Virus record (IMG/VR): IMGVR_UViG_3300037180_000041
Location: 1-39,393 of that record
Direction: 5' to 3' (one strand)
Source: a virus
DNA length: 39,393 nt
Position numbers and translations under genes: made by a program. A model generated the notes under the pieces. That model did no database searches. It was not told the DNA's origin and worked only from the letters and a program-made list of their open reading frames with translations. This document shows, in pieces, positions 1-39,393 of the stretch (position 1 is its first letter; each line of letters starts with the position of its first letter).

Positions 1-92
1 TTTCCGACCCATTCCAGGACACCGTCCGGGCAAGCCCCGGAGTCCAGGACGTCGCAGACGGTGACGGTCGATTGGTAATGCGGCCAGCTCAC
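1..92 (-). CDS. N-terminal fragment of a glycine-rich-repeat protein, cut by the left edge
   Basis: A GTG start at 92 overlaps the TGA of the upstream gene as GTGA, and the frame stays open to position 1 (30 codons). The visible peptide contains TVCDVLDSGACPDGVLEW, a globular, Cys-containing start. The frame leaves the window, so the protein is partial. The minus-strand open frame that enters at the opposite edge (39217..39393) encodes a Gly-X repeat tail; I infer that both are parts of one gene on a circular molecule. Function unknown. Confidence 0.6.
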   Translation of the reverse strand, partial: MSWPHYQSTVTVCDVLDSGACPDGVLEWVG

Positions 93-385
93 TTGGCGGC
101 CTCCCATGCCCTTGCGGCGGCTGGCGTCACCTCGAAAACGGCGGTGATTTTCCGAATCTCGATATCCGCCCTGGCGCTTACGTGACTGCTGCTGGTCGGT
201 CCGGTTTCGGCTAGTTCCATGACGCCGCGCGTCGTCCCGAATCGGACGGCCATCCGGGCGGCCCGCAGATGGATCGGATCGCCCGTGGTGTCGGTCGCAT
301 ACCCGAAAAACACCCCGCGGTGTTCGGTGCAGACGATCACCGGCCGGTCGGTCTGGTCGGGTTTCTGAGTCGTGGATTTTGCCAT
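89..385 (-). CDS. DUF6948-like small phage protein
   Basis: A 98-residue protein of unknown function. The motif TEHRGVFFGYATD near residue 21, followed by an 'L.AARMAVR' stretch and TGPTSSSHVS in the middle, resembles the DUF6948 family found in phages and prophages (recognised from memory). The ATG at 385 has a GAGGAG ribosome site six bases upstream. The TGA overlaps the GTG of the next gene, so both are probably co-translated in the leftward operon. No catalytic motif is visible. Confidence 0.75.
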   Translation of the reverse strand: MAKSTTQKPDQTDRPVIVCTEHRGVFFGYATDTTGDPIHLRAARMAVRFGTTRGVMELAETGPTSSSHVSARADIEIRKITAVFEVTPAAARAWEAAK

Positions 386-463
386 GCATTCTCCTCTCGC
401 GTCAGGCCCCGGCCGGCCGGACCCGAACTGGATCCTCCGGCCTGGGGGCGGTCTGGATTGCGG

Positions 464-826
464 TCAGGTTCGGACCAGCTCGGACAGGCTGGCCCGGATC
501 GTCGGCTCATCGTCAGGCTGTCCGGCCCGGAAGGCGTAGTACCCGTATACATAAGGCCGGAACCATTCCGAGTGCTCGAACAGCCAGGGGCGTTCGAGCA
601 CAACTTTTATCTGGATCTTCAGGTGACATCTCTGGCAGAGAGCCGGCAGGTTCCACCAGCGGCAGTTCGCGGGGTTCAGGTCCAGGTGATGGACGGTCAG
701 GCAGTAGCCGGCCGCCGGGTCATGCGGCGCGCCGCACCGGACGCATTTCCAGCCGGCGGCGGTCTTGACCCGCTCGGCAATCTCCTTCCAGTCCGGCGGA
801 TAACTGCCGGTCGAGCGGCGTGGCAT
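464..826 (-). CDS. HNH endonuclease-like protein
   Basis: 120 residues with an HNH zinc-finger nuclease core: C28-x2-C31, then VHHLD (H46, H47) as the metal-binding His pair, a downstream Asn-rich turn, and C64-x2-C67-H68. HNH proteins nick or cut DNA using the beta-beta-alpha-metal fold; in phages they are homing nucleases or help the terminase. Here it follows the integrase by only 11 bases, with its AAGGA ribosome site just after the integrase stop. It is remote from the terminase on the linear map. Role inferred only as DNA cleavage or binding. Confidence 0.8.
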   Translation of the reverse strand: MPRRSTGSYPPDWKEIAERVKTAAGWKCVRCGAPHDPAAGYCLTVHHLDLNPANCRWWNLPALCQRCHLKIQIKVVLERPWLFEHSEWFRPYVYGYYAFRAGQPDDEPTIRASLSELVRT

Positions 827-837
827 TTCTGGTCCTT

Positions 838-1785
838 TCAGGCCCCGGGCCGGCCGGATCCGAACTGGATCCGGGCGACGGCGGGGCGAAGTGAATCAAG
901 CTGCTCCTCGTCGTACCAGCGCTGGGTTTCGACGTTGGAGTGACGCAGCAGGGCTTTCAGCTCGAGCTGGCCGAGGCCCCACGATTTCGCGAGGGTCCCG
1001 ATGGTTTTCCGGAAGCCCGCGATCGTCAGTCCGGTAATTCCGGCCCGCAGACCGGCGGCCTTGACTTCGTCCAGGGCCTTGTACCCCGGCGAGCCGTGCG
1101 TCCACGGTCCGACCAGCTCAACCCCCGGAAATACCCACCGGCAGCCCGTGCGGGGCAGCCAGAGGGCCAGAACCGAAGCCAGATCATCCGCGATCGGAAT
1201 CCGGGCGGCGGATTTTTTCGTCTTCGGCCGGAATGTCCGGCGCGGGGCGATCGTGATCGTGCGGGCGATCAGGTCGACATCGTGAACCATCAGGTTCAGG
1301 GCCTCACCTTTTCTGAGTCCGGTGTAACTGAGCAGGTACACCAGAGCCTGGAGCCGGCCGGCCTTCCAACTGCCGGAGCAGGCCTCGGTATCGAGCAAGG
1401 AAAGCAGCAGACGGACAGACTCGGCGGACTGGTGGCGCGGAACCTGTGGGCGGTCGGGCGCCTGGCAATCGGTCCTGATCCATTGATTAACCCTCCTGTA
1501 AGCAAATGGTGACGTCTTCGTGTAGCCGCTTGCGAGGGCGTAAGAACACGCCGACGAAAACGACCGGAGCAGGCTGGCGGTCCGGGCCGGGGACCGCTCC
1601 GGGCGGGCGGCGATCCAGGCCGCAACCGCTGGCGGTTTCAGGTCCGCAACTGAGCGGACAGACGGCAACTGGGCGAACTCGCGCAGCACTTGCGACATCT
1701 GACGGTAAGTCCCTTGAGCGCGGATCGGCGGTGTGTAAAGCGACAAGACTTCGGCGGAAAAATGGGCGAATGACATCGGACGCAT
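838..1785 (-). CDS. int: Tyrosine recombinase (phage integrase)
   Basis: 315 residues. The N-terminal part (about 1-115) fits a SAM-like core-binding domain; the C-terminal part carries the catalytic residues R158 (in SYTGLRKGE), K190/K191, R259, H282 (in LLRHSN) and nucleophile Y291 (RWYD). The usual His three residues before the second Arg is Ala256, a tolerated but uncommon change. It should integrate and excise the phage at the att core next to it. The ATG at 1785 is preferred to an upstream ATG at 1881 because a GGGAG ribosome site lies eight bases before it and the upstream extension overlaps the previous gene. The attP-like tRNA fragment lies about 180 bases upstream. Confidence 0.92.
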   Translation of the reverse strand: MRPMSFAHFSAEVLSLYTPPIRAQGTYRQMSQVLREFAQLPSVRSVADLKPPAVAAWIAARPERSPARTASLLRSFSSACSYALASGYTKTSPFAYRRVNQWIRTDCQAPDRPQVPRHQSAESVRLLLSLLDTEACSGSWKAGRLQALVYLLSYTGLRKGEALNLMVHDVDLIARTITIAPRRTFRPKTKKSAARIPIADDLASVLALWLPRTGCRWVFPGVELVGPWTHGSPGYKALDEVKAAGLRAGITGLTIAGFRKTIGTLAKSWGLGQLELKALLRHSNVETQRWYDEEQLDSLRPAVARIQFGSGRPGA

Positions 1786-1789
1786 GGTG

Positions 1790-3142
1790 TTACTCCCGTA
1801 GATGTTCGGATACCTCGCGGTACGGACGCACGGGAAGTGTGACACGCGGTAGAGTCGCGGACTTGTAAGCCGCGACTTCATTCACGCCCGTACAGGGACC
1901 GGGCGGTTGTGGGGCCGCCGGCAACCTCGCCGGAACGGTTTTGCGCTCAGTGGGGATTGGACATGGAGTCGCGGACTTCGAATCCGAAGGTTGCAGGTTC
2001 GAATCCTGCCGGGCGCGCTGCTCTTGGGCACTTGGGTTCCCGTTTTCACATGTCGCGTTGGACCCGTCTGACTCGTCGTGTACAATGGTATCTGAGCGCT
2101 CAATAGCCCGGGTCGGCTGTGGGGGGAGTTTGCCGACGCGCCCCACAGCCGGCTTTTTTGCGCCGGTCGCGGGACGGTAATTGAGCTGCTCGCGGAACTC
2201 GCGCCAGGCGTCGCGTTCGGCCTGGGTAGTCGGTTCCGGCTTGGGTGCAGGTGGATTGAAGTTGACCATCGACGGTTTCGGCAACTTGAGTTTCAGGTCG
2301 CCATCGGTCATTTTCCGGATCGTGGCTATGACGTATCCGAAGCTGTCAGGCGTGTAACTGAGCCGGCTCAGTCGATCCAGGGCCACCTCGACCGCCATGA
2401 ATCCCCGGATCGCACCAGCGGCCCGTATATCGGCTATCGTGATTTCGGCGACGGTGCCGAAGATCGCCTGGGCTTGCTCAAGCAGTGCCTCGAGGTACTC
2501 AGCATTCCCAACCGGCTGGCCTGGGATGGCTGCTTGCATTATTGGTTTTGAAGGGGGAGAAAAATCGGTCGCGGTTTTCTCTTCTGATCGATTCTCTCTT
2601 CTCTCTACCTTATAGGGGGTCAAGGGGGTGGAACCCTGGCGCTCCGGTTCGGAACCCGGGCGCGTGTTCCGTGAGCGCTGGCGCTCCTCGTTTGGCGCGG
2701 CCGCGACAACCTTGAAGGTCGCAACCGGCGGTTCGGTCGGCGGCTCGTCGCCGCCATCGCCGGAACCAAACAGACTCGGCTGGCTGTCAATCGACGGCCG
2801 CCTGGCTAGTTTCGGCGCCGGTCCGGCTGGCCGATATCCCGCCGTCGCCTCGAACTGGCGTCCTGAGGGCGCTTCCCCCAGGACCTCATAGCCGGCCTCA
2901 GCTAATCGCTTCAATGAGCGGCAGATCGCCTTCGGGTGGCGGCCGAGATCCCTGGCAATCTCCCATGCCTCCGGGTATCGCCCGGGATGGGTTCGCCGAA
3001 AATTGACACAGTAGCCGTGGACGCGCACGTCCATGTCAGTCACTTTAGGATCGGTCCAAATTGCCTCACTGACGGGGTCCCAGTAGCGTTCTGGGATATC
3101 CGCCGGCCCTCCCCTGTCGGGAAGGCATTGCGCGAATGGCAT
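1790..3142 (-). CDS. Winged-helix replication-initiator-like protein with long unstructured tail
   Basis: 450 residues. Residues about 25-85 (EAWEIARDLGRHPKAICRSL and the following helix) look like a winged helix-turn-helix as in phage replisome organisers and plasmid initiators. A charged, low-complexity linker (about 95-200) follows, then a second folded block around 205-300 (NAEYLEALLEQAQAIFG..., GFMAVEVALDRL) and a conserved-looking WREFREQL near 335. No helicase or polymerase motif is seen. It is the only replication-type gene in the window, so I infer a role in starting replication. The last ~115 residues are read through the tRNA fragment and a plus-strand small RNA, and may be biologically meaningless. 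The ATG at 3142 is the first start after an in-frame TGA; its leader carries the hairpin at 3168-3194. Confidence 0.6.
   Translation of the reverse strand: MPFAQCLPDRGGPADIPERYWDPVSEAIWTDPKVTDMDVRVHGYCVNFRRTHPGRYPEAWEIARDLGRHPKAICRSLKRLAEAGYEVLGEAPSGRQFEATAGYRPAGPAPKLARRPSIDSQPSLFGSGDGGDEPPTEPPVATFKVVAAAPNEERQRSRNTRPGSEPERQGSTPLTPYKVERRENRSEEKTATDFSPPSKPIMQAAIPGQPVGNAEYLEALLEQAQAIFGTVAEITIADIRAAGAIRGFMAVEVALDRLSRLSYTPDSFGYVIATIRKMTDGDLKLKLPKPSMVNFNPPAPKPEPTTQAERDAWREFREQLNYRPATGAKKPAVGRVGKLPPQPTRAIERSDTIVHDESDGSNATCENGNPSAQEQRARQDSNLQPSDSKSATPCPIPTERKTVPARLPAAPQPPGPCTGVNEVAAYKSATLPRVTLPVRPYREVSEHLRE
1852..1978 (+). repeat. 13-bp direct repeat (1852-1864 and 1966-1978) around the att region
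   Basis: GAGTCGCGGACTT occurs at 1852-1864 and again at 1966-1978, 114 bases apart. Both copies sit at the start of a tRNA anticodon-arm-like sequence: the second in the tRNA-Arg(TCG) fragment, the first followed by GTAAGCCGCGA, which would give a TGT-anticodon-like loop. The first copy has no recognisable T arm. It may be a decayed tRNA piece or an integrase-related repeat; chance is not excluded. Confidence 0.35.
1966..2017 (+). other. attP: attP-like core: 3' part of a tRNA-Arg(TCG) gene
   Basis: The sequence has an anticodon arm (stem 1971-1975 with 1983-1987, loop CTTCGAA, anticodon TCG at 1978-1980), a 5-nt variable loop, a perfect T arm (GCAGG, TTCGAAT, CCTGC at 1993-2009) and an acceptor 3' strand CGGGCGC plus G (2010-2017). 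The matching 5' acceptor strand GCGCCCG is absent upstream and the D loop (1949-1965) is too long, so this is not a whole tRNA. A tRNA 3' end next to an integrase gene is the classic attP core that restores the host tRNA upon integration. Only one copy exists in the window, which fits an excised or circular genome. Confidence 0.72.
2058..2086 (+). promoter_or_regulatory. Strong sigma70-type promoter for the small RNA
   Basis: TTGGAC (2058-2063) and TACAAT (2081-2086) are separated by exactly 17 bases. No coding frame follows; transcription from about 2093 runs straight into the terminator hairpin at 2112-2159. The promoter is antisense to the minus-strand replication-type gene. Confidence 0.7.
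2093..2159 (+). ncRNA. Candidate antisense regulatory RNA of about 65 nt
   Basis: Bounded by a good promoter (2058-2086) and an intrinsic terminator. The transcript is mostly one hairpin: a 13-bp stem (2112-2124 with 2141-2153) and a 16-nt terminal loop 2125-2140 reading GGAGTTTGCCGACGCG. The same loop, with one extra T, recurs at 3173-3189 in the DNA that is the leader of the minus-strand gene 1790..3142, so the RNA loop is complementary to a loop in that mRNA leader. The loop contains UUUG, which fits the YUNR U-turn of known antisense loops. The RNA is also fully antisense to the 3' part of the same gene. I infer antisense control of the replication-type gene; transcription is not shown. 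Confidence 0.6.
2112..2159 (+). terminator. Rho-independent terminator of the small RNA
   Basis: A 13-bp stem containing GGCTGTGGGG and CCCCACAGCC (one G-T pair) is followed by six T residues at 2154-2159. It lies inside a minus-strand reading frame, so its only evident use is to end the plus-strand small RNA. Confidence 0.8.
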
Positions 3143-3167
3143 CGCTCATTAGCCCTTTGCGGCAGCC

Positions 3168-3194
3168 GGGGAGGAGTTTTGCCGACGCGACCCC
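3168..3194 (-). promoter_or_regulatory. Leader hairpin of the replication-type gene, target of the small RNA
   Basis: On the minus strand GGGG and CCCC pair around a loop reading CGCGTCGGCAAAACTCC (3189 down to 3173); an outer AGCC/GGCT pairing extends the stem with a six-base bulge. The loop is the complement of the small-RNA loop at 2125-2140 apart from one bulged base. The element ends about 30 bases before the ATG at 3142, close enough to influence ribosome loading. Confidence 0.55.
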
Positions 3195-3243
3195 GAATGC
3201 GGCTCAATTGGGTAAAGCTCAAGTTATCGAATCAACAGCGCGT

Positions 3244-3283
3244 AAAAACGCCCCCGTCACCGCTGTCAGACGGTAACGGGGGC
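3244..3283 (-). terminator. Rho-independent terminator upstream of the replication-type gene
   Basis: On the minus strand GCCCCCGT (3283-3276) pairs with ACGGGGGC (3257-3250), with ACCG/CGGT continuing inside after one mismatch, and TTTTT follows (3248-3244). It ends transcripts from the small-gene cluster 3357-4914 before the leader of 1790..3142, so that gene needs its own promoter or read-through. The region 3143-3243 holds only a weak promoter candidate (TTGATT, short spacer). Confidence 0.75.
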
Positions 3284-3356
3284 TCATCCTGTCGGACCCT
3301 GCCCTCCATCGAGAGCAAGGATAACCTGGCTGACAGACCAGGTCAAGCAGCCCGAA

Positions 3357-3530
3357 CTATACCGCCGCCCCGCCGCCAGAGCAAGCGGGGACCGGCTCGG
3401 GCGGTTCCGGTTCCGGTTCAGTCCCGGTCCCGTCGCACTCCTCGCAGGTCCACCAGTAACCGAGGCAGTCAGGATCATCTTCTGCGGACGCCCTGACCAC
3501 GCCCTTGCCGTTGCATGCCCAGCAGTTCAC
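3357..3530 (-). CDS. 57-residue zinc-ribbon (DnaJ-type CxxCxGxG) protein
   Basis: The GTG at 3530 overlaps the TGA of the upstream gene (GTGA). Two knuckles are visible: C3-W-A-C6-N-G-K-G and C29-E-E-C32-D-G-T-G, the DnaJ zinc-finger pattern, followed by a Glu-Pro repeat tail. Such tiny zinc proteins are common in phage early operons; partner and role unknown. The stop is 74 bases before the terminator at 3244-3283, making it the last gene of its cluster. Confidence 0.7.
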   Translation of the reverse strand: MNCWACNGKGVVRASAEDDPDCLGYWWTCEECDGTGTEPEPEPPEPVPACSGGGAAV

Positions 3531-3724
3531 TTCGCACCCCCGATCCGGTCCAGCAGCTCCTGGGCCTCGACCGCCGAGGCCCCCGTCTGAATCACCGCCC
3601 GCCGTCCGTCCGGCCCGTCAGCGGCCACCACGAACCCGCAGAACCGCTCCCGCCGCCAGTCCGCCCAGCAGACAGCCGACCCGCGGCGGACGGGCCGGCC
3701 ATTGATTTTAATTACGTCAGCCAT
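3527..3724 (-). CDS. Small phage protein of unknown function
   Basis: 65 residues from the ATG at 3724 (an ATG at 3733 would add MVR). It starts MADVIKINGRPVRRGSAV and contains GFVVAADGPDGRRAVIQTG, suggesting a small beta-rich fold, then a helix with EAQELLDRI. The start lies within the end of the upstream gene (13-base overlap) and the stop overlaps the next start as GTGA. No family recognised. Confidence 0.65.
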   Translation of the reverse strand: MADVIKINGRPVRRGSAVCWADWRRERFCGFVVAADGPDGRRAVIQTGASAVEAQELLDRIGGAK

Positions 3725-3963
3725 TCTGACCAATCAGCCGGCTTCGTCTCGGCCGGCTTTTCGAAGTCGTCGAAAATCTTCTCGACTTCTTCGCCCGTCA
3801 TCCCGGCCCTCAGAAGGTCGCCAGATTGACTGGCCAGCCTGGCGGCGACCGCCCGGGCCTCCGGGTGGCCGATGACTCTCGGCATGGGACACTCAAAGCG
3901 AACTGTCTGGCCGAGAGCGAAATGGAGCAGGATCTGGACGTCGTATGCCTGACATTGGGTCAT
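3712..3963 (-). CDS. Small phage protein of unknown function
   Basis: 83 residues. The ATG at 3963 overlaps the upstream TGA (ATGA), which fixes this start over a longer frame. It opens with MTQCQAYDVQILLHFALGQ, contains ARAVAARLASQSGDLL and ends in an acidic FDDFEKPAETKPADWSEWL tail. Mostly helical, no membrane segment, no recognised domain. Confidence 0.65.
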   Translation of the reverse strand: MTQCQAYDVQILLHFALGQTVRFECPMPRVIGHPEARAVAARLASQSGDLLRAGMTGEEVEKIFDDFEKPAETKPADWSEWLT

Positions 3964-4595
3964 CGTCCATTCCCCCTGTATCCGTTTCCGTTCTGACCGC
4001 CGCCGACGGACTGCGGGCCGGCTTTCTTCGTCCACTCATCGTAAGCCCACCGGACGTCATCCTCGTGCCAGTCGGCCATGCGGTTCGGCCAGCCCTGCTG
4101 CTGACCGAAGTGTTCGATCCACTCGAACGACCCGACTCCCTTCGACCACTTGAAGAGTTGACCGCCGGTCTTCGGCGTCCCCCTAAACGCTCCCCCGCCC
4201 TGCTGGCCGCCGCCGTTCCCGTTTCCGTTTCGGTATGGCTGCCGGTCCTGCTGTCTGGGCTCGTCATACTGGCGCTCGCGATCATACTCGTCCTGAGTGT
4301 ACGGCCGGTTCGGTTCCGGCCGCTGCTGCCGGGGATTGGACGGCGGCGGCGCGTTCAGCCGTTCGCGGACAGGATCGGGCTGCTGGTCGGCCTGGGCCCG
4401 CTCGAAACTGCCCTGTTGCATTGCCTCGTATACCTTGGCCTGACAGAGCTGCCGCAGGGGCGTGATCAGCTCCGCGATCTTCGCGACATCGATTTCGCCA
4501 TCCGGGACCAGTTCAATCGCCACCGAAGCGGTGTGATTGCAATACTGTTTCAGTTCATCCTTCCACTCGTATCCGACTATGACCTTAGCTTTCAT
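3960..4595 (-). CDS. Protein with Gln/Pro/Gly-rich linker and conserved C-terminal W-rich block
   Basis: 211 residues. The N-terminal 70 residues (KVIVGYEWKDELKQYCNHTA, then two helices) look folded; residues about 72-140 are a Gln-, Pro-, Asn- and Gly-rich linker; the C-terminal block begins PKTGGQLFKWSKG and contains MADWHEDDVRWAYDEW. The C-terminal block resembles a motif in phage proteins of the SSB/recombination neighbourhood, but I cannot assign it. It overlaps the upstream gene by 11 bases and the downstream gene by four. Confidence 0.65.
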   Translation of the reverse strand: MKAKVIVGYEWKDELKQYCNHTASVAIELVPDGEIDVAKIAELITPLRQLCQAKVYEAMQQGSFERAQADQQPDPVRERLNAPPPSNPRQQRPEPNRPYTQDEYDRERQYDEPRQQDRQPYRNGNGNGGGQQGGGAFRGTPKTGGQLFKWSKGVGSFEWIEHFGQQQGWPNRMADWHEDDVRWAYDEWTKKAGPQSVGGGQNGNGYRGNGR

Positions 4596-4914
4596 CCGAC
4601 TCGCCCTCCACCGATTCGGTCGTCCCCACGACGACCGCTTCCCACCGACCGTCCACGACCTCGTAATTCAGCACGCGCCACTGTCCGTCAATCCGTCTGA
4701 CCGATTGCCGGCCCTCCGTTGCCAGCGTCTGCCTGATGCGCTGTTCTCGAGCATCCCGCCGGGCCAGGTGCTCCGCTTCCCGCTCCGCCGGGTCAGTCGG
4801 CTCCGCCGTCCGGCCGTTCGCCGCCATGCCGATCCGTCTGCCGGATTCCGCGACCGCCCGGTCATGCTGCGCGGGGTCGGTCATCTGTTTCATCCATTCC
4901 TGCGCCTGACTCAT
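4585..4914 (-). CDS. Helical small protein of unknown function
   Basis: 109 residues, rich in charged residues (REAEHLARRDAREQRIRQTL) with a short beta-like C-terminal part (DGQWRVLNYEVVDGRWEAVVV). The ATG at 4914 follows a GAGGAGATA ribosome site. It opens a run of four overlapping genes (4914 to 3527). No domain recognised. Confidence 0.6.
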   Translation of the reverse strand: MSQAQEWMKQMTDPAQHDRAVAESGRRIGMAANGRTAEPTDPAEREAEHLARRDAREQRIRQTLATEGRQSVRRIDGQWRVLNYEVVDGRWEAVVVGTTESVEGESDES

Positions 4915-4941
4915 TATCCCGTATCTCCTCTCTGCTGTAAT

Positions 4942-4998
4942 CCCGGCTGCCCGATCGGTCGGACAGCCGGGTCACCCCGGGGTCGCGTTGCCCCGGGG
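4942..4998. other. Two adjacent hairpins between small genes
   Basis: CCCGGCTG (4942-4949) pairs with CAGCCGGG (4964-4971), and CCCCGGGG (4975-4982) pairs with the same sequence at 4991-4998. Neither is followed by a T run on either strand, so they are not simple terminators. They lie between the stop of 5009..5347 and the start of 4585..4914 and may stabilise or process the mRNA. Confidence 0.45.
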
Positions 4999-5008
4999 CC
5001 AGTGCGGG

Positions 5009-5347
5009 TCAGGCCGAGACCAGGTAGGGGATGTCAGCGCCGCACACATCGTCACCGTCGGTCGGCGGGTCCAGGATCGGGCGCTTGACCGTCCGGACGG
5101 CTGCCGGTTCCGATCCGAGTTCGAACACGCAAGCCCCGAGGGCTTGCCAGAATCCGGCCCGGTCTTCCGGGTCCAGGTTGCTGTCGGCGGTCTGCTGGAT
5201 CTGGCGGACCGCGTCCGCGACGCTGTCCATCAGCCGGTAACGGCAGACGTCGGTCAGGTGCTGGTCCATCAGGTGCCAGCTCAGTTTTGCAATATGGTCG
5301 TCGGTTCGCGGGTTGTAACCCGCCGGTCTGGTTGCTACGATTGCCAT
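5009..5347 (-). CDS. Small phage protein of unknown function
   Basis: 112 residues. The ATG at 5347 is chosen because GAGGTGA lies just upstream on the minus strand. The sequence has helices (HIAKLSWHLMDQHLTDVCRY, MDSVADAVRQIQQTAD) and a C-terminal DPPTDGDDVCGADIPYL. No domain recognised. A 20-codon leader frame (5350..5412) ends two bases before this start. Confidence 0.65.
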   Translation of the reverse strand: MAIVATRPAGYNPRTDDHIAKLSWHLMDQHLTDVCRYRLMDSVADAVRQIQQTADSNLDPEDRAGFWQALGACVFELGSEPAAVRTVKRPILDPPTDGDDVCGADIPYLVSA

Positions 5348-5349
5348 GC

Positions 5350-5412
5350 TCACCTCAGTGGAGTTGAGTCCTTGCAGCCCGTCGGGAGGATAGCCCGGCG
5401 GGCTGTTTTCAT
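5350..5412 (-). promoter_or_regulatory. Leader with a 20-codon frame and hairpin before gene 5009..5347
   Basis: The 142-base gap 5348-5489 holds no larger gene. A frame starting ATG at 5412 (MKTARRAILPTGCKDSTPLR) ends at a TGA inside the ribosome site of the next gene. A hairpin (5376-5386 with 5394-5404, one mismatch) lies within it. On the plus strand this hairpin is followed by TTTT, so it could instead be a weak plus-strand terminator. Leader-peptide control is only a possibility. Confidence 0.3.
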
Positions 5413-5489
5413 TCCTGTTGACTGCCGCCACAAGCGGCCGTCATGCCCGACCCGTCGGCGGTTGACGGGGCGGACTGGCGGCCGATCAT

Positions 5490-5768
5490 TCAGCCGGTGG
5501 GCTCACTAATACGGCCATGCACGTCCTCGATTTGCTGCCGAAGCGAATAGACCGGTTCGGATACTTTCAGCGGCGTTCGCCAGCGAATCACGCACCACTC
5601 GCGGCTCCAGAAACCGAGCAAGATCGCAAAGTTGATTCCAGACCACCCTGAACGATGGTCCGCGAACCACACCCTCCGGAATCGTAAGCCGAGCTGGAAG
5701 AGGAATCGCCGTTGCCCAAGCCATGCTGCCGGGATCGTTATCCCGGTCGGTTTCCGTCGCCAGTTCAT
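5490..5768 (-). CDS. Trp-rich small protein of unknown function
   Basis: 92 residues. The start ATG at 5768 overlaps the stop of the previous gene as ATGA, which selects this frame over a competing open frame on the same strand. It is rich in Trp and Arg (RFRRVWFADHRSGWSG, LLGFWSREWCVIRW) and ends in a polar helix. The hydrophobic stretch around 45-55 is too short and interrupted for a confident membrane helix. No family assigned. Confidence 0.6.
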   Translation of the reverse strand: MNWRRKPTGITIPAAWLGQRRFLFQLGLRFRRVWFADHRSGWSGINFAILLGFWSREWCVIRWRTPLKVSEPVYSLRQQIEDVHGRISEPTG

Positions 5769-5944
5769 AGCCGAATCCTATCCAGGCCACTCGGGCCGAT
5801 CTGGTTGCGGGCTTGGCGAAGCAGGCCGGAGTCACGCCCGGTATTCCAGAGGCGGCGAAGTTGGGCTTTCCATGTCCGTCCGTGCTCGGCGGCGAACGCC
5901 TTCAGGCGGTCGAGGATTTCGGGGTCAATTGTCGTGGTCGTCAT
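5765..5944 (-). CDS. 59-residue conserved small protein, first gene of the leftward operon
   Basis: The ATG at 5944 has GGAG seven bases upstream. The protein has a helical N-terminus (DPEILDRLKAFAAEHGRTWK) and a C-terminal LLRQARNQIGPSGLDRI, a pattern I recall from many small planctomycete proteins ending in 'LRNQFGP..L'. Function unknown. It is the first gene after the promoter at 5996-6024 and overlaps the next gene by four bases. Confidence 0.7.
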   Translation of the reverse strand: MTTTTIDPEILDRLKAFAAEHGRTWKAQLRRLWNTGRDSGLLRQARNQIGPSGLDRIRL

Positions 5945-5995
5945 GATCAGGTCTCCGTTTCCGTCTTCAGCCGGGACATCCGACTGACATTAATC

Positions 5996-6024
5996 ACTCT
6001 AGCAATTCCAATCACAGGAATCAA
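5996..6024 (-). promoter_or_regulatory. Promoter for the leftward operon
   Basis: On the minus strand TTGATT (6024-6019) and TAGAGT (6001-5996) are 17 bases apart, 52 bases before the ATG at 5944. The rest of the divergent gap 5945-6140 holds a weaker plus-strand candidate (TATATT at 6112-6117) ahead of the gene at 6141. Confidence 0.5.
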
Positions 6025-6140
6025 GAGGGCACTGGAAAAATTCTCGTGATCTTGTCTTGGCGGGTTCGAAGGTGTAGGATTGCGCAGTATGGCAACCGTT
6101 TTGCTCGGTGATATATTGGTTTCGCGTGATCGGAGGTCCT

Positions 6141-6383
6141 ATGGGCGATGCGATGTTGATGGAACGGACTGGTCGAATGGCGAAACCGAAGGGTCGGCCG
6201 AAGCGGTCGGAGCGGGACGATATGACGGTTCGGCTTGAGCGGCGGCTTGCGATGATGTTGAAATCCATCGCTGATTACCGGGGCATCACGGCGGCCGAGC
6301 TGCTGTCGGATCTGGCCCGGGAACCACTGACCCGGGCTTACGGCCAGATGTTGCGGGAGCTGAACCCGAAGGGCGGCAACTGA
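6141..6383 (+). CDS. Ribbon-helix-helix-like DNA-binding protein
   Basis: 80 residues. After a basic GRPKRSERDD segment, residues about 31-60 (MTVRLERRLAMMLKSIADYR, then GITAAELLSDL) fit a beta strand plus two helices of the MetJ/Arc/CopG fold. Such proteins are repressors or antitoxins; no toxin is adjacent. GGAGG lies before the ATG at 6141, which is chosen over an upstream ATG. As the first rightward gene facing the leftward operon, it is a candidate regulator of both. Confidence 0.7.
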   Translation: MGDAMLMERTGRMAKPKGRPKRSERDDMTVRLERRLAMMLKSIADYRGITAAELLSDLAREPLTRAYGQMLRELNPKGGN

Positions 6384-6454
6384 CCTGCCCGACCCGCCGC
6401 CAGCAGACCGGGCCGCTGGACGACCGGATCCGGCGGAACTGCGAAGGAGACTGA

Positions 6455-6724
6455 ATGACCGAAACATCGAAGCGTTTCCGGCCGCCGGCGGACCGGCTGG
6501 ACTGGCAGGCGGCTGGTCTGATCGGCGATCTCAAGGAGGGACCGCTCTACCTGCTCGCGTACCCGGACGACGATGGCGACGGATATTCATACGACATCGT
6601 GTTCCGGGACACGCTGATGGATGGAAACCCGCTCCGACTGTGGACGGAGCGGGATATGGATTGGACAGACGAACGCTGGGATGCGGTTGAATGGGTCGCG
6701 ATGCTGGACCCCTGTCGGTACTGA
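6455..6724 (+). CDS. Acidic small protein of unknown function
   Basis: 89 residues with a GGAG ribosome site before ATG 6455. It is acidic and Trp/Asp-rich (YPDDDGDGYSYDIVFRDTL, MDWTDERWDAVEWV), suggesting a small folded binding protein or a DNA-mimic-like surface; the latter is speculation. No known domain. Confidence 0.6.
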   Translation: MTETSKRFRPPADRLDWQAAGLIGDLKEGPLYLLAYPDDDGDGYSYDIVFRDTLMDGNPLRLWTERDMDWTDERWDAVEWVAMLDPCRY

Positions 6725-6737
6725 GAGGAGATGAGTG

Positions 6738-6956
6738 ATGGAACCCATCTGCGAGGTTTGCCTCGAGCCAATCGAGAGCGAGGACGGTCTGTCGTATTAT
6801 TGTGAGGGCGACTGTGGCCGCTGCGGCTTCTGCATCGACTGTGCGCTGCCCGAAAATCACGACTGCGGGGAAGACGAAGAAGCCGACGAGGATTTGTGCT
6901 CAGGCTGTGAGGAAGACGAGCTGGCCGAACAGCCGGCAGGCGGTCCCGATGCCTGA
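6738..6956 (+). CDS. Cys-rich zinc-binding small protein
   Basis: 72 residues from ATG 6738 (a GTG at 6735 is also possible) after a GAGAGGAG ribosome site. Cys pairs at CEVC and CSGC and the cluster CEGDCGRCGFCIDC form a treble-clef or B-box-like zinc site. The C-terminus is very acidic. It overlaps the next gene by eight bases. Role unknown; probably a protein- or nucleic-acid-binding accessory factor. Confidence 0.6.
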   Translation: MEPICEVCLEPIESEDGLSYYCEGDCGRCGFCIDCALPENHDCGEDEEADEDLCSGCEEDELAEQPAGGPDA

Positions 6957-7185
6957 CCGGACTGAAAATAATCCGATGCCGTGCCCGTTCTGTGGAGGGG
7001 TGGAGCGTATCCTGGAGCTGTCGCCCTCGTTCCGGGTCCGCTGCCTGGCCTGTCAGGCGAGTGGTCCGCCATCCGATCGGCCACTCGAGGCCCTGCGCCT
7101 GTGGTCCGATCAGGTCCGATCATTCCGCCGATCCGGCCTGGTCGACGTGGAAACTGATGACAGTGGCGTAAACACGCCGATGTGA
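6949..7185 (+). CDS. Lar-like zinc-ribbon (restriction-alleviation family) protein
   Basis: 78 residues. CPFCGG (C12, C15) and VRCLACQASGP (C32, C35), then EALRLW, match the Lar/YdaE-type restriction-alleviation pattern seen in lambdoid phages. Lar of Rac modulates EcoKI restriction; whether this protein does so is inference. The start overlaps the upstream stop by eight bases. The C-terminal ~25 residues are outside the family core. Confidence 0.65.
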   Translation: MPDRTENNPMPCPFCGGVERILELSPSFRVRCLACQASGPPSDRPLEALRLWSDQVRSFRRSGLVDVETDDSGVNTPM

Positions 7186-7261
7186 TAGAGTAAGATCCTG
7201 TTCGGCCGGGCAGTCCGGCCGGGAACCAGACAGCGGGCAGCAGCAGACGGAGGACAGGCAG

Positions 7262-7543
7262 ATGGTTGCGACAGCAACGAAACGCGGCAGACCGACGACA
7301 GCCGGACGGACAACCGGCGGAACAGCGGCGGCAACGCCGACAACGGCGGCGGCATGGAAGATCAAGCTCTGTACTAGCAACGGTGAGATGTACAACGGCA
7401 ACTATACGGCCGGGGACGCCCGAAAGGCGAAAGCCAAAGGCCAAACGATCATGAATATGATCGATTCCGGGAAAGCCGTCCGCGGGTTCATTTTCACCTG
7501 GGACGGTCCCGACCTGCCGGCCCCCGTAAAGCGGTCTGGCTGA
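7262..7543 (+). CDS. Small basic protein of unknown function
   Basis: 93 residues. The N-terminal 30 residues are a Thr/Ala/Gly low-complexity stretch with a GRP core like an AT-hook; the C-terminal 60 (WKIKLCTSNGEMYNGNYTAG, GFIFTWDGPDLP) look folded. GGAGG lies nine bases before the ATG. It is the last gene before the terminator at 7573-7613. The 76-base gap before it contains a GGCGT/ACGCC hairpin at 7165-7178. Confidence 0.6.
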   Translation: MVATATKRGRPTTAGRTTGGTAAATPTTAAAWKIKLCTSNGEMYNGNYTAGDARKAKAKGQTIMNMIDSGKAVRGFIFTWDGPDLPAPVKRSG

Positions 7544-7572
7544 TCCGGTCCGGACCGGCGGTCAGCAGACGG

Positions 7573-7613
7573 AAAAGCCCCGCATGCAGCCGGTCAGGCT
7601 GGCGGGGCTTTTT
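7573..7613. terminator. Bidirectional terminator between convergent operons
   Basis: AAAAGCCCCGC pairs with GCGGGGCTTTT, with a second stem CAGCC/GGCTG inside, and TTTTT follows on the plus strand while AAAA precedes. It ends both the rightward operon 6141-7543 and the leftward genes from 9318 to 7633. Confidence 0.9.
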
Positions 7614-7632
7614 GCTGCGCTGGCGGGGCGGG

Positions 7633-7974
7633 TCAGGCGGTCAGTTGCTTCGCGTCGGATGTCCATATCCATCCATCTTTCATGCCAGGGTCTTGCTTCG
7701 CGGGCATGGCGGTTGGGGGTTCAGGCTGGCGGGTCAAGCGGGCTTGCTTCGCGACGGTACGGGAGAATCCGTCGGGCGTGATCACGCGACACTCAGCCCA
7801 AATCGTGCCGGTGGGTCCGTCTGTTTTGGTTGCCGGATAACGGCTAGCGTGCTCGATCGCCGCTTCGGCGGTGCTGAAATACGCTCCTAATCTGTGATCA
7901 GATTTCACTTCGTGGTCCTCCGTCAAAATGCATCCCAGGATTGTGATGTAGTAGCGTGATTTGGGGGCTGTCAT
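7633..7974 (-). CDS. Small phage protein of unknown function
   Basis: 113 residues. A beta-rich N-terminus (KSRYYITILGCILTEDHEV) and a helix YFSTAEAAIEHASRY are followed by TGTIWAECRVITPDGFSRT and a Pro-rich tail. Start ATG 7974 has GGAG upstream, located in the duplicated 80-bp block. Last gene before the terminator. Confidence 0.65.
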   Translation of the reverse strand: MTAPKSRYYITILGCILTEDHEVKSDHRLGAYFSTAEAAIEHASRYPATKTDGPTGTIWAECRVITPDGFSRTVAKQARLTRQPEPPTAMPAKQDPGMKDGWIWTSDAKQLTA

Positions 7975-7977
7975 CGG

Positions 7978-8073
7978 TCAGGTCTCCTTGCGGTTGCGGG
8001 TCTTGGTTCGGGTCGGTACTGCCGCCGCCGGCACGGGCCGGCAGACGGCGGAATTGGCTGGGCTCCTGATCAT
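7978..8073 (-). CDS. 31-residue protein born from a duplicated gene tail
   Basis: The ATG at 8073 overlaps the upstream TGA (ATGA) and the TGA is three bases before the next ATG, so the frame fits the operon exactly. After MIRSPANS it reads AVCRPVPAAAVP and ends RKET, the same frame and nearly the same end as the RHH protein 8391..8621 (AVCRPVPAATEP ... SKET). It therefore lacks the DNA-binding fold and is probably a decaying fragment or only a translational coupler. Confidence 0.5.
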   Translation of the reverse strand: MIRSPANSAVCRPVPAAAVPTRTKTRNRKET

Positions 8074-8387
8074 GTTCGGTTCGCGGCTTGCTCGCCACGG
8101 ACGCGAGCCTTCATTTCTTTTGCTTTCTTTCTTGCCTCAGTCTCCATGCCCTTGACTAAGGCGTGAATCTCGATCTCGGACAGGTCGCTAGTGATGCGCC
8201 GGACGATCGTGTTGCCGTGCTTCGGGTCCGGCATCTTCACCCACATCCGATAGTCAGTCTTGGACTGGCCTTCCTCGGAGTAGCAGCACCGGTCGGCATC
8301 TTGCCGGAGCCCAGGATATAGGGCCTTGATTCGGGCCTCGATTGCGTTCGCGGTTGCCAGATCGAAAAATCCTTCGCGGGTCGTCAT
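8070..8387 (-). CDS. Small phage protein of unknown function
   Basis: 105 residues. It begins MTTREGFFDLATANAIEAR and contains RMWVKMPDPKHGNTIVRRIT, then a helix-rich basic end (EARKKAKEMKARVRG). GGAG precedes the ATG at 8387. It sits between the RHH gene and the tiny duplicated gene, overlapping the latter by four bases. No family recognised. Confidence 0.65.
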   Translation of the reverse strand: MTTREGFFDLATANAIEARIKALYPGLRQDADRCCYSEEGQSKTDYRMWVKMPDPKHGNTIVRRITSDLSEIEIHALVKGMETEARKKAKEMKARVRGEQAANRT

Positions 8388-8390
8388 CGA

Positions 8391-8621
8391 TCAGGTCTCC
8401 TTGCTCTTGCGGCTCGGTTTCGGTGCGGGTTCGGTCGCCGCCGGCACGGGCCGGCAGACGGCGGGGTGGCGGCGGATGGCGTCGCGGATGGCGTCTGAGT
8501 CGGACGGCACGGGGCCGCCCGGCTCGGCGATGGATGCGCGGATCGTTTCGACAGCCTCCAGGTCGCGGGGGTACAGGCTGATGGATGCGGATTTGCGGCC
8601 GGCGGCGGGTTGGCGGGGCAT
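8391..8621 (-). CDS. Ribbon-helix-helix (CopG-like) protein
   Basis: 76 residues. ASISLYPRDLEAVETIRASI gives the beta strand and first helix, PSDSDAIRDAIRRHPA the second helix, as in CopG/Arc repressors. The C-terminal tail is Pro/Lys-rich and is the source of the duplicated block at 7972-8051. Four bases separate it from the upstream stop. Probably an autoregulator within the 9318-7633 operon. Confidence 0.65.
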   Translation of the reverse strand: MPRQPAAGRKSASISLYPRDLEAVETIRASIAEPGGPVPSDSDAIRDAIRRHPAVCRPVPAATEPAPKPSRKSKET

Positions 8622-8624
8622 GAG

Positions 8625-8981
8625 TCAGCTCCAATTTAAAGCGGCCAGTGGGATGTTCTGGATGCATCCGGCCGGGATCCGGCGACGGACGACCGGGTGG
8701 GGGTATTCGCGCCCCATCTCGACCTGGCCGTCAAAATCATCGGAGTCTACGTCGATCGAGAGGATGTCACCGCCGGGCCGAAATTCAAGCAGAAACGCTT
8801 TCGCTTCGACCAGCGTGGTATGACAGTGAATGTACTGGCCGTCGCTGTGGTAGTACTCGCCGGGGTCAACCTCAGGCCAATTCTCGGCGATCAACTTCGC
8901 AGTCTCGTCGCACCAATCCATCTGTTGCGACAAAGACTTCAGGTCGTCTCCGTCCCATTTGTCCGTCACATGGTAAATCAT
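8625..8981 (-). CDS. Acidic small protein of unknown function
   Basis: 118 residues from ATG 8981 (MIYHVTDKWDGDD), preceded by a purine-rich leader with GAGGACCGAGAG. A longer frame from ATG 9125 is possible, but its extra 48 codons include rare AGA/TTG/ATT codons and the promoter 9031-9059, so I prefer the short form. Sequence features: WDGDDLKSLSQQMDWCDETA, HCHTTLVEAKAFLLEF and IDVDSDDFDGQVEMG. No domain recognised. Confidence 0.6.
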   Translation of the reverse strand: MIYHVTDKWDGDDLKSLSQQMDWCDETAKLIAENWPEVDPGEYYHSDGQYIHCHTTLVEAKAFLLEFRPGGDILSIDVDSDDFDGQVEMGREYPHPVVRRRIPAGCIQNIPLAALNWS

Positions 8982-9030
8982 CTCTCGGTCCTCTGTCTCG
9001 CGTCTCGTGTCCTCTCGTCTCCACAATCTA

Positions 9031-9059
9031 ATAATACGCTCCGTGTGATACAAAGGCAA
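9031..9059 (-). promoter_or_regulatory. Sigma70-type promoter inside the leftward small-gene set
   Basis: On the minus strand TTGCCT (9059-9054) and TATTAT (9036-9031) are 17 bases apart. It would start transcription near 9024 and express the genes from 8981 down to 7633. Confidence 0.65.
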
Positions 9060-9126
9060 CACACCATCCCCGAATTCCGAAAAGAATTTCCGCCAGCGCA
9101 TGAGCGTCCAACGATTCAGGCTCATC

Positions 9127-9318
9127 TCACTGTCCTTTCGCGGTTCGGGTTCTGGCTGCGGTTGCGGTTCGGCCGCGGTACTCCCGCAGCAGGAACCGGA
9201 CGGCCTCGGATCGGTTCGGGGGCTGGCCCGGTTCAGCTCGCTCTATAGCGAGCTGGTGCAATGCGGCGAAGTCGTCGCAGGTCAGGGTCAGCAGGATTTT
9301 CGGGTTGGTGGTCGGCAT
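9127..9318 (-). CDS. Ribbon-helix-helix protein, likely autorepressor
   Basis: 63 residues. KILLTLTCDDFAALHQLAIE gives the beta strand and first helix, and RSEAVRFLLREYR the second helix of a CopG/Arc-like fold; the tail is basic. It is the first gene behind the promoter at 9354-9382, which carries two tandem 11-bp repeats one helical turn apart, the usual operator layout for RHH dimers. Autoregulation is inferred. Confidence 0.65.
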   Translation of the reverse strand: MPTTNPKILLTLTCDDFAALHQLAIERAEPGQPPNRSEAVRFLLREYRGRTATAARTRTAKGQ

Positions 9319-9353
9319 GGCTGGCTCCGTGTCTGTCTTGCGTCCACACCTGA

Positions 9354-9382
9354 AATATATCCCCGATATATCCCCGCGTCAA
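9354..9382 (-). promoter_or_regulatory. Promoter with tandem 11-bp operator repeats
   Basis: On the minus strand TTGACG (9382-9377) and TATATT (9359-9354) are 17 bases apart. The spacer and the start of the -10 box are two perfect tandem copies of CGGGGATATAT (9376-9366 and 9365-9355). The first gene downstream is an RHH protein. Confidence 0.75.
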
Positions 9383-9421
9383 CACCCCTGTCCGGAAAAC
9401 CCCGGAATTCCATCCGCGCGC

Positions 9422-9465
9422 AAAAAAACCCGCTGACCGCGGGCTGGGGATACCGGGTCAGCGGG
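9422..9465 (-). terminator. Rho-independent terminator
   Basis: On the minus strand CCCGCTGACC (9465-9456) pairs with GGTCAGCGGG (9438-9429), followed by seven T (9428-9422). It lies just upstream of the RHH promoter and insulates it from the serine recombinase transcript. The 417-base gap 9319-9735 holds this, a second terminator, the RHH promoter, and a TCCGCCGC/GCGGCGGA hairpin near 9688-9710; no gene is seen. Confidence 0.85.
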
Positions 9466-9604
9466 CCTGTCGGTGGGGGACTGAGAGGTCTCTTCACTGC
9501 ACTGTTGGTATCGGTAAAACCGCCGCCGGATCATTACCCCCGGCGGCGGCCTCGATAGCGGGCGGCGGGCTTGCACCGCCATACGGATTATACCGACGCG
9601 CAAG

Positions 9605-9636
9605 AAAAAAGCCGCCGAGGGGTCTCGGGCGGCTTT
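9605..9636 (-). terminator. Rho-independent terminator of the serine recombinase gene
   Basis: On the minus strand AAAGCCGCC (9636-9628) pairs with GGCGGCTTT (9616-9608) and the T run continues to 9605. It is 100 bases after the stop of the recombinase gene. Confidence 0.8.
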
Positions 9637-9735
9637 CCGCGTCCGCAGCGTGGGCTACTGTCCGGGCAGTAACACCGGGTCCGGCCGGTCCGCCGCTGCT
9701 GACGCGGCGGACAGTAGCCGATCGGGGCCGATCGG

Positions 9736-10431
9736 TCAAGCCCGCTCCAGGATCCGGCGGATCGTGGCGGGCTGCCAGGGGCGCCCCTCTTTCGTTTTGA
9801 TCCCGTGCTCATCCGCCAGCCGGCAGAGATCCCGGAATGTCGCCCCTGTCTGCCGGGCCTCGGACAGGATCCGGATCGCCTCGAGCTCGGTCAGGTTCGG
9901 TACCAGGGTCTTGCCATCGGCAGCCAGGTCGTACCCGAACCGCAGTCGGCCGCACCGCTCCCCGCGCGCGATCTTGCCCTGCAGGGTGTCGCTGGTCCGT
10001 TCTCCGATGATCTCCCGCTCCCATTGACTGACGCTCATCAGGACGTTCAGAACCAGTCTGCCTGACGCCGACCTGGTATCGATCGAGTCGTTCACCGAGA
10101 ACAGGCGGGCACCCCCCTTCTCGGCGAACAGCTCCTCGATCAGCGATGCCCAGTCCCGGATTGACCGGGACAGCCGATCCAGCTTCGAAATGATCATTCC
10201 GTCGGCCCGGCCGTCCCGCAGCTCGGCCAGCACGTATCGGATCCCGGGGCGGTCCAGGTTCTTCCCGGACTGGCCCGGATCGCTCCACAGACCGACCAGG
10301 TCCAACTCGTAAAGGGCACAATACGCACGGATTTTCTCCTCTTGCATGGCGAGACTGGACCCGCCGCGGGCCTGTTCTTCGGTCGAAACCCGCGTGTATC
10401 CGATGACGCGCGGCCTTGTAACACTTGTCAT
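9736..10431 (-). CDS. Serine recombinase (resolvase/invertase family)
   Basis: 231 residues. The N-terminal resolvase domain (about 8-150) has IGYTRVSTEEQ with nucleophile S16, the ISKLDRLSRS motif (82-90) with the catalytic Arg pair, and SVSQWEREIIGERT (133-146). A short recombinase domain with a helix-turn-helix follows (GATFRDLCRLADEHGI, WQPATIRRIL). The long C-terminal part and zinc ribbon of large phage serine integrases are missing, so it is closer to resolvases or invertases. ATG 10431 is chosen because upstream sequence in frame is not protein-like. Its site may be the inverted repeat 10462-10491. Confidence 0.9.
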   Translation of the reverse strand: MTSVTRPRVIGYTRVSTEEQARGGSSLAMQEEKIRAYCALYELDLVGLWSDPGQSGKNLDRPGIRYVLAELRDGRADGMIISKLDRLSRSIRDWASLIEELFAEKGGARLFSVNDSIDTRSASGRLVLNVLMSVSQWEREIIGERTSDTLQGKIARGERCGRLRFGYDLAADGKTLVPNLTELEAIRILSEARQTGATFRDLCRLADEHGIKTKEGRPWQPATIRRILERA

Positions 10432-10461
10432 TGGGTGTATCACATCTGATGGTTGCCGATT

Positions 10462-10491
10462 CTTGTTTGCAAACGACCGTCTGCAAACAAG
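10462..10491. repeat. 10-bp inverted repeat upstream of the serine recombinase
   Basis: CTTGTTTGCA (10462-10471) and TGCAAACAAG (10482-10491) are perfect inverted copies separated by ten bases, about 30 bases before the recombinase start and in the divergent region before the sigma factor gene. It could be the crossover or res-type site of the recombinase or an operator. Confidence 0.6.
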
Positions 10492-10677
10492 CCTATCACC
10501 GCGCGCCGGAAATGCCGGTTTTTCCGCCCGATTCCGGCCGCCGCCGGTCCGGATCTGCCGGACGGTAGGGTTTACCCGATCGTAACGACCGGCAGAATTA
10601 TAATTGTCGGGATTGATGTCCTTTTTTGGCGAAAAGTCCGCATTCTGAAGGTATACGCTGCACCTAGATCCGCACCA

Positions 10678-11187
10678 ATGCCGAGGCCGACGTTGACGGG
10701 GAAAGCCCTGGAGGCGAGAGATGCGCTCATAACCGAGAATAGGGGGCTGGTCGGACTGGCCGTCTCCGGATTCCGCCGGGCACGTATCGACTGGGAAGAT
10801 CTCGAATCGGAAGCCGTTCTGGCTCTGGTTGAGGCGGCCACCCATTACCGATCTGAGCTTGGTCCATTTTCGAGCTATGCGTTGCCACGCATCAGATTCG
10901 CAATCGTACATGCGATTGCCCGCGACTGTTCTCCCGGCAGCGGATCGGATTACGACCTTGACTTGATCCCGGACCGCGACCACGAAGAGCCAGATTACGA
11001 CCGCCTCTGGGAAGCCGTCGATAGACTGCCGGATCGGGCGCGAGCCATCGTGCTCGAGGCGTTCAGCCTGACCGACCGGGACCCGGACCGGGCAGCGATC
11101 GCCAAGCGGAATAAGATCAGCGAAAAGACAGTTACTCGAATCAAGAATCAAGCACTTGAGACGCTGAGAGAATCACTGTCCGCCTGA
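10678..11187 (+). CDS. Phage-encoded sigma-70 family factor
   Basis: 169 residues. Residues about 17-83 (LITENRGLVGLAV, WEDLESEAVLALVEAA, FSSYALPRIRFAI) match region 2 that binds core polymerase and the -10 element; residues about 108-166 (RLPDRARAIVLEAF, ISEKTVTRIKNQALETLRES) match region 4 with its helix-turn-helix. A region 3 linker is short and acidic. It stands just before the rightward late genes, so I infer it directs host RNA polymerase to phage promoters. The ATG at 10678 is the first start giving the conserved N-terminus. The 246-base gap 10432-10677 has the inverted repeat and a palindromic AATTATAATT at 10597-10606. Confidence 0.85.
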   Translation: MPRPTLTGKALEARDALITENRGLVGLAVSGFRRARIDWEDLESEAVLALVEAATHYRSELGPFSSYALPRIRFAIVHAIARDCSPGSGSDYDLDLIPDRDHEEPDYDRLWEAVDRLPDRARAIVLEAFSLTDRDPDRAAIAKRNKISEKTVTRIKNQALETLRESLSA

Positions 11188-11199
11188 CAGGGGAACCGA

Positions 11200-11472
11200 G
11201 TGAACCAACGGCCGCCGCGGCTGATTCCCATGTTTCCTATCGACTCTTACGTGCCACTATCGGCCTGCCCACACCGCGGGCCGCTACGTCGTGGCTGTCC
11301 CTTTGTCTGCGGCTGCTGCTGGTGCAGCGGTCAGGACCATCTGCCGTATTTCCGCCCTGACCGCACCGACCCGAAACCCGAGAAACGCCCTGCCCCGCCG
11401 AAACCCGGACAGCCGCTGACGCGGCGGCAGAAGAGAGCGATTCAGTTTGCCACCACTGACACTGACCAATAA
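11200..11472 (+). CDS. Cys-rich small protein of unknown function
   Basis: 90 residues from a GTG at 11200. Six Cys between residues 23 and 42 (ACPHRGPL, CPFVCGCCWC) and H47 suggest a metal-binding knuckle; the C-terminal half is Pro/Lys/Arg-rich (PEKRPAPPKPGQPLTRRQKR). It lies between the sigma factor and the methyltransferase genes. No family recognised. Confidence 0.55.
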   Translation: MNQRPPRLIPMFPIDSYVPLSACPHRGPLRRGCPFVCGCCWCSGQDHLPYFRPDRTDPKPEKRPAPPKPGQPLTRRQKRAIQFATTDTDQ

Positions 11473-11662
11473 CGACAAACACGACCTGGCCGGCTGCCTG
11501 CGGGACACCGCCGCCCGCCGGCCGGAAGCGGATCTGCTGGCGGATTTCATTGACCCGGTGGAATATCCGACGGCCGAACAGCTCGAGATGGCGGATCTGG
11601 TCCGGAACTATCTGGACCGGGACCAGCGGGAACTGGAGCGGGAGAAACAGCGGAAGCCATGA
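11447..11662 (+). CDS. Small helical acidic protein
   Basis: 71 residues from a TTG at 11447, overlapping the upstream gene by 26 bases; the start is uncertain. The sequence (DLAGCLRDTAARRPEADLL, AEQLEMADLVRNYLDRDQRE) is helical and acidic. Its stop overlaps the methyltransferase ATG (ATGA), supporting co-translation. Confidence 0.5.
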   Translation: MPPLTLTNNDKHDLAGCLRDTAARRPEADLLADFIDPVEYPTAEQLEMADLVRNYLDRDQRELEREKQRKP

Positions 11663-12474
11663 CAGTCCTGGACCTGTTCAGCGGAATCGGCGGATTCAGT
11701 CTCGGCCTGGAGTCGGTCGGAATGAAGACCGTCGCCTTTTGTGAGCAGGATGGTTATGCCCGACGCGTATTGAAGAAACACTGGCCGGAAACCTGGATTT
11801 ATGAAGACATCCGCACGCTTACCGCGAGACGGCTCAAACAAGACGGGATTAGTCCGATCGACGTCGTCTGCGGCGGCTTCCCGTGTCAGGACATCTCTTG
11901 TGCTGGCAAGGGTGCAGGTATTGAAGGCAGCCGCTCGGGACTCTGGTCGGAAATGCACCGGGTCATCCGCGAGGTCAAGCCGCGTTGGGTTATCGCTGAG
12001 AACGTCCCTGCTCTCCGTTGTCGCGGAGCGGATCGGGTTCTCGGCGACCTGGAAGCAGCAGGCTACGCCGTCTGGCCGGTCATGGTGGGTGCTGTCCATG
12101 CCGGAGCGCCCCACGAGAGAAAGAGGGCGTGGCTGGTGGCCCACCGCACGATCGACGCAGCGGGGAGATTGCCCTTGCGAGAGACGCCGTCAGAATCCCG
12201 ATCTTGCCGCGGTGGTCGGCATGTTCCCCACCCCGCAAAGCCAAGATGCCAAGCACGGCGCGCCAACAGCCTGGGAAATCGCACACCGAAAGCAGTCTCA
12301 CTTGCACAACGTGGTCAATGGCAGGTTGAACCCGATGTGGGTCGAGTGGCTGATGGGGTTCCCGCTCGGGTGGACCGACTGCGCTGCCTCGGCAATGCCG
12401 TCGTCCCGCAAGTCGTCGCGATGATCGGTCAAGCTGTTCTGGAGGCCGATGCATTATGCCAGCCCGCCGCCTAG
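11659..12474 (+). CDS. C5 cytosine DNA methyltransferase with an apparent frameshift in the target-recognition part
   Basis: The frame encodes motif I DLFSGIGGFSLGLE (5-18), motif IV GGFPCQDIS with nucleophile C76, motif VI ENV (115-117), motif VIII-like HERKRAWLVA (152-161) and motif X RLRCLGNAVVPQVV near the end. Between about 12165 and 12370 the read sequence is Arg/Pro-rich and unlike the family, while the +1 frame reads FPTPQSQDAKHG and LNPMWVEWLMGFPLGWTD, which is typical of the target-recognition end of phage Dcm-like enzymes. So one indel near 12150-12210 and a second near 12360-12380 would restore a full enzyme. It may be inactive, decaying, or mis-sequenced. If active it would methylate phage DNA against host restriction. 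Confidence 0.8.
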   Translation: MTVLDLFSGIGGFSLGLESVGMKTVAFCEQDGYARRVLKKHWPETWIYEDIRTLTARRLKQDGISPIDVVCGGFPCQDISCAGKGAGIEGSRSGLWSEMHRVIREVKPRWVIAENVPALRCRGADRVLGDLEAAGYAVWPVMVGAVHAGAPHERKRAWLVAHRTIDAAGRLPLRETPSESRSCRGGRHVPHPAKPRCQARRANSLGNRTPKAVSLAQRGQWQVEPDVGRVADGVPARVDRLRCLGNAVVPQVVAMIGQAVLEADALCQPAA

Positions 12475-13214
12475 GCGCCCTGCCCCCGAAACCCGACCGC
12501 CGCCGTCTGGCCCTGGCCGCATACCTGCCGGCCGGCCAGCTCCCGCCGCCGCCGGCTCAGTCCGACCGGACCGGAGGACTGACGGACTGGGGAATGGCGC
12601 TGAACGATCAGCTCGGGGACTGCACGGTCGCGGCGATCGTCCATCTGATCATGGCCTGGTCCCGGATCAGCAGCGGGACAGCCGTCAGCATACCGGACGC
12701 GGACGCCCTGGCGGCTTATTCGGCGGTCAGCGGGTACGACCCGAAGACCGGCGCGAACGATAATGGCGCGCAGCTCCTCGACGTCCTGGCATATCACCGC
12801 CAGACCGGGATTGCCGGGAACCGGAACCTGGCTTACGCCGGCCTCGACCTGCGGTTCGCCGATTCCACCCGCAACGCGGTAAATCTGTTCGGCGGGGCCT
12901 ATGTCTCGCTCAGTCTGCCGGTCAGTGCGATGGACCAGAACGAACAGGGCCTGGCCTGGACCGTCCCCTGGTTCAGCCTATCCGAGGGTCTGCATTGCGT
13001 GCCCGTTCTCAGCTATAGCCCGGACTGGCTCTGGTGCATTACCTGGGGCGGAATCCAGGGAATGACTTGGGACTTCTACACCCGGTACGCGCAGGAAGCC
13101 TATGCCGTCCTGGACCCGTCCTGGCTGTCCGGCAGCGGCACCAGCCCGACCGGCCTGAACCTGTCCGCCCTGCAATCCGATCTATCCGCCGTGGGCCAGC
13201 CGGTCGCGGCCTGA
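12456..13214 (+). CDS. Papain-like cysteine-peptidase-fold protein, candidate endolysin
   Basis: 252 residues. LNDQLGDCTVAA with C56 at a helix start and SEGLHCVPVLSYS with H179, followed by a strand-rich ITWGGIQGMTWDFY and EAYAVLD, give the order Cys then His of papain-like and C39-like peptidases. Similar proteins occur beside terminase genes in other phages (memory). No signal peptide. It begins inside the end of the methyltransferase gene after GGAGG, and four tiny membrane proteins follow, so a role in cell-wall lysis is a reasonable inference; virion maturation is the alternative. Confidence 0.65.
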   Translation: MPARRLGALPPKPDRRRLALAAYLPAGQLPPPPAQSDRTGGLTDWGMALNDQLGDCTVAAIVHLIMAWSRISSGTAVSIPDADALAAYSAVSGYDPKTGANDNGAQLLDVLAYHRQTGIAGNRNLAYAGLDLRFADSTRNAVNLFGGAYVSLSLPVSAMDQNEQGLAWTVPWFSLSEGLHCVPVLSYSPDWLWCITWGGIQGMTWDFYTRYAQEAYAVLDPSWLSGSGTSPTGLNLSALQSDLSAVGQPVAA

Positions 13215-13234
13215 GAACCTGGAGCCTGACCTGA

Positions 13235-13426
13235 ATGGATACCGCCGCAATCATCGCACTCGCCATCCGTTATTTGCCCGCCGGAATTGCGGGCGCGCAC
13301 CTGCTGCTGGTCCTGCTGACCCGTGACCAGGCTCAGTACGGATCCGCCCTGACCGCCTTCATGGTCGCGATCGGCCTCAACGCCTCTGTGGCCGCCGCGC
13401 ATGCCAAGATCGACAACAGCCCGTAA
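13235..13426 (+). CDS. Small membrane protein, holin candidate
   Basis: 63 residues. Two hydrophobic stretches (about 4-27, AIIALAIRYLPAGIAGAHLLL, and 39-55, SALTAFMVAIGLNASVAAA) separated by a short charged TRDQ turn, and a charged end. The size, topology and position right after the peptidase gene fit a class II holin. The stop and next start overlap as TAATG. Confidence 0.55.
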   Translation: MDTAAIIALAIRYLPAGIAGAHLLLVLLTRDQAQYGSALTAFMVAIGLNASVAAAHAKIDNSP

Positions 13427-13659
13427 TGCAAGACCGTCAGTCAGCACTGAGTTCCGCCGCCGTCGGAGTCGCCATCATTGGCGCGGCCGTCCCCGATCTG
13501 TTCCTGCAGGTCATCGGCCCGCTGCTGGCGCTGGCGGTGCATCTGTGGACCGAACGGACGGCCCGCCGGCTGGACGGTGCGAAGGACCTGGAGATTGCCC
13601 GGCTGAACGCGGAGCTGCTGATCCTGCGATCGGCACTGAATCAGAGGGGGCCGCAATGA
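13426..13659 (+). CDS. Membrane-anchored coiled-coil small protein
   Basis: 77 residues. A hydrophobic segment (about 8-42, AAVGVAIIGAAVPDLFLQVI and following) leads into a charged coiled-coil-like end (KDLEIARLNAELLILRSAL). One N-terminal anchor plus a helical tail fits an inner-membrane spanin subunit or a second holin-like protein, but it is short for either. It overlaps both neighbours. Confidence 0.55.
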   Translation: MQDRQSALSSAAVGVAIIGAAVPDLFLQVIGPLLALAVHLWTERTARRLDGAKDLEIARLNAELLILRSALNQRGPQ

Positions 13660-13781
13660 ACCGCCGTCTGGCTGCTGCCCTGCTGAATGCGGTCATCTGG
13701 GCCGCAGCTTGCATTATGGTCGGATGCCTGGCCGCCAGGCTGGCCGAGCACGTCTGCCGAGTCCTTGGAGAGAACCCTTGA
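13656..13781 (+). CDS. 41-residue membrane or lipoprotein-like peptide
   Basis: The ATG at 13656 overlaps the upstream stop (ATGA). The sequence starts MNRRLAAALLNAVIWAAACI and continues MVGCLAARLAEHV: a basic n-region, hydrophobic core and a Cys after MVG that weakly resembles a lipobox. It could be an Rz1-type outer spanin or simply a single-pass peptide. Frame and overlap support translation; function inferred from place. Confidence 0.5.
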   Translation: MNRRLAAALLNAVIWAAACIMVGCLAARLAEHVCRVLGENP

Positions 13782-13879
13782 GCCCAGCAATGTTCGTCTG
13801 GACGATCGGGAATGTCTTCGACGTCATAGTCTTCGTCTTCATGCTGGGATTCATCTACCACTATCGCGAGAACCTATGA
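13778..13879 (+). CDS. 33-residue single-pass membrane peptide
   Basis: The TTG at 13778 overlaps the previous stop (TTGA); an ATG at 13790 is the alternative. The peptide contains FVWTIGNVFDVIVFVFMLGF, one clear membrane helix, then YHYRENL. Its TGA overlaps the next ATG at 13876. It is the fourth membrane protein in a row in the probable lysis region. Confidence 0.5.
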   Translation: MSPAMFVWTIGNVFDVIVFVFMLGFIYHYRENL

Positions 13880-14328
13880 GCAGTAGTTTAATCCTGCCCG
13901 CCGGCCTTCAGGCCGCCCGACCGAACAGAGCCGCCAGGCGATTCCTCGCGAAGCAAGAGCTGAAACGACTCACTGCCGACCCATTCCGGCATGAGCATAC
14001 ACCGCCGCAGATCGCCATACCGCAGGGCGGCCAGCTCCAACTGAACATCCTCCGGGATGACAACCATGTCATCCTGGCCCTGACTCTGGGCAGCCAGCAG
14101 ATCCAGATCCCGCTGCCGCCGCAGCAGGCCGAAGGCTACGGCCTCGCACTGATCGGCCTGGCCGGCCAGGTCCGGCTGATCCAGGCTGCCGAACCGGAGC
14201 CCGAACTGACCGCCGCCGAACAGGCGGAACAAGACGCAAAAGCCGATGCTCTCATTGCGGAGCTGATGGCCGAACGGCAGCCGCTGCCCGTCGTGGCGGA
14301 CGCCGTGACTGACAGCCCGAACGACTGA
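13876..14328 (+). CDS. Small protein of unknown function before the terminase genes
   Basis: 150 residues. The centre (GGQLQLNILRDDNHVILALT, GSQQIQIPLPPQQAEGYGLA) is beta-rich; the C-terminal third is an acidic, Glu/Ala-rich helix (EPELTAAEQAEQDAKADALI). ATG 13876 overlaps the stop before it (ATGA). No recognised domain; a host-factor or DNA-packaging accessory is possible. Confidence 0.6.
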   Translation: MSSSLILPAGLQAARPNRAARRFLAKQELKRLTADPFRHEHTPPQIAIPQGGQLQLNILRDDNHVILALTLGSQQIQIPLPPQQAEGYGLALIGLAGQVRLIQAAEPEPELTAAEQAEQDAKADALIAELMAERQPLPVVADAVTDSPND

Positions 14329-14341
14329 CCCGATCCGCCGT

Positions 14342-14758
14342 GTGGACACCGCCGACGAAACACCAGGGGGCCAGGGGGACGATACACCCCGCCGGTCCGA
14401 CCTGACGCTGGTCAGACAGGCCGTCCGGCAGGACTGGCCGATCCCGGCTCCGGTCCAGCGGCAGATCCTCCAGCGGCTGGTCGATTACCTCGACCGGGAC
14501 TCAGCAGACGGAGAAAAGGCCAAGCCCCGAACCGTAATCGCGGCAGCCCGGACACTGGCCGCATTCGGCGGCCTGGCCCTGAAACAGCAGGCCCTCGATC
14601 TGCGGAAACAGCAGGTCGAAGGCAAACCCGAAACGGTCAGCCTGTCCGATCTGGTACAGGAGGCCGAAACCCGAGCGGAGAAACGGATCAGTGAGCGAGA
14701 ATGCGAAGATAGAGAAGCCGAAGCGGGTCACCGTCAAAAGCCTGCGGGTCCAGCTTGA
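14342..14758 (+). CDS. Candidate terminase small subunit
   Basis: 138 residues from GTG 14342. The middle is helical (SDLTLVRQAVRQDWPIPAPV, QILQRLVDYLDRD, RTVIAAARTLAAFGGLALKQ) and resembles small-terminase-like proteins that start 'DL.L...A...WPIP...R'. The C-terminal part is charged. Position shortly ahead of the large terminase supports the call; a clear DNA-binding helix-turn-helix is not evident. Confidence 0.5.
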   Translation: MDTADETPGGQGDDTPRRSDLTLVRQAVRQDWPIPAPVQRQILQRLVDYLDRDSADGEKAKPRTVIAAARTLAAFGGLALKQQALDLRKQQVEGKPETVSLSDLVQEAETRAEKRISERECEDREAEAGHRQKPAGPA

Positions 14759-15527
14759 GCGGGCGCATTCTGACCGGACGGCGGCCGAAGTGCTGCTGAA
14801 GCGGACGGCGGAACAGCGGGATGAGCTGGACCGCCAGGTCAGGGAAGCCAAGAAGATGGCGACGGCCTTCCGCGGCCTGCAACTGGACTGGCACGCGTCG
14901 ATGAACGAGGGCCGCGAAAAATACCTGGACGGAGAGCTCGGCCGGACGCGGGAGAAGCTGGCGGCGGCCGAAAAGAAGATCGCCGAGCTGGAGCAGTCCC
15001 CGGAACGCCAGGCGATTACCCTGTACATGCTGAAGAACAATGAGCTGACCCGGGACCGGGACCGCCTGCGGGAAGAACTGGCCGCTGTCACCGACCGGGC
15101 CGCCAGTCAGCCCCTGACCGGCCAGGCCGAACCTGACTGCGCCTGCAACCGCTGCGAGCTGATCCGGGCCCGGGCCGAACGGGACCGCCTGCTCCAGCAG
15201 AACGACCGGCTTCGGGCGGAACTGGACGCCGCTGTCGAGCACTTCAAGCGGACGTCCGACGAACGGTACCGCCTGAAACAGCAGAACGACCGGCAGGCGG
15301 AGACGATAGAGGGACTGTTCGGGCAGATAAACCAGGCCCACAAACTGGCGACGGAAGGGCGAGGCTGGCTCCGCTATGGCTTCACTCCCTACGCCACGGC
15401 AAAGGTCGAAAGCCTGCTCGAGCAGATCCGCGGACTGCTGTCCGTCTGTCAGCCGACACCGGATGGGAAGCCGGCGGAGACCGAGTCCGAACCGCTGATC
15501 CTGGTATTCCGTGTCAACACCCGCTGA
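14691..15527 (+). CDS. Long coiled-coil protein between the terminase genes
   Basis: 278 residues from GTG 14691, overlapping the upstream gene by 68 bases, so the start is uncertain. Nearly all of it is charged heptad-like helix (SLRVQLERAHSDRTAAEVLL, REELAAVTDRA, RDRLLQQNDRLRAELDAAVE). A CACNRCELIRAR segment near 150 may bind metal. Position suggests a packaging accessory or scaffold-like role, but there is no family evidence. Confidence 0.6.
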   Translation: MSENAKIEKPKRVTVKSLRVQLERAHSDRTAAEVLLKRTAEQRDELDRQVREAKKMATAFRGLQLDWHASMNEGREKYLDGELGRTREKLAAAEKKIAELEQSPERQAITLYMLKNNELTRDRDRLREELAAVTDRAASQPLTGQAEPDCACNRCELIRARAERDRLLQQNDRLRAELDAAVEHFKRTSDERYRLKQQNDRQAETIEGLFGQINQAHKLATEGRGWLRYGFTPYATAKVESLLEQIRGLLSVCQPTPDGKPAETESEPLILVFRVNTR

Positions 15528-16944
15528 CCGTCTGACCGAGCTGCTGAGCCGCTGCCATGACGACCCGGACCTTTTCAATTCCGCAGTGCTCGGACGGGAC
15601 CCTTACTGGTCCGGACAGCGGGAGATTGCCCGATCTGTCTGTCAGTTTCGGATCACCGTGGCATACACAGGTAACGCCGTGGGGAAAGACTACCTTGTCG
15701 GTGGAATCGTGCCCTGGTGGTTATTTACTCGTCATGAATCATTGGTGGTTGTCACTGGACCCAGCCAAACCCTCCTCGGAAGCGTAACCTGGAAAGAGAT
15801 CCGGCGGGCAATCGAGCGGTCTGCCCTGCCGCTGTCGGCCCGTTTCTCCCAGGGAATCAAGGCCAGCCCCCAGACAGTCACGATCGGCGCGGGCTGGCAA
15901 GCCCTCGGGTACAGCACCACCTCGGTAGAGCGCGCGTCAGGCCAGCATAACCGCCGGCTGCTGGCAATCGCGGAGGAAGCCAGCGGGATCGAGGATGAGG
16001 CGTGGGACGCCCTCGACAGCCTGGTCTACGACCGGCTGCTGGTCATCCTGAACCCGATCCGCTCAGACGGCCGGGCAGTCGATCTGATCCGCCAGGCCGA
16101 GAAGGACCGCCGGGACGGGATTCCGCCGCACCTGGCCGTCAATGCGATCCGGATCCCGTCAACAGAAAGCCCGCATGCCCACCTCGAAAAATCGCCCGTC
16201 GGACTGGCCAGCAGAACCTGGCTCGAAGACTGCTACCGCCGCTACGGAAAGAACAGCCTCTGGGTCCGATCGCACATCGATGCCCGGATCCCGGAAGTCA
16301 GTTCCGAAGCGCTGTTCCCCGAAGCCTGGCTCGACTGGGCAGCCAGCAGACCGCAGCCTGTCAGACCGTTTGATCATCCTGTTCAGGATACCCGCAGACT
16401 TAGTTGTGACCTCGGCGAAGGTGTCGGGCGTGACTCTACTTGCATTGTCGTACGGGACGACTGGGGAGTGCTCGAAATCCTCTGCTCCCCGACCGTCGGC
16501 CTGCCGGAAGCCGCTCAACTGATGGCCGGACTGGCCCGGAAATACGGGATACCTGCGGAGAGATGCTCGTATGATAGACTCGGCATTGGACGCGATCTCC
16601 ATCACCTGCTCACCGGCGCCGGTCTGCCAGGTTGCGTCGGCTATGCCGGAGAGTCTAGTCCTCAGTCGCGGGACTTTACGAACCTCCGGACCGAAGCCGC
16701 TTTCATGCTCCGCCGCCGCCTGGACCCTGTTTACCAGCCGGACATGGCTGGCCCCCGCCGGCCCGATTTCCAGATTCCGCCCGGTCCATTCTGGGACAGG
16801 TTGCGGACCGAGCTGCGGGCCCTGACCTACGACCTGGTCGGCCGGCAGACGAGATTGATCCCGAAGAAAGACCTGCTGGCGAAGCTGGGACACAGCCCGG
16901 ACATCGCTGACGCTCTGATCCAGAGTTTCGCATTCAATGGCTGA
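15511..16944 (+). CDS. terL: Terminase large subunit
   Basis: 477 residues from GTG 15511. The ATPase domain has an atypical Walker A YTGNAVGKDY (52-61), a strand VVVTGPSQTLLGSV, and Walker B LLAIAEEAS (150-158). The RNase H-like nuclease domain has acidic residues D300 (in SCDLGEGVGRDST), D355/D362 (YDRLGIGRD) and the C-terminal SPDIADALIQSF. It pumps DNA into the prohead and cuts it. GKD instead of GKT/S follows a known terminase deviation. It overlaps both neighbours by a few bases. Confidence 0.9.
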   Translation: MSTPADRLTELLSRCHDDPDLFNSAVLGRDPYWSGQREIARSVCQFRITVAYTGNAVGKDYLVGGIVPWWLFTRHESLVVVTGPSQTLLGSVTWKEIRRAIERSALPLSARFSQGIKASPQTVTIGAGWQALGYSTTSVERASGQHNRRLLAIAEEASGIEDEAWDALDSLVYDRLLVILNPIRSDGRAVDLIRQAEKDRRDGIPPHLAVNAIRIPSTESPHAHLEKSPVGLASRTWLEDCYRRYGKNSLWVRSHIDARIPEVSSEALFPEAWLDWAASRPQPVRPFDHPVQDTRRLSCDLGEGVGRDSTCIVVRDDWGVLEILCSPTVGLPEAAQLMAGLARKYGIPAERCSYDRLGIGRDLHHLLTGAGLPGCVGYAGESSPQSRDFTNLRTEAAFMLRRRLDPVYQPDMAGPRRPDFQIPPGPFWDRLRTELRALTYDLVGRQTRLIPKKDLLAKLGHSPDIADALIQSFAFNG

Positions 16945-17149
16945 AACATATCGATTCCCTTATTCGCCTGGTGACGTCGTCTTCCTGAAGATCCGGACCG
17001 AACGGATCCCGGGCATGGTGACAGCGATTCACATCTATCCGGGGACCGCATCCTTCATGGTCTGCTGGGCTAGTGACGGTAGGGAGACCTGTCATTATGC
17101 CCTCGAATTGACCCCCGAATTCATCCCCGATTACGTCACCGCCGACTGA
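16937..17149 (+). CDS. Small beta-barrel-like protein
   Basis: 70 residues overlapping the terminase stop by eight bases. SPGDVVFLKIRTERIPGMVT and a following W..DGRETCHYALELTPEF suggest an SH3-like barrel. Similar short proteins sit between terminase and portal genes in other phages (memory). Role unknown. Confidence 0.6.
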   Translation: MAETYRFPYSPGDVVFLKIRTERIPGMVTAIHIYPGTASFMVCWASDGRETCHYALELTPEFIPDYVTAD

Positions 17150-17157
17150 GTCCGCAA

Positions 17158-18702
17158 TTGGCTGAATTACCGCTAGACAGACTGATTCAGGAAGTCGAGA
17201 CCGGCCTGCAAAACGAGCAGCACCGGCTCAACGACGCCACCATGGGCCAGGCCTTCTACGACTACGAAGGCAAGAGGTTCATGTCGGTCTTCTTGAAGGA
17301 CGCGGAGACGCCCTTCGACTACCTCCAGCGTCCGTACCGGGCCAGCGGGCTAGCGCACGAGGCCGTCGATATCCTGACCGATCACCTGTACTGTCCCGGA
17401 CCGTCCCGGACCTGGACGGACGCCGCCGGGCAGGAATTCCTGCACCGGGTTTACCAGGATAATCATGTCGATGCCCTGATGCTTCGGGCCGACCAGCTCA
17501 GCACGCTGAACGACTGCGCCGCGATCCAGATCGACGCCGCTGACGGGAATTTCGGCCAGTTCCCGCTGAAACTGCGGGTATGGGGCGCAGAGGAATTTCA
17601 CGCCTGGACGGATCCCGATGACCGCACCTGCCCGAAGGCCGTCTGCACGATCGACCGGTATGACCTGGCGACCCGGTTCCGCCTCTGGACCGATGACGAG
17701 GTCCTGACGTTCGAGACCAAAAAGGCCGAGCTGATGCAGGGCGGCCGGACCGCCAAACTGGTCGGCCGGGAGCCGAACAGCTACGGCTGCCTGCCGTTCG
17801 GATTCGTGCACTACGAACAGCCGGTCCAGCGGTTCTGGCAGGCCGGAATCGGAGCCCTGATCGTCCAGGCGGAGATCCGGATCAATGACCGGATGAGTCG
17901 GATAGATGAATCGATCAATAAGCATCTGAACCCGATTCCGGTCGCTCAGAATGTGCCCGATAACTGGCAAATGATTCTGGAGGCGCAGCGGTTCCTGAAG
18001 CTGTCCAATAGCAAGATGCGAGTCGGCCCGACCGGCGGCTACGAGGAAGGCCCGGAGCCGAAGCTGTACTATCTCCAGGCTCAGATCGACGTGGCCGGAG
18101 CCTGGGACGACCTGCACCGATACCTCTCGCAGATCCTGGAAGCCGCCCGCCTGCCGGTCAGTGCGGTCCGGATGGAACAGCAGGGAGTTTCGTCGGGGAT
18201 TGCCCTGGTCGTCGAACAGGCCCCGCTGCTGACCCGGGCCCGCCGCCGCCGGGGCCCGTTCAGCATCTACGAATCACACCTCGCGAAGACCATCCTGACC
18301 TGCGCGGGCAACCATTACGGCAAGCCCGCTCTGCTCCGGTCCGCTCTGACGGGCAGCCTGTCGCTGGGCTGGCCGCAAGCGTCCGTGCCGATCCCGACTG
18401 ACGACCGGCTGCAACTGCTGCAGGGTGAGGTTGCGAGCGGGATGAAATCGATGTTGATGGGGATGCAAGAGTGGTTCGGCGTGGACAGGAATCAGGCCCT
18501 GGAAATCGCCAAGCAAATCGAGGTCGACAACACCGACCTGGCCGCCATCAACCCCCGATTCGCCGCCAGTCTGAACCCGGAGACGGATGAGGACGACACC
18601 GAAGGCGCGACCGAGAAGGATAGCGACAAGCCCTCGGGCGACGAGAACGCGGATGACAAAGACGAGTCCGAACAGTCCCACCAACTGAATGCAGACGCAT
18701 GA
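17158..18702 (+). CDS. Portal protein
   Basis: 514 residues from a TTG start at 17158. The pattern fits SPP1 gp6-type portals: AHEAVDILTDHLY near residue 70, the mid region WQAGIGALIVQAEIRINDRMS, and SAVRMEQQGVSSGIALVVEQ near 350. The C-terminal ~45 residues are very acidic and probably disordered. Portals form the dodecameric ring for DNA entry and tail attachment. It follows the terminase and precedes the scaffold, the usual order. Confidence 0.85.
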   Translation: MAELPLDRLIQEVETGLQNEQHRLNDATMGQAFYDYEGKRFMSVFLKDAETPFDYLQRPYRASGLAHEAVDILTDHLYCPGPSRTWTDAAGQEFLHRVYQDNHVDALMLRADQLSTLNDCAAIQIDAADGNFGQFPLKLRVWGAEEFHAWTDPDDRTCPKAVCTIDRYDLATRFRLWTDDEVLTFETKKAELMQGGRTAKLVGREPNSYGCLPFGFVHYEQPVQRFWQAGIGALIVQAEIRINDRMSRIDESINKHLNPIPVAQNVPDNWQMILEAQRFLKLSNSKMRVGPTGGYEEGPEPKLYYLQAQIDVAGAWDDLHRYLSQILEAARLPVSAVRMEQQGVSSGIALVVEQAPLLTRARRRRGPFSIYESHLAKTILTCAGNHYGKPALLRSALTGSLSLGWPQASVPIPTDDRLQLLQGEVASGMKSMLMGMQEWFGVDRNQALEIAKQIEVDNTDLAAINPRFAASLNPETDEDDTEGATEKDSDKPSGDENADDKDESEQSHQLNADA

Positions 18703-18959
18703 GCATAGAGCTACACGAAACCTCCGACCCCGAGGGCGGACCGTCCCGCCCGTTCCGCTGCCCGACCTGCCGGAAGCCAGCGGAGGTCGTCCCGAAGCCG
18801 CTCCGACCACCCGGCAGCAGCCACCCGGTCACCGCTCCGTTCTGGCTGCTGACGCGGTGTTCCGGCTTCTGCGGGCTGGTTTCCCGCAAACGCAACCAGG
18901 CCGTTGAACTGATCCCCGATCCCGTTTTAACAGGTACACCATGTCCGACGCAGCCGTGA
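18699..18959 (+). CDS. Small zinc-binding protein between portal and scaffold genes
   Basis: 86 residues; ATG 18699 overlaps the portal stop (ATGA). C21-P-T-C24 and C54-S-G-F-C58 could bind one zinc ion. The frame ends 19 bases inside the scaffold gene. No family recognised; it may be a minor head factor or an early protein captured in the late operon. Confidence 0.55.
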   Translation: MSIELHETSDPEGGPSRPFRCPTCRKPAEVVPKPLRPPGSSHPVTAPFWLLTRCSGFCGLVSRKRNQAVELIPDPVLTGTPCPTQP

Positions 18960-19552
18960 CCACGAAAACCGAAACCGCCGGCCAGACCGACCTGGGGCTT
19001 GTCGCCCGCCTGGGGGCGAAGGCCCGCCGGCTGGCCGACCAGGCCGCCGCGATCACGAAGGATCGGGACAGCCTGAAGGCAGAAACCGAGCGGTTACGGG
19101 CCGAGCTGGAGACCGCCAAGAAGGCGGGCGACAGCAACGCCGCCCGCAAGGAAGCCGACACCCTCAAGGCCGAGTTGCGGACGATCAAGCACCGCCAAGT
19201 CTTCGACCAGCAGGCGAAGGACGCGAAGGTCAGGCCCGAGGCTCTCGAAGACCTGTACCGGCTGTCCGAATACAAAGCCGAGGCCGACGTCCCCGATCCG
19301 GACGCGATCAAGACCCTGATCGCCGACCAGGCGAAAGCCCGCCCGTTCCTCTTCGGGGACGGCCAGGCCGCCCAGACCGGCCAGCAGCAGGCCGAGCAGG
19401 CAAAGCCCGGACCGGGCCGCGGCCAGGGCGGAACCGGCCTGCGGGAAGCGGTCGGGAAGCTGCAGGTCACCCGCAGTCAAGCCAGGGATGCGGCATTCAT
19501 GCGCGCCCACCAGAAAGAGATTGCCTCCGGCAATTTCCAACTGGTCGACTGA
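18941..19552 (+). CDS. Capsid scaffold protein
   Basis: 203 residues. A long charged coiled coil (about 25-100, QAAAITKDRDSLKAETERLR and following), a short linker with RPFLFGDG, a Gly/Gln-rich stretch and a basic helical C-terminus (TRSQARDAAFMRAHQKEIA). This layout and the position directly before the coat gene are typical of scaffolds that guide coat assembly and then leave the capsid. Confidence 0.75.
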   Translation: MSDAAVTTKTETAGQTDLGLVARLGAKARRLADQAAAITKDRDSLKAETERLRAELETAKKAGDSNAARKEADTLKAELRTIKHRQVFDQQAKDAKVRPEALEDLYRLSEYKAEADVPDPDAIKTLIADQAKARPFLFGDGQAAQTGQQQAEQAKPGPGRGQGGTGLREAVGKLQVTRSQARDAAFMRAHQKEIASGNFQLVD

Positions 19553-19661
19553 CAGAACACCCGCGGTAACCCCGCCGAGGTCAGACCGGGCAGCCTGACC
19601 GCACCGTAACCCCTCCCCTCTCCGCGGCCAGCCCCGCCGCCGAGGCCCGATCCGGGCCGAT

Positions 19662-19684
19662 GGTCACCGTCTCACAAGGTGACC
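19662..19684 (+). promoter_or_regulatory. Hairpin over the ribosome site of the major capsid gene
   Basis: GGTCACC (19662-19668) pairs with GGTGACC (19678-19684) across a nine-base loop. The 3' arm contains the AAGGTGA ribosome site (19676-19682) of ATG 19687, so folding would hide it. The rest of the 134-base gap 19553-19686 is GC-rich and holds nothing else I can name. Confidence 0.5.
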
Positions 19685-19686
19685 CG

Positions 19687-20616
19687 ATGCCAAATTCCAC
19701 GACCGATCTCTTTCAGACAGTGCTTGCCGGCGCAAGCCAGGCCAGCGAAAGCCTGACGTTCAAGAATGCACTCGTTGATGCGATCTACTGGGATTACCAG
19801 CCCGTGGTCGCGACTCCGTACACGACCCTGAATGTGATCATCCCGACCGTCAATGAGGGCGGAGTGATCGACATTCAGACCGGTCCGATCCAGCCGATCG
19901 ACTACAGCTTCACCCCTGAAACGATCAGCTTGAACAAGAATTTCTCGACGTCCTTCGTCGTGAAATCCTGGGACCAGATCCGGACCCCGGCCGACCTGCA
20001 GCGGATCTTCCTGCAGCCCGCACTCGAGGGGCTGCTCCGGAAGATAAACCGGACCATCGTCGCCCTGTTCAACTCGACGAACTTCCCGAATTACACGCTG
20101 TTCACAGGCGCCAGCGGAACAGCGGCCGACTTCACCCGCGGGGACATCGGGACGGCTTGGGGCAACCTGACGACCGCGGGCGTCCCGGTCGAAGACAGCG
20201 ACAAGATGACCCTGATCGTGAATCCGACCAGCTATGCCGCCATGCTAGCTGATCAGAATTTCATGTATCAATACATAGTCGGTGATACCGCCGCGGTCGA
20301 CGCCCAGCAAAAGGCCAAATTGCGGGCGGCATTCGGGGCGGAGATTGTCTACGACCAGCAGCTTGTGGCCTTCAACTCCGGCCACTCCCCCGCGATCCTG
20401 ATGCACCGCTACGCGGTCGCGGCCGTCACCGCCAATCCGCCGCCCGGCGGTCCGAACGTGGAAGAGACCACCATCATGGTCAAGGACCGCGTCCCGGTCC
20501 AGATCCAGATGGCGTACTCGATGCAAGACCAGGGCTGGGTCATTCACCTGCACTGCATCTGGGGCCTGGCTGTCGTTCGGCCGGAAATGGCCAGCCTGTT
20601 CCAGTCCGAATCCTGA
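19687..20616 (+). CDS. Major capsid protein (P22 coat-like)
   Basis: 309 residues from ATG 19687 behind AAGGTGA. The N-terminal TFKNALVDAIYWDYQPVVAT, a strand-rich TTLNVIIPTVNEGGVIDIQT, KNFSTSFVVKSWDQ and the helix ADLQRIFLQPALEGLLRKIN match the P22 gp5-like HK97 fold family as I know it. It forms the icosahedral shell. It should be the most highly made protein; the ribosome-site hairpin and the hairpin after the gene suit a tuned, stable message. Confidence 0.85.
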   Translation: MPNSTTDLFQTVLAGASQASESLTFKNALVDAIYWDYQPVVATPYTTLNVIIPTVNEGGVIDIQTGPIQPIDYSFTPETISLNKNFSTSFVVKSWDQIRTPADLQRIFLQPALEGLLRKINRTIVALFNSTNFPNYTLFTGASGTAADFTRGDIGTAWGNLTTAGVPVEDSDKMTLIVNPTSYAAMLADQNFMYQYIVGDTAAVDAQQKAKLRAAFGAEIVYDQQLVAFNSGHSPAILMHRYAVAAVTANPPPGGPNVEETTIMVKDRVPVQIQMAYSMQDQGWVIHLHCIWGLAVVRPEMASLFQSES

Positions 20617-20633
20617 TAACAGCGTCGGTTCGG

Positions 20634-20661
20634 CCCGGTCCGGTCAGACAGCCGGATCGGG
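20634..20661 (+). other. Stable hairpin after the major capsid gene
   Basis: CCCGGTCCGG (20634-20643) pairs with CCGGATCGGG (20652-20661), ten pairs with one G-T. No T run follows, so it is not a clear terminator; it may protect or process the capsid message. It lies in the 93-base gap before the next gene. Confidence 0.5.
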
Positions 20662-20709
20662 TCCGGCCGGTCTCAATACACGTCGGATCTCATGTAAGGA
20701 TCTTTACCA

Positions 20710-21267
20710 ATGGCAAGCACACAAGCCGTCGTATGCACATTCGACGCCTCGGACCTGTACCGGGAAACGTCGAGCGGCTATGACACCGTCAGTAACAGCG
20801 TCCCGTACATCACGAGCAACGGCGCCAGCCGTGGTGTATCGCTGAACAAATTCGTGATCGCCAGTCAGCTTTACGAGTACTATAATCTACTCGTCTACAT
20901 CCCTTTGAACGTGACCATCACCACGGGTTTGACCTGGAAATTCGCGCTGACTGACGACGGGTGCAACTCGGCCGACCTCGGCCTGGTGGTCCGGCTCGAG
21001 GTGACGCCCTACAACCTGTCGACCGCCAGCGCGCCGGTCGACTGGTCGCTGGCGGGATCAAAGGGGACGGTGACCACGACAAACGTTACCCTGAATGCGA
21101 CGTCGGGCGTGATCGCGACGGGCACGGTCGCAATCGTGGCGGCCAACCTGGCCAGCCTGGCCAGCGGAAACTGGCTCGGTTTCCGCGTCCGCCGGGTTGG
21201 GGATAACGCGGCCGACACCTGCGCCAACCGCGTGATCCTGCTCGGCGGTCTGGTCTACGACACATGA
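20710..21267 (+). CDS. Virion surface or head protein, beta-rich
   Basis: 185 residues, AAGGA ribosome site upstream. Ser/Thr/Val-rich and strand-rich (TWKFALTDDGCNSADLGLVV, TTTNVTLNATSGVIATGTVA) with a C-terminal NWLGFRVRRVG. Such proteins after the coat gene are often decoration or fibre proteins. It starts a chain of four genes with four-base overlaps (21264, 21755, 22144). Confidence 0.6.
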   Translation: MASTQAVVCTFDASDLYRETSSGYDTVSNSVPYITSNGASRGVSLNKFVIASQLYEYYNLLVYIPLNVTITTGLTWKFALTDDGCNSADLGLVVRLEVTPYNLSTASAPVDWSLAGSKGTVTTTNVTLNATSGVIATGTVAIVAANLASLASGNWLGFRVRRVGDNAADTCANRVILLGGLVYDT

Positions 21268-21758
21268 GCCTGTCCGGGCCGGCCGTCAGTGCCGGTCCCT
21301 TCCCGCCCGCTCCGGTTCCGGCCGGGGCGGGGCGGCCTCTCGACACTAGCGAGGGTTATATGGGAAACCTCATCTCCGCGCTCGGCCTGACCTCGGTTGC
21401 GCCGGTCGCCATACCGACCGGCACCGCCGCTTACCTGTCCGTGGTTGCCGCCTCGGGTCGGCATTATGGGCCGGTCATGACCGTACCGACCGGCACGGCC
21501 ACAATCCAGGTGTCGGCTTCCGAGACCGACGGCATTGCGTTCGCCGCCGGCCTCGAGACGGGCGTCTCCCTGGGCCTGGCGCACGACCCCGCGGCCTATC
21601 GATCCTATGATGGCCCCGGGTCCTTCGCCGTGTCCGGGTTCGGGCGGCCGCCGCAAACGGCTCGGGCGTTCGCGGACCTTTTCGTCGGTTCAACCGTGTC
21701 GCTGTACCTGTTATTTCTTAGTGCGAATGGCACCGTATTACCGGGAGCGGCGTTATGA
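21264..21758 (+). CDS. Structural protein of unknown function
   Basis: 164 residues, ATGA overlap with the gene before. A Pro/Gly-rich N-terminus (~30 residues) is followed by a beta-rich Ala/Thr/Val body (VAIPTGTAAYLSVVAASGRH, TVPTGTATIQVSASETDG). The PTGTA segments echo PTGAV in the next gene and PTGAA in 26847..27197, suggesting a related fold used several times in the virion. Confidence 0.55.
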   Translation: MSLSGPAVSAGPFPPAPVPAGAGRPLDTSEGYMGNLISALGLTSVAPVAIPTGTAAYLSVVAASGRHYGPVMTVPTGTATIQVSASETDGIAFAAGLETGVSLGLAHDPAAYRSYDGPGSFAVSGFGRPPQTARAFADLFVGSTVSLYLLFLSANGTVLPGAAL

Positions 21759-22147
21759 GTCCCTACTCGTCACTCGCGGCGGACACCTACTCGGGCCAGC
21801 AGACGGGCAGTCCGGTCGCTGTCCCGACGGGAGCAGTAAACTGCACGTGTAATCTTGTGATGAACGCGACGGACTACGAAACCGTGGGAATCCAGGGTCC
21901 GATCGCCGCCCTCGTCACCACGAACGGCACCACATACTTGAGCCGCGCAAGCGCTCTCTGGGAATCCGGCCCAGGCTCGACAGACGAAGACGGGAATCCG
22001 ATCCCGGGGTATATCGGCTTCAATCTGGCCGGCACCGAGTCGGGCGTCCAGCCCGTCGTGTCGCTCACGAACACAGCGAATAACTCCGTCCCGGTCTATT
22101 ACGGCATCACGGTATCGTTCACTGATGCGAGTGGGGCTCTTTTGTGA
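21755..22147 (+). CDS. Structural protein of unknown function
   Basis: 130 residues, ATGA overlap. Beta-rich and Asn/Thr/Ser-rich with VAVPTGAVNCTCNLVMNATD and VVSLTNTANNSVPVYYGITV. No recognised domain. Probably head decoration or fibre, inferred from composition and neighbours only. Confidence 0.55.
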   Translation: MSPYSSLAADTYSGQQTGSPVAVPTGAVNCTCNLVMNATDYETVGIQGPIAALVTTNGTTYLSRASALWESGPGSTDEDGNPIPGYIGFNLAGTESGVQPVVSLTNTANNSVPVYYGITVSFTDASGALL

Positions 22148-22821
22148 GCTTCGCGATCCAGCAGAGCAATGTCGCGGCTGCCGGCGCGGCGGCCTCGCTA
22201 TCGGCGACGGCTGGCTCCAACGTGCCCGCCGGTACGCTCGTGATAGCGGCTGGAGTGTGGGGCACGGCATCCGCATGCACGTTCGCGGCGTCCGACACCG
22301 GCGGATCGAGCGGTAATACATGGACGGTGATACCGACGACCGCCGGATACATTGGTTCGGCGTCGTTACGGACAGTGGGGCTCGCATACACGATCGTCAC
22401 CCACCCCGGGACGCTCGACGTCACGCTCAGCTCGGGCGTGAGCGCCAGCGCGGGACTGGATGTCACCTACTGGTCGTTTGCCGGGTCGACTCTCACAGTC
22501 ACATCCGCCACTGCGTCAATCACGAGCGGCGGCACGATCGCCACAAGCGCTCTCACCTGGACCGCGGGCCTGAATGCGATGATCTTCAGTGCTGTCGGCG
22601 GGCACGCCACCTATACGGTCGGCACTGGATTCACATCGATCCAACAATCGTTCATCTATGACGCATACTGGATTAATGACACGAGCGGATCCCAGGCCGC
22701 GACCGCCTCATTTTCCGCACTATCCGCGGCCATGATTGGCGCCTGTTTCGCGGAAGTGGCAACCTTCACTCTCAGTCCCCCGCGCGTTACCGCCAACCAC
22801 CGCCAGCTCTACTGGAACTGA
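22144..22821 (+). CDS. Surface protein, adhesin-like beta domain
   Basis: 225 residues from GTG 22144 overlapping the stop before it. SNVPAGTLVIAAGVWG, TFAASDTGGSSGNTWTVI and ITSGGTIATSALTW have the same order as residues 25-110 of the protein 24046..25746 (SAGNLLIASL, SIADTGGNSW). The two are probably paralogous surface domains of a type seen in phage and bacterial surface proteins. No signal peptide is expected in a virion protein. Confidence 0.6.
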   Translation: MSFAIQQSNVAAAGAAASLSATAGSNVPAGTLVIAAGVWGTASACTFAASDTGGSSGNTWTVIPTTAGYIGSASLRTVGLAYTIVTHPGTLDVTLSSGVSASAGLDVTYWSFAGSTLTVTSATASITSGGTIATSALTWTAGLNAMIFSAVGGHATYTVGTGFTSIQQSFIYDAYWINDTSGSQAATASFSALSAAMIGACFAEVATFTLSPPRVTANHRQLYWN

Positions 22822-22825
22822 CTGA

Positions 22826-23158
22826 ATGCACCTGCTCGACACCGACCAGGCCGCCCGCGAACGGGCCGCCATCCCGCAGCTCGCGGTGAACGTCGCCGTC
22901 CTGGCCGGCCGTCTGGCTCCGCTCGGACTGACAGTCGATCTGACCGATTCGGACCTGGAGCATTACCGCTGTCTGGACTTCGGCGGCCGGACAGCGGAAA
23001 ACGCCGATCTGCTCCGCCGGTCCGGCGCAGCCTGTCTGGCCGACCGACGGCCGCGGGTCCGGCAGCGGGACCGGCAGCCCGACCGCTGGAATTACGAGCA
23101 CATGCCGACCGTGCTGAACAGCTTCGCCCTGCACCTGCTGACACTTCTCCCCTCTTGA
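22826..23158 (+). CDS. Small helical protein of unknown function
   Basis: 110 residues, mostly helical (AAIPQLAVNVAVLAGRLAPL, DLTDSDLEHYRCLDFG) with an Arg-rich patch (RRPRVRQRDRQPDRW). Unlike its neighbours it is not beta-rich, so it may be a chaperone or connector rather than a surface protein. The 60-base gap after it carries the GGAG for the next gene. Confidence 0.55.
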   Translation: MHLLDTDQAARERAAIPQLAVNVAVLAGRLAPLGLTVDLTDSDLEHYRCLDFGGRTAENADLLRRSGAACLADRRPRVRQRDRQPDRWNYEHMPTVLNSFALHLLTLLPS

Positions 23159-23218
23159 CCGATCCCGGCCGCCCGCCGGGCTGACCGACCTCTCCCCTCA
23201 CCTCTCGGAGCGCACAGA

Positions 23219-23668
23219 ATGTCCACGCTCAATCTCCAGGCCGCGATCCCCTCGACCAGCCTGTCGGCCGCGACCCTGACCTACATCGCGGTCTGCACCG
23301 CGCCAGCTCACCAGCGCATCAAAATCACTGGCTTCCACGTCGGATTCAACGGCACCACGAACAGCAACACTCCCGTCCTGGTGGAGTGGGGTTTCTGCAC
23401 CTCTGCCGGGTCGGCCGGAACCACCATCACCCCGAACCCGATCGAACAGGATGCGACCGAGACGCCGCAGACGACCTGGAACAGCTTCGGCGGCGCACCG
23501 AGCGGCCCGACGATCGTAAATAACCGCTTCGTGCATCCTCAGCTCTCGACGGAGATTTATGTCCCGATGGGCCGTGAATTTATCGTGAAAGGCGGCGGAT
23601 ATTTCTTTATCGCCGTTAATGCCCCCCAGAGCGTCAATGTCGCCGGCTTCGTGGACTTCGAAGAGTAA
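23219..23668 (+). CDS. Beta-rich structural protein
   Basis: 149 residues with GGAG upstream. Strands such as QRIKITGFHVGFNGTTNSNT, VLVEWGFCTSAG and GGGYFFIAVNAPQSVNVAGF give a jelly-roll-like impression common in head decoration or distal tail proteins. No named family. Confidence 0.6.
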   Translation: MSTLNLQAAIPSTSLSAATLTYIAVCTAPAHQRIKITGFHVGFNGTTNSNTPVLVEWGFCTSAGSAGTTITPNPIEQDATETPQTTWNSFGGAPSGPTIVNNRFVHPQLSTEIYVPMGREFIVKGGGYFFIAVNAPQSVNVAGFVDFEE

Positions 23669-23683
23669 GGCTGATGCTCCGCG

Positions 23684-24049
23684 ATGCCCGGACTGCACCA
23701 AGACGGCCGCCGGCGGATCCCCCATCCGGCGGATACCCTGCCGCCGATCGGCGGGTCCAGCCTGCTGGTCCCGTCGGTCCAGCTCCGCAGCCGGCGGCTG
23801 GCTCCGGCTCTGGTCCGCATTCCACCGCGCTGGCCTGCCACCAGCGCGGCGGTTTACCCGCTCCGCCAGACGGTCAGTCTGCGGGCCCGGCGGCTGAACC
23901 CGGCGCAGATCTGCGCGGGCAGGCTGCTCTGGTCGGCTGCCGGGCCGGCACTGGTCACGTATTTCATTGATCCCAGAAGCGCCTCTGTCGTTCAAACCGA
24001 TGCCGATCCGTTCGGGGTGGACCCGAGACAGGCAAAGGTGACGACATGA
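23684..24049 (+). CDS. Short paralogue of the arginine-rich tandem-repeat protein
   Basis: 121 residues. It carries about two repeats of the type found in 24046..25746 (VPSVQLRSRRLAPAL and YPLRQTVSLRARRLNPAQ) and the same ending (DPRSASVVQTDADPFGVDPR against DPRRASVVQIDTDPFGIDPR). It lacks the N-terminal adhesin-like domain. The stop overlaps the start of the long paralogue (ATGA), so the two are made together. Function unknown; the Arg-rich surface could bind nucleic acid or acidic partners. Confidence 0.6.
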   Translation: MPGLHQDGRRRIPHPADTLPPIGGSSLLVPSVQLRSRRLAPALVRIPPRWPATSAAVYPLRQTVSLRARRLNPAQICAGRLLWSAAGPALVTYFIDPRSASVVQTDADPFGVDPRQAKVTT

Positions 24050-25746
24050 GTTGGACATATATAGCAAGCGCGTTCGGAGGGACAACAGGCAGCCAGACGA
24101 CGGTCGCGGCGACGGTCTCGGTTTCGGCCGGAAATCTGCTGATCGCATCGCTGGGAGTGACCCTGAGCGGCACGCTCTCAATAGCGGATACCGGCGGTAA
24201 TTCATGGTCCGAGCAGATCGATGAGGGGAACGGACCGAGCACGGACCAGGTGGTCTGCTGGACGGCCGTAGCGGCGACCACCGGCTCAATCACGGTTACC
24301 GTCACCTGTTCCGGCCCGATGCAGGCCGGAGTGAATATCGACGTGTTCTCGGTCGCGCCCGGCGCGACGATCACCGTCGGGACGGCGGTCAGTAGTAGCG
24401 GGCTGTCGTCCAATCCTTCGACGGGGAACGTCACCTATTCGGGCTCCGGGTCCTGCCTGCTGTTCGGGGCCTTTATGGCTCCGAGTACGACGACGTTCGG
24501 CGCCGGTTCCGGCTTCACCGCGGCTTCGAGCCATATATCCAGCGTCGGAAATTACCCCGGCCTGCTGACCGAATACCAGACGACGACCTCGAGCAGTTCC
24601 CCGCAGGCATGCGGGGCCTACTGCCACAACCAGCCCTGGGCCGCCGAGGGCATCCCGTTTCTCGAGGTCCTCGCGAACGTCTACCCGCTCCGGGCCTGGA
24701 TCCAGCTCCGGGCCCGGCAGAAAAACCGGGCCGTCTGCCAGGTCCCGCAGTTCCACCCGCCGGACTCCGCTGCCGTCTACCCGCTCCGTCAGACGGTCCA
24801 GCTCCGGCCGCGGAAGCTGACCGCCGGCCAGAGCCACAGCCCGGAATTCCACCCGCCGACACCCTATGCCAGCTACCAGCTCACGCCATCCGTCCAGCTC
24901 CGGGTACGCAGGCCGAACCGGGCTGTCTGCTGGCCGATCCGGCCGTGGGTCCCGTCGAACGCCCCGAACCGGCTGCATGTCGTCACCGCGATCCGTCCGA
25001 GCCATCTCAACCGCGCCCTCAACCGCGCTGTCGTCCAGTCACCGCGGCTGATTCCGGCCAATTCCGCCGCCCACTACCCGCTCCGTCCGTCCGTCCAGCT
25101 CCGGCCGGGGCGCCGCAACCCAGCAGTCACAAAATGCGCCCGATCTACCTACGGCACGCCCGCCCCGACCTACCTGCTACCGCCGACGGTCCAGCTCCGG
25201 CCGCGGCGGCCGAACCGTGCCGTCCTGCTGTCACCGCGGCTGATCCCGCCGACGCAGAACGCCCGCTATCCGCTCCGCGCCGCAACCGTCCTGCGGCCCG
25301 GCAGACGGTCGGCAGGCGTTGTCCGGCCGGTCGTCGCAATGCCGGTCGTCCGGCCGGCTGGCTACACGCTGACGGCCTCGGTCCAGCTCCAGCGGCGCAG
25401 GCCCGCTCGAGCGGTTACCGCCTCGGGCCGGCTGGTCCCACCAGCTCCGGCAGGTCCGACCTATTCGCTGCTGCCAACCGTCCAGCTCCGTCAGCGGCGG
25501 TTCAATCGCGCCGCCCTGGTCCTGCCCCGGATGTTCAGCCCGTTCAGCCGGTTCCGGACCAGCAGACCGGTCACCATTCTGCGGGCCGGCAGGCGGAATC
25601 CGGCTGGGGTCTGGGTCGGGCGGCAGGCGTGGGAGTATTCCCCGCCGGAAGTGCTCTGCTACGCCGACCCGCGGCGCGCCTCGGTCGTTCAGATTGACAC
25701 CGATCCGTTCGGGATCGACCCCCGTAAGGCAGCCTACGTCCCATGA
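24046..25746 (+). CDS. Surface protein with N-terminal beta domain and ten arginine-rich repeats
   Basis: 566 residues. Residues 1-205 form a Ser/Thr/Gly-rich beta domain related to 22144..22821. From about residue 212 ten repeats of 32-34 residues follow, with a consensus like YPLRPTVQLRPRRPNRAV then SPRLIPP, and diverging copies (for example YSLLPTVQLRQRRFNRAALV). The last 30 residues match the end of the short paralogue. The repeats are Pro-, Arg- and Val-rich and predicted to form alternating strands. It lies in the structural operon, so a virion fibre or capsid protein is likely; I do not recognise the repeat family. Confidence 0.65.
   Translation: MSWTYIASAFGGTTGSQTTVAATVSVSAGNLLIASLGVTLSGTLSIADTGGNSWSEQIDEGNGPSTDQVVCWTAVAATTGSITVTVTCSGPMQAGVNIDVFSVAPGATITVGTAVSSSGLSSNPSTGNVTYSGSGSCLLFGAFMAPSTTTFGAGSGFTAASSHISSVGNYPGLLTEYQTTTSSSSPQACGAYCHNQPWAAEGIPFLEVLANVYPLRAWIQLRARQKNRAVCQVPQFHPPDSAAVYPLRQTVQLRPRKLTAGQSHSPEFHPPTPYASYQLTPSVQLRVRRPNRAVCWPIRPWVPSNAPNRLHVVTAIRPSHLNRALNRAVVQSPRLIPANSAAHYPLRPSVQLRPGRRNPAVTKCARSTYGTPAPTYLLPPTVQLRPRRPNRAVLLSPRLIPPTQNARYPLRAATVLRPGRRSAGVVRPVVAMPVVRPAGYTLTASVQLQRRRPARAVTASGRLVPPAPAGPTYSLLPTVQLRQRRFNRAALVLPRMFSPFSRFRTSRPVTILRAGRRNPAGVWVGRQAWEYSPPEVLCYADPRRASVVQIDTDPFGIDPRKAAYVP
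24679..25655 (+). repeat. Ten degenerate coding repeats of about 96-102 bp
   Basis: The DNA repeats GTCCAGCTCCGG with flanking CCGCTCCG blocks about every 100 bases across the C-terminal half of 24046..25746. The copies differ at many positions, so they are old, kept by selection on the protein rather than a fresh slippage array. Confidence 0.7.
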
Positions 25747-26834
25747 TCTCCGTCGACGCATACCAGCTCCAGCAGAATGACTGGGTCCTCCAGGCGACGA
25801 ACCGGGATGGCAGCCAGCCGACCCAGTTCCTGGCCTCGGACACGGTTATTGCCGAAGTCTGGCAGGGCGGGACGAATGCCGCGCTGTTTAACCCGGCGGC
25901 GGCCTGGTACGCGTACGCAACCGGGCAGGTCTCGGTCAGTGTCACCGCGGCGCAGATGACCGGGCTGGACGCCAGCGGCAATTACACCCTGCTGGTGACG
26001 GTCACCCGCGGATCGGTCACCGCTCCGATTATCGAGGCGACGTTCCGCGTTCTGCCGACCCCGGGCACGGCCAGCCAGGCGCTCAAAACCTACTGCGCCT
26101 ACACCGACCTGCTGCAATACGCTCCCTGGATCCGCCAGGTCCAGGACCTGGACACCGATCAGGAGTCGTTCTATTCCCAGCGCTACGAGGCCCGGATCTG
26201 GCTGGACTGGCTGATCGTCCGGTCCTGGCGCGGGACCTCCGCGGCTTATTTCGGGGATGCTGGCCGGTCGGCTCAGTTCTGGCTGGGAAGCTGGGTCCGG
26301 CGGACGCCACTGCCGTCCTACTGGCTGCTCGGACAGCTCAGCGGCGGGTTCGTGATGTCCGGGACTGTCGCTTCGGGCGGGTCGAATTACACCAATCCGA
26401 CCGTCACAGTGCCGGCTCCGTCGGTGACTCCCGCTTACGGAAATCAGGTTCAGGCAGCCGTCAGTGCGGTCACCGTCAATGGCGTGATCACGTCGCTTTT
26501 CGTGACTCAGCAGGGCGCGGGCTATGTGCCCGGATCGACACTGACATTGACGTTCACTGATGCCACCGGCAGCGGGGCGACAGCCACCGCGACGGTCTCA
26601 AACGGGACGCTGCTGGTCCGGCCGGAGACCAGCCGGATCACCGCGTATTACGCCCTCGGCCGGATCGGGCTGGCCCAGATCGGGCAGAACAATCAGCTCG
26701 CCAGCTACGGGGCGATGTTCCGGGATCTGGCGTCCGCGGAGGTCGCGTCAGTGGTCGCGGAGCTGGACCTGAACGGGGACGGGATCGCGGATCTGCCGAT
26801 TCCGATTTCGCCGACGAATACCATGTTTACATAA
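25743..26834 (+). CDS. Structural protein with inserted beta module
   Basis: 363 residues, ATGA overlap. The N-terminal ~105 residues (YQLQQNDWVLQATNRDGSQP, SDTVIAEVWQGG, SGNYTLLVTV) resemble domains of baseplate or receptor-binding proteins. A helical block with YTDLLQYAPWIRQVQDLDTD follows. At about 205-295 a Gly/Thr-rich module (ASGGSNYTNPTVTVPAP, GAGYVPGSTLTLTF) looks inserted. The end (RITAYYALGRIGLAQ, ELDLNGDGIADLPIPISP) resumes the helical fold and contains a DLNGDGIAD calcium-type loop. Head-to-tail connector or baseplate role inferred. Confidence 0.55.
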   Translation: MISVDAYQLQQNDWVLQATNRDGSQPTQFLASDTVIAEVWQGGTNAALFNPAAAWYAYATGQVSVSVTAAQMTGLDASGNYTLLVTVTRGSVTAPIIEATFRVLPTPGTASQALKTYCAYTDLLQYAPWIRQVQDLDTDQESFYSQRYEARIWLDWLIVRSWRGTSAAYFGDAGRSAQFWLGSWVRRTPLPSYWLLGQLSGGFVMSGTVASGGSNYTNPTVTVPAPSVTPAYGNQVQAAVSAVTVNGVITSLFVTQQGAGYVPGSTLTLTFTDATGSGATATATVSNGTLLVRPETSRITAYYALGRIGLAQIGQNNQLASYGAMFRDLASAEVASVVAELDLNGDGIADLPIPISPTNTMFT

Positions 26835-26846
26835 GGGGCCGATGAC

Positions 26847-27197
26847 ATGACAACCTATCAAGCGACCAATGGCGGCCCGACCTATGACAGCGACGGCAAC
26901 CTGCTGGTCCAGACAGCCAACGGCAACGCGACCGCATCCGTTCCGACCGGGGCCGCAAACACGGTCGTGTCGGCCGCCGCCGGTCAGCTCATGCGGGTGC
27001 TGGTGACGACCGCCGGCGCGGGCGCAGGGAACGTTTTGATCTATGACAACGCGACCACCAACTCCGGGACCGTGGTCGGGATCATCCCGTCGACGATCGC
27101 GATTGGCACTGTTTACACATTTAATATGCCGGTCGCGCACGGAATCGTCGTCACCAACGTCGCCAGCGGCCCGGTGCTGACCGTCAGTTACGCCTGA
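26847..27197 (+). CDS. Beta-rich structural protein
   Basis: 116 residues. DSDGNLLVQTANGNATASVP, AGQLMRVLVTTAGAGAGNVL and TFNMPVAHGIVVTNVASG alternate strands and small loops as in trimeric head-fibre or decoration proteins. GGGGCC precedes the ATG. No family named. Confidence 0.55.
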   Translation: MTTYQATNGGPTYDSDGNLLVQTANGNATASVPTGAANTVVSAAAGQLMRVLVTTAGAGAGNVLIYDNATTNSGTVVGIIPSTIAIGTVYTFNMPVAHGIVVTNVASGPVLTVSYA

Positions 27198-27198
27198 C

Positions 27199-29481
27199 AT
27201 GCACGCGAAAACATACCTCATCGAAGACGGGTACGGAATCCGGGGTCTGGAACCGCCCGGTCTGGCCGCCTATCCGGCCGAGATCCGCCGGCAGTTCTGG
27301 GGCTGGGTTGGCGAAGCCGGCCTGCGCCAGAAGGACAGAGATCTGGCGCGCGGGCTGGACAAAGACGGGAAGCCGCTCCGGCCGATCAGTGCCGAAACCC
27401 GCAAGCACCGCCGGTCCGCCATGACACCGTCGGGGCGCGGAGACCCGTCCGCTCCGCCGCTGGAGCCGGGCTGGCAGAAGAGCCGGGTCCGCAGTCTACT
27501 GACCGCGAAGGCGTTCGAGGATCATTGCGAGTTCTGGTGGAAGTATGACCCGCATTCCGGGGATTCGTTTGCGCGGATCCTCGAGGGCCAGCGGGCGATG
27601 GGGCGGGACGTCTTCGGGCTCTCCCCTGCCGGACTGAAGCGGGTCCAGGCGGAAGCGTGGACGAAGTGGGCGAAGTTCAAGGTGGGCGGGCCGGTTCCGC
27701 TGACCAGGGAACCAAGGTTACAAGCTGTCAAGGTTCCGCAGGTCGGATCGATGAACCTGGAGCATGCGGTCGGCGGGGCCGGATTCACGGATTTCGTCAA
27801 GGTCGGCCAGCACAGCGGGTTTCAGACGATCGAGGCATGGCAGGCTTACTTCCGCGAATCCGCTCCGGCCCGGCTGCCCGGTCGGGCGGTCAACCCGCCG
27901 GCAGTCAGTCCGATCAGCGGACCGAAGTATAACCGGCTGCTGGGGCATATCTGGGGCCGGACCGGACCGGACAGCGGACCGGGACGGGCGGCGAAGCCGC
28001 GGCCAGCGAAGCCGGCGGGGCCTGCGCGGCAGCGGGCGGCAATGGCGAAATCGCCGATCGAGAAGGCGACGGACGAACAGATCAAACGGAACCGGGCGGA
28101 CGCGGCGGCAACGCCCGTCGTAACCCTACCGCCGAAGGACACCGCGCACGCTGCCAATCTCAGGCATCTTATCCAGGAGCAGGAAGACCGGATCAAGAGA
28201 ATCGAGCAAGAGCGTGATTCGAACCAGCCCGAATACGACAAGCTGAAAGCGGACCGCGATCTATGGTGGGATAAAGCGCATTCATACAAGTTCCATCTAA
28301 CGAAAGCGACCAGGCAGAAATACGAGCGGCTGCTGAGGGATACCCAGGCCCGATGGGATGAACTGAAGACGAAGGTCGAGGATGCAAAATACACGCTCCG
28401 GACCGAGCATCAGATAAAGGATCACTATACGAAGGAATTGGCGAAAGAGACCTCCGTCCCGGTCGTCGTGAATTACGCGGCGAATCAGAAGAATCACCCG
28501 CAACTGATCCCGCCCGGGCCGATCCAGGACCGCCTGGCCCGCTACACTGTCGGCGACGCGAAGATCGCCGAACTGTCCCGCCAGCCTGACATTGCACACC
28601 AGAAAGAGGAAGCCGACCTGGCAACAAAGCGGAGCGACCTGACGCGGTCAATGGACGACATCCTGCGTCAGCAGGCCGCGGTCATTCAGCCCGCGTCGGA
28701 CGCCGGCCGACCGATCACTCTGGCCGAAAATGCTGAGGTCGACCGGCTCCAGCAGCAGATTGACCTGCTGGTCACCGAGAAGGACAAAGTGAAGGCGGCA
28801 CAGAAAGCGCTGTCCGACCGGGAGGCGAAGCGGCTCCTGTCTATTATCGCCGCAAAGAAGCCGATCGTGTTCACCGCAAGCGACTCCGACGCCGGCGCCT
28901 CGAATTCCGAGGGACCGCTGAAGCCAGCCTGGGGCTCCATAAAGAAGACGATCCAGCAGTCGGCCGAATGGCTGTCGAAGGTCGTCGAAAGAGGAGACGG
29001 CGATTTCGCAACCGCGATGAATGCGAAGATCGGCACGGAGTCCGGCCGACGGGCACATTTCAAGACGAATGATCCGAAGGCTCCATACAACATCCAGCTC
29101 AGCACAACCGACAGTGAATGGGTCGTCGTGCATGAATTCGGCCACGCCATTGATGACGGGGTCAAAATTGGCGACGATAACATTTTGCAGCGGTCCCTAG
29201 AATTCAAGAAATATCGCTTGAAGGGCCAAAAAGAGATCCCCCTTAAAACAATGTTTCCCTGGTATGACCCGAATGAAATAGGGGCCGATGACGAATTCGG
29301 TAAGTTCTTCGGAGCGTCCAGCTCGCAAGCCTGGTATGTCGGAAAGAGCTATGGGGACGCCGCGACCGAAATCGTATCAATGGGGATGCAGGCCCTCTAC
29401 CAAGATGCAAGCGGATTCGCACGGAAGGACCCGGAATACTGCAAGTTCATTCTAGGAATCCTGGACGGTTCACTGAGATGA
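27199..29481 (+). CDS. Large morphogenesis protein with C-terminal zinc metallopeptidase domain
   Basis: 760 residues. Residues 1-270 (PAEIRRQFWGWVGEAGLRQK, PSGRGDPSAPPLEPGW, GFTDFVKVGQHSGFQTIEAW) look like a phage head or neck morphogenesis domain. Residues about 285-575 are charged coiled coil (EEQDRIKRIEQERD-like, DIAHQKEEADLATKRSDLTR). The C-terminal domain has WVVVHEFGHAID with H645, E646 and H649, and E724 in AATEIVSMGMQ as a likely third ligand, the zincin pattern. It could process virion proteins or the host envelope on entry. GC is slightly lower near the 3' end (29170-29300). Confidence 0.65.
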   Translation: MHAKTYLIEDGYGIRGLEPPGLAAYPAEIRRQFWGWVGEAGLRQKDRDLARGLDKDGKPLRPISAETRKHRRSAMTPSGRGDPSAPPLEPGWQKSRVRSLLTAKAFEDHCEFWWKYDPHSGDSFARILEGQRAMGRDVFGLSPAGLKRVQAEAWTKWAKFKVGGPVPLTREPRLQAVKVPQVGSMNLEHAVGGAGFTDFVKVGQHSGFQTIEAWQAYFRESAPARLPGRAVNPPAVSPISGPKYNRLLGHIWGRTGPDSGPGRAAKPRPAKPAGPARQRAAMAKSPIEKATDEQIKRNRADAAATPVVTLPPKDTAHAANLRHLIQEQEDRIKRIEQERDSNQPEYDKLKADRDLWWDKAHSYKFHLTKATRQKYERLLRDTQARWDELKTKVEDAKYTLRTEHQIKDHYTKELAKETSVPVVVNYAANQKNHPQLIPPGPIQDRLARYTVGDAKIAELSRQPDIAHQKEEADLATKRSDLTRSMDDILRQQAAVIQPASDAGRPITLAENAEVDRLQQQIDLLVTEKDKVKAAQKALSDREAKRLLSIIAAKKPIVFTASDSDAGASNSEGPLKPAWGSIKKTIQQSAEWLSKVVERGDGDFATAMNAKIGTESGRRAHFKTNDPKAPYNIQLSTTDSEWVVVHEFGHAIDDGVKIGDDNILQRSLEFKKYRLKGQKEIPLKTMFPWYDPNEIGADDEFGKFFGASSSQAWYVGKSYGDAATEIVSMGMQALYQDASGFARKDPEYCKFILGILDGSLR

Positions 29482-29735
29482 TCCCGATCGGCTCTGTTCT
29501 CTATGACGGAACGGACACCCTGGCGACGCTCTGGCCGGACGGGACCTGGACCGTTGAACGCCTCGGCCGGGTCGACCCAGCGGCCGGGGAGTCGCTCGCC
29601 CGTTATTACAACGGCGAGTATGGACCCCCCGACGGCAACCCGCTGGTCCGGTCGCTGTACGACCTGGCGGAACGAATGAAGGGAATCATCCAGATCGATC
29701 ACGTTCCCCCGCCGGAACCCGGCGCCGTTTACTGA
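29478..29735 (+). CDS. Small protein of unknown function linked to the metallopeptidase gene
   Basis: 85 residues, ATGA overlap with the metallopeptidase gene. GSVLYDGTDTLATLWPDGTW suggests a small beta domain; the end is Pro-rich. Tight coupling suggests a partner or inhibitor of the large protein, which is only inference. Confidence 0.55.
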   Translation: MIPIGSVLYDGTDTLATLWPDGTWTVERLGRVDPAAGESLARYYNGEYGPPDGNPLVRSLYDLAERMKGIIQIDHVPPPEPGAVY

Positions 29736-29755
29736 CCGCTCCGCTCCGCCCCCCC

Positions 29756-29881
29756 ATGTCCCCCGCCGCCCTGCTGAACCTGTTCTACTGCCTGCTCGGC
29801 CTGGTCGGCTGCAACGCCGTCCTGCTGCTGCTGATCGCCACCCTGCTGGCGGTCGGCCTGGTCCGGGATTCCCGCCGATGA
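29756..29881 (+). CDS. 41-residue Leu-rich membrane peptide
   Basis: ATG 29756 to TGA 29881; the stop overlaps the next ATG (ATGA). The peptide has two hydrophobic halves (ALLNLFYCLLGLVGC and AVLLLLIATLLAVGLV) and a basic end RDSRR. It is a membrane peptide inside the tail-gene region; a holin-like or envelope role is possible. No ribosome site is obvious in the C-rich upstream stretch. Confidence 0.5.
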   Translation: MSPAALLNLFYCLLGLVGCNAVLLLLIATLLAVGLVRDSRR

Positions 29882-30519
29882 ACACCGTAGATCTGTCCGG
29901 CCTGGACCGTCTGGCCGGCAAGCTGAAATCACTGACGCATCTGGACGCCACGGACCTGATGCTGACCTGGTCGAAAGTGATCGACCAGGACAATCGAGAC
30001 GGGGTCATGGCGGGGCTCGACAAAGACGGGGTCCCGATGGCTCCAGTGACTTACCGGCCGAAATACAGCCAGATCGGCCCGCTGACCAAGCACAGCAAGG
30101 TCGGCAAGCCGACCAAGGAACAGCGCGGCGGCCGGAATGCGAACGCCCGCAAAGGCGCGTACAACCCATCCCCGATGGGCGGCCTGTCCAGTGCGGAATA
30201 CCGCCTGCTGGCCGGTCCGCCGCTGGCTCCGCGTTATCAGTTCAGTCGGGTCATCACCAACCTGAAAGTCGGGTTCGGCCGGCTGGACAGCGGCAACTGG
30301 TACGCGGCCGGAATGTGGGACGAGGTCCTGTCCGCCAAAGGCGTCCCGTTTTTGCGGTTCCACTTCGATGGCATCGGCCAGAAGCGTCGCGACCTGCGCG
30401 GGGTCCGGCCGGCTGGCGTCGATAAGGCCCGGTCTGCTCTGCGGAACTGGGCCAGACTGGCTGTCCGGGAACGGCTGGGCGGCAGCGGTGAAATCATCCC
30501 GGTATTCGGAATCCAATGA
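29878..30519 (+). CDS. Virion morphogenesis / tail-completion-like protein
   Basis: 213 residues. The start (LDRLAGKLKSLTHLDATDLM, WSKVIDQDNRDGVMAGLDKDG) and the later PRYQFSRVITNLKVGFGRL, PFLRFHFDGIG and a basic helical end follow the pattern of phage virion morphogenesis proteins of the Mu gpG / HK97 gp10 type. Position before the tail terminator and tube supports a neck or tail-completion role. Confidence 0.6.
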   Translation: MNTVDLSGLDRLAGKLKSLTHLDATDLMLTWSKVIDQDNRDGVMAGLDKDGVPMAPVTYRPKYSQIGPLTKHSKVGKPTKEQRGGRNANARKGAYNPSPMGGLSSAEYRLLAGPPLAPRYQFSRVITNLKVGFGRLDSGNWYAAGMWDEVLSAKGVPFLRFHFDGIGQKRRDLRGVRPAGVDKARSALRNWARLAVRERLGGSGEIIPVFGIQ

Positions 30520-31016
30520 GCCAAAGCAATCCGACACTCGATCTGCCTGCCGGCCCGGAAACCGCCAGTTTCCGGGCATTCGAGCGCGTCCTGAAGGACG
30601 ATCCGATCCTCGGCCCGGCCGTCAAAACCTGGGTCACCTGGACCGGGTCGAACGATGACCTGCTCGAGCCGACATTCTCGAGCTGCCCGTATCTGCGGCT
30701 GTCCCCATACCCGACCAGTTCGGACTGGGTGTCGGAAGGCCAGCACAAGATGCCGCTGACCGTGAACATCCAGGCGGCTGTCGCGGGGACGCGCGCGGAC
30801 AACCTGCTGAACCTCTGGAACGCCGTCCGCCTGGCCCTGTTTCCGCAGTCATCGGTCGCGGCTGCCGAAGCGGTCCGGACCGTCCTGCAGGCGGCCGGGG
30901 TCTCCAAGCCGACCCTGCGGATCTCCGCCTATGCGGTCGGGATCGATGAGAAATCCGGCTGCCGGCTGCTGATCGCTGACGGGACCATTGAATTCAACAT
31001 GCTCATTTCAACATAA
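30516..31016 (+). CDS. Tail terminator-like protein
   Basis: 166 residues, ATGA overlap. ASFRAFERVLKDDPILGPAV, CPYLRLSPYPTSSDW, MPLTVNIQAAVAG and DNLLNLWNAVRLALFP fit the alpha/beta tail-terminator fold that caps the tail tube. It lies directly before the tube gene, its usual place. Confidence 0.65.
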   Translation: MSQSNPTLDLPAGPETASFRAFERVLKDDPILGPAVKTWVTWTGSNDDLLEPTFSSCPYLRLSPYPTSSDWVSEGQHKMPLTVNIQAAVAGTRADNLLNLWNAVRLALFPQSSVAAAEAVRTVLQAAGVSKPTLRISAYAVGIDEKSGCRLLIADGTIEFNMLIST

Positions 31017-31033
31017 CACCGGGGGATTAAACA

Positions 31034-31924
31034 ATGCCATGGGCAGGCCAGACATGGATGTCGATTTACCAAGAGTCGGTTTACGGTTCCTTCAACAGCG
31101 GCGGATCAATCGCCTATCCCCGGCTGGTCGGCGGCAATGCCTTCACTATGCGGAAGGGCCCACAGCGGCAGGTCATCCGGTCCGCTGACGCCGGCAACCG
31201 GCGGGTCCAGGTCGTTTCGGCGCGGAAGGTCTATGCCGGGACGCTAAACATGGCCCTCTATCCCAGCCAGGCGGCCTACTGGCTGACGGCCCTGACCGGT
31301 CTGGCCGGCAATGCCCTGCCATCGTACTCGATCCAGTACTGGGACTCGGTCCAGGCATGGCGGTTCGTGGGCTGCATCGCCCAGTCCGGGAAAATCACCA
31401 GCTCGGCGACCGCCGACGAAGTGATGCTCAGTATCAACTGGATCGCACAGCAGCGGGACAACACGTTCACCACGTTTGCCCAGCCGGCGGCCTCGAATTA
31501 CCCGACCGAGGTTCCCTATGAGCATTACGAGTCGGCCAGCAACTTCACGCTCGGCGGGTCGGCAATTACGAAATACAAGACGCTCGAGGTCAACATCAAC
31601 AACATCCTCCAGGGCACCTGGGACGAGCAGCAGTACATCACCAGCCTGCTGTATTGCGGGCGGGACCTGGACCTGTCATTCGGCCCGCAGTACCTGGCGA
31701 CCACGTACCGGACCGATTTCGAGAGTCAGACCGCGCTGACGTTTTCGGTGAACTGGACCCGCAGTAGCCCGGCGCACAGCTTGACTCTGAACTGCGAAAC
31801 GAACTCTTATATGTCGACAATCGACGACGATCTGCCGCTGGACGGTCCGGGCTATCAGACGATCGGGGTCCAGGTGTTCTACGACCCGACGAACAGCACT
31901 GATTTTGTCGCGACTGTGAGCTGA
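31034..31924 (+). CDS. Major tail tube protein
   Basis: 296 residues behind GGGGGA. Features include YQESVYGSFNSGG, TMRKGPQRQVIRSADAGNRR, YEHYESASNFTLGGSAITKY, LEVNINNILQGTWDE and a symmetric second part with NWTRSSPAHSLTLNCET. This matches long-tailed phage tube proteins of the HK97/phi13 kind. It polymerises around the tape measure to form the tail tube. Confidence 0.75.
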   Translation: MPWAGQTWMSIYQESVYGSFNSGGSIAYPRLVGGNAFTMRKGPQRQVIRSADAGNRRVQVVSARKVYAGTLNMALYPSQAAYWLTALTGLAGNALPSYSIQYWDSVQAWRFVGCIAQSGKITSSATADEVMLSINWIAQQRDNTFTTFAQPAASNYPTEVPYEHYESASNFTLGGSAITKYKTLEVNINNILQGTWDEQQYITSLLYCGRDLDLSFGPQYLATTYRTDFESQTALTFSVNWTRSSPAHSLTLNCETNSYMSTIDDDLPLDGPGYQTIGVQVFYDPTNSTDFVATVS

Positions 31925-31928
31925 CCGA

Positions 31929-33119
31929 ATGGCTGTGAATGACGAACTGATCCGCCTGGTCCTGGAGCTGACCGGGGCGGCGACGATTGAGGACGCCACG
32001 CGGAAGCTCGCCATGATGAAGGGCGAGCTCCAGGCGGTCGACGTCGCGCAGAAAGCGACCGCCGGGTCGTCGATGAACGTCGGTCAGTCCGCCCTGGCGG
32101 CCAGCTACGCGGTCCAGGATTTCACCAGTCAGCTCGGAACCCGCGGGTTGGCCGGCGCGCTCGGCGCCATTCAAAACAATATCCCCCAGATCATCATGGG
32201 GCTCGGGATGTCCGGCGGCCTGACGGCGGTTGTCAGTCTGCTGTCGGTCGGGGTCGGGCTGCTGGCGTCGAACTGGGACAAGGTCCAGCAGCTTTGGGGC
32301 AGCGGGAAGACCGAAGAAGAAATCGAGCGATTGAAGAAGCTAAAGAAGGCCCTCGAAGATGTAGTCGAAGCTACCAAGAAAATGCTCGAGGGATTGAACC
32401 CGCAGCAGAAGGAAGGGCAGGACGCGGTCCAGAAGGCCGTCAAGGCGTTTGGCGGCAAGGCCGTCCTGGATGAAGTGATCAAGGGTCTGGTCGCGGATAA
32501 GGGATCGGCCGGAGCGGATGCGGATAAACAGCTCGGGACGAACCTGCTGGGCAACGCGGCCCGCGGTGATATTAAGGCAATCGAATATCTGCGCCAGATC
32601 ATGAATCCGATGGGGCCAATCGGCGGGGTTATCCATGGCGGCGGCACGCCAGAGGAAGGGTTCAAGACGCCCGCCCTCGACAAGCTCGACGAGTCGGCCA
32701 AGAAGTTCCGGGAAAAGCAGGAAGCGGACCGGCTGCAACGCATGGAAGAACTCGCGAAGATGGGGCCGCATGAGCAGACGGTCGCGGAGAAGGCGCAGTC
32801 ATTTAATGAGCGCCTGAAACAGAGCCAGGACCTCGAGGAAGCATTCCGGCGCGCCACCAAACAGCAGCAAGACGAGAAGAACGCGAGACAGCGCGCCGCC
32901 CTACCGCAACAGGAAATGGTCCCGGAGAACGCAACGGCGGAGCAGATGCAGGCGATCCGCACCCAGAACAGGATCGCTTCCCAGCTCGCACAGGCCATGC
33001 TCGGCAATCAGGGCCAGATGACCGCACAAGTTGAAGTGCTGAGCAATCAGCTCCGGCAGGCCCAGCTTATCACCCGCCAGCTCCAGCAGAACGGCAACGC
33101 CATGCCGAACTGGCAATAA
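31929..33119 (+). CDS. Short tail tape measure protein
   Basis: 396 residues. A helical N-terminus (IEDATRKLAMMKGELQAVDV) leads to a hydrophobic segment (about 92-118, IIMGLGMSGGLTAVVSLLSV), then long charged helices (EEIERLKKLKKALEDVVEAT, RQAQLITRQLQQ). Tape measures set tail length at roughly 1.5 angstrom per residue, so this would give a tail of only about 60 nm. No chaperone gene with a frameshift is visible between tube and tape. Confidence 0.75.
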   Translation: MAVNDELIRLVLELTGAATIEDATRKLAMMKGELQAVDVAQKATAGSSMNVGQSALAASYAVQDFTSQLGTRGLAGALGAIQNNIPQIIMGLGMSGGLTAVVSLLSVGVGLLASNWDKVQQLWGSGKTEEEIERLKKLKKALEDVVEATKKMLEGLNPQQKEGQDAVQKAVKAFGGKAVLDEVIKGLVADKGSAGADADKQLGTNLLGNAARGDIKAIEYLRQIMNPMGPIGGVIHGGGTPEEGFKTPALDKLDESAKKFREKQEADRLQRMEELAKMGPHEQTVAEKAQSFNERLKQSQDLEEAFRRATKQQQDEKNARQRAALPQQEMVPENATAEQMQAIRTQNRIASQLAQAMLGNQGQMTAQVEVLSNQLRQAQLITRQLQQNGNAMPNWQ

Positions 33120-33122
33120 CGC

Positions 33123-35249
33123 ATGCCCTCCGTCCTCACCATCGCCGGCAGTCCGGTCAACCGCCAGACCGCCCGCCTGATCCTGAACCGCTGGACGGTC
33201 AGCCTGGACCGGCCGGACGAGCTGGAGTTTACCCAGCTCGCAGCCAGCCTGCCGGGGGCTTACGCCCCGGAGCAGACGGTAACCCTGACCGTCGGCGGCA
33301 CGGTCGTGTTCAGCGGCTGGATTTTCAGCCGTTCGCCCGCGAACGCCGGGACCGGTAGTATCTCGGTCGGCTACCGCTGTCTCGGGCTGAAATATGCGGC
33401 CTACCTGATGCCGGTCACCGCCTCGGACGGAACCGGGACGATGACGTTCAATCTGCCGACCACCGATCAGAATTACACCGTTACCGAGGCCGGTCTGTCG
33501 GTCGGCCAGATCCTGACGCAGGTCTTCAACCAGCACAGCAGCCAGCTCGCCGCGATCGGGATTACCGGCTTCAATTCGGGCGATCTGGCGGCCCTGACAG
33601 CGGTCCCGCCGGAGACCGTGTATTTCTCCGGGAATTCGTTCTGGTCGCAGGTCGATCAGCTCCTCCAGACGTGGTACGGCAGCCGATACGCCAGCTACGT
33701 CACGCCGGCAACCGGGCAGATCCGGGTCTTCGACACGACCAGCCTGTCCGCCCAGACGCTGACGCTGGGGACCGATCCGATCACGCTGGACAGCCTGCGG
33801 GAAGACACCAGCGAGTGCTACACGCAGGTCATCTTGCGCGGCCGGGACAACGTCCAGCCGGCTTATCTGTCGCTGCTGACCGGCACACTAACGCAGGGCT
33901 GGACCTCCGGGCAGCAGGCCGCCTGGAACATCAATACCGGGTATTACTACCCGACCGGGGCCTATGACACGGGGACTATCACCGCTCAGTCCAGCTCGAC
34001 AATCACCGTCCAGAGCAGCAGCCCGACGGAGACCTGGCCGGTCAATTACTGGTCGGGAATCGGGGCGCAGGTCGCGGTCATCAACCCGATCGCAACCGAT
34101 ATCACCGGATTTGAGTATAAGCAGGTCACCGCCTGTACCGCCCTGACCGCCGGCGGAACATCGGTCCTGACTCTGGACAGCCCGCTGGTCAATTCCGGGT
34201 ACAGTCAGTATCAGATTCGGGGACTGAACAGCGCGGCCAGCAATGTCTGGCGGGTCTACACGATCCCGAATTTCTGGGTCGCTCAGCACCTGGTCCAGCA
34301 GTTCAACTACTCCGTCCCGTGGAGTCCGAGTCAGGGCGCATTGACCGAGACGAACTACCCGATCGGAGTCGTCTGCTACAGTACCGGCGGGCTGCCTTTG
34401 CAGGTCACTATGAACTTTGAAGTGGTGCCTTACAATGGGTCCACGAACGGTTATATAAGATTCTACAACCCCGTCCCGATGCTCTACACCAGTGCCGCCG
34501 CGCTGGCGCAGGGCGGATCAGCGGTCAGCGGGCCGACCGACATCCAGGTCCTGCTGCCGTACAGCCGGGGAACGCTCTACGCTCAGTATCCGTCCAGCGG
34601 GTACGGCGGGACGGCCTACACGGAATTCGGGGTCCAGCGGACGCTATACAGGGATTACCCGACGTTCAATAACGCCGGCAATCTGACGCTGATGGATACG
34701 TTAGCGCAGCAGGTTCACGCGACCGTCAGCAACACGATCCAGGAGGGATCAGTCACATACTACGGCCAGTATTCCGCCGCCCTGACTCCGGGCAGCCCGA
34801 TCGCCCTGAACCTGGCGAATATCTTCGGAACGACCTCCTACGAAAGCATGGCCGCTCCGGTCCGGACGGCTACGCTCGAGTGGCCGCAACAGGGCGCCGC
34901 GGAGTGGGTCACCCGCCTGCAATTCAGTACCCGCCGCCAGCAGTTCAGCGGGGACCGCCTGTACGTTCACCCGAACTATGCCGCCGGTACCGGCTCCGCC
35001 TGGTCGGCTCTGGCGGTCAGCTCCGCCAGCCTGCCGTCCGCCGTCAGCTCCGGCTGGTCGGCCGACTACGCCGGCCAGACGGCGGCCAGCCAGACCGGGG
35101 CCGCTGGCGCGGCCGCCGGATCGTCGGCCGGGCTGTCAGCGGGGCTGGCGGGTTCGCAGGTCGGACAGGTCGGCGCGGGGCTGATGGGCGGAGCGGATCA
35201 GGCCGCTGGCGGGATTCTGGCCGGGCCGGGGGGCGGGTATGGCGACTAG
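33123..35249 (+). CDS. Baseplate hub / tail tip protein
   Basis: 708 residues. The first 230 residues (RWTVSLDRPDELEFTQLAAS, VVFSGWIFSRSPANAG, FWSQVDQLLQTWYG) follow the gp27-like hub pattern. Long beta-rich segments follow, then a conserved RTATLEWPQQGAAEWVTRLQ near 600. The final 70 residues are an Ala/Gly/Ser-rich repeat tail (AGAAAGSSAGLSAGLAGSQV). It should close the tail end below the tape measure and bind distal fibres. Confidence 0.7.
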   Translation: MPSVLTIAGSPVNRQTARLILNRWTVSLDRPDELEFTQLAASLPGAYAPEQTVTLTVGGTVVFSGWIFSRSPANAGTGSISVGYRCLGLKYAAYLMPVTASDGTGTMTFNLPTTDQNYTVTEAGLSVGQILTQVFNQHSSQLAAIGITGFNSGDLAALTAVPPETVYFSGNSFWSQVDQLLQTWYGSRYASYVTPATGQIRVFDTTSLSAQTLTLGTDPITLDSLREDTSECYTQVILRGRDNVQPAYLSLLTGTLTQGWTSGQQAAWNINTGYYYPTGAYDTGTITAQSSSTITVQSSSPTETWPVNYWSGIGAQVAVINPIATDITGFEYKQVTACTALTAGGTSVLTLDSPLVNSGYSQYQIRGLNSAASNVWRVYTIPNFWVAQHLVQQFNYSVPWSPSQGALTETNYPIGVVCYSTGGLPLQVTMNFEVVPYNGSTNGYIRFYNPVPMLYTSAAALAQGGSAVSGPTDIQVLLPYSRGTLYAQYPSSGYGGTAYTEFGVQRTLYRDYPTFNNAGNLTLMDTLAQQVHATVSNTIQEGSVTYYGQYSAALTPGSPIALNLANIFGTTSYESMAAPVRTATLEWPQQGAAEWVTRLQFSTRRQQFSGDRLYVHPNYAAGTGSAWSALAVSSASLPSAVSSGWSADYAGQTAASQTGAAGAAAGSSAGLSAGLAGSQVGQVGAGLMGGADQAAGGILAGPGGGYGD

Positions 35250-35619
35250 CTCAGACATGCGGATCATGAGGCTGGAGGGGCTGGTCAGCCGGCTCCAGCA
35301 GCAGGTCACCCAGCTCCAGGGGCTGGTCGGGGCGGTGCAGCAGCAGCAGTTCGGGATTCAGCCGGCCGGAGCGGGCGGTTCGGGCGGGGGTGCAACCTAC
35401 CTGGCTTATCCTACGAGCGACGTCGGCTACCTTCAGAACTGTAGCTGCTCGATCAACCAGGTAGCAGCCGGCAGCATCTCAACAGGGGCCGGTGTTCTGT
35501 GGAATTATCTGGCCTCAACAATGGTTGAGGCATCGACGCAGGCCAACGGGCAGCTCGGTGTAATCTGCCTTCCCGACGGACAGGGTGGATTCACGGCTGT
35601 CAGCCAGAGCTGTCAGTAA
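35239..35619 (+). CDS. Coiled-coil distal tail or fibre protein
   Basis: 126 residues overlapping the hub gene by 11 bases. A coiled coil (MRLEGLVSRLQQQVTQLQG, about 8-35) precedes a Gly-rich hinge and a small domain with YLQNCSCSINQVAAG. This build suits a trimeric tail fibre with a short head. Its stop and the next ATG share a base (TAATG). Confidence 0.55.
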   Translation: MATSSDMRIMRLEGLVSRLQQQVTQLQGLVGAVQQQQFGIQPAGAGGSGGGATYLAYPTSDVGYLQNCSCSINQVAAGSISTGAGVLWNYLASTMVEASTQANGQLGVICLPDGQGGFTAVSQSCQ

Positions 35620-36014
35620 TGGCGTACACTTTCCAGGACATCGGGGAATGCGGCTGCTGGCGGTGCGGACCGTGCGTGTTGACCGCCGAAACCTATACGT
35701 TTTCCTGGACCGTGAGCGGCGGAGCTTATGCCGGGTCGGTTACGGTTGCACGGGTGGGAAATACCTATACGTCCGGATGCGTGAGCATCGGCGGACACGG
35801 GTGGGTTGCTGAGGTGTACTGTATCGGCTCGGACACAGCCCTCAGTCTCACGCTCTGGAATTCATCGGGCGCGTGCTCTGGGGCGTCCACCGTCAATACC
35901 GCTTATGCGGCCGCCGGGACGTGCTCCCCTCTAAACTTCTCGCGAGCCCTAGTGGTGGGAGACGGACTTTACGCCGCGCCTTACAACCTCCGTTCGATCG
36001 CCCTCACCCCATGA
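35619..36014 (+). CDS. Cys-rich tail-region protein
   Basis: 131 residues. An N-terminal cluster CGCWRCGPC (C11, C13, C16, C19) is followed by a beta-rich domain (TYTFSWTVSGGAYAGSVTVA, WVAEVYCIGSDTALSLTLW) with more Cys. Disulfides in the virion or a metal site are possible. Function unknown, perhaps receptor binding by position at the tail end of the operon. Confidence 0.55.
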   Translation: MAYTFQDIGECGCWRCGPCVLTAETYTFSWTVSGGAYAGSVTVARVGNTYTSGCVSIGGHGWVAEVYCIGSDTALSLTLWNSSGACSGASTVNTAYAAAGTCSPLNFSRALVVGDGLYAAPYNLRSIALTP

Positions 36015-36241
36015 CGTGCCGCTACTGCCCCCTCCGCGACGCGGACCACTGCCGGGGCCAGGACGTGCCGCGATATTGCGAGTTGCTCGATCCCGCGCAC
36101 CCCGCGTACGATCCGCGCTTCGGCCCGATCGTGATTGCCGAGACAGCGCGGTTTGCTCACCCCGACCTGGCCCGCCTGGACCGCGCCCTGGCTGCCGCCG
36201 GCACTGGCCGGAAACCCGGCGGCTGCTGCCCTGGAGCTTGA
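36011..36241 (+). CDS. Small Cys-rich protein
   Basis: 76 residues, ATGA overlap fixing the start at 36011. CRYCPLRDADHCRGQDVPRYC (C3, C6, C14, C23) resembles short phage proteins with a 'C.GQDVPR.C.LLDP' motif that follow tail genes (memory). Probably zinc- or cluster-binding. GGCCPGA ends it. Confidence 0.6.
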   Translation: MTCRYCPLRDADHCRGQDVPRYCELLDPAHPAYDPRFGPIVIAETARFAHPDLARLDRALAAAGTGRKPGGCCPGA

Positions 36242-36244
36242 CCT

Positions 36245-36463
36245 ATGCCTGAATCCGACCCGGCCGACGAATTCGACGAAGCCGATGATGCCCTCCAGCA
36301 GATCATCGACGAATCAGCCGACCAGCGCCGCTGGCTGAAAGCCCTGCTGCCGTTCTGCCAGCTCCAGTCCGAGTCGGAAGATCCGCTCTGTCCGATCGCC
36401 CGGGCCCGGCGGGCTGCCGCTGACCGGGTCAGCCGGATCTGTCGGGCGGATCTGGCGGAGTGA
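36245..36463 (+). CDS. Last gene of the structural operon, unknown function
   Basis: 72 residues, GGAG before ATG 36245. Acidic N-terminus (DPADEFDEADDALQQIIDES) and a basic end (ARARRAAADRVSRIC). It overlaps the convergent minus-strand gene 36429..36701 by 35 bases; no terminator is visible between the two operons. Confidence 0.55.
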   Translation: MPESDPADEFDEADDALQQIIDESADQRRWLKALLPFCQLQSESEDPLCPIARARRAAADRVSRICRADLAE

Positions 36464-36701
36464 CGCCGTCCATGTAATGCGCGTCCTGCCATTCGCGCCG
36501 GCGCCCGACTTCGACCAGCGCCCAGGCGGTCGCGCAGCGCCAATCGCAGAAGGCCACCGCGGCAAACGCGGTTCCGCCCAGCTCGGGCAGCCGGACAGCC
36601 GGCTTCCGACCGCACCATAGGCACATTACCACTGGCCGGCGGCACACCGGACAGGTTGTTACCGGCTCTGGCTCCGGCTCCAGCTTCTTGCGATTTTTCA
36701 T
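36429..36701 (-). CDS. Zinc-finger small protein
   Basis: 90 residues. A Glu-Pro rich start, then CPVC (C17, C20), CLWC (C27, C30) and FCDWRC (C52, C56) form a probable two-zinc or treble-clef-like site. It is the last gene of the leftward set and overlaps the end of the structural operon tail to tail. Confidence 0.65.
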   Translation of the reverse strand: MKNRKKLEPEPEPVTTCPVCRRPVVMCLWCGRKPAVRLPELGGTAFAAVAFCDWRCATAWALVEVGRRREWQDAHYMDGVTPPDPPDRSG

Positions 36702-36758
36702 CCTCTCCCCCGTTCTGCCCCGGTCCCGTCAGGCCGGGGCGGTTTGCTGCGCGGACGG

Positions 36759-37055
36759 TCACCCCGCCAGATCCGACCCCTCCCCCGCCGCCGGCTCCCG
36801 CCAGACCTCGACCTGCGGTCTCGCCGCCCGGCGGTCCGGCTCCTGGACCGTCAGGCTGAACCCGTACAGTAGACCCGACCGCAGGGCGGGCTCGATCAGC
36901 TCGCCGACCGTCAGGCCCCGGTGGGCCGCCATGGCGCGGAGATCCCGATCGAGCTGCAGGGGCCACCGGATCGTATGTTTGACCAGCCCGACCGGACCGG
37001 CTTTTCTGGACCGGCCGGAACGACCGGACCGGCCCGCTGCCTGTTTTCCCGCCAT
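36759..37055 (-). CDS. Ribbon-helix-helix-like protein
   Basis: 98 residues. After a basic Gly/Arg/Ser start, KHTIRWPLQLDRDLRAMAAH gives the strand and first helix and GLTVGELIEPALRSGLLYG the second helix of an RHH fold, followed by a Pro/Arg tail. A likely DNA-binding regulator. The adjacent 212-base gap 37056-37267 is otherwise without a gene. Confidence 0.65.
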   Translation of the reverse strand: MAGKQAAGRSGRSGRSRKAGPVGLVKHTIRWPLQLDRDLRAMAAHRGLTVGELIEPALRSGLLYGFSLTVQEPDRRAARPQVEVWREPAAGEGSDLAG

Positions 37056-37259
37056 GCTCCGACCCTCCTGGTATGCTCGGTGAATCAGTAAACCCGGACG
37101 TGCCGACAGTCCTTGTCGGACGCCCGGAATGCCGCTGATCGGACCGTCCTGGCCCGACAGGCGGCGAAGCTTCCGTTGGTGTAACCTAGCCTATTGGCTG
37201 GGTTTCCGCCATATTAACGCAGCCTCTTCTGGGGCTCCGGAGCGTTTCCGGACAGTTTC

Positions 37260-37293
37260 CGCCCCGGTCAGATTCGTCTGGCCGGGGCGTTTT
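37260..37293 (+). terminator. Plus-strand terminator-like hairpin without an upstream gene
   Basis: CGCCCCGGTCAG (37260-37271) pairs with CTGGCCGGGGCG (37278-37289, one G-T) and TTTT follows. On the minus strand the hairpin overlaps the stop of 37268..37489 and no T run follows there. There is no plus-strand gene between 36463 and here, so it may end a small plus-strand RNA or act only as a stem at the gene end. Confidence 0.5.
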
Positions 37294-37489
37294 CATGCGC
37301 CAGCGCAGTGCGGATCGCCCCCTCCAGGTCGTTCTCAAACTCCAGGAACTGGTCGACCTGGCTGATCAGGCTCTCCCCCGGGCAGACCGACTGCCAGATC
37401 AGTTCCGCCGCCTGCAGGCGACGGCGGTCCCGGTTCAGGGCCTCCAATTCGTCCATGCCGATCGTCGCCGTCGCTACTCCGATTCTCAC
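37268..37489 (-). CDS. Small helical protein of unknown function
   Basis: 73 residues from GTG 37489; ATG 37456 (MDELEALNRDRRRLQAAELI) is an alternative with a well-formed helical start. WQSVCPGESLISQVDQFLEF and EGAIRTALAHEN complete a helical, acidic protein. It overlaps the 3' end of 37335..37682 by 155 bases if that frame is used to its stop. Confidence 0.55.
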   Translation of the reverse strand: MRIGVATATIGMDELEALNRDRRRLQAAELIWQSVCPGESLISQVDQFLEFENDLEGAIRTALAHENAPARRI

Positions 37490-37682
37490 CGGTCACCGTC
37501 CTTTCCAGGTAAACAACCCATGCGCTATCATTCCCCTCGTAAATCAGCGGGACCATTGCCCGCAGCATAAACCCCTGCCGGTCCCAGCGGTCCAGATCGG
37601 CCGCGGAAGGGCAGGGTCGGACCAGCAGCCGCAGATACCGGCCGCTGCTGTCACCGGTCGGCCGCAGGTCCGGGCTCTGCAT
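37335..37682 (-). CDS. Small protein of unknown function, long overlap with the next gene
   Basis: 115 residues. The N-terminal 70 (SGRYLRLLVRPCPSAADLDR, LIYEGNDSAWVVYLERTVTG) look folded; the last 40 are Gly/Pro-rich and are read out of frame with 37268..37489. Either the gene genuinely carries a junk-like tail, or a frameshift has removed an earlier stop. It overlaps the upstream gene by 32 bases. Confidence 0.5.
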   Translation of the reverse strand: MQSPDLRPTGDSSGRYLRLLVRPCPSAADLDRWDRQGFMLRAMVPLIYEGNDSAWVVYLERTVTGENRSSDGDDRHGRIGGPEPGPPSPAGGGTDLAVGLPGGEPDQPGRPVPGV

Positions 37683-37866
37683 CCGTCCTCCTTTCCTCGC
37701 GTGCCGGCTCCCGCCCGCTGCCCAGACAGTGGCGGCAGATCCGGCCGTTCTGGACCGACCAGGCCGGGCGCGGAAACAGGAATGTCTGGCCGCGGCAGTC
37801 CGGGTCCCGATGCCCGCCGACAGAGCCGGACCCGCCGCAGCGGGAGCAGAGTGGTTGTGGGGTCAT
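37651..37866 (-). CDS. DnaJ-type zinc-ribbon protein
   Basis: 71 residues. C7-S-R-C10-G-G-S-G and C44-R-H-C47-L-G-S-G are two CxxCxGxG knuckles, as in the small protein 3357..3530. ATG 37866 overlaps the stop of the gene before it (ATGA). Function unknown. Confidence 0.65.
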   Translation of the reverse strand: MTPQPLCSRCGGSGSVGGHRDPDCRGQTFLFPRPAWSVQNGRICRHCLGSGREPAREERRTDAEPGPAADR

Positions 37867-38021
37867 TCTTCCTCTTCTGGTTTTTTGCCCGTAGCGATTT
37901 CCTCGGATCTCTTTCTGGCGGCCTCGATTAAAGCGATCTCTTCAGGCGTAAAGCTCTCGGCGATCGTGCGCAGCATCTCGCGATAAGCTTCGCTATTCAC
38001 GATGTCTTTAGGATCTTCCAT
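37863..38021 (-). CDS. 52-residue acidic helical protein with lower-GC codons
   Basis: ATG 38021 to TGA 37863, GGAG seven bases upstream. Sequence includes EAYREMLRTIAESFTPEEIA and ends KKPEEEE; entirely helical and acidic. It uses AAA, TTA, AGA and TTT codons that its neighbours avoid, a hint of separate origin. The stop overlaps the next start (ATGA). Confidence 0.65.
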   Translation of the reverse strand: MEDPKDIVNSEAYREMLRTIAESFTPEEIALIEAARKRSEEIATGKKPEEEE

Positions 38022-38117
38022 CGGTGCTCCGTCTTCCGCCAGCCGCAGCCGGCCGTCAAACTCCGCCCGACCGGCCCGCGAACCCCCGCCGGTCAGGCAA
38101 AATGTAGGGCAGGGGGG

Positions 38118-38468
38118 TTACTGCCCGATCTGCCGCTTATACATCGCCCACGCGCCATCCTGGCTGATGCTGATCTCCGCCAGCCGCTTCCCTTCGGCCG
38201 ACCACACCCGATACCGGGCCGAACAGAAAAACCGCTTGCCGGGACTGTCCAACATCTCATGCAGGGCGTCCCATCCGTCAGCGGTAAACATCAGATGCGA
38301 ATCCCGGTCCACCCGCCGGACCGTCAGCAGCCGGGACCAGTCCCGCTTCCGCGGGGTCCAGTCAGCGGCGACCGCCAGGCTGGGTTCGGGCGGCGGCCGG
38401 TCAGGTGTCCCGAGCGCGGCCAGTGCCGCCTGTCGCACGTCCTCCCAGCTCTCTTCTTCCTCATCCAA
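38118..38468 (-). CDS. Small phage protein of unknown function
   Basis: 116 residues. Acidic start (MDEEEESWEDVRQAALAAL), Pro-rich linker, then TVRRVDRDSHLMFTADGWDA, RFFCSARYRVWSAEG and ISISQDGAWAMYKRQ, probably a small alpha/beta domain. Overlaps the upstream gene by eight bases. The 96-base gap after it holds nothing recognisable. Confidence 0.6.
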   Translation of the reverse strand: MDEEEESWEDVRQAALAALGTPDRPPPEPSLAVAADWTPRKRDWSRLLTVRRVDRDSHLMFTADGWDALHEMLDSPGKRFFCSARYRVWSAEGKRLAEISISQDGAWAMYKRQIGQ

Positions 38469-38832
38469 GATCCACCTCCATTCTCCGCGCCGCCGCCCGC
38501 CTGAGCGGTCCGGCCAGCCAGTCCGGCAGTAGGCCGGGGAACTGGTCCGGGCTGCAGGTCCGGACCGCGCCGGTCTCCGGTTCCCACCAGATGATCCAGC
38601 GATCCACCCGCAGGGCGAAATCCTGACCGGTCCGGATCAGCTCCCAGGCCTGGTCCGCCGTCGGACCGCGCCGGCACGACAGCAAGAACGGACCCTGGTC
38701 GTGGTGGACCAGCACGTACCGGTCGACTGCCGGCAGCCAGTCGGTGGCGCCCAGGTATCGACCGTGGCAGTCCCGGATCTCGTACAGGGACTGCGGTCGG
38801 AACGGGATCTTTTCAGGGGCGGAGTGGATCAC
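38461..38832 (-). CDS. Small phage protein of unknown function
   Basis: 123 residues. YEIRDCHGRYLGATDWLPAV, RYVLVHHDQGPFLLSCRRG and VDRWIIWWEPETGAV suggest a compact beta-rich fold; the end is a basic helix. ATGA overlap with the gene before it, eight-base overlap with the gene after it. Confidence 0.6.
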   Translation of the reverse strand: MIHSAPEKIPFRPQSLYEIRDCHGRYLGATDWLPAVDRYVLVHHDQGPFLLSCRRGPTADQAWELIRTGQDFALRVDRWIIWWEPETGAVRTCSPDQFPGLLPDWLAGPLRRAAARRMEVDLG

Positions 38833-39035
38833 GGTCTACCCCTCCCCTCTCGGGTCGCGGTCTCGGTCCGGATCCAGACCAGAGCCGCAGTCAGCCGCCA
38901 GGCTGGCCAGCGGGCCAGGTCCGACGGCTCATACCGGCGGACACCGAGGCGGACCAGGTGGCGGCAGATGGCGGCGCAGACACGCTGGCATGGGCGCTCG
39001 CGGTCTCGCCAGAAACCGTCCTTCAGTACGCTCAC
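38829..39035 (-). CDS. Small basic protein of unknown function
   Basis: 68 residues from a GTG at 39035 that overlaps the upstream stop (GTGA). It is Arg-, Trp- and Cys-rich (RERPCQRVCAAICRHLVRLG, WPAWRLTAALVWIR). Helical; possibly membrane- or nucleic-acid-associated. No family. Confidence 0.5.
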   Translation of the reverse strand: MSVLKDGFWRDRERPCQRVCAAICRHLVRLGVRRYEPSDLARWPAWRLTAALVWIRTETATREGRGRP

Positions 39036-39199
39036 CGGTCACCGTCCGTTTCCCCGACCGGCGGCCCGGCCTGGTTCTGCTCCAGGTATTCGGCGTGCAG
39101 GCCGACCGTGCCGCGGAGCGCGGTGGCGATCAGGATGCCGGCGAATACCGCCGCGATGCCCGCCAGGTACGGCCAGACGGGCTGCCATTCGCTGAAAAT
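39032..39199 (-). CDS. 55-residue single-pass membrane protein with probable ATT start
   Basis: The frame encodes WPYLAGIAAVFAGILIATAL, one membrane helix, and a polar acidic end that overlaps the next gene (GTGA). No ATG, GTG or TTG lies in frame near the beginning, but AAAGGAGG sits six bases before an ATT codon at 39199, the best-placed start. A CTG farther in is the alternative. Function unknown. Confidence 0.5.
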   Translation of the reverse strand: MFSEWQPVWPYLAGIAAVFAGILIATALRGTVGLHAEYLEQNQAGPPVGETDGDR

Positions 39200-39216
39200 A
39201 GGGCACCTCCTTTCGG

Positions 39217-39393
39217 TCAGGCCCCGTACCCGTCCCCGTCCCCGTACCCGTCCCCGTTCCCGTACCCGTCCCCGTCCCCGTACCCGTACCCGTCCCCGTC
39301 CCCGTCCCCGGACCCGTCCCCGGACCCGTACCCGTACCCGTCCCCGTCCCCGGACCCGGACCCGGACCCGGACCCGGACCCGGACCCGGACCC
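39217..39393 (-). CDS. C-terminal Gly-X repeat tail of a protein entering from the right edge
   Basis: From the right edge the minus strand reads GGG-NNC hexamers as Gly-Ser, Gly-Asp, Gly-Tyr and Gly-Asn dipeptides (58 residues), then GCC and TGA at 39217, directly before the ribosome site of the next gene. This frame, stop and spacing are what a real gene end would show. I infer it is the end of the gene that starts at 92. The other frames of the same repeat are also open in places, so the reading is not proven. Confidence 0.5.
   Translation of the reverse strand, partial: GSGSGSGSGSGSGSGDGDGYGYGSGDGSGDGDGDGYGYGDGDGYGNGDGYGDGDGYGA
39223..39393. repeat. Degenerate hexanucleotide tandem repeat at the window end
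   Basis: About 28 units of CCCGTA, CCCGTC, CCCGGA and a single CCCGTT, in blocks, run to the last base. Only the last three positions of the unit vary. It is the likely reason the assembly ended here. Confidence 0.9.

Follow-up and report, generated by a model that had tools for sequence, protein, structure and literature searches.

In plasmid copy control of the R1 CopA/CopT type, fully overlapping cis antisense RNAs make loop-loop contact with the leader of the replication gene. The P4 CI RNA is processed from the leader transcript and controls the replication operon via complementary leader segments, acting by premature transcription termination. The c4 RNA is encoded upstream of its target ant and is cut out of a transcript common to both. 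In P1/P7, the loops of c4 pair around the RBS of the target, which gives immunity specificity (PMC12197685). The par locus of pAD1 (Fst RNA I / RNA II) produces convergent RNAs across direct repeats, in which contact begins at the terminator loop and a second repeat block sequesters the translation start (PMC7472228).

The DNA analysed here (the window) is a 39,393-base virus record. It carries genes for terminase, portal and head proteins, and its closest relatives include phage records and Planctomycetes prophages. In this window a predicted small RNA and the leader of an opposite-strand operon share two blocks of sequence, and we consider it highly likely that a kissing-loop antisense RNA represses the replication operon at translation. 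The features concerned are listed below.

838..1881, minus strand: tyrosine integrase (PHROG integrase, E 7.7e-30; Pfam Phage_integrase, 2.2e-11)
1790..3142, minus strand: target ORF, putative winged-helix replication-type protein (HTH_36, E 0.05, sub-threshold; codon score by window)
1972..2020, plus strand: attP core, the 3' half of tRNA-Arg(TCG) (ARAGORN 1943-2018; identical in the related phage L159, by reading)
2058..2086, plus strand: sigma70-like promoter of the small RNA, by consensus match
2093..2159, plus strand: predicted antisense small RNA of about 67 nt, with promoter and intrinsic terminator (fold -35.9 kcal/mol)
2097..2109, plus strand: 5' tail block, complementary to the RBS region of the target mRNA (12/13 DNA-identical to 3143-3155)
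2110..2155, plus strand: terminator hairpin of the small RNA, with a T6 tail
2125..2140, plus strand: 16-nt loop predicted to pair with the leader loop, sequence GGAGTTTGCCGACGCG
3143..3155, minus strand: RBS block immediately before the ATG, matching the 5' tail of the small RNA
3168..3194, minus strand: leader hairpin with the duplicated loop 3173-3189 (G4/C4 stem 3168-3171/3191-3194)
3250..3283, minus strand: intrinsic-terminator-like hairpin upstream of the leader hairpin
3318..3346, minus strand: candidate promoter of the target transcript, upstream of the terminator-like hairpin (TTGACC-17-TATCCT)

The locus resembles par(pAD1) in its convergent predicted RNAs, its direct repeats and its predicted contact at the terminator loop. 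Unlike in par(pAD1), the phage target is a kilobase-scale replication operon and no short hydrophobic Fst-like toxin is encoded; moreover, the phage terminator loop would meet a separate leader hairpin, and the shared bidirectional terminator is absent. The sequence-only reading had taken the layout as the unusual point. An opposite-strand RNA encoded downstream and the repeats are indeed present, but they have a precedent in par of pAD1 (PMC7472228). As in P1/P7 c4, the phage RNA is predicted to pair at the RBS region of its target; however, the window RNA lies on the opposite strand about 1 kb away with its own promoter and terminator, and its target is a winged-helix-type ORF. The c4 antisense RNA model (Rfam RF01695) did not match, either at the gathering score or with E values up to 5; no Rfam family matched, and the relaxed cut-off gave chance matches only. 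Unlike P4 CI RNA, the window RNA is encoded separately and its predicted pairing covers the RBS, and unlike in CopA/CopT, the complementarity in the phages comes from separate, diverged copies. Thus, the locus is neither a c4 member by Rfam nor a par toxin-antitoxin, and by analogy it would work like both. A short literature search with incomplete coverage found no report of such an arrangement in planctomycete phages.

The small-RNA loop at 2125-2140 (GGAGTTTGCCGACGCG) recurs at 3173-3189 as GGAGTTTTGCCGACGCG, the same word plus one T. By folding, both copies are hairpin loops, one in the small-RNA terminator (-35.9 kcal/mol) and the other in the G4/C4 hairpin, which forms when the 87-nt leader is folded at minimum energy. 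This second copy is 31 nt upstream from the ATG at 3142, and a terminator-like hairpin (3283-3250, minus strand) stands ahead of it. All of this bears out the sequence-only reading, which had described a duplicated loop in two hairpins, a preceding terminator and a target about 30 bases before the start codon. What it had missed is that the repeat extends beyond the loop, with similarity between 2097-2144 and 3143-3193, and includes a second block, CGCTCAATAGCCC (2097-2109) versus CGCTCATTAGCCC (3143-3155), the latter abutting the start codon. None of 200 dinucleotide shuffles of the RNA (0/200) reached the local score of this alignment, and the frequency of a comparable 5' tail block match was 0.00075 in random segments of the record. 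The 16-mer match alone is unremarkable (2 hits versus 0.62 expected at <=3 mismatches), and several unrelated 68-nt window segments have equal or higher self-match scores. What makes the repeat significant is its hairpin context together with the second block and the relatives, not the bare 16-mer. Because the repeat includes the RBS block, the small RNA could pair with both the leader loop and the RBS region, and the complementarities of tail and loop stand in the antiparallel order required for a continuous duplex. The original proposal of kissing-loop control is supported, with one extension: the predicted RNA also covers the RBS, so that more than a loop contact is involved. The promoter of the small RNA can be read as TGGACC-16-TACAAT or TTGGAC-17-TACAAT, ending at 2086, and the 5' end of the RNA (2093) was placed from the promoter position.

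The target ORF, 450 aa in length, is open throughout the small RNA and the tRNA-derived attP. Its coding signal (codon score by window) fades below about 2100, which casts doubt on the 3' part of the ORF where it crosses the RNA and attP; the C terminus as annotated is probably spurious, and its tail RQDSNLQPSDSKSATP is typical of antisense-tRNA translation. A replication role of this ORF is weakly supported, by its position and the sub-threshold HTH_36 match. Sequence searches found no homologue of the protein in phages, viral_contigs or genome_contigs, and a 43% protein match with L159 coincides with the tRNA and RNA stretch and was attributed to conservation of the DNA, not to homology of the proteins. 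In the window (3250-3318, minus strand) and in L159, the terminator-like hairpin between the candidate promoter and the loop hairpin is possibly a further control point.

Besides the tyrosine integrase, the window encodes a second recombinase, a serine recombinase at 9736-11151 with a homologue also in the 71-10 prophage described below. A sigma70-like phage protein lies at 10453-11187 (PHROG RNA polymerase sigma factor, 1.7e-15) and a C5-cytosine DNA methylase gene at 11659-12474 (Pfam DNA_methylase, 9.5e-42). A CI-like repressor, said earlier to be missing from the window, was not recognised in the scan of left-arm ORFs, though as evidence this is weak.

With no homologue of the window target protein detected, terminase, portal and integrase served as the routes to relatives. 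For example, L159 has an integrase 52.7% identical to that of the window and an identical tRNA-Arg attP core, followed by a promoter and a terminator hairpin. Its RNA loop CTTTCCAGAGACG is different from that of the window, and the leader copy CTTTTCCAGAGACG, again with one extra T, is enclosed in a hairpin, 30 nt ahead of the start codon that opens the operon on the opposite strand. Among 157 terminators scanned for a second same-strand copy of the loop at most 8 kb away, those of the window, L159, L212 and L215 came up, plus one weaker spurious pair. A relaxed terminator-loop scan added L211 and G007, and a two-block scan added L246, a prophage in Planctomycetales bacterium 71-10 (contig G012:C75). 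In total, the layout was found in the window and six related planctomycete phages, with loops that differ between phages yet match within each phage. Most other related records examined, many of them fragments, gave no case. No further clear case came from the prophages of a family-wide terminase search or from the portal relatives, in which high scores were due to repeats in coding sequence or to GC-rich noise; a tandem-repeat hit in L229 was discarded. An integrase relative, G006 (IMGVR_UViG_3300047160_011548), bears another tRNA remnant, and its attP flank contains no pair that could be recognised. The ends of that record are mutually inverted copies, likely a fold-back assembly artefact or an IS end.

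Covariation of the loops in relatives was the test set beforehand, and it came out in favour of the proposal: in the six related phages complementarity is kept and the sequences differ, with loop identity itself as the criterion by which the cases were selected. Loop identity between phages is 28-56%. Cognate loop pairing is predicted at -28 to -59 kcal/mol and is always stronger than non-cognate pairing (-9 to -26 kcal/mol); the 7x7 loop duplex matrix is diagonal, as is the 5' tail matrix in 6/7 rows. Judged from their sequences, the complementary loops covary in seven phages as those of kissing-loop antisense RNA repressors do. Although diverged, most of the seven loops still show a core similar to YUUGCCNG, perhaps reflecting shared descent or a structural constraint. 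The YUNR turn pointed out earlier is present in 5/7 loops and not shared by all seven, so the U-turn is not a defining feature, and it was dropped as a shared one.

Because the cases were selected on loops, independent evidence comes from the 5' tail match, the start-codon distance, the hairpin context and the gene context. The 5' tail match was used for selection in the seventh case only. Its frequencies among random segments in the seven phages are 0.00075, 0.007, 0.003, 0.11, 0.022, <0.00025 and 0.010 (combined by Fisher's method, about 5e-10), and the match is weak in L215, at 0.11. The distance from the ATG to the loop block is 26-33 nt in 7/7 phages, with start codons picked by eye. An independent scan for pairs of hairpins sharing a loop word (12-nt seed) placed 6/7 cases at or near the top with scores of 46-65, and the shared word of L211, at 11 nt, is below the seed. 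The maximum was 43.5 in 1.09 Mb of unrelated phages, which were the loci of a 15-nt loop-word scan and were chosen for carrying that word; some GC-rich or tandem-repeat noise in the related set scores 46-50. As a search of the collection, the 15-nt loop word was too common to help. The loop words occur only in the same phage or in overlapping records, except for the window loop, by which the control loci were collected, and short chance hits of the L211 11-mer.

The targets include a DnaB-N/DUF3987 protein in L212, a DnaB-N/DUF3987 protein behind a sigma-like gene, first in the antisense-controlled operon, in L211, and a DUF5906 primase-helicase-type protein in L215. The targets of the window, L159, G007 and L246 have weak winged-helix matches or none. 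Clear primase/helicase-type genes are present in three relatives, and the operon looks replication-type in each related case.

At the other end of the layout, the small RNA starts 63-93 nt after the 3' end of the tRNA core, in tRNA orientation, in 5/7 phages; in G007 and L211, the neighbourhood of the RNA yielded neither an integrase nor a tRNA core. A good promoter match is at the corresponding position in 5/7 phages, and consensus matching across the seven recognised no promoter for the small RNA in L246 and L215. In 71-10 the prophage is integrated: identical 41-nt tRNA-Lys repeats bound it on either side, an integrase homologue sits at the far end, and its antisense RNA (L246 rc 2943-3181) is located some 93 nt past the intact tRNA-Lys gene of the host. 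As no promoter for this RNA could be recognised, it might be supplied by read-through from the tRNA. With the RNA gene 63-93 nt behind the attP tRNA half in the same orientation, integration puts the RNA directly downstream of an intact host tRNA. We suggest only tentatively, and think it rather doubtful, that integration itself switches on the repressor, with read-through from the tRNA promoter supplying the RNA only in lysogens.

Two matching blocks, hairpins, cognate specificity and a conserved layout were computed in seven phages; we infer that both RNAs are made and that their pairing would lower translation. In the proposed mechanism, a predicted short antisense RNA would be transcribed from beside attP and end in a strong terminator hairpin, whose exposed loop would kiss the complementary loop of the operon leader hairpin. 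Pairing would then spread to the 5' tail of the RNA, covering the Shine-Dalgarno region of the first gene and blocking translation. Encoded on the opposite strand at the distal end of the operon, the RNA would work through duplicated segments. Presumably this serves to silence replication in lysogens and to act against superinfecting phage that have the same loop type.

Pairing with the leader could instead act on transcription, by altered folding or early termination, with translation secondary. The target hairpin sits in the 5' leader, a terminator-like hairpin of the window stands between the candidate promoter and the loop hairpin, and L159 has, by reading, a similar hairpin followed by a T-rich tract. 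However, this hairpin is located upstream of the pairing site and not in the interval that separates the site from the gene, it is not evident in all seven phages, and the second complementary block covers the RBS in 7/7 phages (weakest in L215); an action on transcription seems unlikely to us.

The coincidence of the second collinear block with the RBS also bears on whether the repeated words are DNA sites, such as repressor operators, replication iterons or recombination sites, with incidental hairpins. Such sites would suit direct repeats that flank a replication operon near attP, and a serine recombinase is also encoded in the window. Each phage, however, has two copies, each a hairpin loop, one of which always ends in a T-rich tract; the word differs between phages, and in the window and L159 the copies are not DNA-identical, as the leader copy has one T inserted. 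We hold DNA sites to be very improbable. The least probable reading is that the RNA and ORF form a type I toxin-antitoxin for prophage maintenance instead of replication control: the layout and two-site pairing match par of pAD1 (PMC7472228), but the targets are large operons (DnaB-N/DUF3987, DUF5906, winged-helix) and not short hydrophobic peptides.

Translational repression by a kissing-loop antisense RNA would mean that phages of Planctomycetota, a phylum with little-studied phage gene regulation, have a conserved RNA-based control of replication. The loop would be a variable specificity tag, with seven predicted orthogonal RNA-leader pairs from seven phages, and sequence data could serve to sort phages into immunity groups. 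The position of the locus next to attP allows a direct test of how integration is linked to immunity, and if the read-through is true, integration would be coupled to replication shut-off without a protein repressor.
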